DNA of 64,000 bases from Pedinophyceae sp. YPF-701 (Eukaryota > Chlorophyta > Pedinophyceae): NCBI GenBank assembly GCA_916048055.1, contig CAJZHL010000008.1:1272374-1336373 (forward strand), written 5' to 3'. Below are positions 1 through 64,000 of the stretch, one piece after another; position 1 is the first letter of the stretch; every line of letters begins with the position of its first letter. A model generated the notes under the pieces. The model did no database searches. It saw only the letters and a program-made list of their open reading frames with translations, and had not been told where the DNA came from. The position numbers and the translations under genes are program-made.

Positions 1-280
1 GCGCGGCCTCATGCTGGGCCCGGGCGGCGGTAGACGACGACCAAGGAGCGCGATCGTCGACTTCGCGGCGTGGGTCGCGGTCGCGGTGCTCGGATGTGCG
101 TCCCCCTCCCCAGTGCACTCCACGTCGCTCCCTGGCCGGAAAAGCCGACGCGAGCGCTCTCTCGCAGCCGACCTTCGCCCTTTCCTGCATCAACATGTGA
201 TTTGCGGCTGAACGTTTGCCTGATGGCGACGGTGCCCGCAGGGCGCCCGCCCGGGCTGATGGCTTCAATGCACTGCTTCG

Positions 281-1980
281 GTGCTCCGTGCAGGGATGCT
301 GATAACGCGCGGTGCCAGCCCGGGCCGTAAGGAGGCTCGAGAGTCTCTGGTCCGCCTTCGGGACGCCGCCTCCGCTGACCTCCAAGCGCAAGAAGCCCAG
401 CTTTCGGTGTCTGCGGACCTCGGCAACCAGCCTGGCGCACACAACACTCAAGCGCAGAGCGCCCCCGACGAGCCCGCGTCTGCCGGCCGTGACAGCGCGG
501 ACCCGCAAGAGACAGCCGCACCACGTCAGGGGCAAAAGGAGACCAGCGCGAGGGGCGGTGCCAGCTCGGACAAGCAGGCAGTGGCGGAAACGGCGGTGTG
601 TGTCGCGGGGACGCTCCGGACGCTGGCGTTCCGCGGCGTGTACAAGGACATCATCCGCACGCTGATCGAGCCGCTCAAGGCGGACGTCTTCATGGACCTG
701 GAGCTCGACCTGCAGGCCTTCGGGCGGTCGGAGGAACTGCAAATGAAGGTCCGTGACGTGACAGTCAGAACGCGTTTGAGACACGCGCCCGTCGACGCAC
801 GTGGCCGCGGCCGCAGCGCAGATCGTCGTCCGCGATGTTGGCGGGCGCTCCGTGCTATGCTTTCTGGTGTCGACGCAAGCCTGACATCATCTCCACGTTG
901 GTGCGCGCGCGCAGGACCTGGACGTGGTGCTGGGCGCCCTGCCCGAGGCGCCCAAGGGGATGCGCGTGGACAGAGAGTCGCGGTGGCAGCGGGGCGCGTG
1001 CACGCACGAGGGCATGGTGTTGCCTCCCGCACAGAACCACGAGCCCCACAACTGCGAGTGGAAGGACTTGATCGATGGGAAGACGATGCGCGGACACGAC
1101 CGCGGAGCGCAGGTGCGGGCCCGCTGACTCGCAAGACGAGGCAGGTCCGAGGGCGAAAGCCTCGCTGCGTGACCGTTTCAAGGGACATCACACTCGTTTG
1201 TTTGTTTGGTACTGCCCTGGGCAGGTCAGGGGAGGTCCAACGAGCCTGCGGCATGATCATGGTGCCGGGCGTTCGATTTCGCGCAGTACTGGCGCGTCCG
1301 GGCGTGTTTCGAGCTGATCGACGCGTACGAGCGGAAGGCGGGGGGGCGTTACAAGTACATCGTCAGGCAGCGCACCGACGTGCGCACGGTGGGGTTCCCG
1401 AGCCTGGTCGAGATGCGCGCGCAGCTGCAGAGGGCGATGAATGCGCAGGGCAAGCAGGAGGCGTGCCTCGTGCCGTTCGTCAACGTCCCGCACGGCACCA
1501 TCAAAGACCAATTCGCCGTGTGCACCAGGCGCGCCCCCCGCAGCGCTTGCTGCCGCCCCGCGATGCGCCAGCGCCGCCGAGGTGCAGGACGTGGAGAGCA
1601 TGGTGCTGGTGCAGCATGTGCTGATGCAGAGCACATGAAGTTGAAAAGAGAAAATAATCCGTGACGCGCGCGATTCAATGTCTGTGCGGTGCAGGGGCGG
1701 CGGGGAGCACTACATGCGCGTGGGGGACGACCTCATGGACAGCACGAACTGGACGGAGCTCGCGTGCCCGGCGGATCCGTGGGACCAGTACGCATGCGAG
1801 TGCACGCTGGGCGAGAAGCTGCGGCGCGCCAACGTGGCGCTCGCGGACCTGCAGGATTACAACGAGGAGTGGACGCGCATCTGCGGAGAGGGCTTCGCGC
1901 CGCCGCCGTGCAGCGCGAACAACGACTTCATCGTCGACACCGCGCGACAGCACGGCGTGACGCTGGAGCGCGGGCGGTAG
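281..1980 (+). CDS. DUF7796-like glycosyltransferase-type protein, 5 or more exons
   Basis: Probable sugar-transferase-like protein. The reading begins with AVCVAGTLRTLAF (about 587-625), followed by a KADVFMDLEL strand. A later exon carries YWRVRACFELIDAYER and YIVRQRTDV. This order (a VCxxGxxR opening, then a Y-rich helix followed by RxRxD) is what I associate with DUF7796/galactosyltransferase-like proteins of plants and algae. Exons that join in phase 0 are ..748, 915-1112, 1287-1517 and from 1588. A last exon from about 1695 to the TGA at 1978-1980 is rich in Cys and Trp (TELACPADPWDQYACECT). The final intron could not be phased cleanly, and the start is uncertain: ATG 281 opens a 100-residue low-complexity leader before the domain. 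No DxD motif was identified with confidence. Another family of algal surface-glycan enzymes cannot be excluded. Confidence 0.5.
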
Positions 1981-2714
1981 GGGAGGCCAGCCGGGGCACT
2001 GCACGCGATGATGAGGCTTTGGCGCCGTTCGCAGCTGCGTTGGCGGGCCGTGCGCCTGCTGGCACTCTGCCAAAATCAAGCTGTCAGGTCAGCGCGCGAA
2101 GAAGTTTCAACTACCGCTGGCTCCCTCAGGCGTGCGCTGCGCGGAGCTGCAGTCGTGGGCTGCGACCTCCGTGAGTCATCAGGGGCTCACATCCGGGCTG
2201 AAGTGCGTGAGGAGACGGTGGGACTGCCAGCTTCGCCATGTTGGCCAGTCGAGCAGTGTTCTTCGACGGGGGGGCGCAGACTGTGCACGATGCGAACCCA
2301 ACCACGTCACCGCACTTGAGAGGTGCGATTCTGGTAGATTCGTGGGGTTGACGCGAAGCCTCTCGGATCGACGACGGCAGAATATGCTGACACCTTTTCT
2401 GTCACTCATTGCGCATCCGATGCGTCGAGTCGACGTCAACGACTCACTTTTCTGTTTCGCGTGCGGATACTCCCCACTTCCGGGTGCTAGACCACCCCTT
2501 CGACTGGCCAATGTGACGCCTGGTGAGCCCGCGTTGTTGCATCCACTTGAGTCTGACTTCGCACGACCCTTGTCAACCCGGTTGAACCGCTGACAACGCG
2601 CGTTGGCGCGTGATGACCGCTTGAGACGCATCGGGCGTGCAGAACCGCTCGTTCCAGATCATTTCCGCGCGCGCGCGCTCCATCTCCTGACATTTCACGA
2701 CGGCGCTCACTTGG
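1981..2714. other. intergenic stretch, no gene seen
   Basis: This stretch lies between the stop of the upstream gene and the proposed start of the dihydrouridine synthase. The open frames here are short and resemble no family I know. It presumably holds the 3' UTR of one gene and the promoter of the next; I see no clear TATA or polyadenylation motif. Confidence 0.5.
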
Positions 2715-4388
2715 ATGAGTGTGCACGGGCGGCCGCCCTGTCCTCACGTGCCGGGGACGCGATGCGCGGGAAACCCTGCAGTATGTTCATACCGGAGAGC
2801 CTTGTTCCCCGCCAGTATCGCCGGAAGGCCTCCAGGCAGGCGACGGCGCGCTGCTGGGAGGGCCAGTGCCATCGATGTACAATGCCGCCGCAAGAGGTAC
2901 AAGGACCACCCGTCGGCGATCGTTGAGGACGTGATTCCAGATGTAGTAGCGCTTCCGCCGGTGCGGAGCCCGGAGGAGTACGTCGAGTGGCTGTGCGAGC
3001 CCAAGTCGTCCGGGCACTGCCCACGGCTGCTGCTGGCCCCGATGGAGTCGCTCGGCGACTATCTCTACAGGCGCGCGATCGCATTCAGTGTAGGAGGTGC
3101 GGCGCGAGCGTGCCAGGCCCACACAGTCTTGTACGGGGGCTGCGCGTGCCCGCACGACTTGCTTTCCTGGACTCCTTGCGTGCTCAGCGACCTCCAGGGC
3201 ACGCGACGCGCAGCGCGTCAGGCTGCTCGTCGAGCCTCGCGGTTCCGTGCCAGCATGGACGCCGCATATGTGGCAACTGGAAACCGCAACGTCTGTATCG
3301 GATTGTTTCACGTCCCGCAGGCTTCGACGAGGCCATGACGGAATTCATCCGCGTCCCGGTCTCGTCCGACAACCTCGCCCGGCAGGCCCGCGGGCTCGGC
3401 AGGAAGTATCACGCCGGCGAGCTGGCGCCCACGCCCCTGGCCGTGCAAGTCATGGGCTCGAGCCCCGACGCCCTGCGCGCCGTCGCCGCGGAGATGGTCC
3501 ACCGCCGAGGCGCGCCGCACCTCAACCTGAACTGCGGCTGCCCCGCGTCGTGCGTCACCGGCAAGGGCGCGGGCTCCGGGCTCCTGCGAGACCCCGAACA
3601 CATGGCGCGATGCCTGCGCGCGATGGTCGAGGCAGCCGAGGTGCGACGTCGCAGCTGCCGGCGCACGATCGTTCGCGCCTAGTGCCCACCGCTCGGCACA
3701 CTCAATCCTGGCCACGTGCGTCGCTGCGTCGCTGCAGGGCCGCGTTGCCGTGTCGGTGAAGATGCGCAGCGGCTTCAGCGACACGTCGCTGTTCGAGGAC
3801 AACCTCCTGGCCGCCGAGGCGGCGGGGGCGTCGCACGTGATCCTCCATCCGCGCACGAAGGAGCAGGGGTACCGCGGGGGCGCGGACTGGGCGCTCATTG
3901 CACACGCCAAACGGATACTCCGCGTGCCCGTGGTGGGGAACGGGGACGTCACCACTGCCGCCGCGGCGCGCAAGCTCGTGGAGCAGACGGGCTGCGACGC
4001 GGTGATGGTCGGGCGCGGCGCCGTCCGCGACCCGCTGGTGTTTTGGCGCATCCGCGCGGCGTTTGGCGGCGCGGAGGGCGGGGTGGCGCTGGGGGGCGAC
4101 GAGGAGCTGGGGGCGGTGCTGGCGTTCTGGGACGCGTTCGTGGGCGAGATGCGCGGGCGCAGCGGGCCGCGGCACGACGCGGCGCGGTTCAAGAAGATCA
4201 AGCAGGTGGCGGGGTACCTGTTCACCGCCGCGCCGGCGATGGAGGGCCAGTTGAAGCCGCTGCTGAGGCTGACTCCGGAGCAGATCGAGTACGAGGAGTA
4301 CGCGCAGCGCGTGCGCGCGACGTTGGCGGAGACGTGGGTGCCGGGGGGTGTTGCGGAGGCCACTTCTGCGTCCGCGCCGCACGCGTGA
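2715..4388 (+). CDS. tRNA-dihydrouridine synthase, bacterial DusC-like
   Basis: FMN-dependent enzyme that reduces uridine to dihydrouridine in the D-loop of tRNA, using NADPH. Three exons join in phase: 2715-3096, 3321-3640 and 3738-4388. The landmarks run in the family order: LLLAPMESLGDYLYRRAI (FMN barrel entry), GGFDEAMTEFIRVP created exactly by the first splice, LNLNCGCPASCVTGKG with the catalytic Cys, VAVSVKMRSGF, VILHPRTKEQGYRGGADW, VPVVGNGDV, GCDAVMVGRGA, and a C-terminal helical part with KIKQVAGYLF. The HxRTKEQGYR signature and the QVAGYL helix resemble bacterial DusC (U16) more than eukaryotic DUS1-4. The N-terminal 75 residues before the barrel are basic and could be an organelle-targeting leader; ATG 2715 is the first in frame. 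Family assignment is firm; the subtype and location are inferred. Confidence 0.85.
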
Positions 4389-4528
4389 GTCAACGTAAGT
4401 GTGATTTGTCGAGCTTGTCAACATGCACGAGGGTCTCGCCGAAAATCCTACCAGGAAGTTACTGCTATGTATGTTCATATTATACTGAATCATAATGATT
4501 CAGCTACTTATGATCGTGATATTGCCGT

Positions 4529-6527
4529 TTACAACTCCTGCTTGCCTTGGCCGATGGAGTCGGCCACGTCCGGCTCGATCTTGCCCCCGAAGTCCGTCGG
4601 GTCGTCCGCCCAGGGCATGCGCACGACCCACGGCACGCGCTCATATTTCCGGAACCAGTGATCGCCCCGGAAGTCGTAGTATCCTGTATGCGTGATGTGG
4701 CTCTTCGTGTCGACCCAGATCGTGCCCCCCAGTCTCTTCCACCTGCAGCCGCCCACCAGCGCGACACGACCGCCTCGGCTTGTCAGGTACAACACACCTG
4801 ACGTGAGTTGGGTGCCCGACAGGGCGTGCGGCCGCAGCAGTCGTCGGCGAACGTGGCCAGTCGGCGCAGCGTGCACACACAAGCGGTGCACGTCGCGGCA
4901 ACGCCGTCCAGCGCCTCCAATGTGCCGTTAGGCGGTCTGACAGACAAGCGACACCTTGGATTCACCGCAGGTGAGGAGAGGAGTCGTCTGGCGCACACGT
5001 ACCTCTCGCAGAACGCGTAGTCTTCCGGGACGTGCAGCCTGGTGCCCGGCGGGGACCCTTCCGGCTCCTCGACGTACGTCATGAACAAGTTTGCGACTGG
5101 GGGGGGCTCTCCGGGGCGCTGGCCCCCGTTGTAGCCAACCTCGTGCGCGTACGCCTCCATCATGCGCTCGATGACGTGCCTGCGGATCATCAGCATCGCC
5201 GTGCCCAGCCTGCGCCGCACCAATGTTCGTAACAACTGGCTACTGAGCACTTGTGTCAGTTGGGGCGCGTGCGATGCAGGGTCGAGGGCAGGCGGGGGAC
5301 GCGGTGCGCGGATAAGTATGCGGATGCGTCGAGGGATGCGCTGCAACGCTTGAAAGCGCCAGTGCAGCGGAAACCGCGCTGGCCCGTGTCGACGCCCGTG
5401 CGAGAGTGATGCCTGGGCGGGGGGGCGGCGAGCGGTGGCACGCGGCCCTCGCGCGGCGACGCAGGGCGGTTGTCAGGCATCGTCGCGGTTCCGCCGTGCC
5501 TGGATATTTGCAGGAAGCCGTTCTCGTCAGGAGTGCGGTGGGCGTAAAACCACCCGTTGGGCAGGTCCCGCTGGCCGTCCTGAAGCGGCTGGAGCGCGAA
5601 CTCGTACGCCATCGGCTCCCACGACTCCCCCTGCTGCACCCACCCGCTCTCCACGGCCTGCGTGTGCGCGCGTGGTGTCACACGGCACCTGCGCGTCAGT
5701 GTCGTGTTGTACGGGCCGCACCGCGGCGACTTGCGTTCGGAAAAGCGTCGCGGTCGGCGAATGTGAGAAACAGACGCCCAGCTGCGAGGTTGGGGGCATC
5801 CGCACGGGAGCGGGGGGTTGGAACGCGGGAGGATGCTCACGTGCTTCACGTTGGCCCAGGACACGTGTTTCTTGGCGCAGGGCACCCCGACGACGTCCTT
5901 CCCGCTCCGCAGCAGCCGTTCGATCGCGCCGGGCGGGAAGGAGATGTCTTCGTCGACGAACACCACGGCCTTGAAGCGAGGGTTGTCCAGGAAGTAGGAC
6001 GCCAGCATCGCCCGGGCCGTCGCGACGTTCGAGATCTGCGGCAACGTCTCCGTCGCGGGCGTCGGTGGATCCGGGGGAAGCGTCGCGGTGCAGCAAAGCC
6101 CGGGAGCGGCGAGGCGGGGGCCCCCAGCAGAGCTAGCACAGCGCCCCCCGCGGAGTCGCCGTGCGGGCGTGTGAGGCGGGTTTCATGCACGCGCATCATC
6201 GCCCATGCGTGACTTATGCAGGTTGGAGGCAAATGCGGGTGGATTGCGCGGTATCGGTGCGTGTGGACGGACCTTTGCCAGGGAGACTTGGTCCACGGTC
6301 CATCCTGGGACTGCATTGTCGACTATGAATTGGCGGTAGGTGCTCAGAACGGAGCCCATGTAGCTGCCTTGCACGCGGCCGTCCAGCGTTGGCGTCGCGA
6401 TGAGAACCGTGCCCCCCGCGTCCAGAAAGGGGTCGGTTCGTTGCGCTGCCGCTGTGGACGTCGCGCCCGCGAGCAGCCACGCGCAGACCAGCGCCAGCCA
6501 GAGCATCGCGGCAGAGCGCGAAGGCAT
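4529..6527 (-). CDS. secreted/Golgi GT2-like glycosyltransferase, 5 exons
   Basis: Putative nucleotide-sugar glycosyltransferase. The proposed exons, read on the minus strand, are 6527-6273, 6035-5841, 5657-5500, 5209-5003 and 4742-4529. All phases agree and give 342 aa. ATG 6527 starts a good signal peptide or anchor (AAMLWLALVCAWLLAGATS), so I prefer it to the in-frame ATG at 6686. Then come VLIATPTLDGRV, ISNVATARAMLASYFLDN, the acidic metal-site candidate FVDEDISF, DVVGVPCAKK, LGTAMLMIRRHVIERM, the EDYAFCER catalytic-region motif and GGTIWVDTKSHITHTG. This order matches GT-A fold family-2-like enzymes that open with an ARN/ARAM segment. The third intron (5499-5210) has a GC donor. The gene is tail-to-tail with the upstream Dus gene. 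Confidence 0.75.
5210..5499 (-). other. GC-AG intron of the GT2-like gene
   Basis: On the minus strand the donor reads ATCCAG|GCACGG and the acceptor GGCGCAG|GCTGGG. No GT donor lies in the flanking exon in the right phase. Splicing at GC joins GFLQIS to LGTAMLMIRR through an Arg codon, restoring the conserved block; both sides agree in phase (2 + 1 nt). Confidence 0.65.
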
Positions 6528-7074
6528 GTGGCCGATGCCCCGCCACGCAACACGCCGCTGCGCGCACGCACGCGCCGACCGCCCTGCAGGCGTGGCGGAC
6601 GCTGCACGCCGCGCTCTCTTCTCTCTGTGCGCCTGCGAGCGCGCCAAAGTCCCACGCACGCGGCGCCGCGGGCGGGCGAAGGCCACGGCGCCGACCGAGC
6701 GGCTGAGTCAGCGGATCGGATTCACTGCGTCCGCAAACACCCCCCCCACATGCCCCGACAGTCGTACGCAGAACGCCCGCAGCAGCGTTCCTTCGAGCCC
6801 CTCGCTGTCGGCCCCCCCGGAGGACCGCCCGAGCGCGCTCTCGTGGGGCCAGCGGCCTCGGTGCAGCCTCCGGCAACGTCAGCATCGCAGTTGGGCAGGA
6901 ATGCCGGACAGCGCGCGCGGCAGCGGCAGACTGCGGGCTCGCGTCCCGACTGCGACGTGCATCCGCCGTCGACGCGCGACGGGGCGGCTCCGGGTGTGGC
7001 CCGTGGCCCGTGGCTGAGAGGGGTGCTTGCACGACGCGTGGTGCTCGACACACGCGTGGTGCGCGACGCGACTC

Positions 7075-7119
7075 ACACAGAGTAGTCATTGACCACCCGC
7101 GCACGAAACGAAATGCGGG
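7075..7119 (-). repeat. 45-bp dispersed repeat, copy 1
   Basis: The minus strand matches 57367-57411 (plus strand) over 45 bases with a single mismatch. Its first half is an imperfect palindrome (CCCGCA...GCGCGGG). Flanking bases are unrelated in the two copies, so the unit could be a mobile-element terminus or a MITE fragment. Confidence 0.75.
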
Positions 7120-9873
7120 ATCACGTTGGTGCAGTCCCGCAACCTGGAGGCCGCGTGGTGCCACTGCCACCCACCGATGAGGAGCTGACGTCGGGGGGAG
7201 TGCGCCAGAGACGGTCGACGTGGGCGTCGGCGCGCGACAGGCCCCGAGTTCCGCCTTCTTCGCTCCGGACATTCATGCCAAGACTGCACAGCTCCTCTGT
7301 GATCTCCGGGACCTTGAGGGCGTTCGCTGCGGACTGGGTGGCTTGGCCGCGGCTGCCCACGAGCCCTTGACAACGCTCGCTGAGGGCCTCGATGGTGCTG
7401 ATAGCGCGAGGCCTGGCAGAGGCGAGGCAGAGGGTTGGTGGACCGTGGCGTGCCTGCGAGAATCGGCGCTGGTGCCGGTGTGCTCGCCGTGGACGAGGCG
7501 ACCAGGAATGTCCCAGTTGCGTCGTCAACGGGCGCGAGGCGATGCATCAGATCCGACGAGATCTGATGCAGACACGTCCGACGCGTGTCTCGCATTGATG
7601 CCAAGGTGCCGTGCTCATCTTCGCGCTGCAGCGGTTTGTACTTCGCTGACCTACAAGCACCCTCACCGCGAGGATGCCTGAGCGACGGTAAAGCCGAGCA
7701 GTCTGTTTGTGATGCGCTTGCAGTATAGGTCGACGTGAGAGTCACATCGACCGATCACTTGTGTGTCATTCGCTTTCTGTCTTGGTCGGAACAGGTTGCC
7801 CTTCCTGAGTTGCAGGACGGGGCGGGAGAGGACCAGGGGCGCGAGGGAGGGCTTGAAACAGCCGACCCCCCACGCCCACTCTCCCGGAACAGGACCTCAG
7901 CTCCGCGGAGGAGTTGAGAACAGGTGAACGCACTTGCATCAGGCCGAGTGCAAGCCGCATCCCAGAAGGACGAGCCGCCCAAAACCAGTCAGGACGGTTT
8001 CGATGGCGGGCTGCCAGGGCCTTCCCAGCCGCCCCGGGGCGGCTGAGAAATGACGTTGCGCGCGGCCATGGCGCAGAGTGCGTTCCGATTGTTGTGCTGC
8101 GGACCCAGAACTTCTGTCTGCCCTGAGCTGCAGGGCATTAGAAGGGACCAAGGAGAGGGGGGAGGAAAGGGGGGGAGTTGAAACAAATCCGCTCTTCCAC
8201 CTGTTGATGCCCGTGACCTGACTGGCACCAGGCCAGTTGGGGACCAACCGGCTCGATGGGCCAGCCCGGCATCATCCCCTCAAACAGGACGTCGACTCCA
8301 TGTCGCGTAGTCGAGCACAGGGGAGGTGCAACGCTACTGAGTCAGGCCGAGGGAGAGCAAGCCGCATCCCGCGAGCAGGACACGTTGCCTCAAAAGTCGG
8401 GAAGATTTCGACGGGGGCATGGGGGGGAGGGATGGGGGGTTGCGGGGGGGCAGCTAGCAGGCGATTCGCGATTTCGGAGGAGAAGCTGAGAGAGTGGCTG
8501 ATGCCGAACTTCGGCGGACCCAGCTCTGTCACTGGTACCGTGAACAGGGAGGGAACGGGTTGGCTTCGGCAAGTAGCAAGTCCCCCCTCCGTACATGGGA
8601 CGGGGGCATTGGATGAGGGCCAACAAGACTGCCGCTCCAACTTGAGACCTCTGCGCCGGGTGCCGGGCCGACTGGTGCCGCGACACCACCGTGCTCGGTG
8701 CGGAGCTCAGCTGCGGGCTGTCGAGAGAACAGCATCGCAGACGCCAGCAGTGCGCCCGACGCATGCAGCGGTGCGTGGCCGGCGTGTGGCTCGTGCAGAG
8801 GCACACGCCGACGAGCATGAGAGCAGGCCCCCGCGAGCACCGCTGCCAGCGCTCGAGCGAGGCCGGAGGTCCGCGACCACGAGGCTCGCGACCAGGCTCG
8901 CGACGACAACACAGCCCTGCACGCACAGTACGACAACGTGGTCTGTCGCGCATGCCCGCAAGCGCCGCGAATTGCTTTCCGATGGATGCGGACACCAGCC
9001 ACGCCGCACGAACGAGGTCGCTCGGGGCTCGACAAGGAAGCACGGACTCACCCGTCCTGACTGAATCGACCGCCGTCGTCCGCACCGGCGCCTTACATTG
9101 ACCAGCACGCCCTGAAGCTCGTGGTGGGCCTGCAGCAACGGGGCGCAGGGCGATGACGCGCACAATGTCGCTCCGTTCAAGCTTCCTCGGCAGTGGGCCT
9201 GTCCAGGCCGGCGCAGGGAGGTGCTGCAGCCGCGCTGGGCAGGAGCAGCCGAACGATCCAGCAGGCTTGTGAGCGTTGGGCGCACCTGGCCGTCATGACC
9301 CTGTCCTCCCGCGTCGGCGTGAGTGGCCTGGTCCGAGGACGAGCACTGAGAAGCAGAGTGGGAGCGAGGACAGGTCCCGGCCTCCACGGAACCCAACGCT
9401 TTCTTCTGTGCCGCCGGCCACGCTGGATCTAAGCTTCTGCGTGTTGGTGCGCTGATTTCAGCCCGCGAGGTGCCTGTGGCGACGCGCTTCGGGTCGCAAG
9501 CGCACCCGCAACCTCTCGTTCCCCTCAGAGATGGACACGGGCACCATTCTTTTGGGGCCGACCGGTGGAAGCTGGCGCACAAATCCTCCTGCTGGACTCG
9601 GAACCAGCACACGTAGAGACCACGGCCTGATGGCCGCTGAGATGGACATGCCGAGTGAGCCGGGGGCCCCGCGAGGCCGGCGCCGGCCCCGCGGGACCCG
9701 AAGCGGGCACAAACTGAGCACTAGCCCGCCTCAAGGCAGGCCACAAGTGCGGCGCCGGGCGGCCCGTGGCCGGGCTCGCCGTCTGGGACCCCTCCAGCCG
9801 CACGGGGACGACCCCCGGCAACCCGGCGCGGGTCCGTCCTCCCCGGCGCCACATTGCCGACCCGCGGGCTCTC

Positions 9874-9880
9874 GCTATAA
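9874..9880 (+). promoter_or_regulatory. TATA-like element
   Basis: CTATAAG in an otherwise very GC-rich stretch, about 125 bp upstream of the ATG at 10006. The position is plausible for a core promoter, but this rests on sequence similarity alone. Confidence 0.3.
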
Positions 9881-10005
9881 GTTCTCCAAGTTTCCTTCGA
9901 GTCTCTCACCTAGACGCCGCCCATCCGCTGCGAGGGCGCGAAGGATTCCTCGAGAGCACAGGAGGGGCGAGCGCCGTCGTTGGGAGATCCATCTGCCGAA
10001 ATACG

Positions 10006-12459
10006 ATGCCGATGGCCACACAAGTCAATGCACAAGAGGAGATGCACCTCTCGGAGAAGCTGGACTTCCTCATGAGCGCCGCTGATGCAACCTTTGTCTC
10101 AGGTGCGCTGCTTTCTCCCCGTGGTGCCGCCGAGTGCCATCGCCGACCACGGAGCAGGCGCTATCCAAGTGAATGAGGCCGTTTTTCCGGCGTATGGGCC
10201 TGTAGCGGTCCGAACGACCGCTGGCCACGCTGCGAACACTCGCATCCGCGAACACTCGCACGCGCCATTCCGCCCGCGAACGACCCTTGGGCAGCAATCA
10301 TAACAATCACGGCTATGCCGATAAGGTGCAGGCGTGTACGCGATCGACGTCGCGCTCTTTGCGACGCGATTCGCCGACCCTGCCACCTCTCGCCCATCCG
10401 TCCCGCCGACCGCGCGCACCGCAGGCTTCGACAAGGTGCTGGAGGAAGTGGACGCCCACGTTTCGCAGAGGGGGCTCTCCGCGCGCTCGACCGTGGGCGA
10501 CGCGTTGTCGCCCGGGCGTCGGCAGCACGGGAGTGACGAGGGTAGCCTCCAAGGGCCCTCGCGGATGATGGGCCCTCGCGAACCGTACATGGAGCCCTCC
10601 GAAACGGCCGCATCGTACAGGGGCGTCACGTGAGTTCCCCTCCCGGCTCGACCGTCGTTCATTTCCCGCATTGCCGCTGGATGCCAACCCACTCTGGAGC
10701 GCGCAACACGTGTCTCCCTCGCTGGCGGGGGTCGACGACGATCGCGTCCATTTGGCCCCGGAGAACAGGGATCATGTCCTTGAAGGCCACACCGTTGGCG
10801 CGAGACGTCATCTGTCACGCGCCCTTCCGCGCCCGCAGGCCTGTGCCCAGAATGCAGCCCTCGCGCTCTCCCGCGCGCGTGCCTGCTGGCCTTCAGCTGC
10901 GCATGTCGGCGATGGAGTCAGGCAGTTCCGAGCGCAAGATGGTGCGCCCCGCATGAGCGTCGCCCGCCCCGGTAACCGACCGATCCCGCTGTGGCACCCG
11001 CCGCGCGTCACTCTCCCGCGCCCTTTTCGAGCGAAAGAAGTGCCCCGCGCGAAGCGCCCGCGTTCGTGCAGTCCGGCAGCGGCACCAGCGCGTGCCCCAC
11101 ACCTCGGAGAGGGCCGAAGGCCGCAAGGAGTTGACCGCAGCCGCGTCACAGGAGACGCTGCCCATGTCCCCGGCGTCCGGCACGGCGCGGGGGAATTCGT
11201 CGACCGCGATCCCTCTCTCGGCGCTGCGAGTCGGCGACATGCGCAACGGGATCGTCAAGTGCGTCCCGCGCCCCCGCCGCCTCCCCGGGCGTTTCACGTG
11301 CAGCCACGTTTCACTCAAACCGCCGCCCGCCCGTCTCCGCAGGGTCTCCGCGCCCCCGTACACGGTAATGTTCTCGGACCTCGAGCTCATCCGCGACGTC
11401 TACGAGGAGATGTCGGGCTGCGCGCATGCGCGGGGCACGGCGGACATCACCCCTGCGGCGTTCAAGCGGTACATGCAGAGGGACAGCGTGGCGGGGGGCA
11501 TGCTCGAGCGCAAGGAGAGCAGCGACAGCGGCACGCCCACGCCGCGCTTCGCGGCCAGCAAGCAGCGCAAGCAGCGCGTCGCGGAGGTGGTGGCTCAGCT
11601 CGACAAGACGCTGTATGCCAAGCTGGACCGCGAGGGCCAGGCGCACGTGACGCTGGAGGACCTCCTCGCCGTGTGGTACCCGAACCTCCCCGCCACGGAC
11701 CTCGGCATGCTGGCGCTCAAGGTGATGCCGGAGACGCCGGCTCTGCCCATCGACAGACCTCTTGCTGCCAAGTACGTGGGAAAGAGACCCCCCCTCCCCC
11801 CTCTTGCACTTGCACCCCTGCTCCTTCGCGAAGGACGCCCTGCGTGGTGCGCGCTGCTCCGTGTGCCTGTGGCGCCGAGCTACGCCGTGGGGGGAGACAG
11901 GAGTTGTCACCGTAGGCTGTCTGACTCTGTTGCGCGCAGGCTCGTGGCGAGCCACGGCAACCACCTCAAGGACCTCGGCGCGACGAACCCCGACACTGTG
12001 CCGAGCGCGGTGATGATGTCCAGGCTGAAGCGCGACCTCGAAACGCGGCTGCAGCGCGCGTTCTTCACGTGGGCCATCTCCCTCCTGCAGCTGCAGCCGC
12101 ACGAGCCGTTGTACGCGTCGCAGGTCGACACCGCGCTGAAGAAGGCCATCCGGCTCTGGTGCGACGGCAAGGCTCCCGACGAGAAGCTTTTGCTGGCGGG
12201 CGCGGAAGACAACAACTTCAGGTGCGCTGCGACGTCGCCGTGCGCCTCGTGCGCCCTGCGGTAGCTAGCGTCGCCGCGGCCCTCCCGTGCACGTTCCGCG
12301 GGGGCTGCGAACACATGCGGTGAGGTACAACAACGCGTTTCATGCCGTCCTCCTCGTGGTGACCTTCCCTGCAGCGACTTCTCCCACAAGGTGGACCCCG
12401 TCGCCATGCTGGCCCAGTACTCGCAGCGTCGGGACAAGATCATAAGCCGCAAGTTCTGA
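10006..12459 (+). CDS. unrecognised multi-exon protein with a degenerate EF-hand-like segment
   Basis: I do not recognise this protein. ATG 10006 (or 10012) opens MPMATQVNAQ. The first exon ends at 10102 (GTGCGC) and joins 10332-10629 in phase. The middle (10630 to about 11090) is unresolved. Downstream, exons ending at 11258, then 11343-11771, 11940-12221 and 12375-12459, join with matching phases and end in a basic tail (RRDKIISRKF). The 11343-11771 exon contains KLDREGQAHVTLEDLLAVWY, which has the spacing of an EF-hand but lacks most calcium ligands. The rest is helical and charged. A cytoskeletal or flagellar scaffold role is possible given the window, but nothing shows it. The gene is convergent with the small EF-hand gene downstream. 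Confidence 0.55.
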
Positions 12460-13984
12460 CGCCTCCACGCACCCATAAAAGGAGGAGGAGCCCTGCTCTT
12501 CTCATATCCTAACCAACCCGGTCCACACTACCCGCCCCCTCCGGAGGCCCGCCGCCGTCGAGCGCGCGGGGAATACGAAGACCCACACGTAGCAAACAGC
12601 ACGCGCCCTGTGCAGCACCGTTGTTGACACAGAGCCGAGAACAGCGAACTCCGTCCACTTTCTCCTTCTCTCCTTGCTGCGCGCTGTTCGACCAGAGCCC
12701 CTCTCATCCCCGCCCTTCTTCTCCAGTGCCTGCGCGCTCGCCGCCCTTCGCCCCTGCGAGTTCAGGACGCGCACCGAACAACGTGGGAAACAACGCCTCT
12801 TTTTCAACCCAATCCGCCTCCGTCACCCCACAAACTCCGCGTGAACTCTTCCGCCCCGGTCGAAGATCGCTGTCAGCTGCGGCGCCTTTTTTCGTGGCTC
12901 CCGCACATCGTAGCGACTAACCACCTAGCGTGATTCTGGGCGAACATAATCCGCAACAAGCGTTAGCTCAAACAAGCCCACGATGTGCGACACCTCCCCC
13001 CCACAACTCCTCTGTTGCTCTATCTTTCATACCATGCATGGTGGCCACCCCCCGCCCCCTGACCTCAACGCGGCCCTTCCCCCCGCCCATCTGCGCCGAT
13101 GGCTGCGTATAACCAGCTGAGTGCGAGCGCGACGCATCGACTTCGCGCAAGCAGCACTCTACGAATCCAAATTGACCTCGGCTAACACCGAGGTAAGAAC
13201 TGCATCGCGGGACCTCTTTTCTCGCACGGCGTTCAGTGTCTCGCACACCACTGAGCAGTTTTCTGCTACGATTCGCTCGCGCTGCTTCTGACTTCCTCTC
13301 CTTACAGACACGCTGCGCCTGCCCACTCGATTCCCCCCCGCGCTTCTGCGCGCCTCCTACCATGGACGACCTGGCTCCGGAGACCCGCACCCGGAGTGGG
13401 GGGATTTCGACGTGTTGAACCACGCTGCAAGGATTTGCCGCCGCTGGTTTTGCCCCGAGCGACAAACCCTTGACAAGTCGCACCATCATGAAAACACCCC
13501 CCGCCGCTTGCTCACGCCCTCCCCCCTAAAGACGCCGAGCGAGCTTCCACTGTGACGCGTTCACCGCAGCAACAACCGCATTGCACACAGCAGCGCAGGT
13601 CAGTCAAACTCGAGTCCTATTTGCCTTTCGTGCCTCTCTGAAGTCCTCTTGAACGACCTTGTACGTCGAACTTGAACGTCATGGCACACCTGGCGCGGAC
13701 CCGCGGAGCAGGCCTCGACTGCGCATGCACAGCATCTGGGGGGGGTCGCGGGGGGGGGGAAAGGGGAAGGGGAGGGACGCCCGCGTGCGTTGGGGTGCTG
13801 CTCGTGCTCGGACCTCGACGAGGTGCCCCCACGAAGCACGTATGACCACATCCCCCCCCCCTTCCTTCCCCACGTCACCAGCGCCACGAGTGGCCCCCGC
13901 GGGAGTCGTGCCAGCGCGACGCGGTGACGCAGGACGCTGTAGGTTCTCAGTTCTGGGCTGCATGGCATCACACGCGATCGGCCG
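12460..13984. other. convergent intergenic region, C/T-rich plus strand
   Basis: No gene seen. It sits between two genes that end towards each other, so it should hold both 3' UTRs. The plus strand is strikingly rich in C and T (for example 12640-12760 and 12990-13080) and is less GC-rich than the flanks. I see no tRNA or snRNA signature. Confidence 0.45.
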
Positions 13985-14876
13985 TCAGTGTCCGTGCGCC
14001 TCGATGGCCGCAAACAGCTTCTGCACGAACTGTTCGCGGTTGATCTGGACCTCCGCGTACTCCTCGCTGTTGTCGCCCTCGTCGAGGAGCCGCGCGCCGG
14101 GGCCCAGGATGGTGCGCAGCGCCGCGAGCGTCTGCACCGAACATGCAGGCGTCCGCGTGCACCGTCAGATGGGAAAACTATATCTGGCTGTGCACTGGCG
14201 GGGTACATGCGGGCCACACGCGGCGGCCACGCGCCGTCTCGCGGCGCTCGGCCGCACGCCGCGCCCCGGGCGCGGTCGCGGCGTGCGAGCGACGCGGGTG
14301 TCGCCCAGCCCGCAGCATGGGGGGTGGGGCCGCCGACCTGCGCCATGGAGACCTCGCCGCGGCGCGTGACATCGAACATCCCGAACATCGTCCGCAGGTC
14401 GTCCTCCGAGAACGTCGGCGCCGCGTCCCGCCGCAGCTTCGTGCTCAGCTGCTCGACCTTCCCCCGCCCAGTGTCAGGCGCGTACGGCCCGCCCTGCGCG
14501 TTTCCAACGCAATCCGACCGCACATCTCGCCCTTTTCGATACGTTGTGAGCCCGCAGGTGTGGATTTGGAGGCGTGTTGCGCGTGACGTGCGCGCGCAGG
14601 CCGTGGCATGTGGGGTTGAGGGGAAAGAGCGCAGCGCCGCAGCAGCGGCGGGCTCCTGCGGCTGGCGAGCTGCGCAGCTGCGATCCCTGGGGACGGAGAC
14701 GGCTAGCTGCGGCGCAAACTACCGGGGCGGCGGAGGGCGCGTCGGCCGCAGCGCACCTTGACGACGTCGTGCAGGCCCGTCGTGAACTCCGTCTCCAGCG
14801 AGCTTTTGTCGAACCACTGCGCCCCGAGCTCGTCCGCCTGCATGCGGAACTCCGGGTTGGGGAGCTCCGCAGGCAT
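13985..14876 (-). CDS. small EF-hand protein, EFCAB10-like C-terminal half
   Basis: Proposed exons on the minus strand are 14876-14757, 14493-14338 and 14131-13985, all phase 0, giving about 140 aa. The centre reads FSEDDLRTMFGMFDVTRRG, an EF-hand-type segment (MFDVTRRG in place of the loop DxDxxG), followed by a helix with LAALRTILGPGAR. The order resembles the C-terminal half of EFCAB10, an axoneme-associated small protein. The usual N-terminal RIIa/DPY-30 helix pair is not evident; the first exon is a different acidic segment (MQADELGAQWFDKSSLETEF). Each splice restores a continuous reading. The 5' end lies only about 210 bp from the border of the MULE transposon. A ciliary role is inference from family resemblance only. 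Confidence 0.6.
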
Positions 14877-15073
14877 TCTCCGCGACGCCCTGCCTCGCTC
14901 AGACCTGTGCCATCACCCGGTGTCTACTGCGGCCCCGCGACGTACTTCGATGCCGCGCTCACAAGATCAGGCGTTGGGTGTGTAGCGATACCTCGCGCAA
15001 CAACCCTGGGAGTGTCGCGAGGAGGTGCGAGCGGCCGGTTACGACGTCGCTCCGCCTGAAAGCCTGACATGGG

Positions 15074-15084
15074 GTCCTCAGGTT
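15074..15084 (+). repeat. putative target-site duplication, left copy
   Basis: GTCCTCAGGTT, identical to 19281-19291 in the same orientation. Confidence 0.6.
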
Positions 15085-15089
15085 CCGCG

Positions 15090-15116
15090 CAGGGCCTATA
15101 CTTCACCAGTATGAGG
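15090..15116 (+). repeat. MULE left terminal inverted repeat
   Basis: Matches the complement of 19255-19281 at 22 of 27 positions; starts CAGGGCCTATACTTCACC. Confidence 0.7.
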
Positions 15117-15203
15117 TGGTGGGGTCGGGGGCGTTTCAGGCGAGACACAGTCGCGAGACGGCCCGTTTTTTCGGCGCGGCGGGTACGTATCGTCACACCG
15201 AAG

Positions 15204-18200
15204 CTACCTGCGTGCTCCCCGCGGTGCACCGTAGTGGTGGCACGTGCTGTTGCGGGCTCTGCCATCACTGTGGCACTTGCTGCAATCCGCGCTACATCTG
15301 CCGACCGGGTCCCACTCCGAGCACCTGAAGTACTGCACAGCGGCCGTCATGGTCTGTACGAACCCGTTGGTCCTCCATTTGCCGCACTCGCGGCACCATC
15401 GCCAGCCCTCCCACAACTGCTCGTGAGCAGTCGGTCCCCCGATGGCCCTGCGCTCCGCGGGTACGATGAAACGCTCCCCGAGACAGTCGAACGCCTGGTG
15501 CCTCTCGTCGACGCGCGGGTCCAGTGCACGCTGGCCGCCTTGTGTCGCGGGCGGCCCGCCTTGTGTCGCTTGTGCTTGGCTCAGCAGCTGGGACCAGTCC
15601 GGCGCCAGAGCCGCGGACAGCACGAGCTCCCCTGCCGCGTCGGGGTCTGCCGGCCGACTCCCACCCGCAGCCGGGCCACCGCCACCCCCGCCCGTGCGCT
15701 GGTCAGCATTGTTGCCTGCTGGAGGGGCAGAAGCAGTTGGGTCCCCGGGCAGCCGCGTCTTCGCCCTCAGCGCGTCGCGCTCCTCGTTCGCACGCGGCAC
15801 CCTCCACGTGCACCGCTGCGCCAACGTCTGGGGGTCCGAGTCGGTCGATGATGACGTTGCTGCACCCTCTCGGGAGGCGTCTCCCGCCACGCCCGAGCGC
15901 TGATCGCGTCGACGCTCTCTCTTCGACCGCCGCTTCAGAGCGTACACTTCCCTGCGCTTTTTGCTGCGGATCGCGCCGGCTTCCCACTCTATCCTGCAGG
16001 GCAAAAGGTTTGCGTGTACAAGTTGTCGAGCGCGCTCGCGTGCATCGGGGCAGATCGCGCCACGACAACCAGCAGCCAACCGCACGTGGTGCGTGCTCCG
16101 CGCTCACCCGTTGCGGCCGCTCTGCTCCCAATCTCGGAACGCCCGATAGAGCTTCATCAGGTGCTCCTTGTTGTCGCACGCGTTGATCCCTTCGATCATC
16201 CTTTGCTTCGCAGCCGCGAGCTCCGCCTGCCTCGGCGGCGACGCGACCTCCTGTGCTTCAGCACCCGCCCCCTCCGCGGGGTCGCCGACGACAGCAGCGC
16301 TAGCGCCTGTTGCTCTCGCAGCTGCGTTGGTGCCCGCGCCGCCCTCCTGCTCCTCGGAGCTGTCGTCCCCCGGGAGTGGCCTCGCGACGGACGGCCCCAA
16401 GTGCGCGACAGCGTCCTTGAACCACTTGTACGTGAAGTTGTACCTTTGACGCACCGCAGCCATGTGATGGCACACCCCATGATGATCGCACGTGCACGTC
16501 AGCTTCCCCCCCACGAAGTCCAGCACACGAGAGCGACCGTCGCGCGTGATCTCCCACTTGCCTTGCTCGGGCGCGTCCGTGGGTTCTCGCACCCCGTCGA
16601 CCAATGGCCACATCACCATCAACTGTTGCACGTATTGACGCAAGGCCTCGCCGCCGTTCTCGGCGACTCGCAGCGCTTCTTGCAGCGCCCTGGGCTGGCG
16701 CAGACCCACAGCGCACGCCGCCTCCAGCGCCGCCCGCTCCTCGTCCTGGGAGATGCAGTGCAGAAGGAACTGATCAAGCCGCCGATGATGCACGCACCGC
16801 ACGCCCCGCGCGCTGAGCATGTCCTTCATCCACTTGAAAAGGCACTCGCTGGCGTTGTCCGTCGTGGGGATGTCCGTCGATCGGTAGCGCAGCATCCACA
16901 TCGCGGTCACCTCAGATGCACCCCACTGAGACTTGAAGTACTTGAGAAACGACGCAGCGCGCCTGTCGCTGGAATACCGCGCATTGAAGGCAGCGATGTC
17001 GGCAGCGGCGTCCTCCGCCACCCTGTCGTCCGCTTGCCGCTGCTCGCGCGCCGAAGATGCAATATATGCTCCCAGCACATCACGGCGCGCCTTCCGGAGC
17101 ATGTCCACGATGTCGCACCAGATTCGCCTCTTCAGGTCCCCCACCCCCGCGCCCTGGCCGATCTTGCTGTGCAGGTTCTTGAGGACCGCTTGCAGCATGT
17201 GGAACGTGCACCACACATGCGTTGCACTTGGAAACGTGGTGGCGACCGCCTGCTTCAGCGCCTCCGCGCAGTCCGTCATGAACACCGCGCGCTTGCCCGG
17301 CCGCGTCTCGCCCCAGCTCTCCGCGCCCGCCTTGTTCAGCTCCGCCCGAACGCAGTTCAACGCCATCCCAACAGTCTCTGCCGTCTCGTCGCTCAACACG
17401 CAGATCGCGATCGGCCGCCACCGACCCGCCGACCCGACGACGTTCACGGCGCAGGTCTTGAAGTTGTAGCGGTTCGTGCCGAAGGTGACGTCGAAGCAGA
17501 TGTTCTTCACTGCGCCTTCCCTGTTCCAGTGTGCAACTCCTTGGCTGACCATGTTTTTGGTCATCAGAACCAAGACCATCGGCGTCGTCGCCGTGAGGTG
17601 CCGGTACGTAGGGTAGATGTGGCGATTCTCGCGCACCATGTTCTCGCAGCTCCGCTGGTCGTCGGCGGCGAAGCCCACGCCATCATCCCCCCTGCATTTT
17701 GCCTTCGCGTTGTGGTAGTCGTCACTCGTCGCGAGGAAGTCGCGCAGTTCTTGCTTCTTCAGGGCTGCGCCGAGCAGGCTCATGGCGGACCAGAAGTTCC
17801 CGTACTCAGCGTACAGGCTCGTCTCCTCGGCGAAGTCTGCCATGATGTCCTCCCTCAGGCCCGACAGCGCCCGAGACACGGCCACGCCCATCGTCGCATA
17901 CGCGCTCAGTACTTCGCGCGACTTGAGACTCAGGCGATGGGGGATGCAGCCGCGGATGCCGTCCATGTCGTGCTGCTGAATCGCCTCTCGCAGAGACTCT
18001 CCCACGTCGTGCCCCGAGTGCTGCGGCGGCCCTGCCTCCGAGTCGGCGGGGATGTCGTACCGGACCGCCACAGACCGAACGTTCCCTTCACCCTCGTCGA
18101 GCGTGGTGTATTTCAGGGACACCTGGCACCCGCACCGCACGCTCGTCCCGAGTTGAGACTTGGTGAACTTGCGCTTCTTGTACGACCCTCGCGCATCGGC

Positions 18201-18881
18201 GTCCGCCGCGGTCACGTTGTCTGCGACACAGACTCAGAGCAGGACGATATGTTGGGCAAGCTGCCTGCCAGCGGAGGCGCAAGATTGGTGCGCGAGACGG
18301 AAGGTGCGCGCCCATCATGCTGTGGCCAGCGTAGGTCCCTCACCTTGGCGTTCCAGCTCCGCGAGGGCCTTCCGCGACCTGCCTTGGAACCGCGCCTGGG
18401 AGGCTCCTCCCCGATGATCTTCGGGCCCGCCCGAGCAGTGCAGTTCGCCTCCTGGTAGGCCCTTTTTGGAGGCATTGCTCTTCCTGATGTACAGCGGGAG
18501 GCCTGCGACGCGAGCCTCGCCTTCCTTCATGTCGTCCCAGCGCGACTCCGAGAAGCGTGCCATCGCCGCAAACCCCGTCTTGGATTTCGCCCACGCAACC
18601 GTGACCCAGTTGAGGTCAGCGAGCGCAAAGGGACCTGCAGAGAGGTGAAATAGGTCGGGTCGGCCTTGGCGGCGCGGGCGTGGGTTTAATGCGCCTTGCC
18701 ACCGCCCGCACGAATGCGACGCACCTGGAGAAGGCGTAGACACCGGCACCGTGTGAAACACGCTCTTGCTAGGTCGCTTCGGGCCAGTTGCTTGGCCTGC
18801 GGGCAAGCTTGCCGCGCCGTTCGGCGCTGCACCGTCTGGTGGACCCTCATTCGCGCCCGCATTCGCATCCTGCGGTGACAA
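15204..18881 (-). CDS. MULE transposase (DDE, SWIM finger, CW-like tail), at least 4 exons
   Basis: Cut-and-paste transposase. Phase-consistent exons on the minus strand are 18881-18725, 18634-18344, 18220-16108 and 15993-15204, about 1116 codons. No ATG lies in frame in the first segment and a CAG acceptor precedes it, so a further 5' exon is missing. Visible parts: an N-terminal DNA-binding-like region (ADLNWVTVAWAKSKTGF, then VRCGCQVSLKY); catalytic Asp in CFDVTFGTNRYNF (about residue 393); Asp in VFMTDCAEALKQ (about 466) followed by the C..H block WCTFHMLQAV; Glu in TDNASECLFKWM (about 607); and a SWIM finger CTCDHHGVCHH (about 722-732). The ORF stop at 16104-16106 lies inside a good GGTGAGC donor. 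Splicing adds about 260 residues ending in a CW-type zinc-finger-like block. No frameshift is seen, so it may be functional. Confidence 0.8.
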
Positions 18882-19254
18882 GGATCACTGGCGCAGTCGG
18901 GTTGGTGCGCACTCGCATGGGGATTCCGCAGGCGCACGCTCCCGCCTGTCGGCGCGAAAAAACCAAGTCCTGGCCAGGAAGTGCATCACAGCGTGGGCGG
19001 TTCGGGAGGAGGTACGGCATACAGGGGGCGTCAATCAACAAAGTGATCGCATAGCGGTGGCGCACGCGTCGGTTCGTACCTCCATGTTGGCGCCCGCCGA
19101 CACTGAACCTGCTGAGCAGCACGTACCGCAGCCTGAGCGGTCGGGTCGCGGATCCGTCTGCCGCCGCGCCTGCGGCACCGTTGTGTGGCTGAGCGCGCGT
19201 GCCTGGTGGCCACATGCCGCGGGATGCACCAGGCACCCCCCCCCGCGGCCCGTG

Positions 19255-19281
19255 CCTTATATTGGTGATGTATAGGGTCTG
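19255..19281 (-). repeat. MULE right terminal inverted repeat
   Basis: Complement pairs with 15090-15116 at 22 of 27 positions; abuts the right copy of the direct repeat. Confidence 0.7.
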
Positions 19282-19291
19282 TCCTCAGGTT
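19281..19291 (+). repeat. putative target-site duplication, right copy
   Basis: GTCCTCAGGTT, same sequence and orientation as 15074-15084; its first base overlaps the last base of the right inverted repeat. Confidence 0.6.
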
Positions 19292-21773
19292 GGCACCCCC
19301 CTGAAGTAGGCGACTTCAGGCCCCTCCAGCGCTCTTCGCATCGCACGAGCGCGCAAATCAAACACGTGTGACGAATCTCTTGCACCTCCTCTGTCGATTC
19401 GCGGAAGTTCGTATCGTTTCGTGACGTGAGCAGGTCAGCGCAGCCGCTTCAATTAGGTAGCGATCGCCTACCAAAAATCTTGCACGCCGCGGTGCAGTCC
19501 GTGGGATATATTCCCGCCGCGTTCCACAGCACCATGAGGCGTTACCGAGCGTCACCGTTGCCAAGCGTACTGTCCATTTTGCTGTATCTCGCGCATGTGG
19601 ACGAAATGCGCCTCTAACTGAGCGTACCCCCCTTTCTGGAGCTCCTGCGCCTCTGGCGTACAGTTGAGGACAAGACACGCCAATGGCAAGCAACCGGGGA
19701 GAGTTCCCCATCTATGGAAGCGAGACGCACGACCATCATGAGAAACGGCCGCGATTCCATACTGCACGCCGGCTCAGAGTCACATATTTCACCCTTGCTC
19801 TCAAGCACATGTTTTCTCGCCACGGAAGCCACCAAACATGCAACCCGCCTGTTAGAGTGTACATGTGTGTGGGGGCGCTGGGTCGATTCATGGAGAGCGA
19901 CGTGCTCTGAGCCCGTGAGCGGCCGATGCTTTGTGCGAGCACTGTGCTCCGGCGCACAGGGATGTGACGGCGAAGCGTGGCCACAAAGCTGCCAATAGCA
20001 CGATACCGACCATCCAAAGCAGCGAGTAGCAGACATCCCGAGAACAATGTCTACATGTGGCGAGCGGGGCGCCACGGATGTCCGTACATGAAGGTCTTGG
20101 CTCCTGGAGGGCGAGAACTGGGTCTCATGCAGAAGTGAGTCCGCGGCATCCGCATGCGTGATCGAGACGAGGGACACGTCAGATTGTTGGCCGCTCTTCT
20201 GCCTCAAGTGAAGAGGACGACGCATGTCTGAAGAGCCATTGATTTCATGCGAGCCTGCGCGACGACCGCTGTGCCTTGTCGTGCGCCTCTGCGCGAAAAC
20301 AGCGTCTCTCAGGAATCGTATGTACAGGAGCGGCCCGTGGACGCCCCCGCATCTCTGAATCGTGATGTGGGCCTGGGGGGCCCGTTGCCTCGGCACATGC
20401 ACATCTTTGCCGCCCTCTGGAGCCACCAATTGGGGCACGCCGTGTGCGAGTCGCCTTGCACGGCCTAGCCCGACGCATGCGCAAGCGTCTCAACGCATGC
20501 TCGCGAGCATGTCGCGGAGGATGCAGTGACCAACGAGACATGAAAGTTTGCAACAAGGCACTGCGTCACACAGCATGTTTGGCCCCGCGCACCCTCGCTG
20601 TGGCCTGCCGCACGACCCCCTGCGACGTGGCAGCCCGGCGGAGGCATGCGCGCCCGCGCGAGGCGCAGCGGCACTGGCACGCAGTGACGGCGAAGTTTCG
20701 CGCTGCCCGTTTCAGCACATGCCCCGGAACGGCCCTCGCCGTCTCGCAGAGCAGGGCCCCGCATCAGGACCAGGCTTCGGACATGATACAGGTGTGCGAG
20801 GGCATCCCACTCCGCTTCCGCAGGCCTCCCAGGCCTCAACAGGGGCGCAGAGCCTCTCAGGCTGTCCCGGTGGTTCTCCCCGATGACTGCGAAGAACACC
20901 GATGTCAAACCGCAAACAGAACAAGGAATCTTGAAAGTTTCCAAGGGGCCGCGCGAAACCCGCTCCAAACGCGATTTGCGAAAGGAGCAACGTCGCGCCA
21001 ACATGGATTGGGTCACCTCTGTAAGCGGCCCCCCGGGGAGCGCGCTGGGGGAGAAAATCGGCACGAATCGTTCTGCAAACTGCACTGGTTGCAGCGGCGC
21101 GCCCCCAAACGGTCCCGAGGGGCTCGTCGGGCCCTGACAGCGGTTTCGGCCTGAAGCCTCGTGCGGCGCTCTCGACGCGCAAGCGTCGATTTTCTGCCGC
21201 GCGACTTGGAGATTGGTTCACGAAAATCGACCGTGTCGCCCCAGACCACGTGACAAAGCGGCGACAGGACCGCTACGGGCCTTGGTGTGTGGACTTGATG
21301 GTGCGCCCGAAACGCGCGATAAAACCCCCTCCGCGCGCAAGGCAACACCGCGGCGATGCAGCCAAGCGTTGAGCATCACCGTTCCCGCGGCGCAAAGCGC
21401 CGGACTCGATACCCCCCAATATAGAGGACCCCACTGACAGCGAGTAAAAGCAGCATCGGTTCTCGGCGGCCGACGGCCCGCGGGCGCGTGCGGGCTCTTT
21501 GGATCTTGCGGGCCGCGCGCGCCGCAAGAGTCCAACGCAGGTAGTCGGCCCGCGACTGCCGCGACGGTTGTATAGCGCTGCGCTGTCCGCGGACCCGCCC
21601 GCAACCACCGGGCCTTTCCGCGCCGAACGACGCCGACCGGGGCCCGCCCCGGAGGCCGCGCACGCTTCCGGCGGCCGCTGCGAGCGTTAGCAGTTCGCCA
21701 GGGCCGGTAGACCCGCGCGAGGCGCCGCGCTCGCGTCGTCGGGAGCCCCCCGAGCCCCTCCCGTCTCCACAGC
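19292..21773. other. gene-poor region upstream of the dynein gene
   Basis: Nothing here matches a family I know. One candidate exon is noted: ATG 20883 opens about 45 charged codons (GILKVSKGPRETRSKRDLRK) that run into a GTAAGC donor at about 21019. The rest of such a gene could not be found before the dynein start. The last few hundred bases are very GC-rich and should include the dynein promoter and 5' UTR. Confidence 0.35.
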
Positions 21774-24700
21774 ATGGGCGACGAGGAAAAGCGGGATGCC
21801 CGGTTCGCCCACGTGGCGAAGCGGATCGAGACCGTCCTCAAGGTCTCGGAGACCGCGGTGGAGAAGATGTTCAAGACGGACGAGTACAGGTGCGGGCCCC
21901 CCAGCGCCACAACCTGCCTGCATGTTTCAGCGGGCATCCAACGCGCCCAGCGGGCTGCGCGCTGCCCCCCGCGACGACGTCCGGCGCCCCCGGGACGCCC
22001 CGATATTCATTCGTCCGCGGGGGCCGCAGAAAACGCATTGGGCGGCCCCGACGCGGCCGTGCGGAGCTCGGTCGCAGTCCTGGTGTGCGAGCCGCGCCGC
22101 GTACGCGCGCAACGCGCGCCGCGGGCCCCGCCGCGCCGCCGCAAGGCGCTCTCCAGCTCTCTGCCTGTCGCGTGGGCGCAAGCGGGCGCCGCGAAACCCC
22201 CCGGCGAGGCCGCAACCCCACCCTGGAGGGTCCTGGTGTTCCTGCAGGGAGATTGTCGAGCGGTTCCTGAATGACAACGAAACCACGAGGATGCTCGTGT
22301 CCGGCGACAAGGATGTCGCTCCGGTGAGCCGCCCTCCCACCACGCCGCGGGCCCCGCGCAGCCCCCCCGGGACCCGCAACGCCCTCGCACCGCCTCGCCC
22401 TCCCCCGGCACCCGCATCCCGCACCACCTCGCGCGCCCGCCCCACCCGCCCTCTCCCGCGACGTCCCTCATCAGGACCGCACTTGCCGCTCCCAACTCCC
22501 AGCGGCGCGCGCGCGCGCGCCCACCGCGCACATGACGTCGCCTCATCGCACACGCCCCACCGCGCAGCTCGCGCCCGCGCGCCGCCCCGCGCGCCTCCAC
22601 CGCCCCCGCCCCGCCCCGGCCCTCCCCGCAGAGCCTCAGCGCCCCCGGGCGCATCAAGAAGAAGCTCATGTACTTCGTGAAGCGGTCGGCGGACGCCATC
22701 ACGCCGGAGAACGTCGCGACGGCGCTGCTCGACGGCGAGATCGGCGAGGCGCCGCTCGAGCAGCTCCTCGGCATGAGCCAGGAGGTGTTTCTGCCGCTGC
22801 TGACCAACACGCGCAACCAGCAGGGGTGGCCCGACGTCATCACGCGCGAGGTCGTCGAGAACGTCCACAAGTTCGTCGCCGAGGTCACCATCACCATGGG
22901 CCGCACGCAGGTCAGCCGCCACCCCGCGCCCCGCGCCCCGCAACACCCCCCCGCTTCTTCCTTGGACTCCCCCGCCCAGCCGCGGCGCGCCCCGACCCCG
23001 CTCCGCAGGGCAAGACGCTCCTGCCCCTCCCGCCCGTCGACGGCGAGGAGGCCGAGGCGCTCACGTCGGACAAGGACCTCATCCACGTCCTGGAGTCGGA
23101 GGTGGTGATGTGGACGCGGCAGATCAAGAACGTGCTGAAGCTCGACCCGGAGTCGGTCTTCGCGTCGATGCCCGCGGGCGAGCACCCGGGACCGCTGAAC
23201 GAGATCGACTTCTGGGAGTCGCGCGCCGCGGACCTCAACTCGATCCACGAGCAGGTCACGGGCGCCAAGGTGGCCAAGGTGGTGCGCGTGCTCGAGCTGG
23301 CCAAGAGCACGTACTACACGGCCTTCAGCCGGCTGCTGCGCGAGGTGGACGTGGCGCGCGAGGAGGCCAACCACGTCCTGCGGTACCTGAAGCCCATCAA
23401 GAAGTACTTTGAGAAGGTGGCCATGATGGACGACTTCCCGGTGCTGGTCGACTTCTTCCGCCCCATGATGCACCTCGTGCTGCTCGTGTGGAAGCGGTCC
23501 AAGTACTACAACACGCCCAACCGCCTCGTCATCCTCATCCGCGAGGTCTGCAACGACCTCATCGCCCAGTCCTGCCGGTAAGCGCCCCGCCCCGCACCGC
23601 ACCGCAGTCCCCGCGCAAACGCTTGCATGGGCGTGCCTGTACGCGTGCGACTGTTCGTATGCGCACGTATATGTGTATTTGTACACTGCGTGGAGTGATA
23701 GGAGTGTGTTCGTGCTGGGCATGTGTGGCGTCTGACGTCCCTCCCGTGCGGCGCCGCGCAGGTACGTCGACGCGTCCAAGGTGCTGTCCGAGGAGCCGCA
23801 GGAGTCCGTCGCGCAGCTCAACAAGGTCACCAAGGTCCTCGGCACCTTCAAGGACGTGTACCAGGAGTACCGCCAGCGCAGCCTCGAGGAGTGCCCGGAG
23901 AACCCCTGGCGCATCCAGAGCTCCGCCATGTTCATGCGCCTCGACGCCTTCCTCGAACGCGTCCACGACCTCCTCGAGCTCGCCGAGACCTCGATGCTCT
24001 TCCTGCGCCTCGACCGGTGCGCGACCACCACCACCCGCCCTCCTCACCTGCGTCCTTCGTGTCTGCTCTCCGCGCCTCCCGCCACCGCCCGTGTCGTCGT
24101 CCGGCGCCGCCCGACGCCTCCCCTTCCCGCACCGCCCGCGCAGGGTCGAGATCGGCGGCACGCGCGGGCGCACGCTGACGGCGACGGTGAAGCAGATCTT
24201 CGGGGAGTTCATGACGGCGCTGGAGAAGCTGCAGCAGGTCGAGTACGACCTGATGGACGTGGAGTGCAAGCAGTTCGACGACGACTTCTTCGCGTTCCGC
24301 TCCGTGGTCAAGGAGCTCGAGCGGCGCCTGGGGTCGGTCCTGACGCAGGCCTTCGACGACTGCGCGACGGTCGAGTCGGCGTTCAAGCTGCTCGACGGCT
24401 TCGAGGGCCTCCTCGAGCGCGACATCATCAAGGCGGACCTGGACAAGAAGAACGACGACCTCATGTGGCAGTACTTTGAGGACATCAAGACGGTGCACCA
24501 CATGTTCCACGCCGAGCAGGGCAACCCGCCGATCGCGAAGAACAGCGCGCCGTGCTCGGGCGCGGTGGCGTGGGCGCGCGGGCTGCGGCGGCGGCTGCAG
24601 GAGCCGATGGAGCGCGTGCAGGCGCTGAGCGGGTGGGACCCGGAGATGCTGCGGGAGGTGGTGGGGATGTACGAGTCGCTGCAGAAGGCGGTGCAGGAGT

Positions 24701-27700
24701 ACGAGGGGAAGAAGGTGCGGGAGTGGTACGACGAGGTGGCGCGGACGTCGGACGACAAGCTGAAGCTGCCGCTGCTGAAGCGGGACGCGGAGAACGAGAC
24801 GTTCATCACGGTGAACTTCGACCCGGCGCTGGTGCGGCTGCTGCGGGAGGTCAAGTACTTCAAGATCCTCGAGGTGGACATCCCGGAGTCGGCGCAGAAG
24901 GTGTACGAGAAGCACGAGACGTTCCGGCGGCAGGTGGGCAACTTTGACTTGATCAGCGGGATCCACAACAACATCCAGCGGACGCTGATGGACATCGAGC
25001 GGCCGCTGGTCCAGGACAAGCTGGACAAGATCGGCACGGCGCTGCAGAAGGCGCTCACGACGCTCAACTGGAACTCGCACAAGATCGACGACTACATCAG
25101 CGAGGTCATGTCGATGGTGCGCGAGCTCCAGAACATCCTCAACACGATCAAGGGCAACGTCGCGAAGACGTCGGAGATCCTCGCGCGCTGGGAGGCCGAC
25201 GTCATGTTCGTGCGCAAGGAGGGCAAGGTGTACACGGTGCAGGAGTTCCACGAGGCCTTCCAGTCGACGGTCGGCGCGCGGCACGACCTGATCGCCGCGG
25301 GCGGCGAGGAGGTGGCCAAGCTCCTGTCGCTCTCGAACCGCACGCTCAAGGTCTCGAAGGGCGCGCCGGCCTGGAAGTCGTACGTCGAGCACGTGGGCAC
25401 CATCGTCGTGGACGGCACGTCGCGCGCGATCCTCGCGTCGCTCGAGGCGATGCTGAAGCACATCGACCCGGACTCGATCCGCGAGAACGACCTCGGGCCG
25501 CTGCTCGAGGTGCAGCTCGAGCTCCGCGCGCCGGACATTGTGTGGGTGCCGGAGATCGCGAGCAAGGGCGCGGCGGTGTACGACGACGACGAGGACCGCG
25601 GGCTGCGCGACCACCTCCACTCGTGGGTCAAGGCCTTCCTCGAGGTGGGCACCCTCATGAAGCGGCTCGACACGGGGGAGGGGAGCTACGAGCAGGAGCT
25701 GGAGGAGGACTACTACATCGCGGACGTGCTGGCCAAGGTGTCGGAGGTGACGCTGGCGAACGAGGCCAAGTGCGCGGAGTTCCACGACTCGTACAAGCGC
25801 TTCGAGTACCTCTGGACGCGCGACTTGCAGGAGACGCTGCAGGAGTTTTTGCGTGAGAACGCCACGCGCGACGAGGAGACGGGCGAGGTCGTGGGCGACC
25901 CGCCGCTGGCCAAGTTCGACGAGGAGATCACGCGGTACAAGATGGTGCAGGACGAGATCGCGGCCCTGCCCACGACGGTCGACATTGGGATGCTGCGCAT
26001 CGACTGCCGGCCGATCAAGCAGGCGCTGGGGACGTGGGTGACGAAGTGGGTGTTCCTGTTCACGCACTACCTGCAGCGGCACGTCACGGAGAAGATCGAC
26101 GAGCTCGACGGGTTCATCGGGAACGCGTCGCACGTGCTGGAGATCTCCCTCGACGGGTCGGGCAACGTGGCGGGCCCCGCGGGCGGCGACGGCGAGGAGG
26201 GCGAGGGCGGCGAGGGCGAGAAGGCCGAGGAGAAGCCCGAGGGCGAGACCGGCGACGAGGTGCACGACCCCGAGGCCGAGGCCAAGCAGAAGGACGCCGA
26301 CGAGAAGGCGTCCAAGGCCAAGGGCACGCTGCTGTACAAGGTCATGGCGACGCTGCGCGACATCCGGAAGCGCAAGGAGCGCACGGAGGCCGGGTTCGGC
26401 CCGATGAACGAGTGCGTGGAGCTGCTGCAGACGCACGGCATCCAGCTGGGCGAGGCGGTGCTGGCCAAGCTGGAGAACCTGCCGTCGCAGTGGCGCAACC
26501 TGATGAAGAAGCTCGACGGGAAGAAGGAGGAGGTGGCGCTCGCGCAGCAGATCGAGGGGCAGAAGATCCGCGGGACGTCGGACCGCTTCGGGAAGGAGGT
26601 GGAGGAGTTCCGGTCGTTCTTTCAGCGCACCGCGCCGTTCACCGTGCCGGACGGGAAGCTCAAGGTCGCGGACATCGAGCGCGCGTACCGCGTGCTGGAC
26701 CAGTTCAACGCCGGCGCGGTCGACGGCCGCTCAAACGTGATGGCGATGATCAAGCGCGCGCAGGAGCTCCGCGAGAGCCAGGACCTCTTCGACCTCTTCG
26801 TGGTGGACTACGTGCCGCTCACGCGGTGCAAGGAGGAGCTGCAGTACCTCAAGGAGATGTGGGACATGGTCGGGATGGTCCTGTACACGTTTGAGGACTG
26901 GAACAACACGAAGTGGGACATCATCGACACGGAGATGCTGTCGGAGCGCACGAAGGCGATCGCGAAGGAGATCCGCACGCTGAACAAGAACTGCCGCGCG
27001 TTCGACGTGTACAAGCTGCTGGACGACTCGATCAAGGCGATGCAGGTGTCGCTGCCGCTGGTGGCGGACCTGCACCACCCGGCGATGCGCGAGCGGCACT
27101 GGAAGCAGCTGATGAAGGCGACGGGGAAGCACTTCACGATGGACGAGAACTTCTCCCTCGGCGACCTGCTGGCGCTGGAGCTGCACAACTACGTCGAGGA
27201 GGTCGGCGACATCGTGGACCGCGCGCAGAAGGAGCTGGTGATCGAGAAGCAGCTGAAGAAGATCGACGAGACGTGGGCCGCGCTCGCGCTCGTGTTCGAG
27301 CCGTACCAGGACTCGGAGGTGTACCAGGTGGTGGTGGACGACACCATCCGCGAGGCGCTGGAGAACGACAACATGCTGCTGCAGAACATGGCGGGCGGCA
27401 AGTACGTGCAGGGCAACCCGAAGTTCGTCGAGCTCGTCAACACGTGGCAGCGCAAGCTCGGCGGCGTGGTGTCGTGCCTGGACGTGTGGCTGGACGTGCA
27501 GAAGAAGTGGCAGAACCTCGAGAGCATCTTCATCGGCAGCGCGGACATCCGCGTGCAGCTCCCGGAGGACTCGAAGCGCTTCGACGGCATCAACGCGGAC
27601 TACCAGGACCTGATGCGCAACGCCAACGACATCACCAACTGCGTGGAGGCGTGCAACCAGGAGGGCCGGCAGGAGCGCCTGGACAACATGCAGCGCGAGC

Positions 27701-30700
27701 TCGAGCAGTGCGAGAAGGCGCTGCAGGACTACCTCGAGACGAAGCGCATGGCGTTCCCGCGGTTCTACTTCGTGGCGCCCGCGGACCTGCTCGACATCCT
27801 GTCCAAGGGGTCCAACCCGCAGGCGATCCTGAAGCACCTGTCCAAGTGCTTCGCGAACGTGGACAACCTGGAGTTCCACCACGACGACAAGGGCGCGCCG
27901 ACGAAGACGGCCATCGCCATGGTGTCGGGCGAGAAGGAGCGCGTGTCGTTCGCGCCGGAGTCGTACGCGCCCGCGTGCCTGTGCGACGGGCCCGTCGAGA
28001 ACTGGCTGCAGACCGTGGAGGACTCGATGGTCAAGGCGCTGTCGTACGAGTTCAAGGAGAAGGCGATGCCCGGCTACGAGGAGAAGAAGCGCAAGGACTG
28101 GATCTTCGACCACTCGGTGCAGATGACCATCGTGGTGAGCCGCGTGTACTTCACGCAGGAGGTCAACGAGGCCTTCAGCGAGCTCGAGGACGGCAACGAG
28201 GACGCCCTCAAGGCCGAGTACCAGCGGCAGGTGGACCAGATCTCGGACCTGATCGACATCATCAACACGCCGCTGACGAAGAACGACCGGAAGCGGCTGA
28301 TCACGCTCTGCACGATCGACGTGCACGCGCGCGACGTGATCCAGCGGCTCATCGACGAGCGCGTCGAGGCCGGGTCGTGCTTCCAGTGGCAGTCGCAGCT
28401 GCGGTACTTCCGGCACGAGAAGACGGGCGAGGTGCAGGTCAACATCGTCGACGCGGACATCCGGTACTCGTACGAGTACATCGGCAACGTCGGGTGCCTC
28501 TGCATCACGCCGCTCACCGACCGCTGCTACATCACCCTGACTCAGGCCCAGAGGCTCGTCCTCGGCGGCGCGCCCGCGGGGCCCGCGGGCACGGGCAAGA
28601 CGGAGACCGTCAAGGACCTCGCGCGCGCCCTCGGCGTCATGTGCTACGTGTTCAACTGCTCCGACCAGATGGACTACAAGGTCATGGGCATGATCTACAA
28701 GGGCCTGGCGCAGACGGGCGCGTGGGGGTGCTTCGACGAGTTCAACCGCATCCCCGTGGCCGTGCTGTCCGTGTGCTCCACGCAGTACAAGACCGTCCTG
28801 GACGCCCTGCGGATGAAGAAGGAGCGCTTCACGTTTGAGGACGTGGAGATCCCGCTGCGCGACTCGATCATGGCGTTCATCACGATGAACCCGGGGTACC
28901 CGGGCCGTGCGGAGCTGCCGGAGAGCCTGAAGGCGCTGTTCCGCCCCGTGTCGATGGTGGTGCCGGACCTGGGGCTGATTTGCGAGATCATGCTCATGGC
29001 CGAGGGCTTCCAGATGTCCAAGATCCTGTCGCGCAAGTTCATCATTCTGTACAAGCTGTGCGAGGACCTGCTGTCGAAGAGCCGGCACTACGACTGGAAG
29101 CTGCGCGCGATCAAGACCACGCTGTACGTGGCGGGCGGCATGAAGCGCATGGCCGAGTCCGAGGCCGAGATGACGGAGGACAAGGTGCTGCTGCGCGCGC
29201 TGCGCGACTTCAACCTCGGCAAGCTCACGTCGGACGACACGTCGATCTTCATGGGCCTGCTGAACGACCTGTTCCCCAAGACGGTGGAGAAGGTCCCGCG
29301 CGCCATCGACTACGAGTTCGAGGCGCAGATCAAGAAGGCCGCCAAGGAGCTCGCGCTGCAGGGCGACGAGCGCTTCTGCCTGAAGATCTCGCAGCTCCGC
29401 GAGATCTTCGTGGTGCGCTGGTCGGTCTTTTTGCTGGGGCCCGCGGGGTGCGGCAAGTCGGCGATCTGGAAGACGCTGAAGCGCGCGCAGAACAACTTCG
29501 GCGAGAAGACGGACTCGAAGCCGATCAACCCGAAGAGCGTCACGCGCAACGAGCTGTACGGGTTCCTGCACCCGCAGACGCGCGAGTGGAAGGAGGGCCT
29601 CATCTCGACGACGTTCCGCAACATGGCGACGGACGGCGAGCGCGTGTACAAGCACCAGTGGATCGTCCTCGACGGCGACATCGACGCGGAGTGGATCGAG
29701 TCGATGAACACGGTGATGGACGACAACAAGATGCTCACGCTGGCGTCGAACGAGCGCATCCCGCTCAAGGACAGCATGCGGCTGCTCCTCGAGATCAACC
29801 ACATGGTGCACTGCTCGCCCGCGACGGTCTCGCGCGGCGGCGTGATCTTCGTGAACCAGGACGACGTCGGGTGGAAGCCCGCCAAGGACAGCTGGATCGA
29901 GGGCCTCGAGTGCGACCAGTACCGCGGGCTGCTGACGACGCTGTTCGAGAAGTACGTGGAGACGAGCCTGGAGCACTGCCGGCGGAACTTCAAGACGGTC
30001 GTGCCGCTGGAGCCCATCCAGCAGGTGCAGACCATCTGCAAGATCCTCGAGGGGATCCTGCCGTCGGAGAAGGTGCCGGCGCCGGACGACAAGAAGAAGA
30101 AGCTGCTGGAGACGAACTTCGTGTTCGCGTGCGTGTGGGCGTTCGGCGGGTGCATGCTCGTCGACAAGGTCTACGACTTCCGCACGGAGTTCTCGCGGTG
30201 GTGGTGCTCGGAGTTCAAGACGGTCGCGTTCCCGGACGGCGGGCTGGTGTTCGACTTCTACGTGGACCAGGAGGAGGGCACGCTGTGCCCGTGGCAGGAC
30301 CGCGTGGCGGACTTCACGTACGCGAACGACGGCAACTTTGGCAACATCTTCGTGCCGACGGTCGAGACGACGCGGCTGACGTTCTTCCTCGACTCGCTCA
30401 TCGAGAACAAGCACTACGTCATGTTCGTGGGCAACTCCGGCACGGGCAAGACGGCCATCATGCGCGACAAGCTCAAGGCGATGGACCAGGAGGCCATGTC
30501 GTTCTACACCATCAACATGAACTCCTTCCTCGACGCGCCCGCGCTCCAGGTCACCATGGAGCAGCCCCTGCAGAAGTCCAACGTCCGCTGGGGCCCCCCG
30601 GGCAACAAGCGCATGGTCTACTTCATCGACGACATGAACATGCCCTTCAAGGACAAGTACGACACGCAGTCCGCGATCGAGCTCGTCCGGCAGTACGTCG

Positions 30701-33700
30701 ACTACGGCGGGTGGTACGACAAGGTCAAGATCGTCGAGCGCAAGATCGCGTCGTGCCAGCTCGTGTCGTGCATGAACCCCACGGCGGGCTCGTTCTTCAT
30801 CACCCCGCGCATGCAGCGGCACTTCTCGACCTTCGCGGTGCAGATGCCGCCGCAGGAGATCGTGCGGTCGGTGTACGTCGCCATCGCCGAGGGCCACATG
30901 GCGCCGTTCGAGGGCGACGTCGCCGCGCTGGCCCCGCGGCTCGTCGACGCCATGACGGAGCTGCACAAGTCGGTCATGAACACGTTCCTGCCGTCGGCCG
31001 TCAAGTTCCACTACCAGTGGAACCTGCGCGACCTGTCCAACATCACGCAGGGCCTCACGCGCATGACGCGCGAGTTCTACACCAACCCCGTCCAGGTCGT
31101 GCGCCTCTTTGTGCACGAGTGCGAGCGCGTGTTCCTTGACCGCATGGTGAACGAGACGGACATGACCAAGTTCAACGAGCTGCGCGAGAAGGTCACGAAG
31201 AAGCACTTCAGCGACATCAGCGCGGAGGAGGTCGAGGCGCGCCCGAACGTGTACACGGCGTTCATGCAGTTTGACAACGAAGAGAACGGGATCTACGTGG
31301 GCTGCCCGACGTACGACAAGCTCAAGGAGGTGCTCGAGGAGCGGCTGAAGGAGTACAACGACGCGAACGCCGTGATGGACCTCGTGCTGTTCCAGCAGGC
31401 GATGGAGCACGTGGCGCGCATCGCGCGCATCATCAACTTGCCGCGCGGCAACGCGATGCTGGTCGGCGTCGGCGGGTCCGGCCGGCAGTCGCTCGCGCGG
31501 CTCGCGTCGTTCCTGTGCGGGTACGAGGTCTTCCAGATCACGGTGACGTCGACGTACGGCGTCGAGAACCTCAAGGAGGACCTGATCAGCCTGTACACCA
31601 AGTGCGGCGCCAAGTCGCAGCCGATCACGTTCCTCATGACGGACAACCAGATCGTGGACGAGCGCTTCCTGGTGTACATGAACGACCTGCTGTCGTCGGG
31701 CATCATCGCGGACTTGTTCACGCAGGAGGACAAGGACAACTTCTGCAACGCGGTGCGCAACGAGGCGAAGCAGGCCGGCGTGATCGACACGCAGGAGAAC
31801 CTGTGGGACTTCTTCATCGAGAAGGTCCGGAAGTTCCTGCACATCGTGCTGTGCTTCTCGCCCGCGGGCGACAAGTTCCGCGTGCGCGCGCGGCAGTTCC
31901 CCGCGCTCGTCACGTCGACGGTGTTCGACTGGTTCCACTCCTGGCCGCACGAGGCGCTCGTGAGCGTGGCTCAGCGCTTCCTGGGCGACATCCCCGCGAT
32001 CGAGGACGAGGTTCGGGAGAACCTGGCCTACCACATGGCGTTTGCGCACCAGTCGGTGACGACGGCGTCGACGGACTTCCTCACGCGGTCGCGGCGGTAC
32101 AACTACGTCACGCCGAAGTCGTACCTCGAGCTGATCGCGCTGTACAAGAAGCTGCTCGAGGAGAAGCGCGGGCAGCTGCGGCAGGCGCGCGAGCGGCTCG
32201 AGAACGGGCTGGACAAGATCGCGAGCGCGGCGGCGCAGGTGCAGGACCTGCAGGTGATGCTGCAGCAGGAGCAGATCGTCGTCGAGGAGAAGAAGGCCAA
32301 GACGGAGGAGCTCATCGTGAGCATCGGCAAGGAGAAGGCGGTGGTCGACGACGCGGTGGAGAGCAGCCGCGCCGACGAGGAGGAGTGCGCGAAGATCGCG
32401 GAGGACGTCGGGCAGATGCAGGCGGAGTGCGAGCGCGACCTGAGCGCCGCCGAGCCGCTCGTCGAGAAGGCCATTGCCGCGCTGAACAGTCTGGACAAGG
32501 GGAGCCTGACGGAGCTCAAGTCGCTCAAGACGCCCGGGCCGGAGATCCAGGCGGTGGCGTTCGCGGTGCAGGTGCTGTTCGCGCCGCCGGGCAAGGTCCC
32601 CAAGGACAAGGACCTGACGTGGCAGAACGCGCAGAAGTTCATGGGCGACGCGGGGTCGTTCCTGAACAACCTGCTCAACTTCGACAAGGAGAACATCCCC
32701 GAGGCGAACGTCGAGCGCGTCGAGAAGAACTACAAGCCCTCGCTCGTCATCGAGGGCACCGACGAGCCCGACATTGAGGGCATCAGCAAGAAGTCGAAGG
32801 CGGCCGCGGGCCTCGCGTCGTGGGTCGTGAACGTGTCCAAGTACTTCCGCGTGTACCAGTTCGTCGAGCCGAAGCGCCAGAGCCTGGCCGAGGCCAACCG
32901 GAAGCTCGAGGCGGCCAACAAGAAGCTCAGCGGGATCCGCGCCAAGGTCAAGGAGCTGCAGGACAAGGTGGCCGCGCTCGAGGAGCAGCTCATGCAGGCG
33001 ACGGAGGAGAAGAACAACGCCGTCGCGCAGGCGGAGAAGACGCAGAAGAAGGCCGACCTCGCCGACCGCCTGATCAACGGCCTGGCGGGCGAGAAGCAGC
33101 GCTGGGGCGAGACGGTGAGCCGCTTCCAGGTGCAGGAGGGGCGGCTGGTCGGCGACGTGCTGCTGGCCTCGGCGTTCGTGGCCTACGCGGGCCCGTTCTC
33201 GATGCCGTTCCGCGTCGCGCTGGTCTCGGAGAAGTGGACGCCCGACCTGGTGGAGCGCAAGGTGCCCATGAGCGACGGCATCACGCCGATGGACGTGCTC
33301 GCGACGGACACGCTCAAGGCGAAGTGGTCCTCCGAGGGCCTCCCCACGGACCCGCTGTCGATGGAGAACGGCGCGATCATGACCAACTCGGCGCGGTGGA
33401 GCCTCATGATCGACCCGCAGCTGCAGGGGATCAAGTGGATCGTGAGCCGCGAGGAGCCGCACGGGATCAAGGTGATCCAGCTCACGCAGAACAAGTACAT
33501 CGAGACGGTGAAGCAGTGCATCGAGAACGGCGTCCCGCTGATGATCGAGAACATCGGGGAGGACATCGACGCGGTGCTCGACCCGGTGATCTCGCGCTCG
33601 ACGATTAAGAAGGGCCGGAACATCGTGATGAAGATCGGCGACGACGAGGTCGAGTACGACGACAAGTTCAGGCTCTACTTGCAGACGAAGCTCTCGAGCC

Positions 33701-36537
33701 CGCACTACAAGCCCGAGATCGCCGCGCAGACGACGCTGGTGAACTTCTGCGTGACGGAGAAGGGCCTCGAGGACCAGCTCTTGGCTCTCGTGGTGTCCAA
33801 GGAGCGGCCCGACCTGCAGAGCCAGGCCGCGGAGCTCGTCAGCCAGCTCAACCAGTACACGGTCACGCTGGCCGAGCTCGAGGACAACCTGCTGTTCCGC
33901 CTCGCCAACTCCCAGGGCGACATCCTCGAGGACATCGAGCTCGTCGAGAACCTCGAGCAGACCAAGGCGACGGCCAACGACATCGCGGAGAAGGTCGACC
34001 TGGCGAAGAAGACGCAGGCCAACATCAGCAAGGCGCGCGAGGTGTACCGCCCCGTCGCGACGCGCGGGTCGCTGGTCTACTTCCTCATCGACAACCTCGA
34101 CGCGCTCGACCGCGTGTACCACTACAGCATGGCCAACTTCGTGCGCATCATGCGGACGGGCATGGACAAGACGCCCGAGGTCGAGGAGCAGAACGAGGCC
34201 GACCGCGTGCGCAAGCGCGTCGCGGCGCTCATCGAGCACGTGACGCTGACCGTCTTCAAGTACGTCGCGCAGGGCCTCTTCGAGCGCCACAAGCTCATCG
34301 TGGCCACGCAGCTGTGTGTGTCGATCCTCAAGGGCCGCGGGGAGCTCGACGCGCAGCGGTTCGACTACCTCCTGCGCGGCCCGCGCGTGCTCGGCGTGGA
34401 CAACCCCGTGCACGAGTGGGTGGCCGACCCGTGCTGGGCGGCGGTGCAGGCGCTCAAGCAGCTCGACGACTACTCGAGCCTCCCGGACGACCTGGTCGGG
34501 TCGGCGAAGCGGTGGCGCGAGTGGATGGAGCTCGAGCGCGCCGAGGAGGAGCTGCCGCCGGGCGACTGGAAGCGCATGAGCGAGTTCGACCGCCTGTTGA
34601 TCTTCCGCGCGCTGCGGCCCGACCGCCTGACGAACGCGATGCGCAAGTTCGTGCACAACACCATCGGCGAGGCGTACGTCACGTCCGAGGGCTTCGACCT
34701 CGAGCGCTCGCTCGAGGACTCGGCGCCGCACATCCCCGTGTTCGTCTTCCTGTCTCCCGGTGTCGACGTCGCGGGCGCCGTCGAGGCGCTCGGGCGCACC
34801 AAGGGCAAGACGCTCGAGGAGGGCACGTACGCGTCGATCTCGCTCGGGCAGGGCCAGGAGGTCATCGCGATGCGGGCGCTGCAGAAGGCGCGGAAGAACG
34901 GCGGGTGGTGTCTGCTGCAGAACGTGCACCTGACGATCGACTGGACGGCCGGCGCGCTCGTCAAGGTGTGCGACAAGCTCGAGGAGGAGGGCACGCACGA
35001 CGACTTCCGCCTGTTCATCTCCGCGGAGCCGCCCCCGGCGCTCGAGCGCGGCCTGCCCATCTCGCTGCTCCAGCAGAGCATCAAGCTCACCAACGAGCCG
35101 CCCGAGGGCCTCAAGGCCAACCTGCTGCGCGCGCACCACTGCTTCAGCGACGAGATCGTCGAGGCGTCGTCCAAGCAGGCCGAGCTCCGCTCGATCCTCT
35201 TCGCGCTGTGCTACTTCCACGCCGTCCTCCTCGAGCGCAAGAAGTTTGGCGTCGGCAACCTCCCCGGCGCGACGTCGGGCATCGGGTGGAACATGAACTA
35301 CCCGTTCAACACCGGCGACCTCCTGTGCTGCGGCCAGGTCGCCGTCAACTTCCTCGAGATCTCGTCCAAGGTGCCCTGGGACGACCTGCGGTACGTCATC
35401 GGCGAGATCATGTACGGCGGGCACATCGTCGAGGACTGGGACCGGCGTCTCGCGAACGCGTACCTGTTCCGGTACTTCAACGACGACCTCGTGGAGGGCA
35501 CGGAGATGTTCCCGGGCTTCCCGACGCCGCCCAACACGGCGCCGCACAAGGAGGTGACGGCGTACATCGAGGACAGCATGCCCGCGGAGTCGCCGATCGG
35601 GTTCGGGCTGCACCCGAACGCGGAGATCGGGTTCAAGCTGCGCGAGGGCGAGACGTTCTGCGCGAGCCTGCTGAACCTGCAGCCGCGCGACGCGAGCGGC
35701 GACGCGGGCATGAGCGACGAGGAGCGCGCGAAGCAGGTCCTCGACGACCTCATGGAGCGCCTCCCGGACTACTTCGACATGGAGGACATCCGCGGCCGCA
35801 TCGACGACTTCACGCCGTACATCATGGTGGCCATTCAGGAGGCGGAGCGGATGAACGTGCTGCTGGCGGAGATGCGGCGGTCGCTCGTGGAGCTCGACCT
35901 GGGCCTCAAGGGCGACCTGACGATGTCGGAGCCGATGGAGCGGCTCATGCGCGCGCTGAGCAGCAACCAGGTGCCCGGGTCGTGGCGCAACCTGGCCTAC
36001 CCGTCGCTGCGGCCGCTCGCGAGCTGGATGCACAACCTGCTGCAGCGCGTGGAGCAGCTCGTGGGGTGGACGACGGAGATGAGCGTGCCGCCGTCGGTGT
36101 GGCTCTCGGGGCTGTTCAACCCCCAGAGTTTCCTGACGGCGGTGATGCAGACGACGGCGCGGCGCAACGACTGGCCGCTCGACAAGACGATCGTGGTGAC
36201 GGAGGTGACGAAGAAGCAGCCGGACCAGGTCGAGGGGCCGCCGCGCGACGGCGCGTACGTGCACGGCCTCACGCTCGAGGGCGCGCGCTGGGACGAGAAG
36301 GCCGGCGTGCTCGACGAGTCGCTCCCGAAGCAGCTCTTCTGCGCCGTGCCCGTCATCCAGATCCGCGCCATCCAGGTCGACCGCGCGGACAGCTCCAAGG
36401 ACGTGTACCAGTGCCCCGTGTACGCCACGGAGGCGCGCTTCCGCGAGGAGATCTTCACGGCGCAGCTGAAGAGCAAGGCGAGCTGGATCCAGTGGACGTG
36501 CCGCGGTGTGTGCATGTTCCTCGACGTCGTGGCGTAG
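21774..36537 (+). CDS. ODA4: outer-arm axonemal dynein beta heavy chain (DNAH9/11/17 class)
   Basis: Ciliary motor ATPase. Six phase-consistent exons, 21774-21889, 22248-22323, 22632-22910, 23009-23577, 23762-24016 and 24144-36537, give 4562 aa, close to what I recall for Chlamydomonas beta (about 4570). P-loops: AAA1 GPAGTGKT (about residue 1911), AAA2 GPAGCGKS (2197), AAA3 GNSGTGKT (2528) and AAA4 GVGGSGRQS (2873). AAA1 also shows CFDEFNRI and ITMNPGYPGR. Coiled-coil stalk helices lie at about 3100-3210 and 3337-3420, with the microtubule-binding tip between. The C-terminal domain carries NYPFNTGDL, IMYGGHIVEDWDRRL, and ends near QLKSKASWIQWTCRG. These place it with beta-class outer-arm chains. 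An acidic Glu/Gly/Lys insert lies at about 1104-1161 in the tail. All introns are in the first 2.4 kb; the last exon is 12.4 kb. Confidence 0.9.
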
Positions 36538-37040
36538 GGGGGTGGACAGAAGCAGCTGCGGTACATCGTGGTTTGCGTTTTTGTGTTCAGTGGGGTGGAG
36601 TAGCTCAGGTGCGTGGTACGGCCACGTGTTGTGAGACGATACACCGAACAGAGCGAACGTCCCGTCATGCTCGGGCGGTCAGGTGGGTCGGAGAGTCGAG
36701 GGGACGCAGGGGCGGCTCAAGGCCGTGACGACACGTGTGTTGCAGCAGGGCGCGAAGTTGCGGTAGGGGACCGGTGCGCGACGCGACCATCGTTGCGCTG
36801 TCGCCTCAGTGGGTCGTTCCCTGGGTGCCGCGTGTGGGGGCGCACGAATGCGGGGTGTGCTGCTGACTCGGGAGGCACCAATGCTAAGCGGGGATGTTGG
36901 CGCGTTGCGCAGTGCGTGGCGGCCTGCGCAAGGAAGCGTGAAAGGAGGCAGCGAGCATCCGGGGAGCAAACGAGGCGCTGTACGGCCGTCCCGCGGCGCG
37001 CTTGTCCTCGCTGCTTCAGCTCGTCACACCCCCCCTCGCG
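36538..37040. other. convergent intergenic region
   Basis: Lies between the dynein stop and the stop of the ureidoglycolate lyase gene on the other strand; presumably two 3' UTRs. No gene seen. Confidence 0.5.
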
Positions 37041-38318
37041 TCACTCATAATACGTCACCCCTGGCTGCCGGAGCTGGATACACGCTCTGTTTGCCAGGTC
37101 GATCCCCTTGGTGACCACGAACCGGCGGTCGTCCTGGGCCATCCTCCTCAGAACCATGCTGAAGGTCATGATCCCCAGGTGCTTCATATCCATCTCCTCA
37201 TAGAGGTCGCAGAACATCAGCGACTGCCTCCCCTCGGCCATCAGCGCCCGCATGACGTAGTCCTCGATGTACCTGATGTCCTCGATCAGCCCCGCGGCCG
37301 GCGACGCCCTCAGCGTGACCTGAAACGACAGCCCATCCTTTGACGAGTAGACGTGCGTGTTGTGGTCCACCACGTTCGTGTCTGAGAGCTCGAGGTTGTA
37401 GAAGTCCATGTACGACGGCTCGAAGAAGGGCCCCGCGTGCCACGTGCCCTGCTTCATGTTGACGAACACCCCCGGGGGGATCCGGAACACCATCAGGTCC
37501 TCGGGCGCGGGGGGCTTGGAGAGGTCGAACGTGGCGTCTGCCACGGCCATGTACCTGCGGCGGGAGCGCGGGCGAGCGGGCGTGAGCCACAACGCGAGCT
37601 GACAGGCGATCGGGACCGGGATTGTCCGTGCGCGCGGTCCGCACAGGATGGCGTCCGTTTGAGAGACGGATTGCTGTGCTGGAGGGTCGCGGGGCGGTGG
37701 GAGCGTACCAGGGCTGGTCGCCGAGGCACCCGAGGCTCTGGGTGGTCTTTGCGTGGAACGTGATTCGGTCAAACGCGAGTGGTTTGTCGCGCAATCGCAT
37801 GATGTAGAACCGCGGCGTGCCCTGGTCCAGCACCAGCTGCGCGCTCGTGTCGCCGAACGGCACCATGTCCTCGATCCACCCCACCAGCTGCACCGCAGCA
37901 CACGGCGCAGGGCCGCGTCGTGAGCGCCCCCGGCAGAGTGACTGTCGTTGACCCCTCACCCGAGCTTGTTCGACGCACTCACGTACAAAACTCGGTTCCG
38001 TCCGAAAGAACAAATCAGCAGCATCTGAAACGGGCGTCGTGCGTGGGATCGGTCGAGAACTGGTACCTGTCCGAAGCGTTCAAAGTTCTCATAGGTAATG
38101 TCGACTGCCGGGAGCTCAATGATCCTCTTCTCGCCCTCCGCGCGCGCCCGCACCGCTCCACGCGTCGTAACTCGCGCAACCGCGACGCTCGTCTCCCTGC
38201 GGAAGCGCAGGAGCCCGCCCCCGCGGCAAGTTGTCGTGCGCGCCCCGCGGGCGCGCGGGAGCCGAGCCGCGCACGATGGCGCGACGACGCGCGCCTGCGC
38301 GATACCTGAGCAGGCCAT
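37041..38318 (-). CDS. allA: ureidoglycolate lyase (AllA family) with long C-terminal extension
   Basis: Purine catabolism: converts ureidoglycolate to glyoxylate and urea in the allantoin pathway. Exons on the minus strand are 38318-38067, 37887-37709 and 37554-37041, phase-consistent, 314 aa. Family landmarks: ELPAVDITYENFERFGQ, VPFGDTSAQLVLDQGTPRFY, LGCLGDQPW, then the cupin metal/substrate block GTWHAGPFF and FYNLELSDTNVVDHNTH. The first 70 residues are Arg/Ala-rich with few acids (ending VRARAEGEKR) and look like an organelle transit peptide. After the normal family end at about residue 220 the frame stays open for about 90 more residues (IEDYVMRALMAEGRQSL ... QPGVTYYE), which I do not recognise. 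The gene is head-to-head with the thioredoxin-like gene. Confidence 0.8.
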
Positions 38319-38712
38319 GTAGGCTGTTGGGCCGCTCAGGGGCGAACAGTATGCGCTGGGTGTTCGGTCGTGCCGCGGGATGTCTCTGGTGCGAGGAGTA
38401 GGGGCTCTGCGCGCGGTTGCTGGCAGGAGCGGACGACGCGGGACCTGCGATGTATCCGTAGCGGCTCGTGATCGCAGGCCTCGTACTCCGAGGCGTCTCG
38501 ACCGCGTTGTCTGACTGGCGCGGTCGACACGACGACTGCCCCATTGTCTGGCGGTCGGGTCACTCCTCCCGCCCCGCGGTGCGATTGGCGCGCGCGCGAC
38601 GGCGACGTCGCTACGCGCTGCACTGTATCCACAGCTTCGCGTGTCGACGACGACGTGTGCCGTCCGTGCCCGCAGCGATTCGCATTCTTCTCCAGCGCCC
38701 CCAAACAACAGC
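38319..38712. promoter_or_regulatory. divergent promoter region, ureidoglycolate lyase / thioredoxin-like
   Basis: About 394 bp between two opposite start codons; it must hold both 5' UTRs and promoters. No individual element recognised. Confidence 0.4.
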
Positions 38713-40000
38713 ATGGTGCGCGTGGAGTCCAACGACGTGCTGGGGCTCAACAGCACCCTCCCAGCCTTCTCGGTGAGGACACCGTCGCCCAGACGGGTCG
38801 TGGCGCGCCACGCCACGGCGCCCTCGGACTGCAGCGCGCCGCTGGCACAACAACCGGCCGTCGCTCGCCCTCGAACATCGCTGATTCCTGCTTATATCGC
38901 GGATACGACACAACAGAGTCACAGCAGTGCATGGAAGTGCTCGGCATCACGCGACAGACCGCACCTGCGCCTCCTCGGCGCGCTCCTGCATGAGTGTCTC
39001 CACCGTCGCTCTCTCCCTCCCCACGCCCAGAAAGCTTCCACCGCATCCGCGAACACGATCCGGGCGTATACATCCTACTGCATCCGCGCCCCACGTGATC
39101 CTGTTCCCACAACAGAGAGAGGAGCGCCGCAACAGACCCCCTCCTGCTTCCGCGCCGCGGCGCGCACCCACCGGCCCCCGCCCCGCTCCCCGCACCCCCC
39201 CCGCAGCTCCCCGACCCTCGCTCGGGCAGCCAGGTGTCCTCCGAGGACCTCAAGGGCGCTCCGTCGCTGGTGATCTTCATGTGCAACCACTGTCCCTTCG
39301 TGGTGCTGCTCAAGGAGGCCATCGCGAGTCTGACCAAGGAATACGCCGGCAAGGGGGTGAAGATCGTGGCCATCAGCAGCAACGACGCCGCGGCGTACCC
39401 GCAGGACGGACCCGACATGATGGCAAAGGACGCAGAGGCGCACGCGTACTGTTTTCCGTACGTGTTCGACGAAACGCAGGAGGTGCGCGGCGGTGCCGCC
39501 CCCTCCCCCCCTCCCCCCGCGGTGTGCAGCCGCGTGCGCGAGCGGGCGCGGCGCGAGCGAACGCCTCGCGACGGCGGCGACAAGTCCACTGTCGGCTGTG
39601 GCGAGGGACGCGCGGGCCGGGGTCTCGCGCTGCGGTGTCGACGGACCAGGGGCGTGCGTGGGCGGCATGTGCGCCTCTCACGCGGCAGTCCTGAGTCTTT
39701 CCTGGAAAGCGAGTAAAAGACAAATATGGGTTTCCTTCTTCCGTCCCGCAGGTGGCCAAGGCGTTCGGGGTGATGTGCACGCCGGAGTTCTTCGTCGCGG
39801 ACGCCGCGGGCGTTCTCAAGTACCACGGCCGGTTCGACGCCGCGACGCCTGGGAACGGAAAGGAGGTCACCGGCGCCGATCTGCGGGCGGCGCTCGACGC
39901 GGTGCTGGCGGGGAAGCCAGTGGAGAGCCAGCCGCGGTCGATGGGGTGCAACCTGAAGTGGAAGGCCGGGAACGAGCCCGCGTACTTTGCGCTGCCGTGA
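38713..40000 (+). CDS. thioredoxin-like (AhpC/TSA-type) protein
   Basis: Thioredoxin-fold protein of the family often annotated as thioredoxin-like or redoxin-domain. Exons 38713-38772, 39207-39482 and 39752-40000 join in phase 0 and give 194 aa. Landmarks: SLVIFMCNHCPFVVLLKEAI (the N-H-C-P-F active-site-like motif, with one Cys in the usual CxxC position and one just before it), VKIVAISSNDAAAYPQDGPD, FPYVFDETQ, FGVMCTPEFFV, YHGRFDA, and the C-terminal SMGCNLKWKAGNEPAYF. The whole chain matches this family end to end, so the model is well supported despite a first exon of only 20 codons. The substrate is unknown; plastid or cytosolic location is not clear, as no transit peptide is visible. 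Confidence 0.85.
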
Positions 40001-40308
40001 GGGCGAGGCGGGCAGTGGTCGAAGTGCGGGCCATCAGTTGGGCTCTCTCGAATGAGAGTGTGTGCCGGAAATCGGTGATGTCGGGGTGCCGAGGTGGCAT
40101 GGGGACGCGTGTGGATCGTCGCGTCCCGCTGTACGTATCATCGCATCACTGTGCATGTAACGAACACATGAGTTTGTACATGGCAGGCGCGCAGGGGCTC
40201 CATGGCGCCCGTCCCATCGGGCACCGACGAGCACTGACCGCCACCGCTCGTGCCATATGGCGGCCTTCATCAGGGGGTTGCTGACACCCGATACAGCTCA
40301 CTGTGGGG

Positions 40309-40349
40309 CCAGTGGGTGCTTCTGAAGCGCCAGTGGGTGCTTCTGAAGC
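40309..40349 (+). repeat. 21-bp tandem repeat, two copies
   Basis: The unit CCAGTGGGTGCTTCTGAAGC repeats with a 21-base period in the spacer between two genes. Probably a simple local duplication. Confidence 0.7.
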
Positions 40350-40502
40350 AGTGGAGGATCTGCTTAGTGCCGCAAGCGTGGGTCGCAGCGAGCACGCACG
40401 CCTGCGCTCCAGAGTCGCGCTCTGCTGCGCACAGTACGTCGCCTGGCACTCCGACACCCAACTGCGCGAGTCGAGACCGCCGCCGATTTCACGATTTCAC
40501 AT

Positions 40503-43500
40503 TCATGCAAATTGACTCTCTGTCGGACACGGGCATCTGCGCCGACACGCCTCACGGCGTCGCCGGCAGCACGGGCGCCGCGCCGAGGCCTGACCCAGGG
40601 GGGGGGTGTCGACTGCATGCATCCACGGGCGGTGCAGCACCTCCGACACGACGTGCACGACACCATTCGGCACGGGGACGTCCGGCACAAGCACCTCGGC
40701 CCAGCATCCGTCGCCACACGCCACGAGCGCGGTCCCGCCGGCCGTGCAGTGGGGGGGGTGCTGGCTGCCAGCGTCGGCGCGAGCGCTGAGGCCGGTGTCG
40801 GCGGGCGGGGCGTCGTTGGTGCCGCACGAGTGCACAGCGTACGCGGTGCCCTCGAGGGACGTGACGCGGCCGCGGGCGCGCAGCTCGGACAGGGGGCGGC
40901 TGCGCGCCGCCACGTGGCTGCAACGCACCAAGGAGAAGGGGGGGGGTGTGATTGCCGCGGAGTCAGACACGGTCGCAAGGCCCGACGAGCTGCTTCGGCT
41001 CGCGCAGCGCGAGCGGTTTGGGTGTCCCGGCGCGTTCGCGTGCGCACCTGAACAGCAGAGCCTCGCGGGCCAGTCGGGTGGAGGGGGGTGTCCAGTCAGG
41101 CGGGAACGCGGCGTCGACGGGAACGAAGTACGTCGCGCCGCCGCTCGGGCCGGCGTCGCCGACCTCGGCCCAGAACGCCGGGCCCGCGTCCGCCAATACC
41201 CCCCCCATCTTCGTCAGGTTGAGCGCTGTCAGGGCGGTGAAGAGGGCCGCCGGCGGCGCGGCGGGAGCGGGAGACGGGGCGAGGGGCGATGACGTGCCGG
41301 GGGGCGCGAGGGTCGTGGCGTTGCCCGCGGCGTCGTCGGAGGTCTGCATCGGAGAGAGACGGTCGATGACAGACTGACTCATGTCAGGGGACCGCGGCTG
41401 GGCAGTGGACAGAGGGAGGGGCGCGCAGAGCAGGCGACACAGGGCGCACAGAAGCAGCAGAGAGGTGCTCGCAGGCTGCGGTGCGTCCGTCTGACGGGAG
41501 CAGGTAGAACAGCAACCAACCAAACCCGATTCGGGCTCCACGATTTTTTGTGATTCGGGGGGCTGGGGCGCACCTCGCGGACCGCCGCGATGTGCGACAG
41601 CAGCGCCGCGGCCGCAACGGACGCCATGTAGTCCTCGCCCACCTCGGCGCCGTCGTCGCGCACCACCGCCAGCGGCACCACGCTCAGGCCTGCCACCATG
41701 CCGTCAAGCGGAGACTCCCCCCCCTGATCGGCCGGCGCTGCCGGCGCGAGCTCCGCGGGCCCCAGCGCGTCCTCCTCGTCGGACGGCAGCCTGCAGAGCT
41801 TGAATCAACGACGCAAGTCGCCATTGAAATTGTTTCTACCAATTACCTGGTGGTGGCAGCGTGGCGGTCTCTGAACCAGACGGGTCGAGCGCCGGAGCAG
41901 CCGTTGCAAGGCCCCCGCACCTGAGGAGCGCCTGCACTTCCGCAGCGTCACCCCCCGCAACCTCTCCGGCGTACGCGGCCGCGGCGTCCGACGCGAACGT
42001 GCGGAACCGCGCGAGCGGGATGCGCCGCAGCTCCCCGCGGTGGGCGCGGCGCATAAAGGCGCGCAGCATGCCCGCGACGGACCAGCGCCGGGCGTGCCCG
42101 GTGGACCCGCCGCTTCCGTCGTCGCCTTCGTCGCCGTCGTGGCCGCCGAGGGCGAGGGCGGAGTACTGAGACGCATCGAAGTCGCTCAGCGAGGCGGCCG
42201 AGGAGGGAGGGGTGTCGTACGATCCCGCTGACGACGAGGACGTGCCTTGGACCTGTGGGTTTGAGAGCAGTGATCGATGACGTGGGAGGGGATGCGTTGG
42301 GGGGAGGTTTGCGCCAAAGCAACAGCGCCTGCATGTGCGAACGCCGCTCGAGCCTGCAGCCCGCCTACCGGACGCGCGTGGCAACCTTCGCCCGTGCCAC
42401 CGTCGTCCTAGCAACAGTAAACCCCCCCCTCGAACACAACACCCCCCGCAGCGCACCTGCACGCCCGTGTCGACCTCGCCCGTGAAGCCCTCGCGGCTCA
42501 CCACGCCGTCGGCCTGCAGCCAGAACCCGTCGCCCGTGCGCCACCGGAACGACAGCGGCGCGCGCGGCACCCACCCCGCAGCCTCCCAGTTGGCACCCCA
42601 CTTGTTCTGCATCTGCTGCAGGGCCTCGCTGTCGCTGCCGCGCACGCCGATCTCCGCGACGGTCCCGCGGCCGCCGTGCCCGAACAGCGCCACGCGGAGC
42701 CACCTGGACGAGCGACGGGGAGGGGGGGGCGTGGGAGGTGCGTCGTCGCATCGTGGTGCTGTCGCGGCACGCAGCGAGCGCCGGTGCGGCGTCGTTCGCA
42801 AGCGGTCCTGCATGGTTGCGCAAGCAGCGGAGAGCGCGATGGACAGCGAGGGCCGTGCGGGGTGTTCCCGGGCCGGGCTGTGCCGCAACAGGCGTACTGC
42901 CTGCGGTGCTACGAGGGGCGGGACCGGACCCGCCGCTGCCCTGGCGGAACGCGGAGACGAGGAGCTTGACGGAGATGTCGGGCTCGCAGGCGACCTGGCG
43001 GTACGAGAGGCTGATGCGGCCGCCGCGCATGGGCGCGATTTGCTCGAAGGTGCGGGCCTGGAGGTCGAGGTGGTCGCTGCCGCACTCGGGGCACGAGTCC
43101 GTGACCACGATCTTGACGGAGCGACGGGAGACGTCGGAGTTGCAGCGGCCCTCGAACGGCCAGCGGTCCTGTCAGGGACGCAAGGGGGAGGAAGTGGGGG
43201 GTCGTGAGGGCGGGGTGGTCTCGTGCGGTGGCGGCGGTGGAGGTGCGCGGTGGTTGCGGGCTTTGTGGTATATTGTGCGCCGTGTGATCCGAGCGAGGTG
43301 GGGTCCGAGTGTGCGTGGGAGGCGAGGTGAGGTTGGGGGGGCGAGGCGGACCTGGCACACGACCTCGAAGCACGCGCCGCAGCCCTTGACGGCGAGGTTG
43401 TTGAAGAAGTAGTTCGACGTGGCTGCGGGCGGCGCGAGCGGGCGCGGCCCGTGAGCGGCGCGCGGTCGCGGAATTGAAAATCGATGTAGCTGCGTCGTAG

Positions 43501-43938
43501 AGCCGGCTCCGTGGACGCCCTGAACCGGCCACTGAGACTCGGAAGGCAAGGACAGGATACGAGACGCAGGTGGAGGGCGCACCGAGCGCTCCCACACGCC
43601 AGTAGGGCCACTGGTCTCGAGACAACCTCTGATAACCGCAGCTGCCGATCGACGTGCCGTACGAGGGGCTGTCTGGATCCATTCCGTCGGGCGCTCCACC
43701 GTAGAAAGTCCCTGCAGCGGACGAGGCGGAACGCGGCAAGGTCGTTCGGCGAGTCGGAAAAAAAGAGCGGGAAATTCCGATCCGTTTCCGGGCTCGTCCG
43801 TCACCGCCGAAGACTGTCGACGTCGCGTCTCGCACCGATGCCATCCCGCCACTCGCTCAGCGGCTGTACGGCGGCCGCGGGGGCCGAGAGAGCGCCGATG
43901 GCGATGAGCAGCAGTGTACACAGCAACGCACGCCGCAT
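40503..43938 (-). CDS. secreted expansin fused to a fasciclin (FAS1) domain, 9 exons
   Basis: Probable cell-wall protein. Minus-strand exons are 43938-43836, 43711-43583, 43422-43352, 43168-42930, 42703-42457, 42252-41921, 41790-41574, 41397-41048 and 40917-40503. All eight joins agree in phase and give 700 aa. Residues 1-23 are a signal peptide (ALLCTLLLIAIGALSAPAAA). The expansin double-psi barrel follows: TFYGGAPDGMDPDSPSYG, SCGYQ, KGCGACFEVVC, and VVTDSCPECGSDHLDL with the conserved Asp. Exon 5 is the CBM63-like domain (WLRVALFGHGGRGTVAEIGV, MQNKWGANWE). A Ser/Asp/Gly-rich linker and about 180 unassigned residues follow. A FAS1 domain lies at about 495-657: LFTALTALNLTKMGG, TYFVPVDAAFP, ALLFSHVAA formed by a splice, and VPNGVVHVVSEVL. 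Expansins loosen walls and FAS1 domains mediate adhesion. Two genes read as one cannot be fully excluded, but no stop or new signal peptide separates them. Confidence 0.7.
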
Positions 43939-44724
43939 GGTGCCCTCGACGCGCGAACGCCCGCGAGTTTCGTCACGGATCACGAGTTTCGTGACGGATC
44001 TACGATCACGATCGATTCGACGCGGCTGTGCGGCCACGGGAGCCGTGAATCGCAGCACCAGACTGCTGTGTCACGAAAAAACCGGGCGCGGCCCGACGCG
44101 TGGCACCACGGCCCTTAAAACCTGCGCGAGCGCAACACCTGCAGGCCAAGAGAACCACAGGGTATCACGCTGGGCGCGTCAAGCGCGGACGGGACGTCGC
44201 TGTGCCAGCACTGCCGCCGCAAGTACAGAGGCGAGCTGCGAGTCGGCTTGGAATCGCGCGGCGTGCCCTTCCTCTATCCAGGACACCGTGGAAGTGCTCC
44301 CGGTGCACCGGGGCGCCGGCACACGTCGCCCGCGGCGTCGCTCGCCAACCCACTGCAGCTGCACACCAGGTAGAACGCTATCACGGGTGGGTATAATCCG
44401 CCGTCGTCGCTTCCAAACCACCGCAGCACGGTGCAGCTGAGCCGGCACGGCCCAGCTGCGCCGCGCAGCGGCCCTCGCGGCGTCGGCGCGCCCCCGCGGC
44501 CCGCCCCCCGTAGCTGCGCCCAACACTGCGCAGACGCGCTCCCGCCGCCGGACGGCCGCAGCGTCGCAGAAGGGGTGATTCGCCGCGCAGGGACACCGCG
44601 CGACGACAGCCCGTCGGGGAGCTCGATCACAGCTCGCTGCGGCCTCCAGCGTCACGGACATCCCGGGGCCCGCAGCCCAGCTGCGTCCACGCCGTCGAGC
44701 ACGGCGCTCTATGGGGGGGGGTGT
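43939..44724. other. intergenic region, no gene seen
   Basis: Lies between the expansin-FAS1 start and the RPL17 stop, both on the minus strand. It should contain the expansin promoter. Short frames only; a direct repeat CGAGTTTCGTSACGGATC occurs twice at about 43968-44002. Confidence 0.4.
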
Positions 44725-46159
44725 TTACGCCTTGAAGCCGATGGGCTTGTAGCCCGTGCGGAGGAACCGCGCGGCGGCCTTGCGCGACAGCTTGGGCGCG
44801 CGCCCGTCCTCCACCTCCTTGGCAACACCCTCGTCGCGCTCCGCCAGGATCAGCTCGATGTGGCAGGGGCTCGACTGGTACGGGTTCACGCGGCCGTGCG
44901 CGCGGTACGTCCTGCGGCGGCCCTTCATCGCCTTCTGGACCACCACCGAGCGCACAAACAGGTTGTCCATGTTGAGCGTGCCCTCAGCCTGCGGTGGGAG
45001 GGGGAGAGTTGAGAGGGTTGAGAGGCCGCGGGGGGGCGGGGGAAGGTGGCAAGGCGCGGTGGGCGGGCCGGGCGGGTCGCGTTCGGGCGGACGGCCGGCG
45101 CGGGAGGCAGGCCCGGTGGACGACGGCGGGGAGAGTAGCGCAGGACGGCTGCGAGGACGCTACGCTTGGCCCGGGGGCTGGGGGGAGAGGAGAGGAAACG
45201 GCGAGCGCGGCGACGCGGCCTCGGGGCCGTCCGGGGCGCGGTGGAGCCGGGAGGCGAGCGCGGCGCTTGTGAGGGGGAAACGGGCTCCCGGCGCCTCGGA
45301 CGGGGGTTTGGAGGGCCGCGGCGGTACGGCGGCGGCTGTGCGGTGTCTGGCATGCGAGCGGGGATGCCGGGGGCGTCGCGGGAGGGGTGCGGAGGGGCCT
45401 CAGGCTTTGGCCGCCAGGTGGAGCAGCGACGCTGCCGCGCCGTGCGTGCCCGGGGAGGCGGGCGGCGGGGCGCGGCGGGTGGAGGGAAATGCGTGCTGCC
45501 GGCGGGCGTGGCGCGGCGGGGTCGCGGGGCCTCGTGCGGCCGCGCTCACCTCGGCGTTGGCCTCGGCGTTCTTGAGGAGGCCCAGCACGAACTCGACGGA
45601 CTTCTTCGGCCACCGGCCCTGGCCGTTGGTGGAGCCCTCGTTCTTCGCCTGCGCGGTCCGGCCGACGCCGCTGTTGTACCGGCGGAAGACGATGCAGCGG
45701 GTCCCGTCGAGCACCGCGTTCATGTACTTCTTCGCCTCCGCGAGGTCCAGGCCGATGATGGCCTTGGCCGTCTCGCGGGTGTTCTTGAAGTGGGTCCGCA
45801 GGTGCGACCCCTTCGCCTGCAACGCGCCAGCACGAGCAGTACAATCGCTCAGGCACTGCGGCACAGGGCTCCGTGCCCCCACAAGGCGCCCTGGCAAAGG
45901 TGCGGAGACAGCCTCGCTTTCCTCTCTATCGACGGCATCCGCGCGACGGGTCGCCGCGGACAGCGGACGCCGCCAAACGCGGCGGAGAGCCCGAGGCAAG
46001 AGCCGCCTCCTTCCGCCCACTGGGTCGGAAGCCCGCCACGAACGGGCCAGCGGCGAGCTGGTTGCTCGCAACGTCCCACCGCGCGGCGCGCGGGCCCGTG
46101 CGCACCTTGGCGACGCGGTCAGCCTTGGAGTTGAGCTCGCTGTAGGACTTTGCCACCAT
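44725..46159 (-). CDS. RPL17: 60S ribosomal protein L17 (uL22)
   Basis: Cytosolic large-subunit protein lining the peptide exit tunnel. Exons on the minus strand are 46159-46106, 45816-45550 and 44988-44725, all phase 0, giving 194 aa. Family blocks: [70 protein letters not shown] and [10 protein letters not shown]. The first exon ([18 protein letters not shown]) is slightly longer than in animals or plants, so the start is less certain than the rest. It is head-to-head with the AlaRS gene, 257 bp apart. Confidence 0.92.
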
Positions 46160-46416
46160 TTTGCCACTGTTCCACCGCCCCAAGCCCCACGGGATAGAAG
46201 AGGACGAGCCCCGTCGACTCCGCCGGCAATGCCCCCGCGCAAGCCCGCACCGCCGCGGCGCACCTCCGCCCCCTGGGGCCTGCAGCCAGTCGTACTGGCC
46301 GCGACCGCACCCACGCGCGCCGCCATGGCACCCGCGCGGTCCCCGCGGGTCCCAGTCACCCAGGCACACGGGAGTCTCCCGCACAGGCTGCCTCCAGGCC
46401 GCCGCAACCGCCGCAG
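46160..46416. promoter_or_regulatory. divergent promoter region, RPL17 / AlaRS
   Basis: 257 bp between opposite start codons. No specific motif recognised; it should contain both promoters. Confidence 0.4.
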
Positions 46417-49400
46417 ATGAAGGGTGCAGCTGCCCCGTGCACTCCAGGCATGCGCGGCGCCTCCCGGCCGCTGCGCGCCGCTGCGCAGGCCCTGCGCGCG
46501 CACCTCGTGCCCTTCCGCGCGCAGTCCTCGGCCGCCAGGCCCTCCACGGCCCGCAGCGCAGGTGCGCGACGTCCCAGTGCATCTGCGCTGGCCACAGCTC
46601 GCCTGCCCCGTGCGCGCTCCGCCACCGCTCACCACGCCGCCCGCGCGGCCCCGATGCGTCGCGACTGCAGGCAGCTTCAAGAACGCCGCGTCGTCGCTCG
46701 GTTTCGGCCCCGCGCGACGCACCGTCGCTGGAGCCTCTGCAGAGACGCAGCAGGCCACGACTGGGGCCGTGCCGCTGCCGCCGAAGCTGGTGCGACCCCG
46801 CGATTTCAATCCGCGCGAACCCGCTGGGACGCACGCATCGCGCACGGACGGGCCGATCGGCGCAGCTCCGCCGCAACGATCCAGTCGAGGTGGCGCGAGC
46901 CGCACCGCACCTCCACCGCACGCCCTGCGGCCCGGCCCTGCGCCGCGCACGCCGCCGTGCCGTCCCGTTTCCCCGCCCGCCCGCCCTCCCCCGGCCACCC
47001 TCGACCTCCAGGGCTCCGAACGCGGCACCGCCTCCGCCGCGCACGCGCCCCGCAACCCCCCGGCGCACGCACCCGGCGTTCCCGCAGAGCGGCAAGGAGA
47101 TCCGCGAGCGCTTCCTGTCGTTCTACGAGGCCCGCGGCCACAAGCGCGCGCCGTCGTCGTCGCTCGTGCCCGAGGACCCCACCGTGCTGCTCACCATCGC
47201 GGGCATGCTGCAGTTCAAGCCGGTGTTCCTGGGGCAGCGGGAGCGCCCGGCGCCGTGCGCGACGTCGACGCAGAAGTGCGTGCGCACGAACGACATCGAG
47301 AACGTCGGCGTCACCGCGCGGCACCACACGTTCTTCGAGATGCTGGGGAACTTCTCGTTTGGGGACTACTTCAAGAAGGAGGCCTGCGCGATGGCGTGGG
47401 AGCTCGCGACGAAGGAGCTGGGGATCCCCGCGGAGCGGATCTTCGTGTCGGTGTTCGAGGAGGACGACGAGGCGCTCGCGATCTGGGCCGACGAGGTGGG
47501 GGTCCCGCGAGAGCGCATCGTCAAGATGGGCGAGAAGGACAACTTCTGGGCGTCCGGGCCGACGGGGCCGTGCGGGCCGTGCTCGGAGCTATACTACGAC
47601 TTCCACCCGGAGCGCGGGACCGACGGGGAGGTCGACCTGGACGACGATTCGCGCTTCATCGAGTTTTACAATCTCGTGTTCATGGAGTTCAATCGAGACG
47701 CCGAGGGCAAGCTCGAGCCGCTCAAGAACAAGAACATCGACACCGGCATGGGCCTCGAGCGCGTCGCGCAGATCCTCCAGCGCGTCCCGAACAACTACGA
47801 AACGGATCTGATGTACCCCATCATCAAGGAGGCCGCGGGGCTCGTGGGGGGGGAGTTCAGCTACGAGGGCGCGGACGAGCGCACGAAGACCGCGCTCAAG
47901 GTCGTCGCGGACCACACGCGCGCCGTGACGTACCTCGTGTCGGACGGAGTCAACCCCTCCAACATTGGGCGGGGGTACGTCGTCCGGCGGCTCATCCGGC
48001 GGACGGTCGTCAAGGGGCGCCTGCTCGGACTGAAGCACCCGTTCCTGCCCACGCTCGCCAAGGTGCGACGCCGCAGGAGCGCTCATGAGCTTTTGCGTCG
48101 CAGGCCTGTCTGCCTGCCCGGCTGCGCAGCGGCTAGATGCGCTGCTGTGCTGCAGTGTGTTCAGGTAGCACGGCCCGTGCGGGAGCGCGAGGTCGTCGCT
48201 GTCTGACACGGCTGCAATCTGACTCCCCCCCCTGACGCTGCAGGTGGCGATCAAGATGTCCGGGGACTGCGACCCTGACGTCAAGGACAACGAGGCGCGC
48301 ATTCTGACGGAGCTCGGGCGCGAGGAGGAGCGCTTCGTCGGCACGCTCGAGAAGGGGGAAAAGCTGCTGTCTGACCTGCTGAGCAAGGCGGGGGAGGGGG
48401 GGACTCTCAAGGGCGCCGACGCGTTCACGCTGTACGACACGTACGGGTTCCCGCTCGAAGTGACCCAGGTGAGCACGGGGCGGACGTGACCCGGCGCAGC
48501 GAGTGTGCGGCATGGACATTGTTTCTTGATTCCAGTGCTGTCGTTCCCGTATCACGTGCTTGCCTCCGGGGCGAGATGCGTGTGCCGGTTCGTTTCGAGG
48601 GAGTAGTGGGACGTGGACAACGTTACGGACGAGCCCTGCGACAGCAAGCGGTCGTGCGACGTTCGTCCAAAGATCCATTGACGTTTTCCCTTCTTTGCGT
48701 GCTGTGTCGTCGCGCAGGAGATGTGCCAGGAGCAGGGCTTCGACGTCGATGTCGCGGGCTTCGAGACCGAGATGGAGGCGCAGCGCCAGCGCGCCAAGGA
48801 CGCCCGCGCTGACGTGGACCTGACTCAGGGTGCCGCGCTCAACGCAGTGCGCGACCGCGCCGGCGCGACGGCCTTCACGGGGTACCACCACCTGCACGGC
48901 ACCGGCACAATCGTGTCGCTGGTGTGCGGCGGCGAGGAGGTGTCGGACGTGGGCCCGGGGGACAAAGTCGACGTGGTTTTGGACACCACCCCCTTTTACG
49001 GGGAGTCGGGCGGGCAGCGCGGGGACGTGGGGGTGCTGCGGACGCCCGACGGGTGCGTGATCGAGGTCAAGGACGTGACGAAGGCGGCCGGCGGGGACCT
49101 GTTCGTGCACCACGGGGTGGTGGTGGGCGAGGAGGGGGGTGATGGGGACGGTGCCGGGGGAGTGCGGGCCAAGGTGGGGGACTCTGTGGACGCCATGGTG
49201 GACGCGCGGCAGCGCGCGCGCGCCAAGGCGAACCACACGGCGACGCACCTGCTCCAGGTCCGCACAACACCCCCTCTCTTGGTTATCTGCTTTCTGGCCT
49301 CGCAAAGTCTTGTTCTCTTGTCTACTACATCGTCTCAGGCCATCATGTCATGGACGAGCTTGCTGTCATTGCTACTCGCTGGCCTACGCGCTCCCAGCTT

Positions 49401-50544
49401 GGGCGCCCCAGCACCCACCAACCAACACACACCGGAACAAATAAGGAATAGACCAAGACTGCTGTTCCTCCCGACTCAGTGCTGCTCGGCCACGTCTGGG
49501 TGTCCGCAGAGCGCGCTGAAGCAGGTCCTCGGCGATGACACCGCGCAGCAGGGCTCGCTCGTCGAGTTCGACCGCATGCGGTTCGACTTCAACGCCCCGA
49601 AGCCGCTCACCCAAAAGCAGCTGCGGAAAGTCGAGGCGCTGGTGAACGAGTGGAGCAGCGAGGGGCACGTGCTGGAGACGGCGACGATGCCGCTCGACGA
49701 GGCGAAGAAGGCCGGCGCCGTCGCCATGTTCGGTGCGCGCTCCCCCCCCCATTTTCTGCCCTCTTGTACCTCTGCATGGTGCCCCCCCACACTCGACTCG
49801 TCCGGCGCCCCGGCCTGCGCAGGCGAGAAGTACGACGACGTCGTGCGCGTCGTCGACGTCCCCGGCGTGTCGATGGAGCTCTGCGGCGGCACCCACGTGG
49901 CGTCCACCTCCGAGATCCGAGGGTTCAAGATTCTGTCCGAGACGGGGATCGCGTCCGGGATCCGGCGTATCGAGGCCGTCACGGGCGACGCGCTGATCGA
50001 CTACCTCGTCGGCGTCGACTCGGTCGTGCGCGACATGACGGGCCAGCTCAAGGTGAAGGCTGAGGAGCTCCCGGGGCGCATGCAAGCCATGGCGAGCGAG
50101 ATCAAGGCCGCGGGGAAGGAGATCGCGGACCTCCGGGCGCAGCTCGCGGTGGCCAAGTCCGAGGCGCTGCTCGGGGCGGCGAAGGAGGTGTCCGGGGGGG
50201 AGTTCAAGGTGGTGGTGGCGCAGCTGGACGGCGTGGACGGCGGGGCGCTGCAGACGGCGGCGGCGGGGCTGCAGGAGAAGCTGGGCGACGGTGGCGCGGT
50301 CGTGCTGGGCAGCGTGGCGGCCGGGGGCAAGGTCGGGCTCGTGGCGGCGTTCGGCAGCGCGGTTGTCGGGAGGGGGGTCAAGGCGGGGGCCTTCATCGGG
50401 GGCGTTGCGAAGGCGTGCGGCGGCGGCGGCGGCGGGCGGCCGAACCTGGCGCAGGCGGGCGGGAAGGACGCGGCGGCGGTGCCCGGAGCGCTCGAGGACG
50501 CGGAGAAGGCGCTGATCGCGGAGCTGGAGAAGGGGGATTCCTGA
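46417..50544 (+). CDS. EMB86: alanyl-tRNA synthetase, plastid/cyanobacterial type, with transit peptide
   Basis: Charges tRNA-Ala. Exons 46417-46561, 46671-46789, 47088-48062, 48244-48468, 48718-49257, 49510-49732 and 49823-50544 join in phase and give 982 aa. The first two exons encode about 88 residues rich in Ala, Arg and Ser with almost no acidic residues, a typical organelle transit peptide; this part rests on splice logic rather than homology. Synthetase landmarks: [69 protein letters not shown] and [16 protein letters not shown]. The editing domain has NHTATHLLQ and CGGTHV; the C-terminal domain ends with a Gly run and [10 protein letters not shown]. The [14 protein letters not shown] block is the cyanobacterial/plastid form. 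It may also serve mitochondria. Confidence 0.9.
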
Positions 50545-50638
50545 GTGGCTGAGGTGAGGTGAGGTGTCACATTCTTCGCGTCGTCAGCCATAAGGCTTTG
50601 GGACCTGAAAAGATCATTCGACTAGGTGGCGAGTCATG

Positions 50639-51230
50639 CTAACCCCCCACCGTTATGGTAGCAACAGGTTCGGCAGCTGTGACAGAGTCGGCCTGGAGCA
50701 GATCCTCGATGCCACGAGCAAAGATCGCCATGCCTCGCTGATTCGGCAGGTTCAGGAGATAACGCACTGCAGCGTTGGCAGCGGCTTCCGAGTCGAGTGT
50801 TGCGGCGCCGTACAGGTCCTCGAGGTGCTGGCGTAGCCGGCGGTTGAGAGCGAAGCGGCGGCGCTGTCCAACAGTTGCCGTGGACGACAGGGGCGCATCG
50901 GCAGCAGGCGGGGGTGGCAGCGTGAGCTGCCCAGACGAGTCCATGGCCAGGCCCGCTCGTTCCCGGAGAGAGCGTACCGCTGGGGCGCAGCAGTCCAGCA
51001 GCAGGTGGCGGAGGTCCTCCGGGGCGGGCGATGCCGCCACGTCCGCGCAGAAGCGGCAGACTTTCGACGGGTGCGACAGCGGTGTGTGTTGCCACTGCTG
51101 CTCCTGGTCCGCCATGGCCATCGTGGAGGTGCGCAGCCTCGTAGCTCCCACACGCAGGCGGGACAGGGCACGGCGGTCCGCGTGGTAGATCGCGGTGTCG
51201 AGCAGATGTGGAGGGATGGTGCGCGGTGGT
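50639..51230 (-). pseudogene. relic of a non-LTR (LINE) retrotransposon, reverse-transcriptase C-terminal end
   Basis: An open minus-strand frame reads ALSRLRVGATRLRT, then a CCHC-type knuckle: CRFC, 12-15 residues, then HLLLDC (C-x2-C...H-x4-C), followed by about 100 residues of helical text. The RLR.G...L / C..C / HLL.C sequence is characteristic of the region just after the reverse-transcriptase domain in LINEs. No RT core or endonuclease is present, so this is a 5'-truncated remnant between the AlaRS and PLR1 3' ends. It could be coding by chance of GC bias, but the ordered motifs argue against that. Confidence 0.55.
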
Positions 51231-51332
51231 GGCTGGCACCACCAGCTGTGAGGCCGGCGTGAACTCGCATAGCGCCTGTCACAACAGGACCGCAGCGCGC
51301 AACGGCGCGCTGGCTGCACTCCCTCCACTGTG

Positions 51333-52682
51333 TCAGCTCGTCTGGAAGATATTCTGCACCATTCCCTTGCCCCCGCGCGCCGCCGCGCGCTCCAGCTCCT
51401 CCACCTCCCCGTCAGAGAGGCGCCACCCGCACGCCCCGAGGTTGCTGCGCAGCTGCGCGACGTTCCGCGCCCCGGGGATCGGCACCGTGCCCTTGCACAT
51501 GCACCAGTTCAGCGCCACCTGCACGAGCAAAACAACCGAACAATAGACCTGATCTCTCAATTCAACTGCAACTCTTCGGCCATCACCGGCCCCCCGCCGT
51601 CTCTCTCAGCCGCACTCAACCTCACCTGCGGCACGCTCTTGTTTCGCTCCGCCGCCACGGCGTCCAACACCCCGTATAACTCCCCCGACCCCCCCAGCAC
51701 CTGCTTATACAACCCATTCCTGGGACCCTTCGGATACGTGCTGGCGTCGCCCGGACGGTGCCGCCCCGTGAGCATTCCGAGCGCCAGCGGCGAGTACGCG
51801 ATCGGCAGGACGCCGAGCGCGGTGCACGCGTCCAGCACGTCCCGTTGCAGCGGCCCCCACGAAAGCAGCGAGATCTGCACCTGCGCGGACCCGAGCGCGA
51901 CGCCCTCCTTCGCGAGGAAGTCGCAGATCTTCACCATCTGCTTCGGGCCGTAGTTCGAGAGTCCGACCTCGCGGGCGACGCCCCGTTCGGCGAGCGCGGC
52001 GAGACCCGACCACAGGGCGCGCTCCTGCAGCGGCTGGTAGTTCGCGGTGCTCCAGTGGAGCTGCCCGACGTCGAGGGTGTCGAGGCGCATGCGTTGCGCG
52101 GAGGCTTTCGCTGCGGTGAGGAAGGAGCCCGTCGTGACGCGCCAGGGATAGGGCGCGAGCTTCGTGGCGAGGACGAGGCTCGAACGCGGCTTCTTGCGGT
52201 CTGCGGCGTGTGATGGAAGACGCGAGGGTGTTGGTGTTCCGACACCAACATCGGGGGGAAGAAGGGAAGCGGCGACGGCGTGGCAGATACCGAAAATCGG
52301 TTCTTGTTGTGCGCACACAAGCTTATGCCTGGCGAGGCTGAGCGCGTCCAGCAACGCAGTGCGCTGCCGCGTCACGTCGGCTCGTGCACATATCGGCAAC
52401 AGCAACGAAGACAAAAGCAGCCCCCACCATGAACATGAACAAGAACATCTCCTTCCTCTTCTTGGCCGCACCTGCGCAGTACTCCTCGCTGAACTCGCCG
52501 AGGAGCTTCTCGCTGCGGCCGTCGAGCGCGCCCGTGCCGTAGCTGTCCGCGGTGTCGAACAGGTTGATGCCCCGGTCGCACGCCTCGCGAAACACCTCCC
52601 TCAACTCCCCATCCATGTCTTCGGAGTACCCCCAGAGGAACTGATTCCCCCACGACCACGTGCCCAGGCCCATCTCCGACAC
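51333..52682 (-). CDS. PLR1: pyridoxal reductase, aldo-keto reductase family (PLR1-like)
   Basis: NADPH-dependent reduction of pyridoxal to pyridoxine in vitamin B6 salvage, plastidic in plants. Recognised minus-strand exons are 52682-52472, 52200-51626 and 51518-51333, phase-consistent. Landmarks: MGLGTWSWGNQFLWGY, GINLFDTADSYGTG with the catalytic Asp and Tyr, LVLATKLAPYPW with the Lys, IGQLHW-type VGQLHWSTANYQPLQE, VGLSNYGPKQMVKI, SAQVQISLLSWG, YSPLALGMLTG, and VALNWCMCKGTVPIPGARN. The C-terminus (GKGMVQNIFQTS) is nearly that of Arabidopsis PLR1. At least one more 5' exon is needed: an acceptor precedes 52682, and the frame continues open to ATG 53162 with Arg/Ser/Pro-rich text that may be partly intron and partly transit peptide. 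Confidence 0.88.
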
Positions 52683-53817
52683 CTGCGCCGCGCGCTCGGC
52701 CGCCCGCGTGGATCTCGGTCGTGGGCGGAGCGTGCGCGCGGGAGATGCTGAATTTCGACTAGTTTCCGCGCGGTGTGGGTTCAGATGGCTGGGACAGGGC
52801 CGCGCGGGCAGGGGTGTGGTGCGAGGCACGGCGTCGACGGCGGACAGCGAGCCCGTCCACAGCATCGATTCTTTGCCTAACAGTGGGGCTGAGACGGGAA
52901 TTCTCGAGTGCTGGTGGTTCGTGTGACCAGGGCGTGCCTTGAGCTTCCCCAAACGCTTGTTCTGCCGCGCCTTGCTGCCCCCCGTCACGCTCAACAGCGT
53001 ATCCCGCGCCGCATCGGCCAAGCCATGCGCGACGTGGCTCTGCCTCGGCATCAACCGAGGCCCAGGCCTGCACAGACCACACCCGCCTTCGTTGCGCCGG
53101 ACGAAGCCTCCACACGCGCCCCTACCAGCTCCGGTGCCTTGAACACCCTTCAAAGCCCCCATCGCTGCGTGAAAATGCAGGTCCAGCGTTGTTGCGGCGC
53201 AGCGCAGCGCTCCTGAGGCCTCTGGGCCAGCAAGCCCGGGCCCTGCGCGAGGATACAGGGAGTTCGAGGTACCCCCGTTGGAGCTGTGGCAGAGTGCTAC
53301 CTCCCCGCGGAGATCGCGCCCTTGTGCCGGCGCGTTCCGAGACGGGCCCGGCCGGCGGAATCAGGCCCCTCCTGAGCGAGGGGTCCGCAGCGGCGCCAAC
53401 AGCGCCGCTCAAGGTGCGTCGGCGCTGCCAGCAGGCAGCGTTACGCAGCAATATCACGTCGCGGTCGATTTCGGCGCGCGTTGCTGCACGTATTGGCTGC
53501 AGAGGCATCTTTGAAGATTTGGATCTCCCGCGCGGCGGCACGGAAGTCCCGCGAGGGTTCTGGCGTCTCAGGTGACTCCAAGCTCGCTGCGCGTCCACCG
53601 CAAGCGCAGCCGGGCACGCACAGCGGTCACGCCGAAGTGCCTGCTGCACCAACGTCCACCGCCTCCGCGCCCGCCGACCGCCATTCTCCCTCCGGACGCG
53701 CGCAGCAGGGCCACCACTCCCTATCCACTCCGCACCCGCCGCACGCCGGCCCGCCGCGGTTCTGGCCCGCCGCACGGACGAGCGCTCACTGCAACTGCCT
53801 CCTCCCCGTCGCCGGCG

Positions 53818-56055
53818 ATGAACGGCACCGCCAACGGCCACGCGGCCAAGGCGCACCTGCCGCTCTCATACGTCGTCAGCCGCTGCGCCGAGACCCCCGA
53901 CGGCCTAGCCTTCACAGACGCCCAGCCATGCCATCTGCAGCTTCACGGCACCGCCACCGGCCTGCAAATCGCCGCCACGGCACACGCCGCGGACCCTGAG
54001 GCCCCCGACGGCGACGGCGCGGGCCCCGCAGTCGTCTTCCGGTGCGAGGCCAAGCAGCTCATGCGCGCCGGCCCCACCACGGCGCTCCTGTGCGTCCCCG
54101 GGGGGGAGCTGTTCGCCCTGCGCGGCGACGACGCGGCGAGCATGGACGTCCTGGTCGCTCGGGCGGAGCAGGCGACGAAGGACGCAGCGGTGAGCCCCGT
54201 CCTGCCCCACGGTCGCGTGGCTGCCGGACGTGCATGCCTGCCATGCGCCACGAGTGTGTGCGGAATCGCGCGGCGTGACGTCGGAGCGCGTGCAGGGGGC
54301 GTCGCCGTTCGAGGCGCGCACGGAGGGCAGTTCTGCGGAGATGTATTTCCACTATTATGGAATGCTGATGCACCAGCAAAACATGTTGCAAGACTACACA
54401 CGCACGGGAACGTACTACAGCGCAGTGCTGCAGAACGCGCTGGACTTCTTCGGCTCGGCCGTCATGGACGTCGGCGCCGGCAGCGGCATCCTCTCCCTCT
54501 TCGCCGCCCAGGTGCGACGACCCCCAAGGACTCCCCCCAAACACACATCATCCCTCTTCGACCTCAAACCCCCCCCCCCACTCGCCATCCCGACCCCCGA
54601 CGCACCGGCTCCGAGCGCACCACCAACGTCCGCACGCCCCGCGCCGACTCCCCCCCACCTCCGGCGCAGGCAGGCGCGCGAAAGGTGTACGCCGTGGAGG
54701 CCTCCGACATGGCGTTGTACGCCGAGCGGCTGGCGCGCGCGAACCCGGCGATCGGCAGCCGCGTCGAGGTCCTGCACTGCATGGTCGAGGACGCGCGCGT
54801 GCCCGAGAAGGTCGACGTGCTCATTTCAGAGCCCATGGGAACCCTGTTGCTGAACGAACGAATGCTGGAGTCTTACATCGCTGCGCGGGACAAGTTCCTG
54901 AAGCCGGGGGGCAGGATGTTTCCGACTTTTGGGCGCATCCACGTGGCGCTGTTCCGCGACGAGGTGCTGCACGCGGAGGTGGCGGCAAAGTCGGCCTTCT
55001 GGGCCAACGGGTCGTTTTACGGGGTGGACATCAGTGCGCTGCTGGGGGACGCGACGGAGGCGTACTTCGCGCAGGTGCGTGCGCTCGGGATCGGTGGTTT
55101 GATGACTGCTGTGTTCGTTGGTTGCTATTTTTGCTTCTTCTTTTGCTCGTTACGACGATGGTTGCATGTCGCGCCTACTTTCGCGGGATCCGTTTCGAAC
55201 TTCCCGCGTAGGATCTTGGCATTCTCGTCGTGCCCGCTCGCCGCGGCCGTCGCGGACCGCGCTGTCACGACGCCGCGGTGTCACAAACCTTCCCCCCACT
55301 TGCGCAATTTTCCCCCCGTGCGCAGGTAGTCGTGGACGCGTTCTCGCCCGCGGTGCTGTGCTCGGCGACTGCGACGCGCACGATCGACTTCCGCACCGTC
55401 ACCGAGGACGAGCTGCACGACGTACACATCCCACTAGAGGTTACTGCCACGTCCACAGGGCAGTGCCACGGTCTGGCCTGCTGGTTCGACGTGGCGTTTG
55501 ACGGGACCTCGCAGCAGGTACGCAAGCGCCCGAGCGGTCCGGACAGCGCAGCAAGGCAGCGGAGGCGCCGCCGTGATTGGGCTGCTGTTGGAGGTCTCTT
55601 GCTTGCTGCGCGTTGCGGGCGTTTTGGCCGAGAAGCGGAGGGCCCAGGTCGTTTTCAAGCGCCATGACTCGTATGTCGCGCCCCTTCACATACGCAGACC
55701 CTCCCGACCCCCCCCACACCCCGCGTTGCAGGTGTGGCTGTCAACGGCGCCCGGGCTGCCAACGACGCACTGGTTCCAGCTGCGATGCGTACTGCAGCGG
55801 CCAATCGAGGTGCAGGCCGGCACCGTCGTGTTCGGGTCCCTGCGCCTCGTCGCGCACCGCAGGCAGTCATACGATATCCATGTCAGACTCGTGGGGTGCG
55901 ACGGGGGGGTGTCCGAGGGGAAGCTGGACCTGAAGGAGCCGTACTACCGGCAGATGACGCCGCAGGGGTGGGTGGGGGCCGCGGGCGGCGCGGCGGGCGG
56001 CCCTGCGGCGGGTGACGGCGGCTGGGGGGAGTTCGCGAACGAAGGGGGGGAGTGA
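53818..56055 (+). CDS. PRMT4: protein arginine methyltransferase 4 (CARM1-like)
   Basis: S-adenosylmethionine-dependent type I arginine methyltransferase acting on nuclear and RNA-binding proteins. Exons 53818-54189, 54296-54511, 54670-55074, 55326-55517 and 55732-56055, all phase 0, give 502 aa. Residues 1-124 are an N-terminal domain where CARM1 has its PH-like fold. Core motifs: [18 protein letters not shown], motif [17 protein letters not shown] (about 180-195), post-[11 protein letters not shown], the double-E loop SEPMG...NERMLESY (about 249-261), and the THW loop TTHWFQ (about 408). FDVAFDG is typical of the PRMT4 branch. The C-terminus is a Gly/Ala-rich tail. Start ATG 53818 follows a G/C-rich leader and no other in-frame ATG lies upstream of the domain. 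Confidence 0.9.
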
Positions 56056-56145
56056 GTCGGGACCGGGGACATGCGCGAGGCGCGGCCGTGATTCAGCGCT
56101 GCAGTGCGACGCGTGTGACTATTTATTCGTTGCGAGGCGCGGCTG

Positions 56146-56934
56146 TTGGTGTGCTGTACCATGTGGTGTCAGTTTCGCGACCGCTGGTTGAGCACTGGCG
56201 ACGTCGCTTGGCTGAAGGTCTTGGGGTCTTTCCGTTATTCCAGGCGCTACATCGACGACAATTTCTCTCTCGCGAACGCACTGTACCGCTACTTCAACAC
56301 CCACCCCCGCCCCCCCACCCCGCCCCCCGAAACCCCGTCGTCGATCGTAGATCTCATCTCTGGTATACATAACATGTACCCCCCCTGTCTTGAGGTCGAA
56401 TTTGACGCCCCAGCGAACCCGCTCGACGGTGTCTCCTTCCTAGACCTCCGCGTGCGTCCGCATCCCGAATATCAGGGCTTCCTCCTGATCTCGCACTATG
56501 ACAAACGCGGTCTGTTTCCTGAGAACATTCACCTCATACAGTACCCCCACGCTTCGTGTGCGCTGCTGCGCCGACACCTTTACAACATCGTCCGCACCGA
56601 ACACATCCGCGTGTCCAGCGAGGTGACTGACCGCGACAGCTACGTAGCCAAGATGTCGGCCATGATGCGCTACATGCGTACGCATCGAGGTTACTGCATG
56701 CGACAGGTCCTGGCGATCCACCGCGCCGCCTGCCGGACGCACCCGAGCCCGCATTTTGGCCCTGCCACGCCGGCGGGCCTGGCTGACCTCGTGCGTCGCC
56801 ACGTGCAGTTTGCAGACCATAATGGCCAACCTGCTGACAGGGCGTGCCCGGCGCCCTGCAACTCGTCACCCTCATACATGATCCCGGCGCTGCGAAGCTG
56901 GCTCGGAACTATCCAGCCATGCCCGCACACATGA
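56146..56934 (+). pseudogene. Penelope-like reverse transcriptase fragment
   Basis: One open frame of 262 codons begins inside the reverse-transcriptase palm: FRYSRRYIDDNFSLANA contains the Y-x-D-D active-site box. FLDLRVRPHPEYQGF and SHYDKRG follow, then a region with HASCALLRRHLYNIVRTE and MMRYMRTHRGYCMRQVL. This order (YxDD, FLDL, H.S...R..I..., L..RGY) is that of Penelope-like elements rather than LINEs or retroviruses. The fingers region is missing upstream and no GIY-YIG endonuclease is visible downstream, so it is a fragment. It starts about 90 bp after the PRMT4 stop and was probably inserted in that 3' flank. The frame is unbroken, implying modest age. Confidence 0.6.
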
Positions 56935-57366
56935 CGCACTCTGTTACCCCCCCGATGTTGACATGTTGGCCATGCGCGTATTCCGTGGCCGCTAAACCGA
57001 GGTATGATCCCTTTTCGCATGACGGGCCACGCGCGGGGGACGGCGATGACGAGGAGAGCTGAGTAGCCGTCGGCGCGTCGCCTCACAACGCGGACAATGC
57101 CGCAGACTCAGTCACCGCTGTCACCCAGCCGGCTGCCGACACCCCCCGGTACAAGCAGCCTGGGACGTGGACCAGCACTTTGGCGCGTCGGCTGGCGGGC
57201 GTCGTCCAGTACTCGCGCGGCTCGCCGCGTTGTTGCTGACGACGCCCGCCACTCACTCTAACTGATTGCAGGTCAGAGCCTTCCCTTGGCACATGATGGC
57301 ACGCTCACATGGCATTTCGCGCGAGTACTCCTAGCACGCTGCCGCCTTGATCAGGACGATAGCACA

Positions 57367-57411
57367 CCCGCATTTCGTTTCGTGCGCGGGTGGTCAATTA
57401 CTACTCTGTGT
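57367..57411 (+). repeat. 45-bp dispersed repeat, copy 2
   Basis: Matches the complement of 7075-7119 with one mismatch in 45. Flanks differ. It lies between the Penelope-like fragment and the Cnx1G gene. Confidence 0.75.
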
Positions 57412-57609
57412 CAGGGGCTGGCAGGACGGGGCTCCGTGGGCCCGACTGCGTGGCAGCGCGCCCTGTCACCTGCGCAGGACACCAGCGTGCCCTTCGCTGG
57501 CCGGCACGTCTCGACAACAACCATCTCGCACAACTCACAAGACTCTATTCCTCGATTGATTCTCCCACGCCCGGGAGCCCCGATCGCTGCGGCGGCTCCA
57601 CGCGCGCCT

Positions 57610-59020
57610 TCACGCCGCGGGCTTCTCCTTGCGGACGATCGACGCCGGCCGGAACGCCTTAACAACGGATTCGTGCGTAACAATGTAGGGACCATCCATG
57701 ATTTGAATGCACGTCGGAATCGACACGAACACCTCGTCGATCGTCTCCCGGATGCTCTTGGGCTTCCCGGGGAGGTTCATCACCAGCGACCGCCCGCGCA
57801 GGCCCGCCGTCTGACGGGACAGCACCGCTGTCGGGACGTACCTGCGTCCGGCGCCGGGAGCACGCGCGGGCGCGTCGGTGGCGCGGCGTGCGCGTCGGGG
57901 CCGGTTCGAGGGCGTGAACCGGTGGCCGGGTGGCCGACCGTTGAGGCAGCATGAAGACACTCGCCTGTCGTGTGTGACAGGCGAGCCGGGGGGTTGGAGG
58001 GCGGCGCAGCACTCGCTGCGTGTTCAGTGGCCCATGGCCTGATCGATGCGGCAAGTGCATGCGGGGCGGGGGAGTATTGAACCTGAGTGATATGGCTCGC
58101 ATTTGTTCGCCGTAGCCTGGCATCATGCGATCGCAGACGGCCTCCGTGGCCTCGGGCGTCACGTCACGCACCGACGGGCCCGTCCCGCCCGTAGTCACGA
58201 CCTGCGGATTCATCCAAGACCCCGGATTCCCTTCTTCTCTCCAATCTTCAGAGGCCTGTGTCTGTGGTGCTTCAGGGGCCCGGCACGCGGCCGCAACCGG
58301 CCGAAACGCGGCGCGGATGGCGGCGGTACACATGGGGCGCAGGGGTCGGCGCACCAGGCAGCAGCCGACGTCGTCGACGAGCTCTTTGATGGCTTTTTCG
58401 ATCATGGGCTGTTCGTCGGGGATGAGGCGGTAGTGCGCCTCCCAGGGCGACGCGATCGCCTCCTTGAAGAACTGCGCAGCGAGGCGAGGGACGCGGGTGC
58501 GGGGTGGTGGGCCGCTGCACGGAACCTGACGCGGTGCGGAACGCGCCTGCCGCTCCCCGCGTGGCAGCAGAGGGGCTCTCGGCACCACAGTTGCCCTGAG
58601 ATACGCGAACCATGCGTCGCGACCGTGAGGCAATTCTACGATCCATATCGGTTGGGGCGATTTCGAGGCTCCATGTGGCTAGTTCCGACGGTACGTTACC
58701 GTCTGCTCCCTGCGAGGCTGTTGGTCGCCTCCACGCCCGCTGAAGCGGCCCCCAGGCCCGTCACGCAGCTCTTCCGCATGGACACGGACCATGCCTCATC
58801 GGAAGCGTCTACGCATGCGCGTGTGCTCCCGGGAGCGCCCGCCCACGGCCGCCCCTGAACGCACCTGCAAAATGGCAGGCCCGCTCTCGTCCTTGTAGAC
58901 CGCCTGCGAGGCCCGGTCGCTCACGGTGATCACGCCGAACCTCGCCGCGTCGCCGACCGTGTCCCCCGAGCCCCCGCTCCCCGGGGCCCCCTGCGGAACC
59001 TCCCGGATCACCGTCGCCAT
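57610..59020 (-). CDS. CNX1G: molybdopterin adenylyltransferase (MogA/Cnx1 G domain), stand-alone
   Basis: Adenylates molybdopterin before Mo insertion in molybdenum-cofactor synthesis. Exons on the minus strand are 59020-58865, 58471-58355, 58201-58083 and 57841-57610, phase-consistent, 207 aa. Landmarks: RFGVITVSDRASQAVYKDES, WEAHYRLIPDEQPMIEKAI, VVTTGGTGPSVRDVTPEAT (the MPT-binding loop), PGYGEQMRAISLR, VPTAVLSRQTAGLRG and SLVMNLPGKP. The chain covers the G domain only; no MoeA/E domain is fused, unlike land-plant CNX1. Start ATG 59020 precedes the domain by about 25 residues. The last donor (GTTCAA) is weak, but the joined text is continuous. It is head-to-head with the OTU gene. Confidence 0.88.
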
Positions 59021-59371
59021 CCTCCCGCCACGACTCCGCCGGAACGACGAACTACAGTGCACGCGCAGGGAACGTGATCGGCAGCCCGGGCGCGCCTCGT
59101 GCGCTGCGTGCGGAATGTGCGGGCGGCGGAGGCGGTGCGGCGGCGATGTCATCGCCCATGAGGAGAGCTGACGTGGGCGGGGTGTTGCTGCGGCGTGCGG
59201 CGCACTGCGCGGCGGTGCCGGTCGCAGGGCATGTGCGGCCCGCGCCGCGCATCCCTCGCACAGCCAGGTAGCTGTTCGTGGCGCAGGGGTCGTCGTTGGC
59301 GCCGTTGCGGCGTCGGCATCCGGAGCCAAGTCGTGGTGTGTGTGGGTGCGCCGCCTGTGCGGGTCAGCGCG
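59021..59371. promoter_or_regulatory. divergent promoter region, CNX1G / OTU protease
   Basis: 351 bp between opposite start codons; both promoters should lie here. No specific element recognised. Confidence 0.35.
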
Positions 59372-60789
59372 ATGTTTGCGACGTCGAGGACGGGGAAGCT
59401 GCGCATCGACGCGTCGAGCGCCGCGCCGCAGGGCGAGCTGGCGTTCGAGCTGCCCCCGGCGCGGACGGGGCTTGGTGCCACGCCGTTCGCGAGCATCTCC
59501 TCGCGCAGCTTTCCCGGTGCGTCAGCGCTGATTCTGCGACGCTCGGAAGCCGCTGCGCCCCTGATGTGCTCCTCTGGGGTCGTCGAGGCTCCTCAGGACC
59601 GCGTGACGGCCGCGTAATCGCTGCCGTGGTGGGCTGCTGCGTTTTGTGGGCCGGAGCCGCACTTCCGTGACTACTCCAGCGCGATAGCGGCTCGGACACG
59701 CCCCTTGTGCTCAGAGGTAGCTCCTCGCGGCTCGATGCGGCGCAGAGTGGAAGGACCAGGCCGATGTGCACCCCCGGGCGCCTCAGCTGGTGTTCACGAC
59801 GGCGCGCGCGGCCACGAGCGAGCGGTTCCGCGTGATCAAGATCATCGGCGACGGGCGCTGCATGTTTCGAGCGATGGCGCACGGGCTCGCGCACAACAAG
59901 GTGCGCCGCGGGCTCCCCCCCGGCTCATGCACACGTACACCCGCTCTTGCGCGGGAGGTGAACGCGCGATTGCGGGGCGTGCCTGCGCATATCCGGCCGG
60001 CCCAGAAGCTCGCCGAGCCCCTGCTGCTGTGCGAGGCACCGATGACGTGGCATGGTGTGTGTGTACGTGTTGCGCTTTCCAGCCGCGAGATGGGTGCCCC
60101 GCGTGCGCCGCGCCCGCTCGCAGGGGATCGCGCTGAACCCGAAGGACGAGGAGCGCGAGGCGGACGAGCTGCGGATGGCCTGCGCGGAGGCCCTGTGCAC
60201 GTCCCAGAAGCGACGGGCGCAGTTCCGGTGAGTGACGACCGGCCCCGACGCTGCCGCCGGCGTCGACCGGGCGAATCCTTGGTGCATATATCGAGCTGCG
60301 TGGCCAGCTCGGCGGAGATGCGACACGGCGCGCCTGCGCGCCCGGCACGCCGCTTGAAGGCCGTCGAGTTGGGACTGCGCGTTTCCTCGCGCGGTGGCGG
60401 CGCACGCCGCTGCCGCCCGCGCCCCGCGACGCAGCGAATATTAGGGGGGCGCCGGACGACGCGTGCGTTCCCGTCCGCCGCGCCGCAGGGACGCGATGGA
60501 GGCCGTGCGAGCCGAGGGAGAGGAGCTGCCCTCGTACTGCCGGAAGATGACGTCTCCGACGTTCTGGGGCGGCGAGCCCGAGCTCATCACGCTCTCTAAG
60601 ATGCTCCGCGTCCCCATCTACGTCTATCTGTCCGAGAGCGAGATGGGGGCGGACAGTACGGGATTCGTGCCAGTACAGAAGTACGGCGAGCAGTTCGCGA
60701 AGGCCGCGAAGGACGGCTCGCGGAAGGCACGGAGGCCCGTCAGACTGGTGTTCACCGGCGGGAACCACTACGACCTCCTGTTGAAGTGA
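59372..60789 (+). CDS. OTU-family cysteine protease (deubiquitinase)
   Basis: Likely removes ubiquitin from substrates. Exons 59372-59516, 59746-59900, 60124-60227 and 60489-60789 are phase-consistent and give 234 aa. The catalytic Asp/Cys box is IIGDGRCMFRAMAHG (Cys about 87). The middle helix block reads ADELRMACAEALCTS. Then come PTFWGGEPELITLSKMLRVPIYVYLSE and the catalytic His in TGGNHYDLLLK (about residue 228) at the very C-terminus. This order is that of OTU proteins. The N-terminal 48-codon exon (MFATSRTGKLRID) is placed by phase and donor only. Size is compact, with no ubiquitin-binding accessory domain. Confidence 0.87.
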
Positions 60790-62550
60790 CCGCCGCAGTT
60801 TGCGGGGCGCGAGGCAGACCACGACCTGCCGGGGGCAGACGTTGTGACCTGACAGGAATGGGCGCGCAACACCCGCAGCGATGCGGGCCGTGCAGAGAGG
60901 GCCGGGGTGCGGCGCTGGACGCGGAGGCGCACCTGCGCGTGCTGCAGCTCGCGCCAGCTGCAGAGGCTCGGCGCAGCGGGGCAGGGCGTGGCGTCGCGGG
61001 GCGCCGCACGACTTGAGCTGGCTGCGTCGCGCGCTGCGCTGTGGCTCGCGTACCTGCCTTGCAGCGGTCAGTCGGACCAAGGCGGGCGCAGAGAGGGCAA
61101 GGCATGGTTGCAGTTGGGCTGTCACGGCCTGGTTCCGCAGCGCGCAGCGCAGCGCCCAGCGGACGCGAACAGCCTGCGGATCGCGCACACGGTCGCCAGA
61201 CGTCCGGCGAGTCCGAGGTCTCCACCGCACCGCTGCGCAGCGCAGCGCAGACAAGTGGAGCCGCATTGAGTGCCTCGTCCGTCGCGCTGGCCTAGCCTCG
61301 CACTGTTCTGCGTTTCCAGCCACGCGCAGAAGCAGTCCGCTCGTCGGCCGCGTCGTGGCACGCGATCACAGCCTGCAGCTGCGCTTCCGTCGACTCCGCA
61401 GCGCCAGCGCGCCCGCGGCCCCCGGACCCAATCGCAGGCGCCGCCACTACCTGAGCACGCACCGCAGCCGCGAGCCCGCGTCCAGCTGCGCGGGGGGCGT
61501 GCGCTCAACCCGCCAGCTGCACTGCACCCTGCTGCACGCAGCAACGATCGCGACCCGCAGCAGCAACGAATCGCAGCGCTCGCCCGCGGACCCACAACGG
61601 GCGGCCTCGTGCGAGGCGCGCCCGCGGACACGAGCAGCGACGTCGTCGCAGAGCGCACCCTGCCAGTGCAGCTCCGCTGTCCTCCGAGCGCGCGGGTGTC
61701 CCATAGGCGGGCAGACAGGGGCGAGACCGTCTCGGCTTCACGTGAGCGCACAGTTTGAGTTACACGACGCGCGAAGCGGTAGAAAGGGCACCCTGGGGCA
61801 GCACGCAGATGACGTATGTAGACGAGAGGCACAGCGCTCCAACGTTCCAGACGGGACACTGCCGGGGTAGTAGTGCTTCGCCGGACGGGCGCAGAATGGT
61901 TCTTTGTGGGTTGAAGTCTCGATGTGGCGCCGGCCGTCCGGCCAGGAGGCGGGGCGGGCCGCAGGCGCGACGTTCGTGCGCCATGCGAGCCGCGCCCCCC
62001 GCGACGCGCGCTCCGTCGCGCCAGGCCCCGAAAAGCGCGCCGCGCAGCACGCTGGTGGCGTGCTGGGGCTGCGGGGAGCGTCTGAGCGGCGAGCGGTGGC
62101 TGGTCCGAGCCGGCACGGCGGTCGTAGGGGTGCGATGCTTGGGCAGCTGCCTGGGCGCGGAGCCAGGGGGTGTGGGGGCCGCCTGGTGCCGCGTCGGGGT
62201 CCGGTGGTGTGGGGGAGGGCGCGCGGGTCCGGAGGATCCGGCGTGCGGGCGAGCTCGTTCGAGCGAGGAGTGCTCGAGCCTTGAAGAGGAGCGAGGCCAG
62301 GTCGTCGATGCAGTTCATGGGGTGCCGAGGGTACGTGGCGCGGGCGTCGCCGCGCGAGTCGCTATGTAGTCCGCGTAGGTGCGTGGGAGGGGCGGGGCGG
62401 GGCGAGAGTCGGCGGCACGAGGCGCTCCGACGGAGAGAGCGGTTGAAGCCAGCTCGTCGACGCTCGCGAATGCGAGGCGCGCCGTGCGCGTCCGCAATCT
62501 CGAGCGCGTGAGCGGCTCAGTTCGATGCCATCGGGCCGCGCGACTCGGGC
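60790..62550. other. gene-poor 1.8 kb region
   Basis: No frame on either strand resembles a known protein. Much of 61000-61700 is low-complexity GC text with repeated GCAGCGCAG-type words. It separates the OTU gene from the convergent end of the PAM2 protein gene. Confidence 0.4.
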
Positions 62551-62953
62551 CTAGAGCTCGTCCTCGTCGTCGTCCTCGAGCAGCCCAGCTACGTACAGTT
62601 CCATCTGGTTCTCCTCCGCGGCCTGCGACCGGTGTAGCGGGGATATCGCGTCATCGCTGAGCTACGCGACAGCGGAATTCGCGAACGGGCCGGTTTCGAG
62701 GTCGCCGAATCGTCCGGACGAGCGGCGACGGGCGCGTCCGGAAGCGCCAGGTCAATGCGCTCGCGCGCGCTCGAGGGGGCGCGGGCCGCACCTGCATCCG
62801 CACCCACGCGTCGATGGCCTCGAGCTCGTCCAGGTCCTCCTGCGACATGTCGAAAGACCCGTCCTCGGCGTGGTAGACCTCCTCGTAGCCCACGGGCAGG
62901 AACGGGACGGCGTTGGCGTTCAGCGGCGAAGTCATTCTCGTTTTTCGTCTCAT
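62551..62953 (-). CDS. 77-residue PAM2-motif protein (poly(A)-binding-protein interactor)
   Basis: Two short minus-strand exons, 62953-62792 and 62622-62551, join in phase 0 with GTGCGG donor and GCAG acceptor to give about 77 aa (71 if ATG 62935 is used). Residues 9-18 read LNANAVPFLP, a close match to the PAM2 consensus (LNxxAxxFxP) that binds the MLLE domain of poly(A)-binding protein. Next comes an acidic helical stretch (MSQEDLDELEAIDAWVRM) and a C-terminal run of Asp/Glu (LLEDDDEDEL). Plant CTC-interacting-domain proteins have a similar layout. The role in mRNA translation or decay is inference from the motif. It is head-to-head with polyubiquitin. Confidence 0.65.

Positions 62954-64000
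<1,047 letters not shown>

Follow-up and report, generated by a model that had tools for sequence, protein, structure and literature searches.

The window analysed here is a stretch of 64,000 nucleotides (C8:1272374-1336373) from the 27.9 Mb, 32-contig assembly of Pedinophyceae sp. YPF-701. This alga is a small flagellate of marine sand and now bears the name Akinorimonas japonica (PMC12574857, which cites Repetti et al. 2022, New Phytol., as the genome paper). On the minus strand of the window, a gene running from 43938 to 40503 encodes, in nine exons that join in phase, a 682-residue protein in which an expansin is followed by a long linker and a putative FAS1 domain. All eight introns begin with GT, end with AG and keep the frame. 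An earlier note on this DNA had proposed such a phase-matched, eight-intron open gene carrying both domains, and its nine exons are found in place, although the joined protein is shorter than the 700 residues given there. The features are as follows, in window coordinates.

Exon 1, 43836..43938, minus strand: predicted signal peptide, then the first residues of the mature chain (aa 1-34); holds the most hydrophobic stretch of the model; mature start PLSEWRDGIGTFYGG
Exon 2, 43583..43711, minus strand: expansin barrel, first part (GTFYGGAPDGM...GSCGY)
Exon 3, 43352..43422, minus strand: expansin barrel (CGACFEVVC)
Exon 4, 42930..43168, minus strand: expansin barrel (TDSCPECGSDHLDLQ), up to the start of domain 2; DPBB_1 at 2.6e-13
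Exon 5, 42457..42703, minus strand: C-terminal (CBM63-like) expansin domain, last residues DTGVQ; Expansin_C at 5.2e-10
Intron 5, 42253..42456, minus strand: 204 nt, a multiple of three, without an in-frame stop
Exon 6, 41921..42252, minus strand: linker, first half (aa 264-373), without domain assignment
Exon 7, 41574..41790, minus strand: linker, second half (aa 374-446), without domain assignment
Exon 8, 41048..41343, minus strand: short Pro/Ala/Ser-rich stretch, then first half of the putative FAS1 domain (TYFVPVDAAF)
Exon 9, 40503..40917, minus strand: second half of the putative FAS1 domain (VPDVPVPNGVVHVVSEVL), basic Cys/Arg tail, stop

Third-position GC lies between 0.72 and 1.00 across the nine exons, with 0.87 for linker exon 6 and 0.92 for linker exon 7. 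A protein deposited for YPF-701 (P0001, 692 aa; the record is a gene prediction) matches the spliced model at 100% identity in a protein search. From residue 45 it equals the model from residue 35 (GTFYGG) to the end, and agreement over these 648 residues means that both use the same splice sites. By eye, exon 6 has a second possible donor (TTG/GTAGAAAC) that would keep the frame as well; the GTGCGGGG donor is preferred, and it is the one implied by the deposited protein as well. A scan of this eukaryotic DNA for bacterial promoters and terminators yielded nothing useful.

The deposited protein starts within exon 1 but in a different frame and continues across intron 1, which leaves it without a secretion signal. 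The model start at 43938 gives a hydrophobic leader followed by PLSEWRDGIGTFYGG. The matching stretch of two relatives, LSDWRQGIATFYGG in P0003 and LSDWRDGYTTFYGG in P0006 (LSDWRQG/LSDWRDG...TFYGG), runs parallel to this sequence behind the leader, and the deposited start is therefore very probably wrong and the start proposed earlier right. In hydrophobicity windows the N-terminal stretch is the highest in the nine-exon model, in agreement with the secretion signal that had been read there.

Domains of the encoded protein

The first half of the protein is a complete expansin, as had been claimed. In a Pfam search of the joined protein, the double-psi barrel (DPBB_1, PF03330; 50.4 bits, E 2.6e-13, aa 80-157) is directly followed by the CBM63-like domain (Expansin_C, PF01357; 39.7 bits, E 5.2e-10, aa 178-249), and both exceed their cut-offs. 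Expansins have conserved residues with functional roles, acidic in domain 1 and aromatic in domain 2. Residues D135, D146, W192 and W226 of P0001 are among the columns identical in all 18 aligned rows (P0001 included), and their equivalence to functional residues of solved expansins is judged from conservation rather than from residue-by-residue mapping. The AlphaFold model of P0001, made with 18 aligned sequences, has block pLDDT values of 71-95 at residues 81-270 and of 50-56 at residues 51-80. Its best solved Foldseek matches are the expansins 7xc8 (2.4e-15), 1n10 and 2hcz, followed by one fungal and several bacterial expansins. The expansin half is modelled as taking the expansin fold.

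The same search of the joined protein, which had been proposed as a check, places a Fasciclin match (PF02469) in frame behind the expansin at aa 513-639, with 30.6 bits against a cut-off of 22 (E 4.5e-7); the piece scanned alone scores 36.1 bits. TYFVPVDAAF and VPDVPVPNGVVHVVSEVL, the H1 and H2 motifs typical of FAS1, align with the structures 6tjv and 2mxa of CupS, a solved FAS1 protein. For 6tjv the E-value is 8.1e-4 with the whole sequence, and 0.15 and 97 with the two stretches alone. A profile of seven relatives reaches CupS and one solved fasciclin, weakly (0.0034-0.0065). In the AlphaFold model of P0001 this part has pLDDT values of 31-49, and in that of P0006 parts of residues 271-340 reach block values of 65-76. 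Foldseek found no FAS1 structure among the 50 matches listed for each of these two models. At pLDDT 31-49 the fold is unconfirmed, and the C-terminal domain is called FAS1 by its sequence. The "adhesion" role attached to FAS1 is a putative one, inherited from the family name. Thirteen other FAS1 places are listed in the genome; an origin of this domain from another FAS1 gene of the same genome was considered and finds no support, the best of eight loci compared (L001-L008) matching at 42.9% over 28 aa (E 0.09).

Between the expansin and FAS1 lies a linker of about 240 residues. Its only further Pfam match is DUF5423 at aa 263-295 (E 0.48), and since 9.7 bits is far below the cut-off of 25, the centre of the protein stays without assignment, as it was in the earlier note. 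By eye, the linker ends in a Pro/Ala/Ser-rich run, LAPPGTSSPLAPSPAPAAPPAA, just ahead of FAS1, and P0002 has a similar Pro/Ala run in that position. The C-terminal tail is basic and Cys-rich. No tail window ranks among the 12 most hydrophobic, so that by hydrophobicity the tail gives no sign of a GPI anchor signal.

Relatives and the case for one gene

Three protein searches (whole-length, expansin region alone, and alignment query) yielded at least 27 proteins, P0001-P0027, including the alga's own. The whole-length search returned only P0001 among the 7992 candidates scored, which were those sharing most words; low-complexity words are taken to have filled this list. The relatives were found with the expansin region alone and with the alignment query, the latter scored on a list again capped, at 7999 candidates. 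A scan of viral contigs gave 30 pattern matches and no relative.

The Pfam scan covered 18 of the 27 proteins, the other nine being 142-284 aa long with precomputed Pfam columns that list no Fasciclin. Four of the 18 exceed the Fasciclin cut-off of 22 bits: P0001 (30.5), P0002 (29.8; 650 aa, JGI) and, narrowly, P0006 (23.7; 661 aa, ENA) and P0016 (24.5; 812 aa). P0010 (665 aa, labelled Pavlova lutheri in EukProt) remains under it at 18.4 bits. The protein database's own Pfam annotation, which is precomputed, has Fasciclin for just two of the proteins, P0001 and P0002; P0006, P0010 and P0016 are without it. P0005 (1127 aa, JGI) is not matched by the Pfam FAS1 profile, even when the piece is scanned by itself; its C-terminus matches the FAS1 part of P0002 in a four-sequence comparison (blastp 4.35e-8), with 0 of 1000 shuffles scoring as high against P0002 and 8 of 1000 against P0001. 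The FAS1 parts of P0001 and P0006 are matched by 4 of 1000 shuffles, and those of P0002 and P0006 by 467, which makes the latter pair no more alike than shuffles. Those relatives that are metagenome gene calls are likely read without splicing.

Two layouts are seen among these proteins. In P0001, P0002 and P0005 a long linker precedes a C-terminal FAS1, while in P0006, P0010 and P0016 FAS1 lies close behind the expansin and is followed by at least about 200 further residues. The linker is barely conserved: when P0001 is compared with P0002, P0005, P0003 and P0011, 139, 46, 441 and 159 of 1000 shuffles score as high, and for P0002 against P0005 the figure is 5. A tree was made from 27 expansin segments, with P0027 and the second short piece of P0026 left out and P0009 present as two rows. 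Leaving the other rows aside, the two layouts separate as groups of their own, at 100/99 each; when every row is counted, the fragment P0022 (161 aa) joins the group with the long linker, whose fork has 87/96. A single clade of all six FAS1-bearing proteins has a p-AU of 0.42, by which one fusion event is neither shown nor rejected.

The earlier note had named the lack of any homologue with both domains as grounds for abandoning the fusion. Such homologues exist in P0002, P0006 and P0016, each of which exceeds the Pfam cut-offs for the expansin and the Fasciclin part. That such distant relatives have the same pairing suggests a true expansin-FAS1 fusion and not an error in reading the gene.

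One gene encoding one protein with both domains is favoured over two other readings of the locus. Gene prediction might have merged two neighbours, with the expansin gene ending near 41.9 kb and FAS1 encoded by a gene of its own; Coccomyxa P0004, with a TPR region ahead of its expansin, resembles such a merger, and retention of intron 6 would bring a stop after 401 aa, before any FAS1. However, the frame of the last expansin exon runs on across intron 5 and exon 6 and meets its first stop only at 41836. As intron 5 is 204 nt long and has no in-frame stop, expansin and linker are continuous whether it is removed or kept. Moreover, the ATGs that follow the expansin in the spliced frame (aa 325, 330, 405, 429, 492 and 644) are not followed by any stretch that equals the signal peptide in hydrophobicity (at most 1.33, compared with 2.21), and P0002, P0006 and P0016, from other sources, have both domains in the same order. 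A merger of this kind is very improbable. The same stop after 401 aa could also mean that one fused gene makes two products, the full FAS1 form and a shorter expansin left by intron 6 retention. However, an early stop follows when any one of introns 1-4, 6, 7 or 8 is kept, so intron 6 is not special, and the short transcript is hypothetical; this reading is unlikely. The open frame, the lack of a secretory restart, the high third-position GC of the linker and, as the strongest line, the pairing in relatives favour a single gene with a single protein.

The host alga and possible targets

The alga that carries this gene lacks a typical cell wall by TEM; cell fusion has been seen in it (PMC12574857). 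The absence of a typical wall changes the range of possible targets of the protein. A protein search of the whole assembly hit four places, all of them exons of the expansin-FAS1 gene, and DPBB_1 and Expansin_C have one match each; neither the protein nor the Pfam searches of the assembly found a second expansin gene. Exon-by-exon Pfam searches of the genome gave no match to cellulose synthase (PF03552) or to GH9, and Chitin_synth_2 was matched at five places. In the genome search for GH45 the control gave no signal. These absences are provisional, since Pfam searches that read exon by exon can miss split genes.

The explanation that best fits these observations, with somewhat better than an even chance, is a secreted expansin tethered in the matrix, whose target is more likely non-cellulosic than a cellulose wall. 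One gene would give one secreted protein, consisting of a two-domain expansin, the linker of about 240 residues with its Pro/Ala/Ser-rich end, and a C-terminal FAS1. The expansin half would bind a beta-1,4-linked glycan and loosen contacts between its chains without cutting them. FAS1 and the linker would keep the protein on the cell surface or within the extracellular matrix and thereby confine loosening to that place. The target may be a chitin-like or mannan-like glycan, in a transient coat (of the zygote or a resting stage) or in mucilage. A non-cellulosic target is favoured because a typical wall and a cellulose-synthase match are lacking and several chitin-synthase-like genes are present. 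Chitin binding by expansin-type modules has been published for fungal loosenins and for the CBM63 of BsEXLX1, although none of the loosenins boosted chitinase substantially (PMC9888185).

Other targets have to be weighed against this one. The expansin could work on a cellulose-containing coat of the alga itself, as in walled algae. The four Asp/Trp positions invariant in the alignment, a GT2 gene (L011) distantly like bacterial cellulose synthase (BcsA, 5e-9) and the walled cells formed by the related Oistococcus okinawensis (PMC12574857) are in keeping with such a role, while the lack of a PF03552 match in the genome, which an intron-split gene could escape, counts against it; on balance a cellulose coat is doubtful. 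The absence of a typical wall (PMC12574857) would also fit a protein directed at foreign material, for instance the wall of prey, of a host or of decaying plants, with FAS1 as its binding part. Weak matches to GH5 and GH18 exist in the genome, but they amount to two places and one place, respectively, without GH9 beside them. In addition, relatives without FAS1 occur in walled trebouxiophyte genera. An outside target is improbable. The matrix-tethered expansin with a probably non-cellulosic target is the preferred reading.

A bolder extension is speculative and rather improbable: expansin-FAS1 proteins might form a distinct, old secreted family of naked flagellate algae, in which the expansin was tied to the surface of the cell and shifted from the growth of cellulose walls to the loosening of a chitin- or mannan-like coat, for example in cell fusion or coat formation. 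If this is true, P0010 would place the family in two unrelated algal phyla, as Pavlova lutheri, the species of its label, is a haptophyte, and likewise is not known to have a cellulose wall.

The alga, with neither a typical wall nor a cellulose-synthase match, has retained the one expansin detected in it, with a predicted secretion signal and a tie to FAS1. This makes a question testable, namely what an expansin loosens where a cellulose wall is absent. Expansins have otherwise been discussed as a means of enlarging cellulose walls. The protein may also show how an expansin can be held in place naturally, through a tethering domain.

Comparison with known systems

Within the reach of the literature searches, the claim that this architecture is new to algal surfaces holds. 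No description of an expansin-fasciclin fusion was found in the literature searched, most subscription papers, including the genome paper, being beyond reach, and passages of PMC3191482, PMC6514703 and PMC9888185 describe none. A paper that deals with both expansins and fasciclins treats them as separate proteins in nearly all the places where they occur; in another that names the two domains, the fasciclin protein is a separate one of 179 aa. The words "fasciclin", "fusion" and "pedino" are absent from the main text of a survey of 2461 plant and algal expansins (PMC11547041).

The protein shares the DPBB and the CBM63-like domain with the two-domain expansins (alpha- and beta-expansins, Phl p 1, Zea m 1 and bacterial EXLX1), and solved expansins are its best matches by structure and by sequence. 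A signal peptide is typical of this family. Two-domain expansins stop after domain 2, whereas the Pedinophyceae protein continues for 419 residues that include the putative FAS1. The NCBIfam EXLX1 model gives 41.4 bits, far under its cut-off of 100.

Fasciclin-like arabinogalactan proteins and the adhesion protein algal-CAM of Volvox are secreted and have FAS1 beside a Pro/Ala/Ser-rich stretch; neither is known to contain an expansin. In the former, FAS1 is combined with an AGP-type Pro-rich stretch, and here it lies next to LAPPGTSSPLAPSPAPAAPPAA, where AGP glycosylation is putative. Many fasciclin-like arabinogalactan proteins carry a GPI anchor signal with a hydrophobic C-terminus, which the Pedinophyceae protein does not have.

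The partner modules of swollenin-type proteins are sugar-binding or hydrolytic, and FAS1 is not known among them. Swollenins, as microbial multidomain expansins, combine an expansin with further domains, as does the Pedinophyceae protein (PMC9888185). The closest named relatives among the matches listed are expansins of Coccomyxa, Myrmecia, Parachlorella, Apatococcus and Micractinium, which are of the same type with a [YF]GGA.DG...SCGYG start. Behind the expansin they have a tail rich in Ser/Pro or in Cys, or a second expansin. Pfam matches Fasciclin neither in these proteins nor in Closterium P0008 and the MAG protein P0026, whose tails are likewise of other kinds. Green-algal expansins of one type thus bear different tails, and FAS1 is one of several.

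The expansin-FAS1 locus and its deposited protein

The deposited protein of the expansin-FAS1 gene (P0001) starts in a different frame from that of the nine-exon model between 43938 and 43700, and reads through intron 1. As a consequence, the public record holds an expansin without a secretion signal. The gene is flanked by the following:

39099-40000, plus strand, gene matching AhpC/TSA-redoxin, with the match in its first open stretch
44725-45816, minus strand, gene for ribosomal protein L17/L22, with at least two exons, directly upstream of the expansin-FAS1 gene

The AhpC/TSA-redoxin gene and the expansin-FAS1 gene lie end to end, with their stops about 500 bases apart. By eye, many runs of at least seven G or C are seen across 40600-44730, in both exons and introns.

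FAS1 and chitin-synthase-like matches elsewhere in the genome

Chitin_synth_2 matches at five places in the whole assembly (G000) of this alga, which lacks a typical wall. These are located on contigs C12, C14, C28, and C31, and the two on C14 are 5.2 kb apart and have equal scores. A FAS1 series is found on another contig:

G000 C9:379799-381596, minus strand, three consecutive FAS1 matches, one with two TGA within the matched stretch

Layouts among expansin relatives

The relatives P0006, P0010, and P0016 share a C-terminal region of 200 or more residues after FAS1, in which a Pfam scan gave no match. This region is beta-rich in the predicted structure of P0006, and its structural matches are propeller-like, weak, and of low confidence. 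Other relatives have different layouts. P0004, from Coccomyxa subellipsoidea, carries a TPR region N-terminal to the expansin, and looks like two genes fused by prediction. P0009, from Myrmecia bisecta, is a single 547-residue protein that contains two expansins and a cysteine-rich tail.
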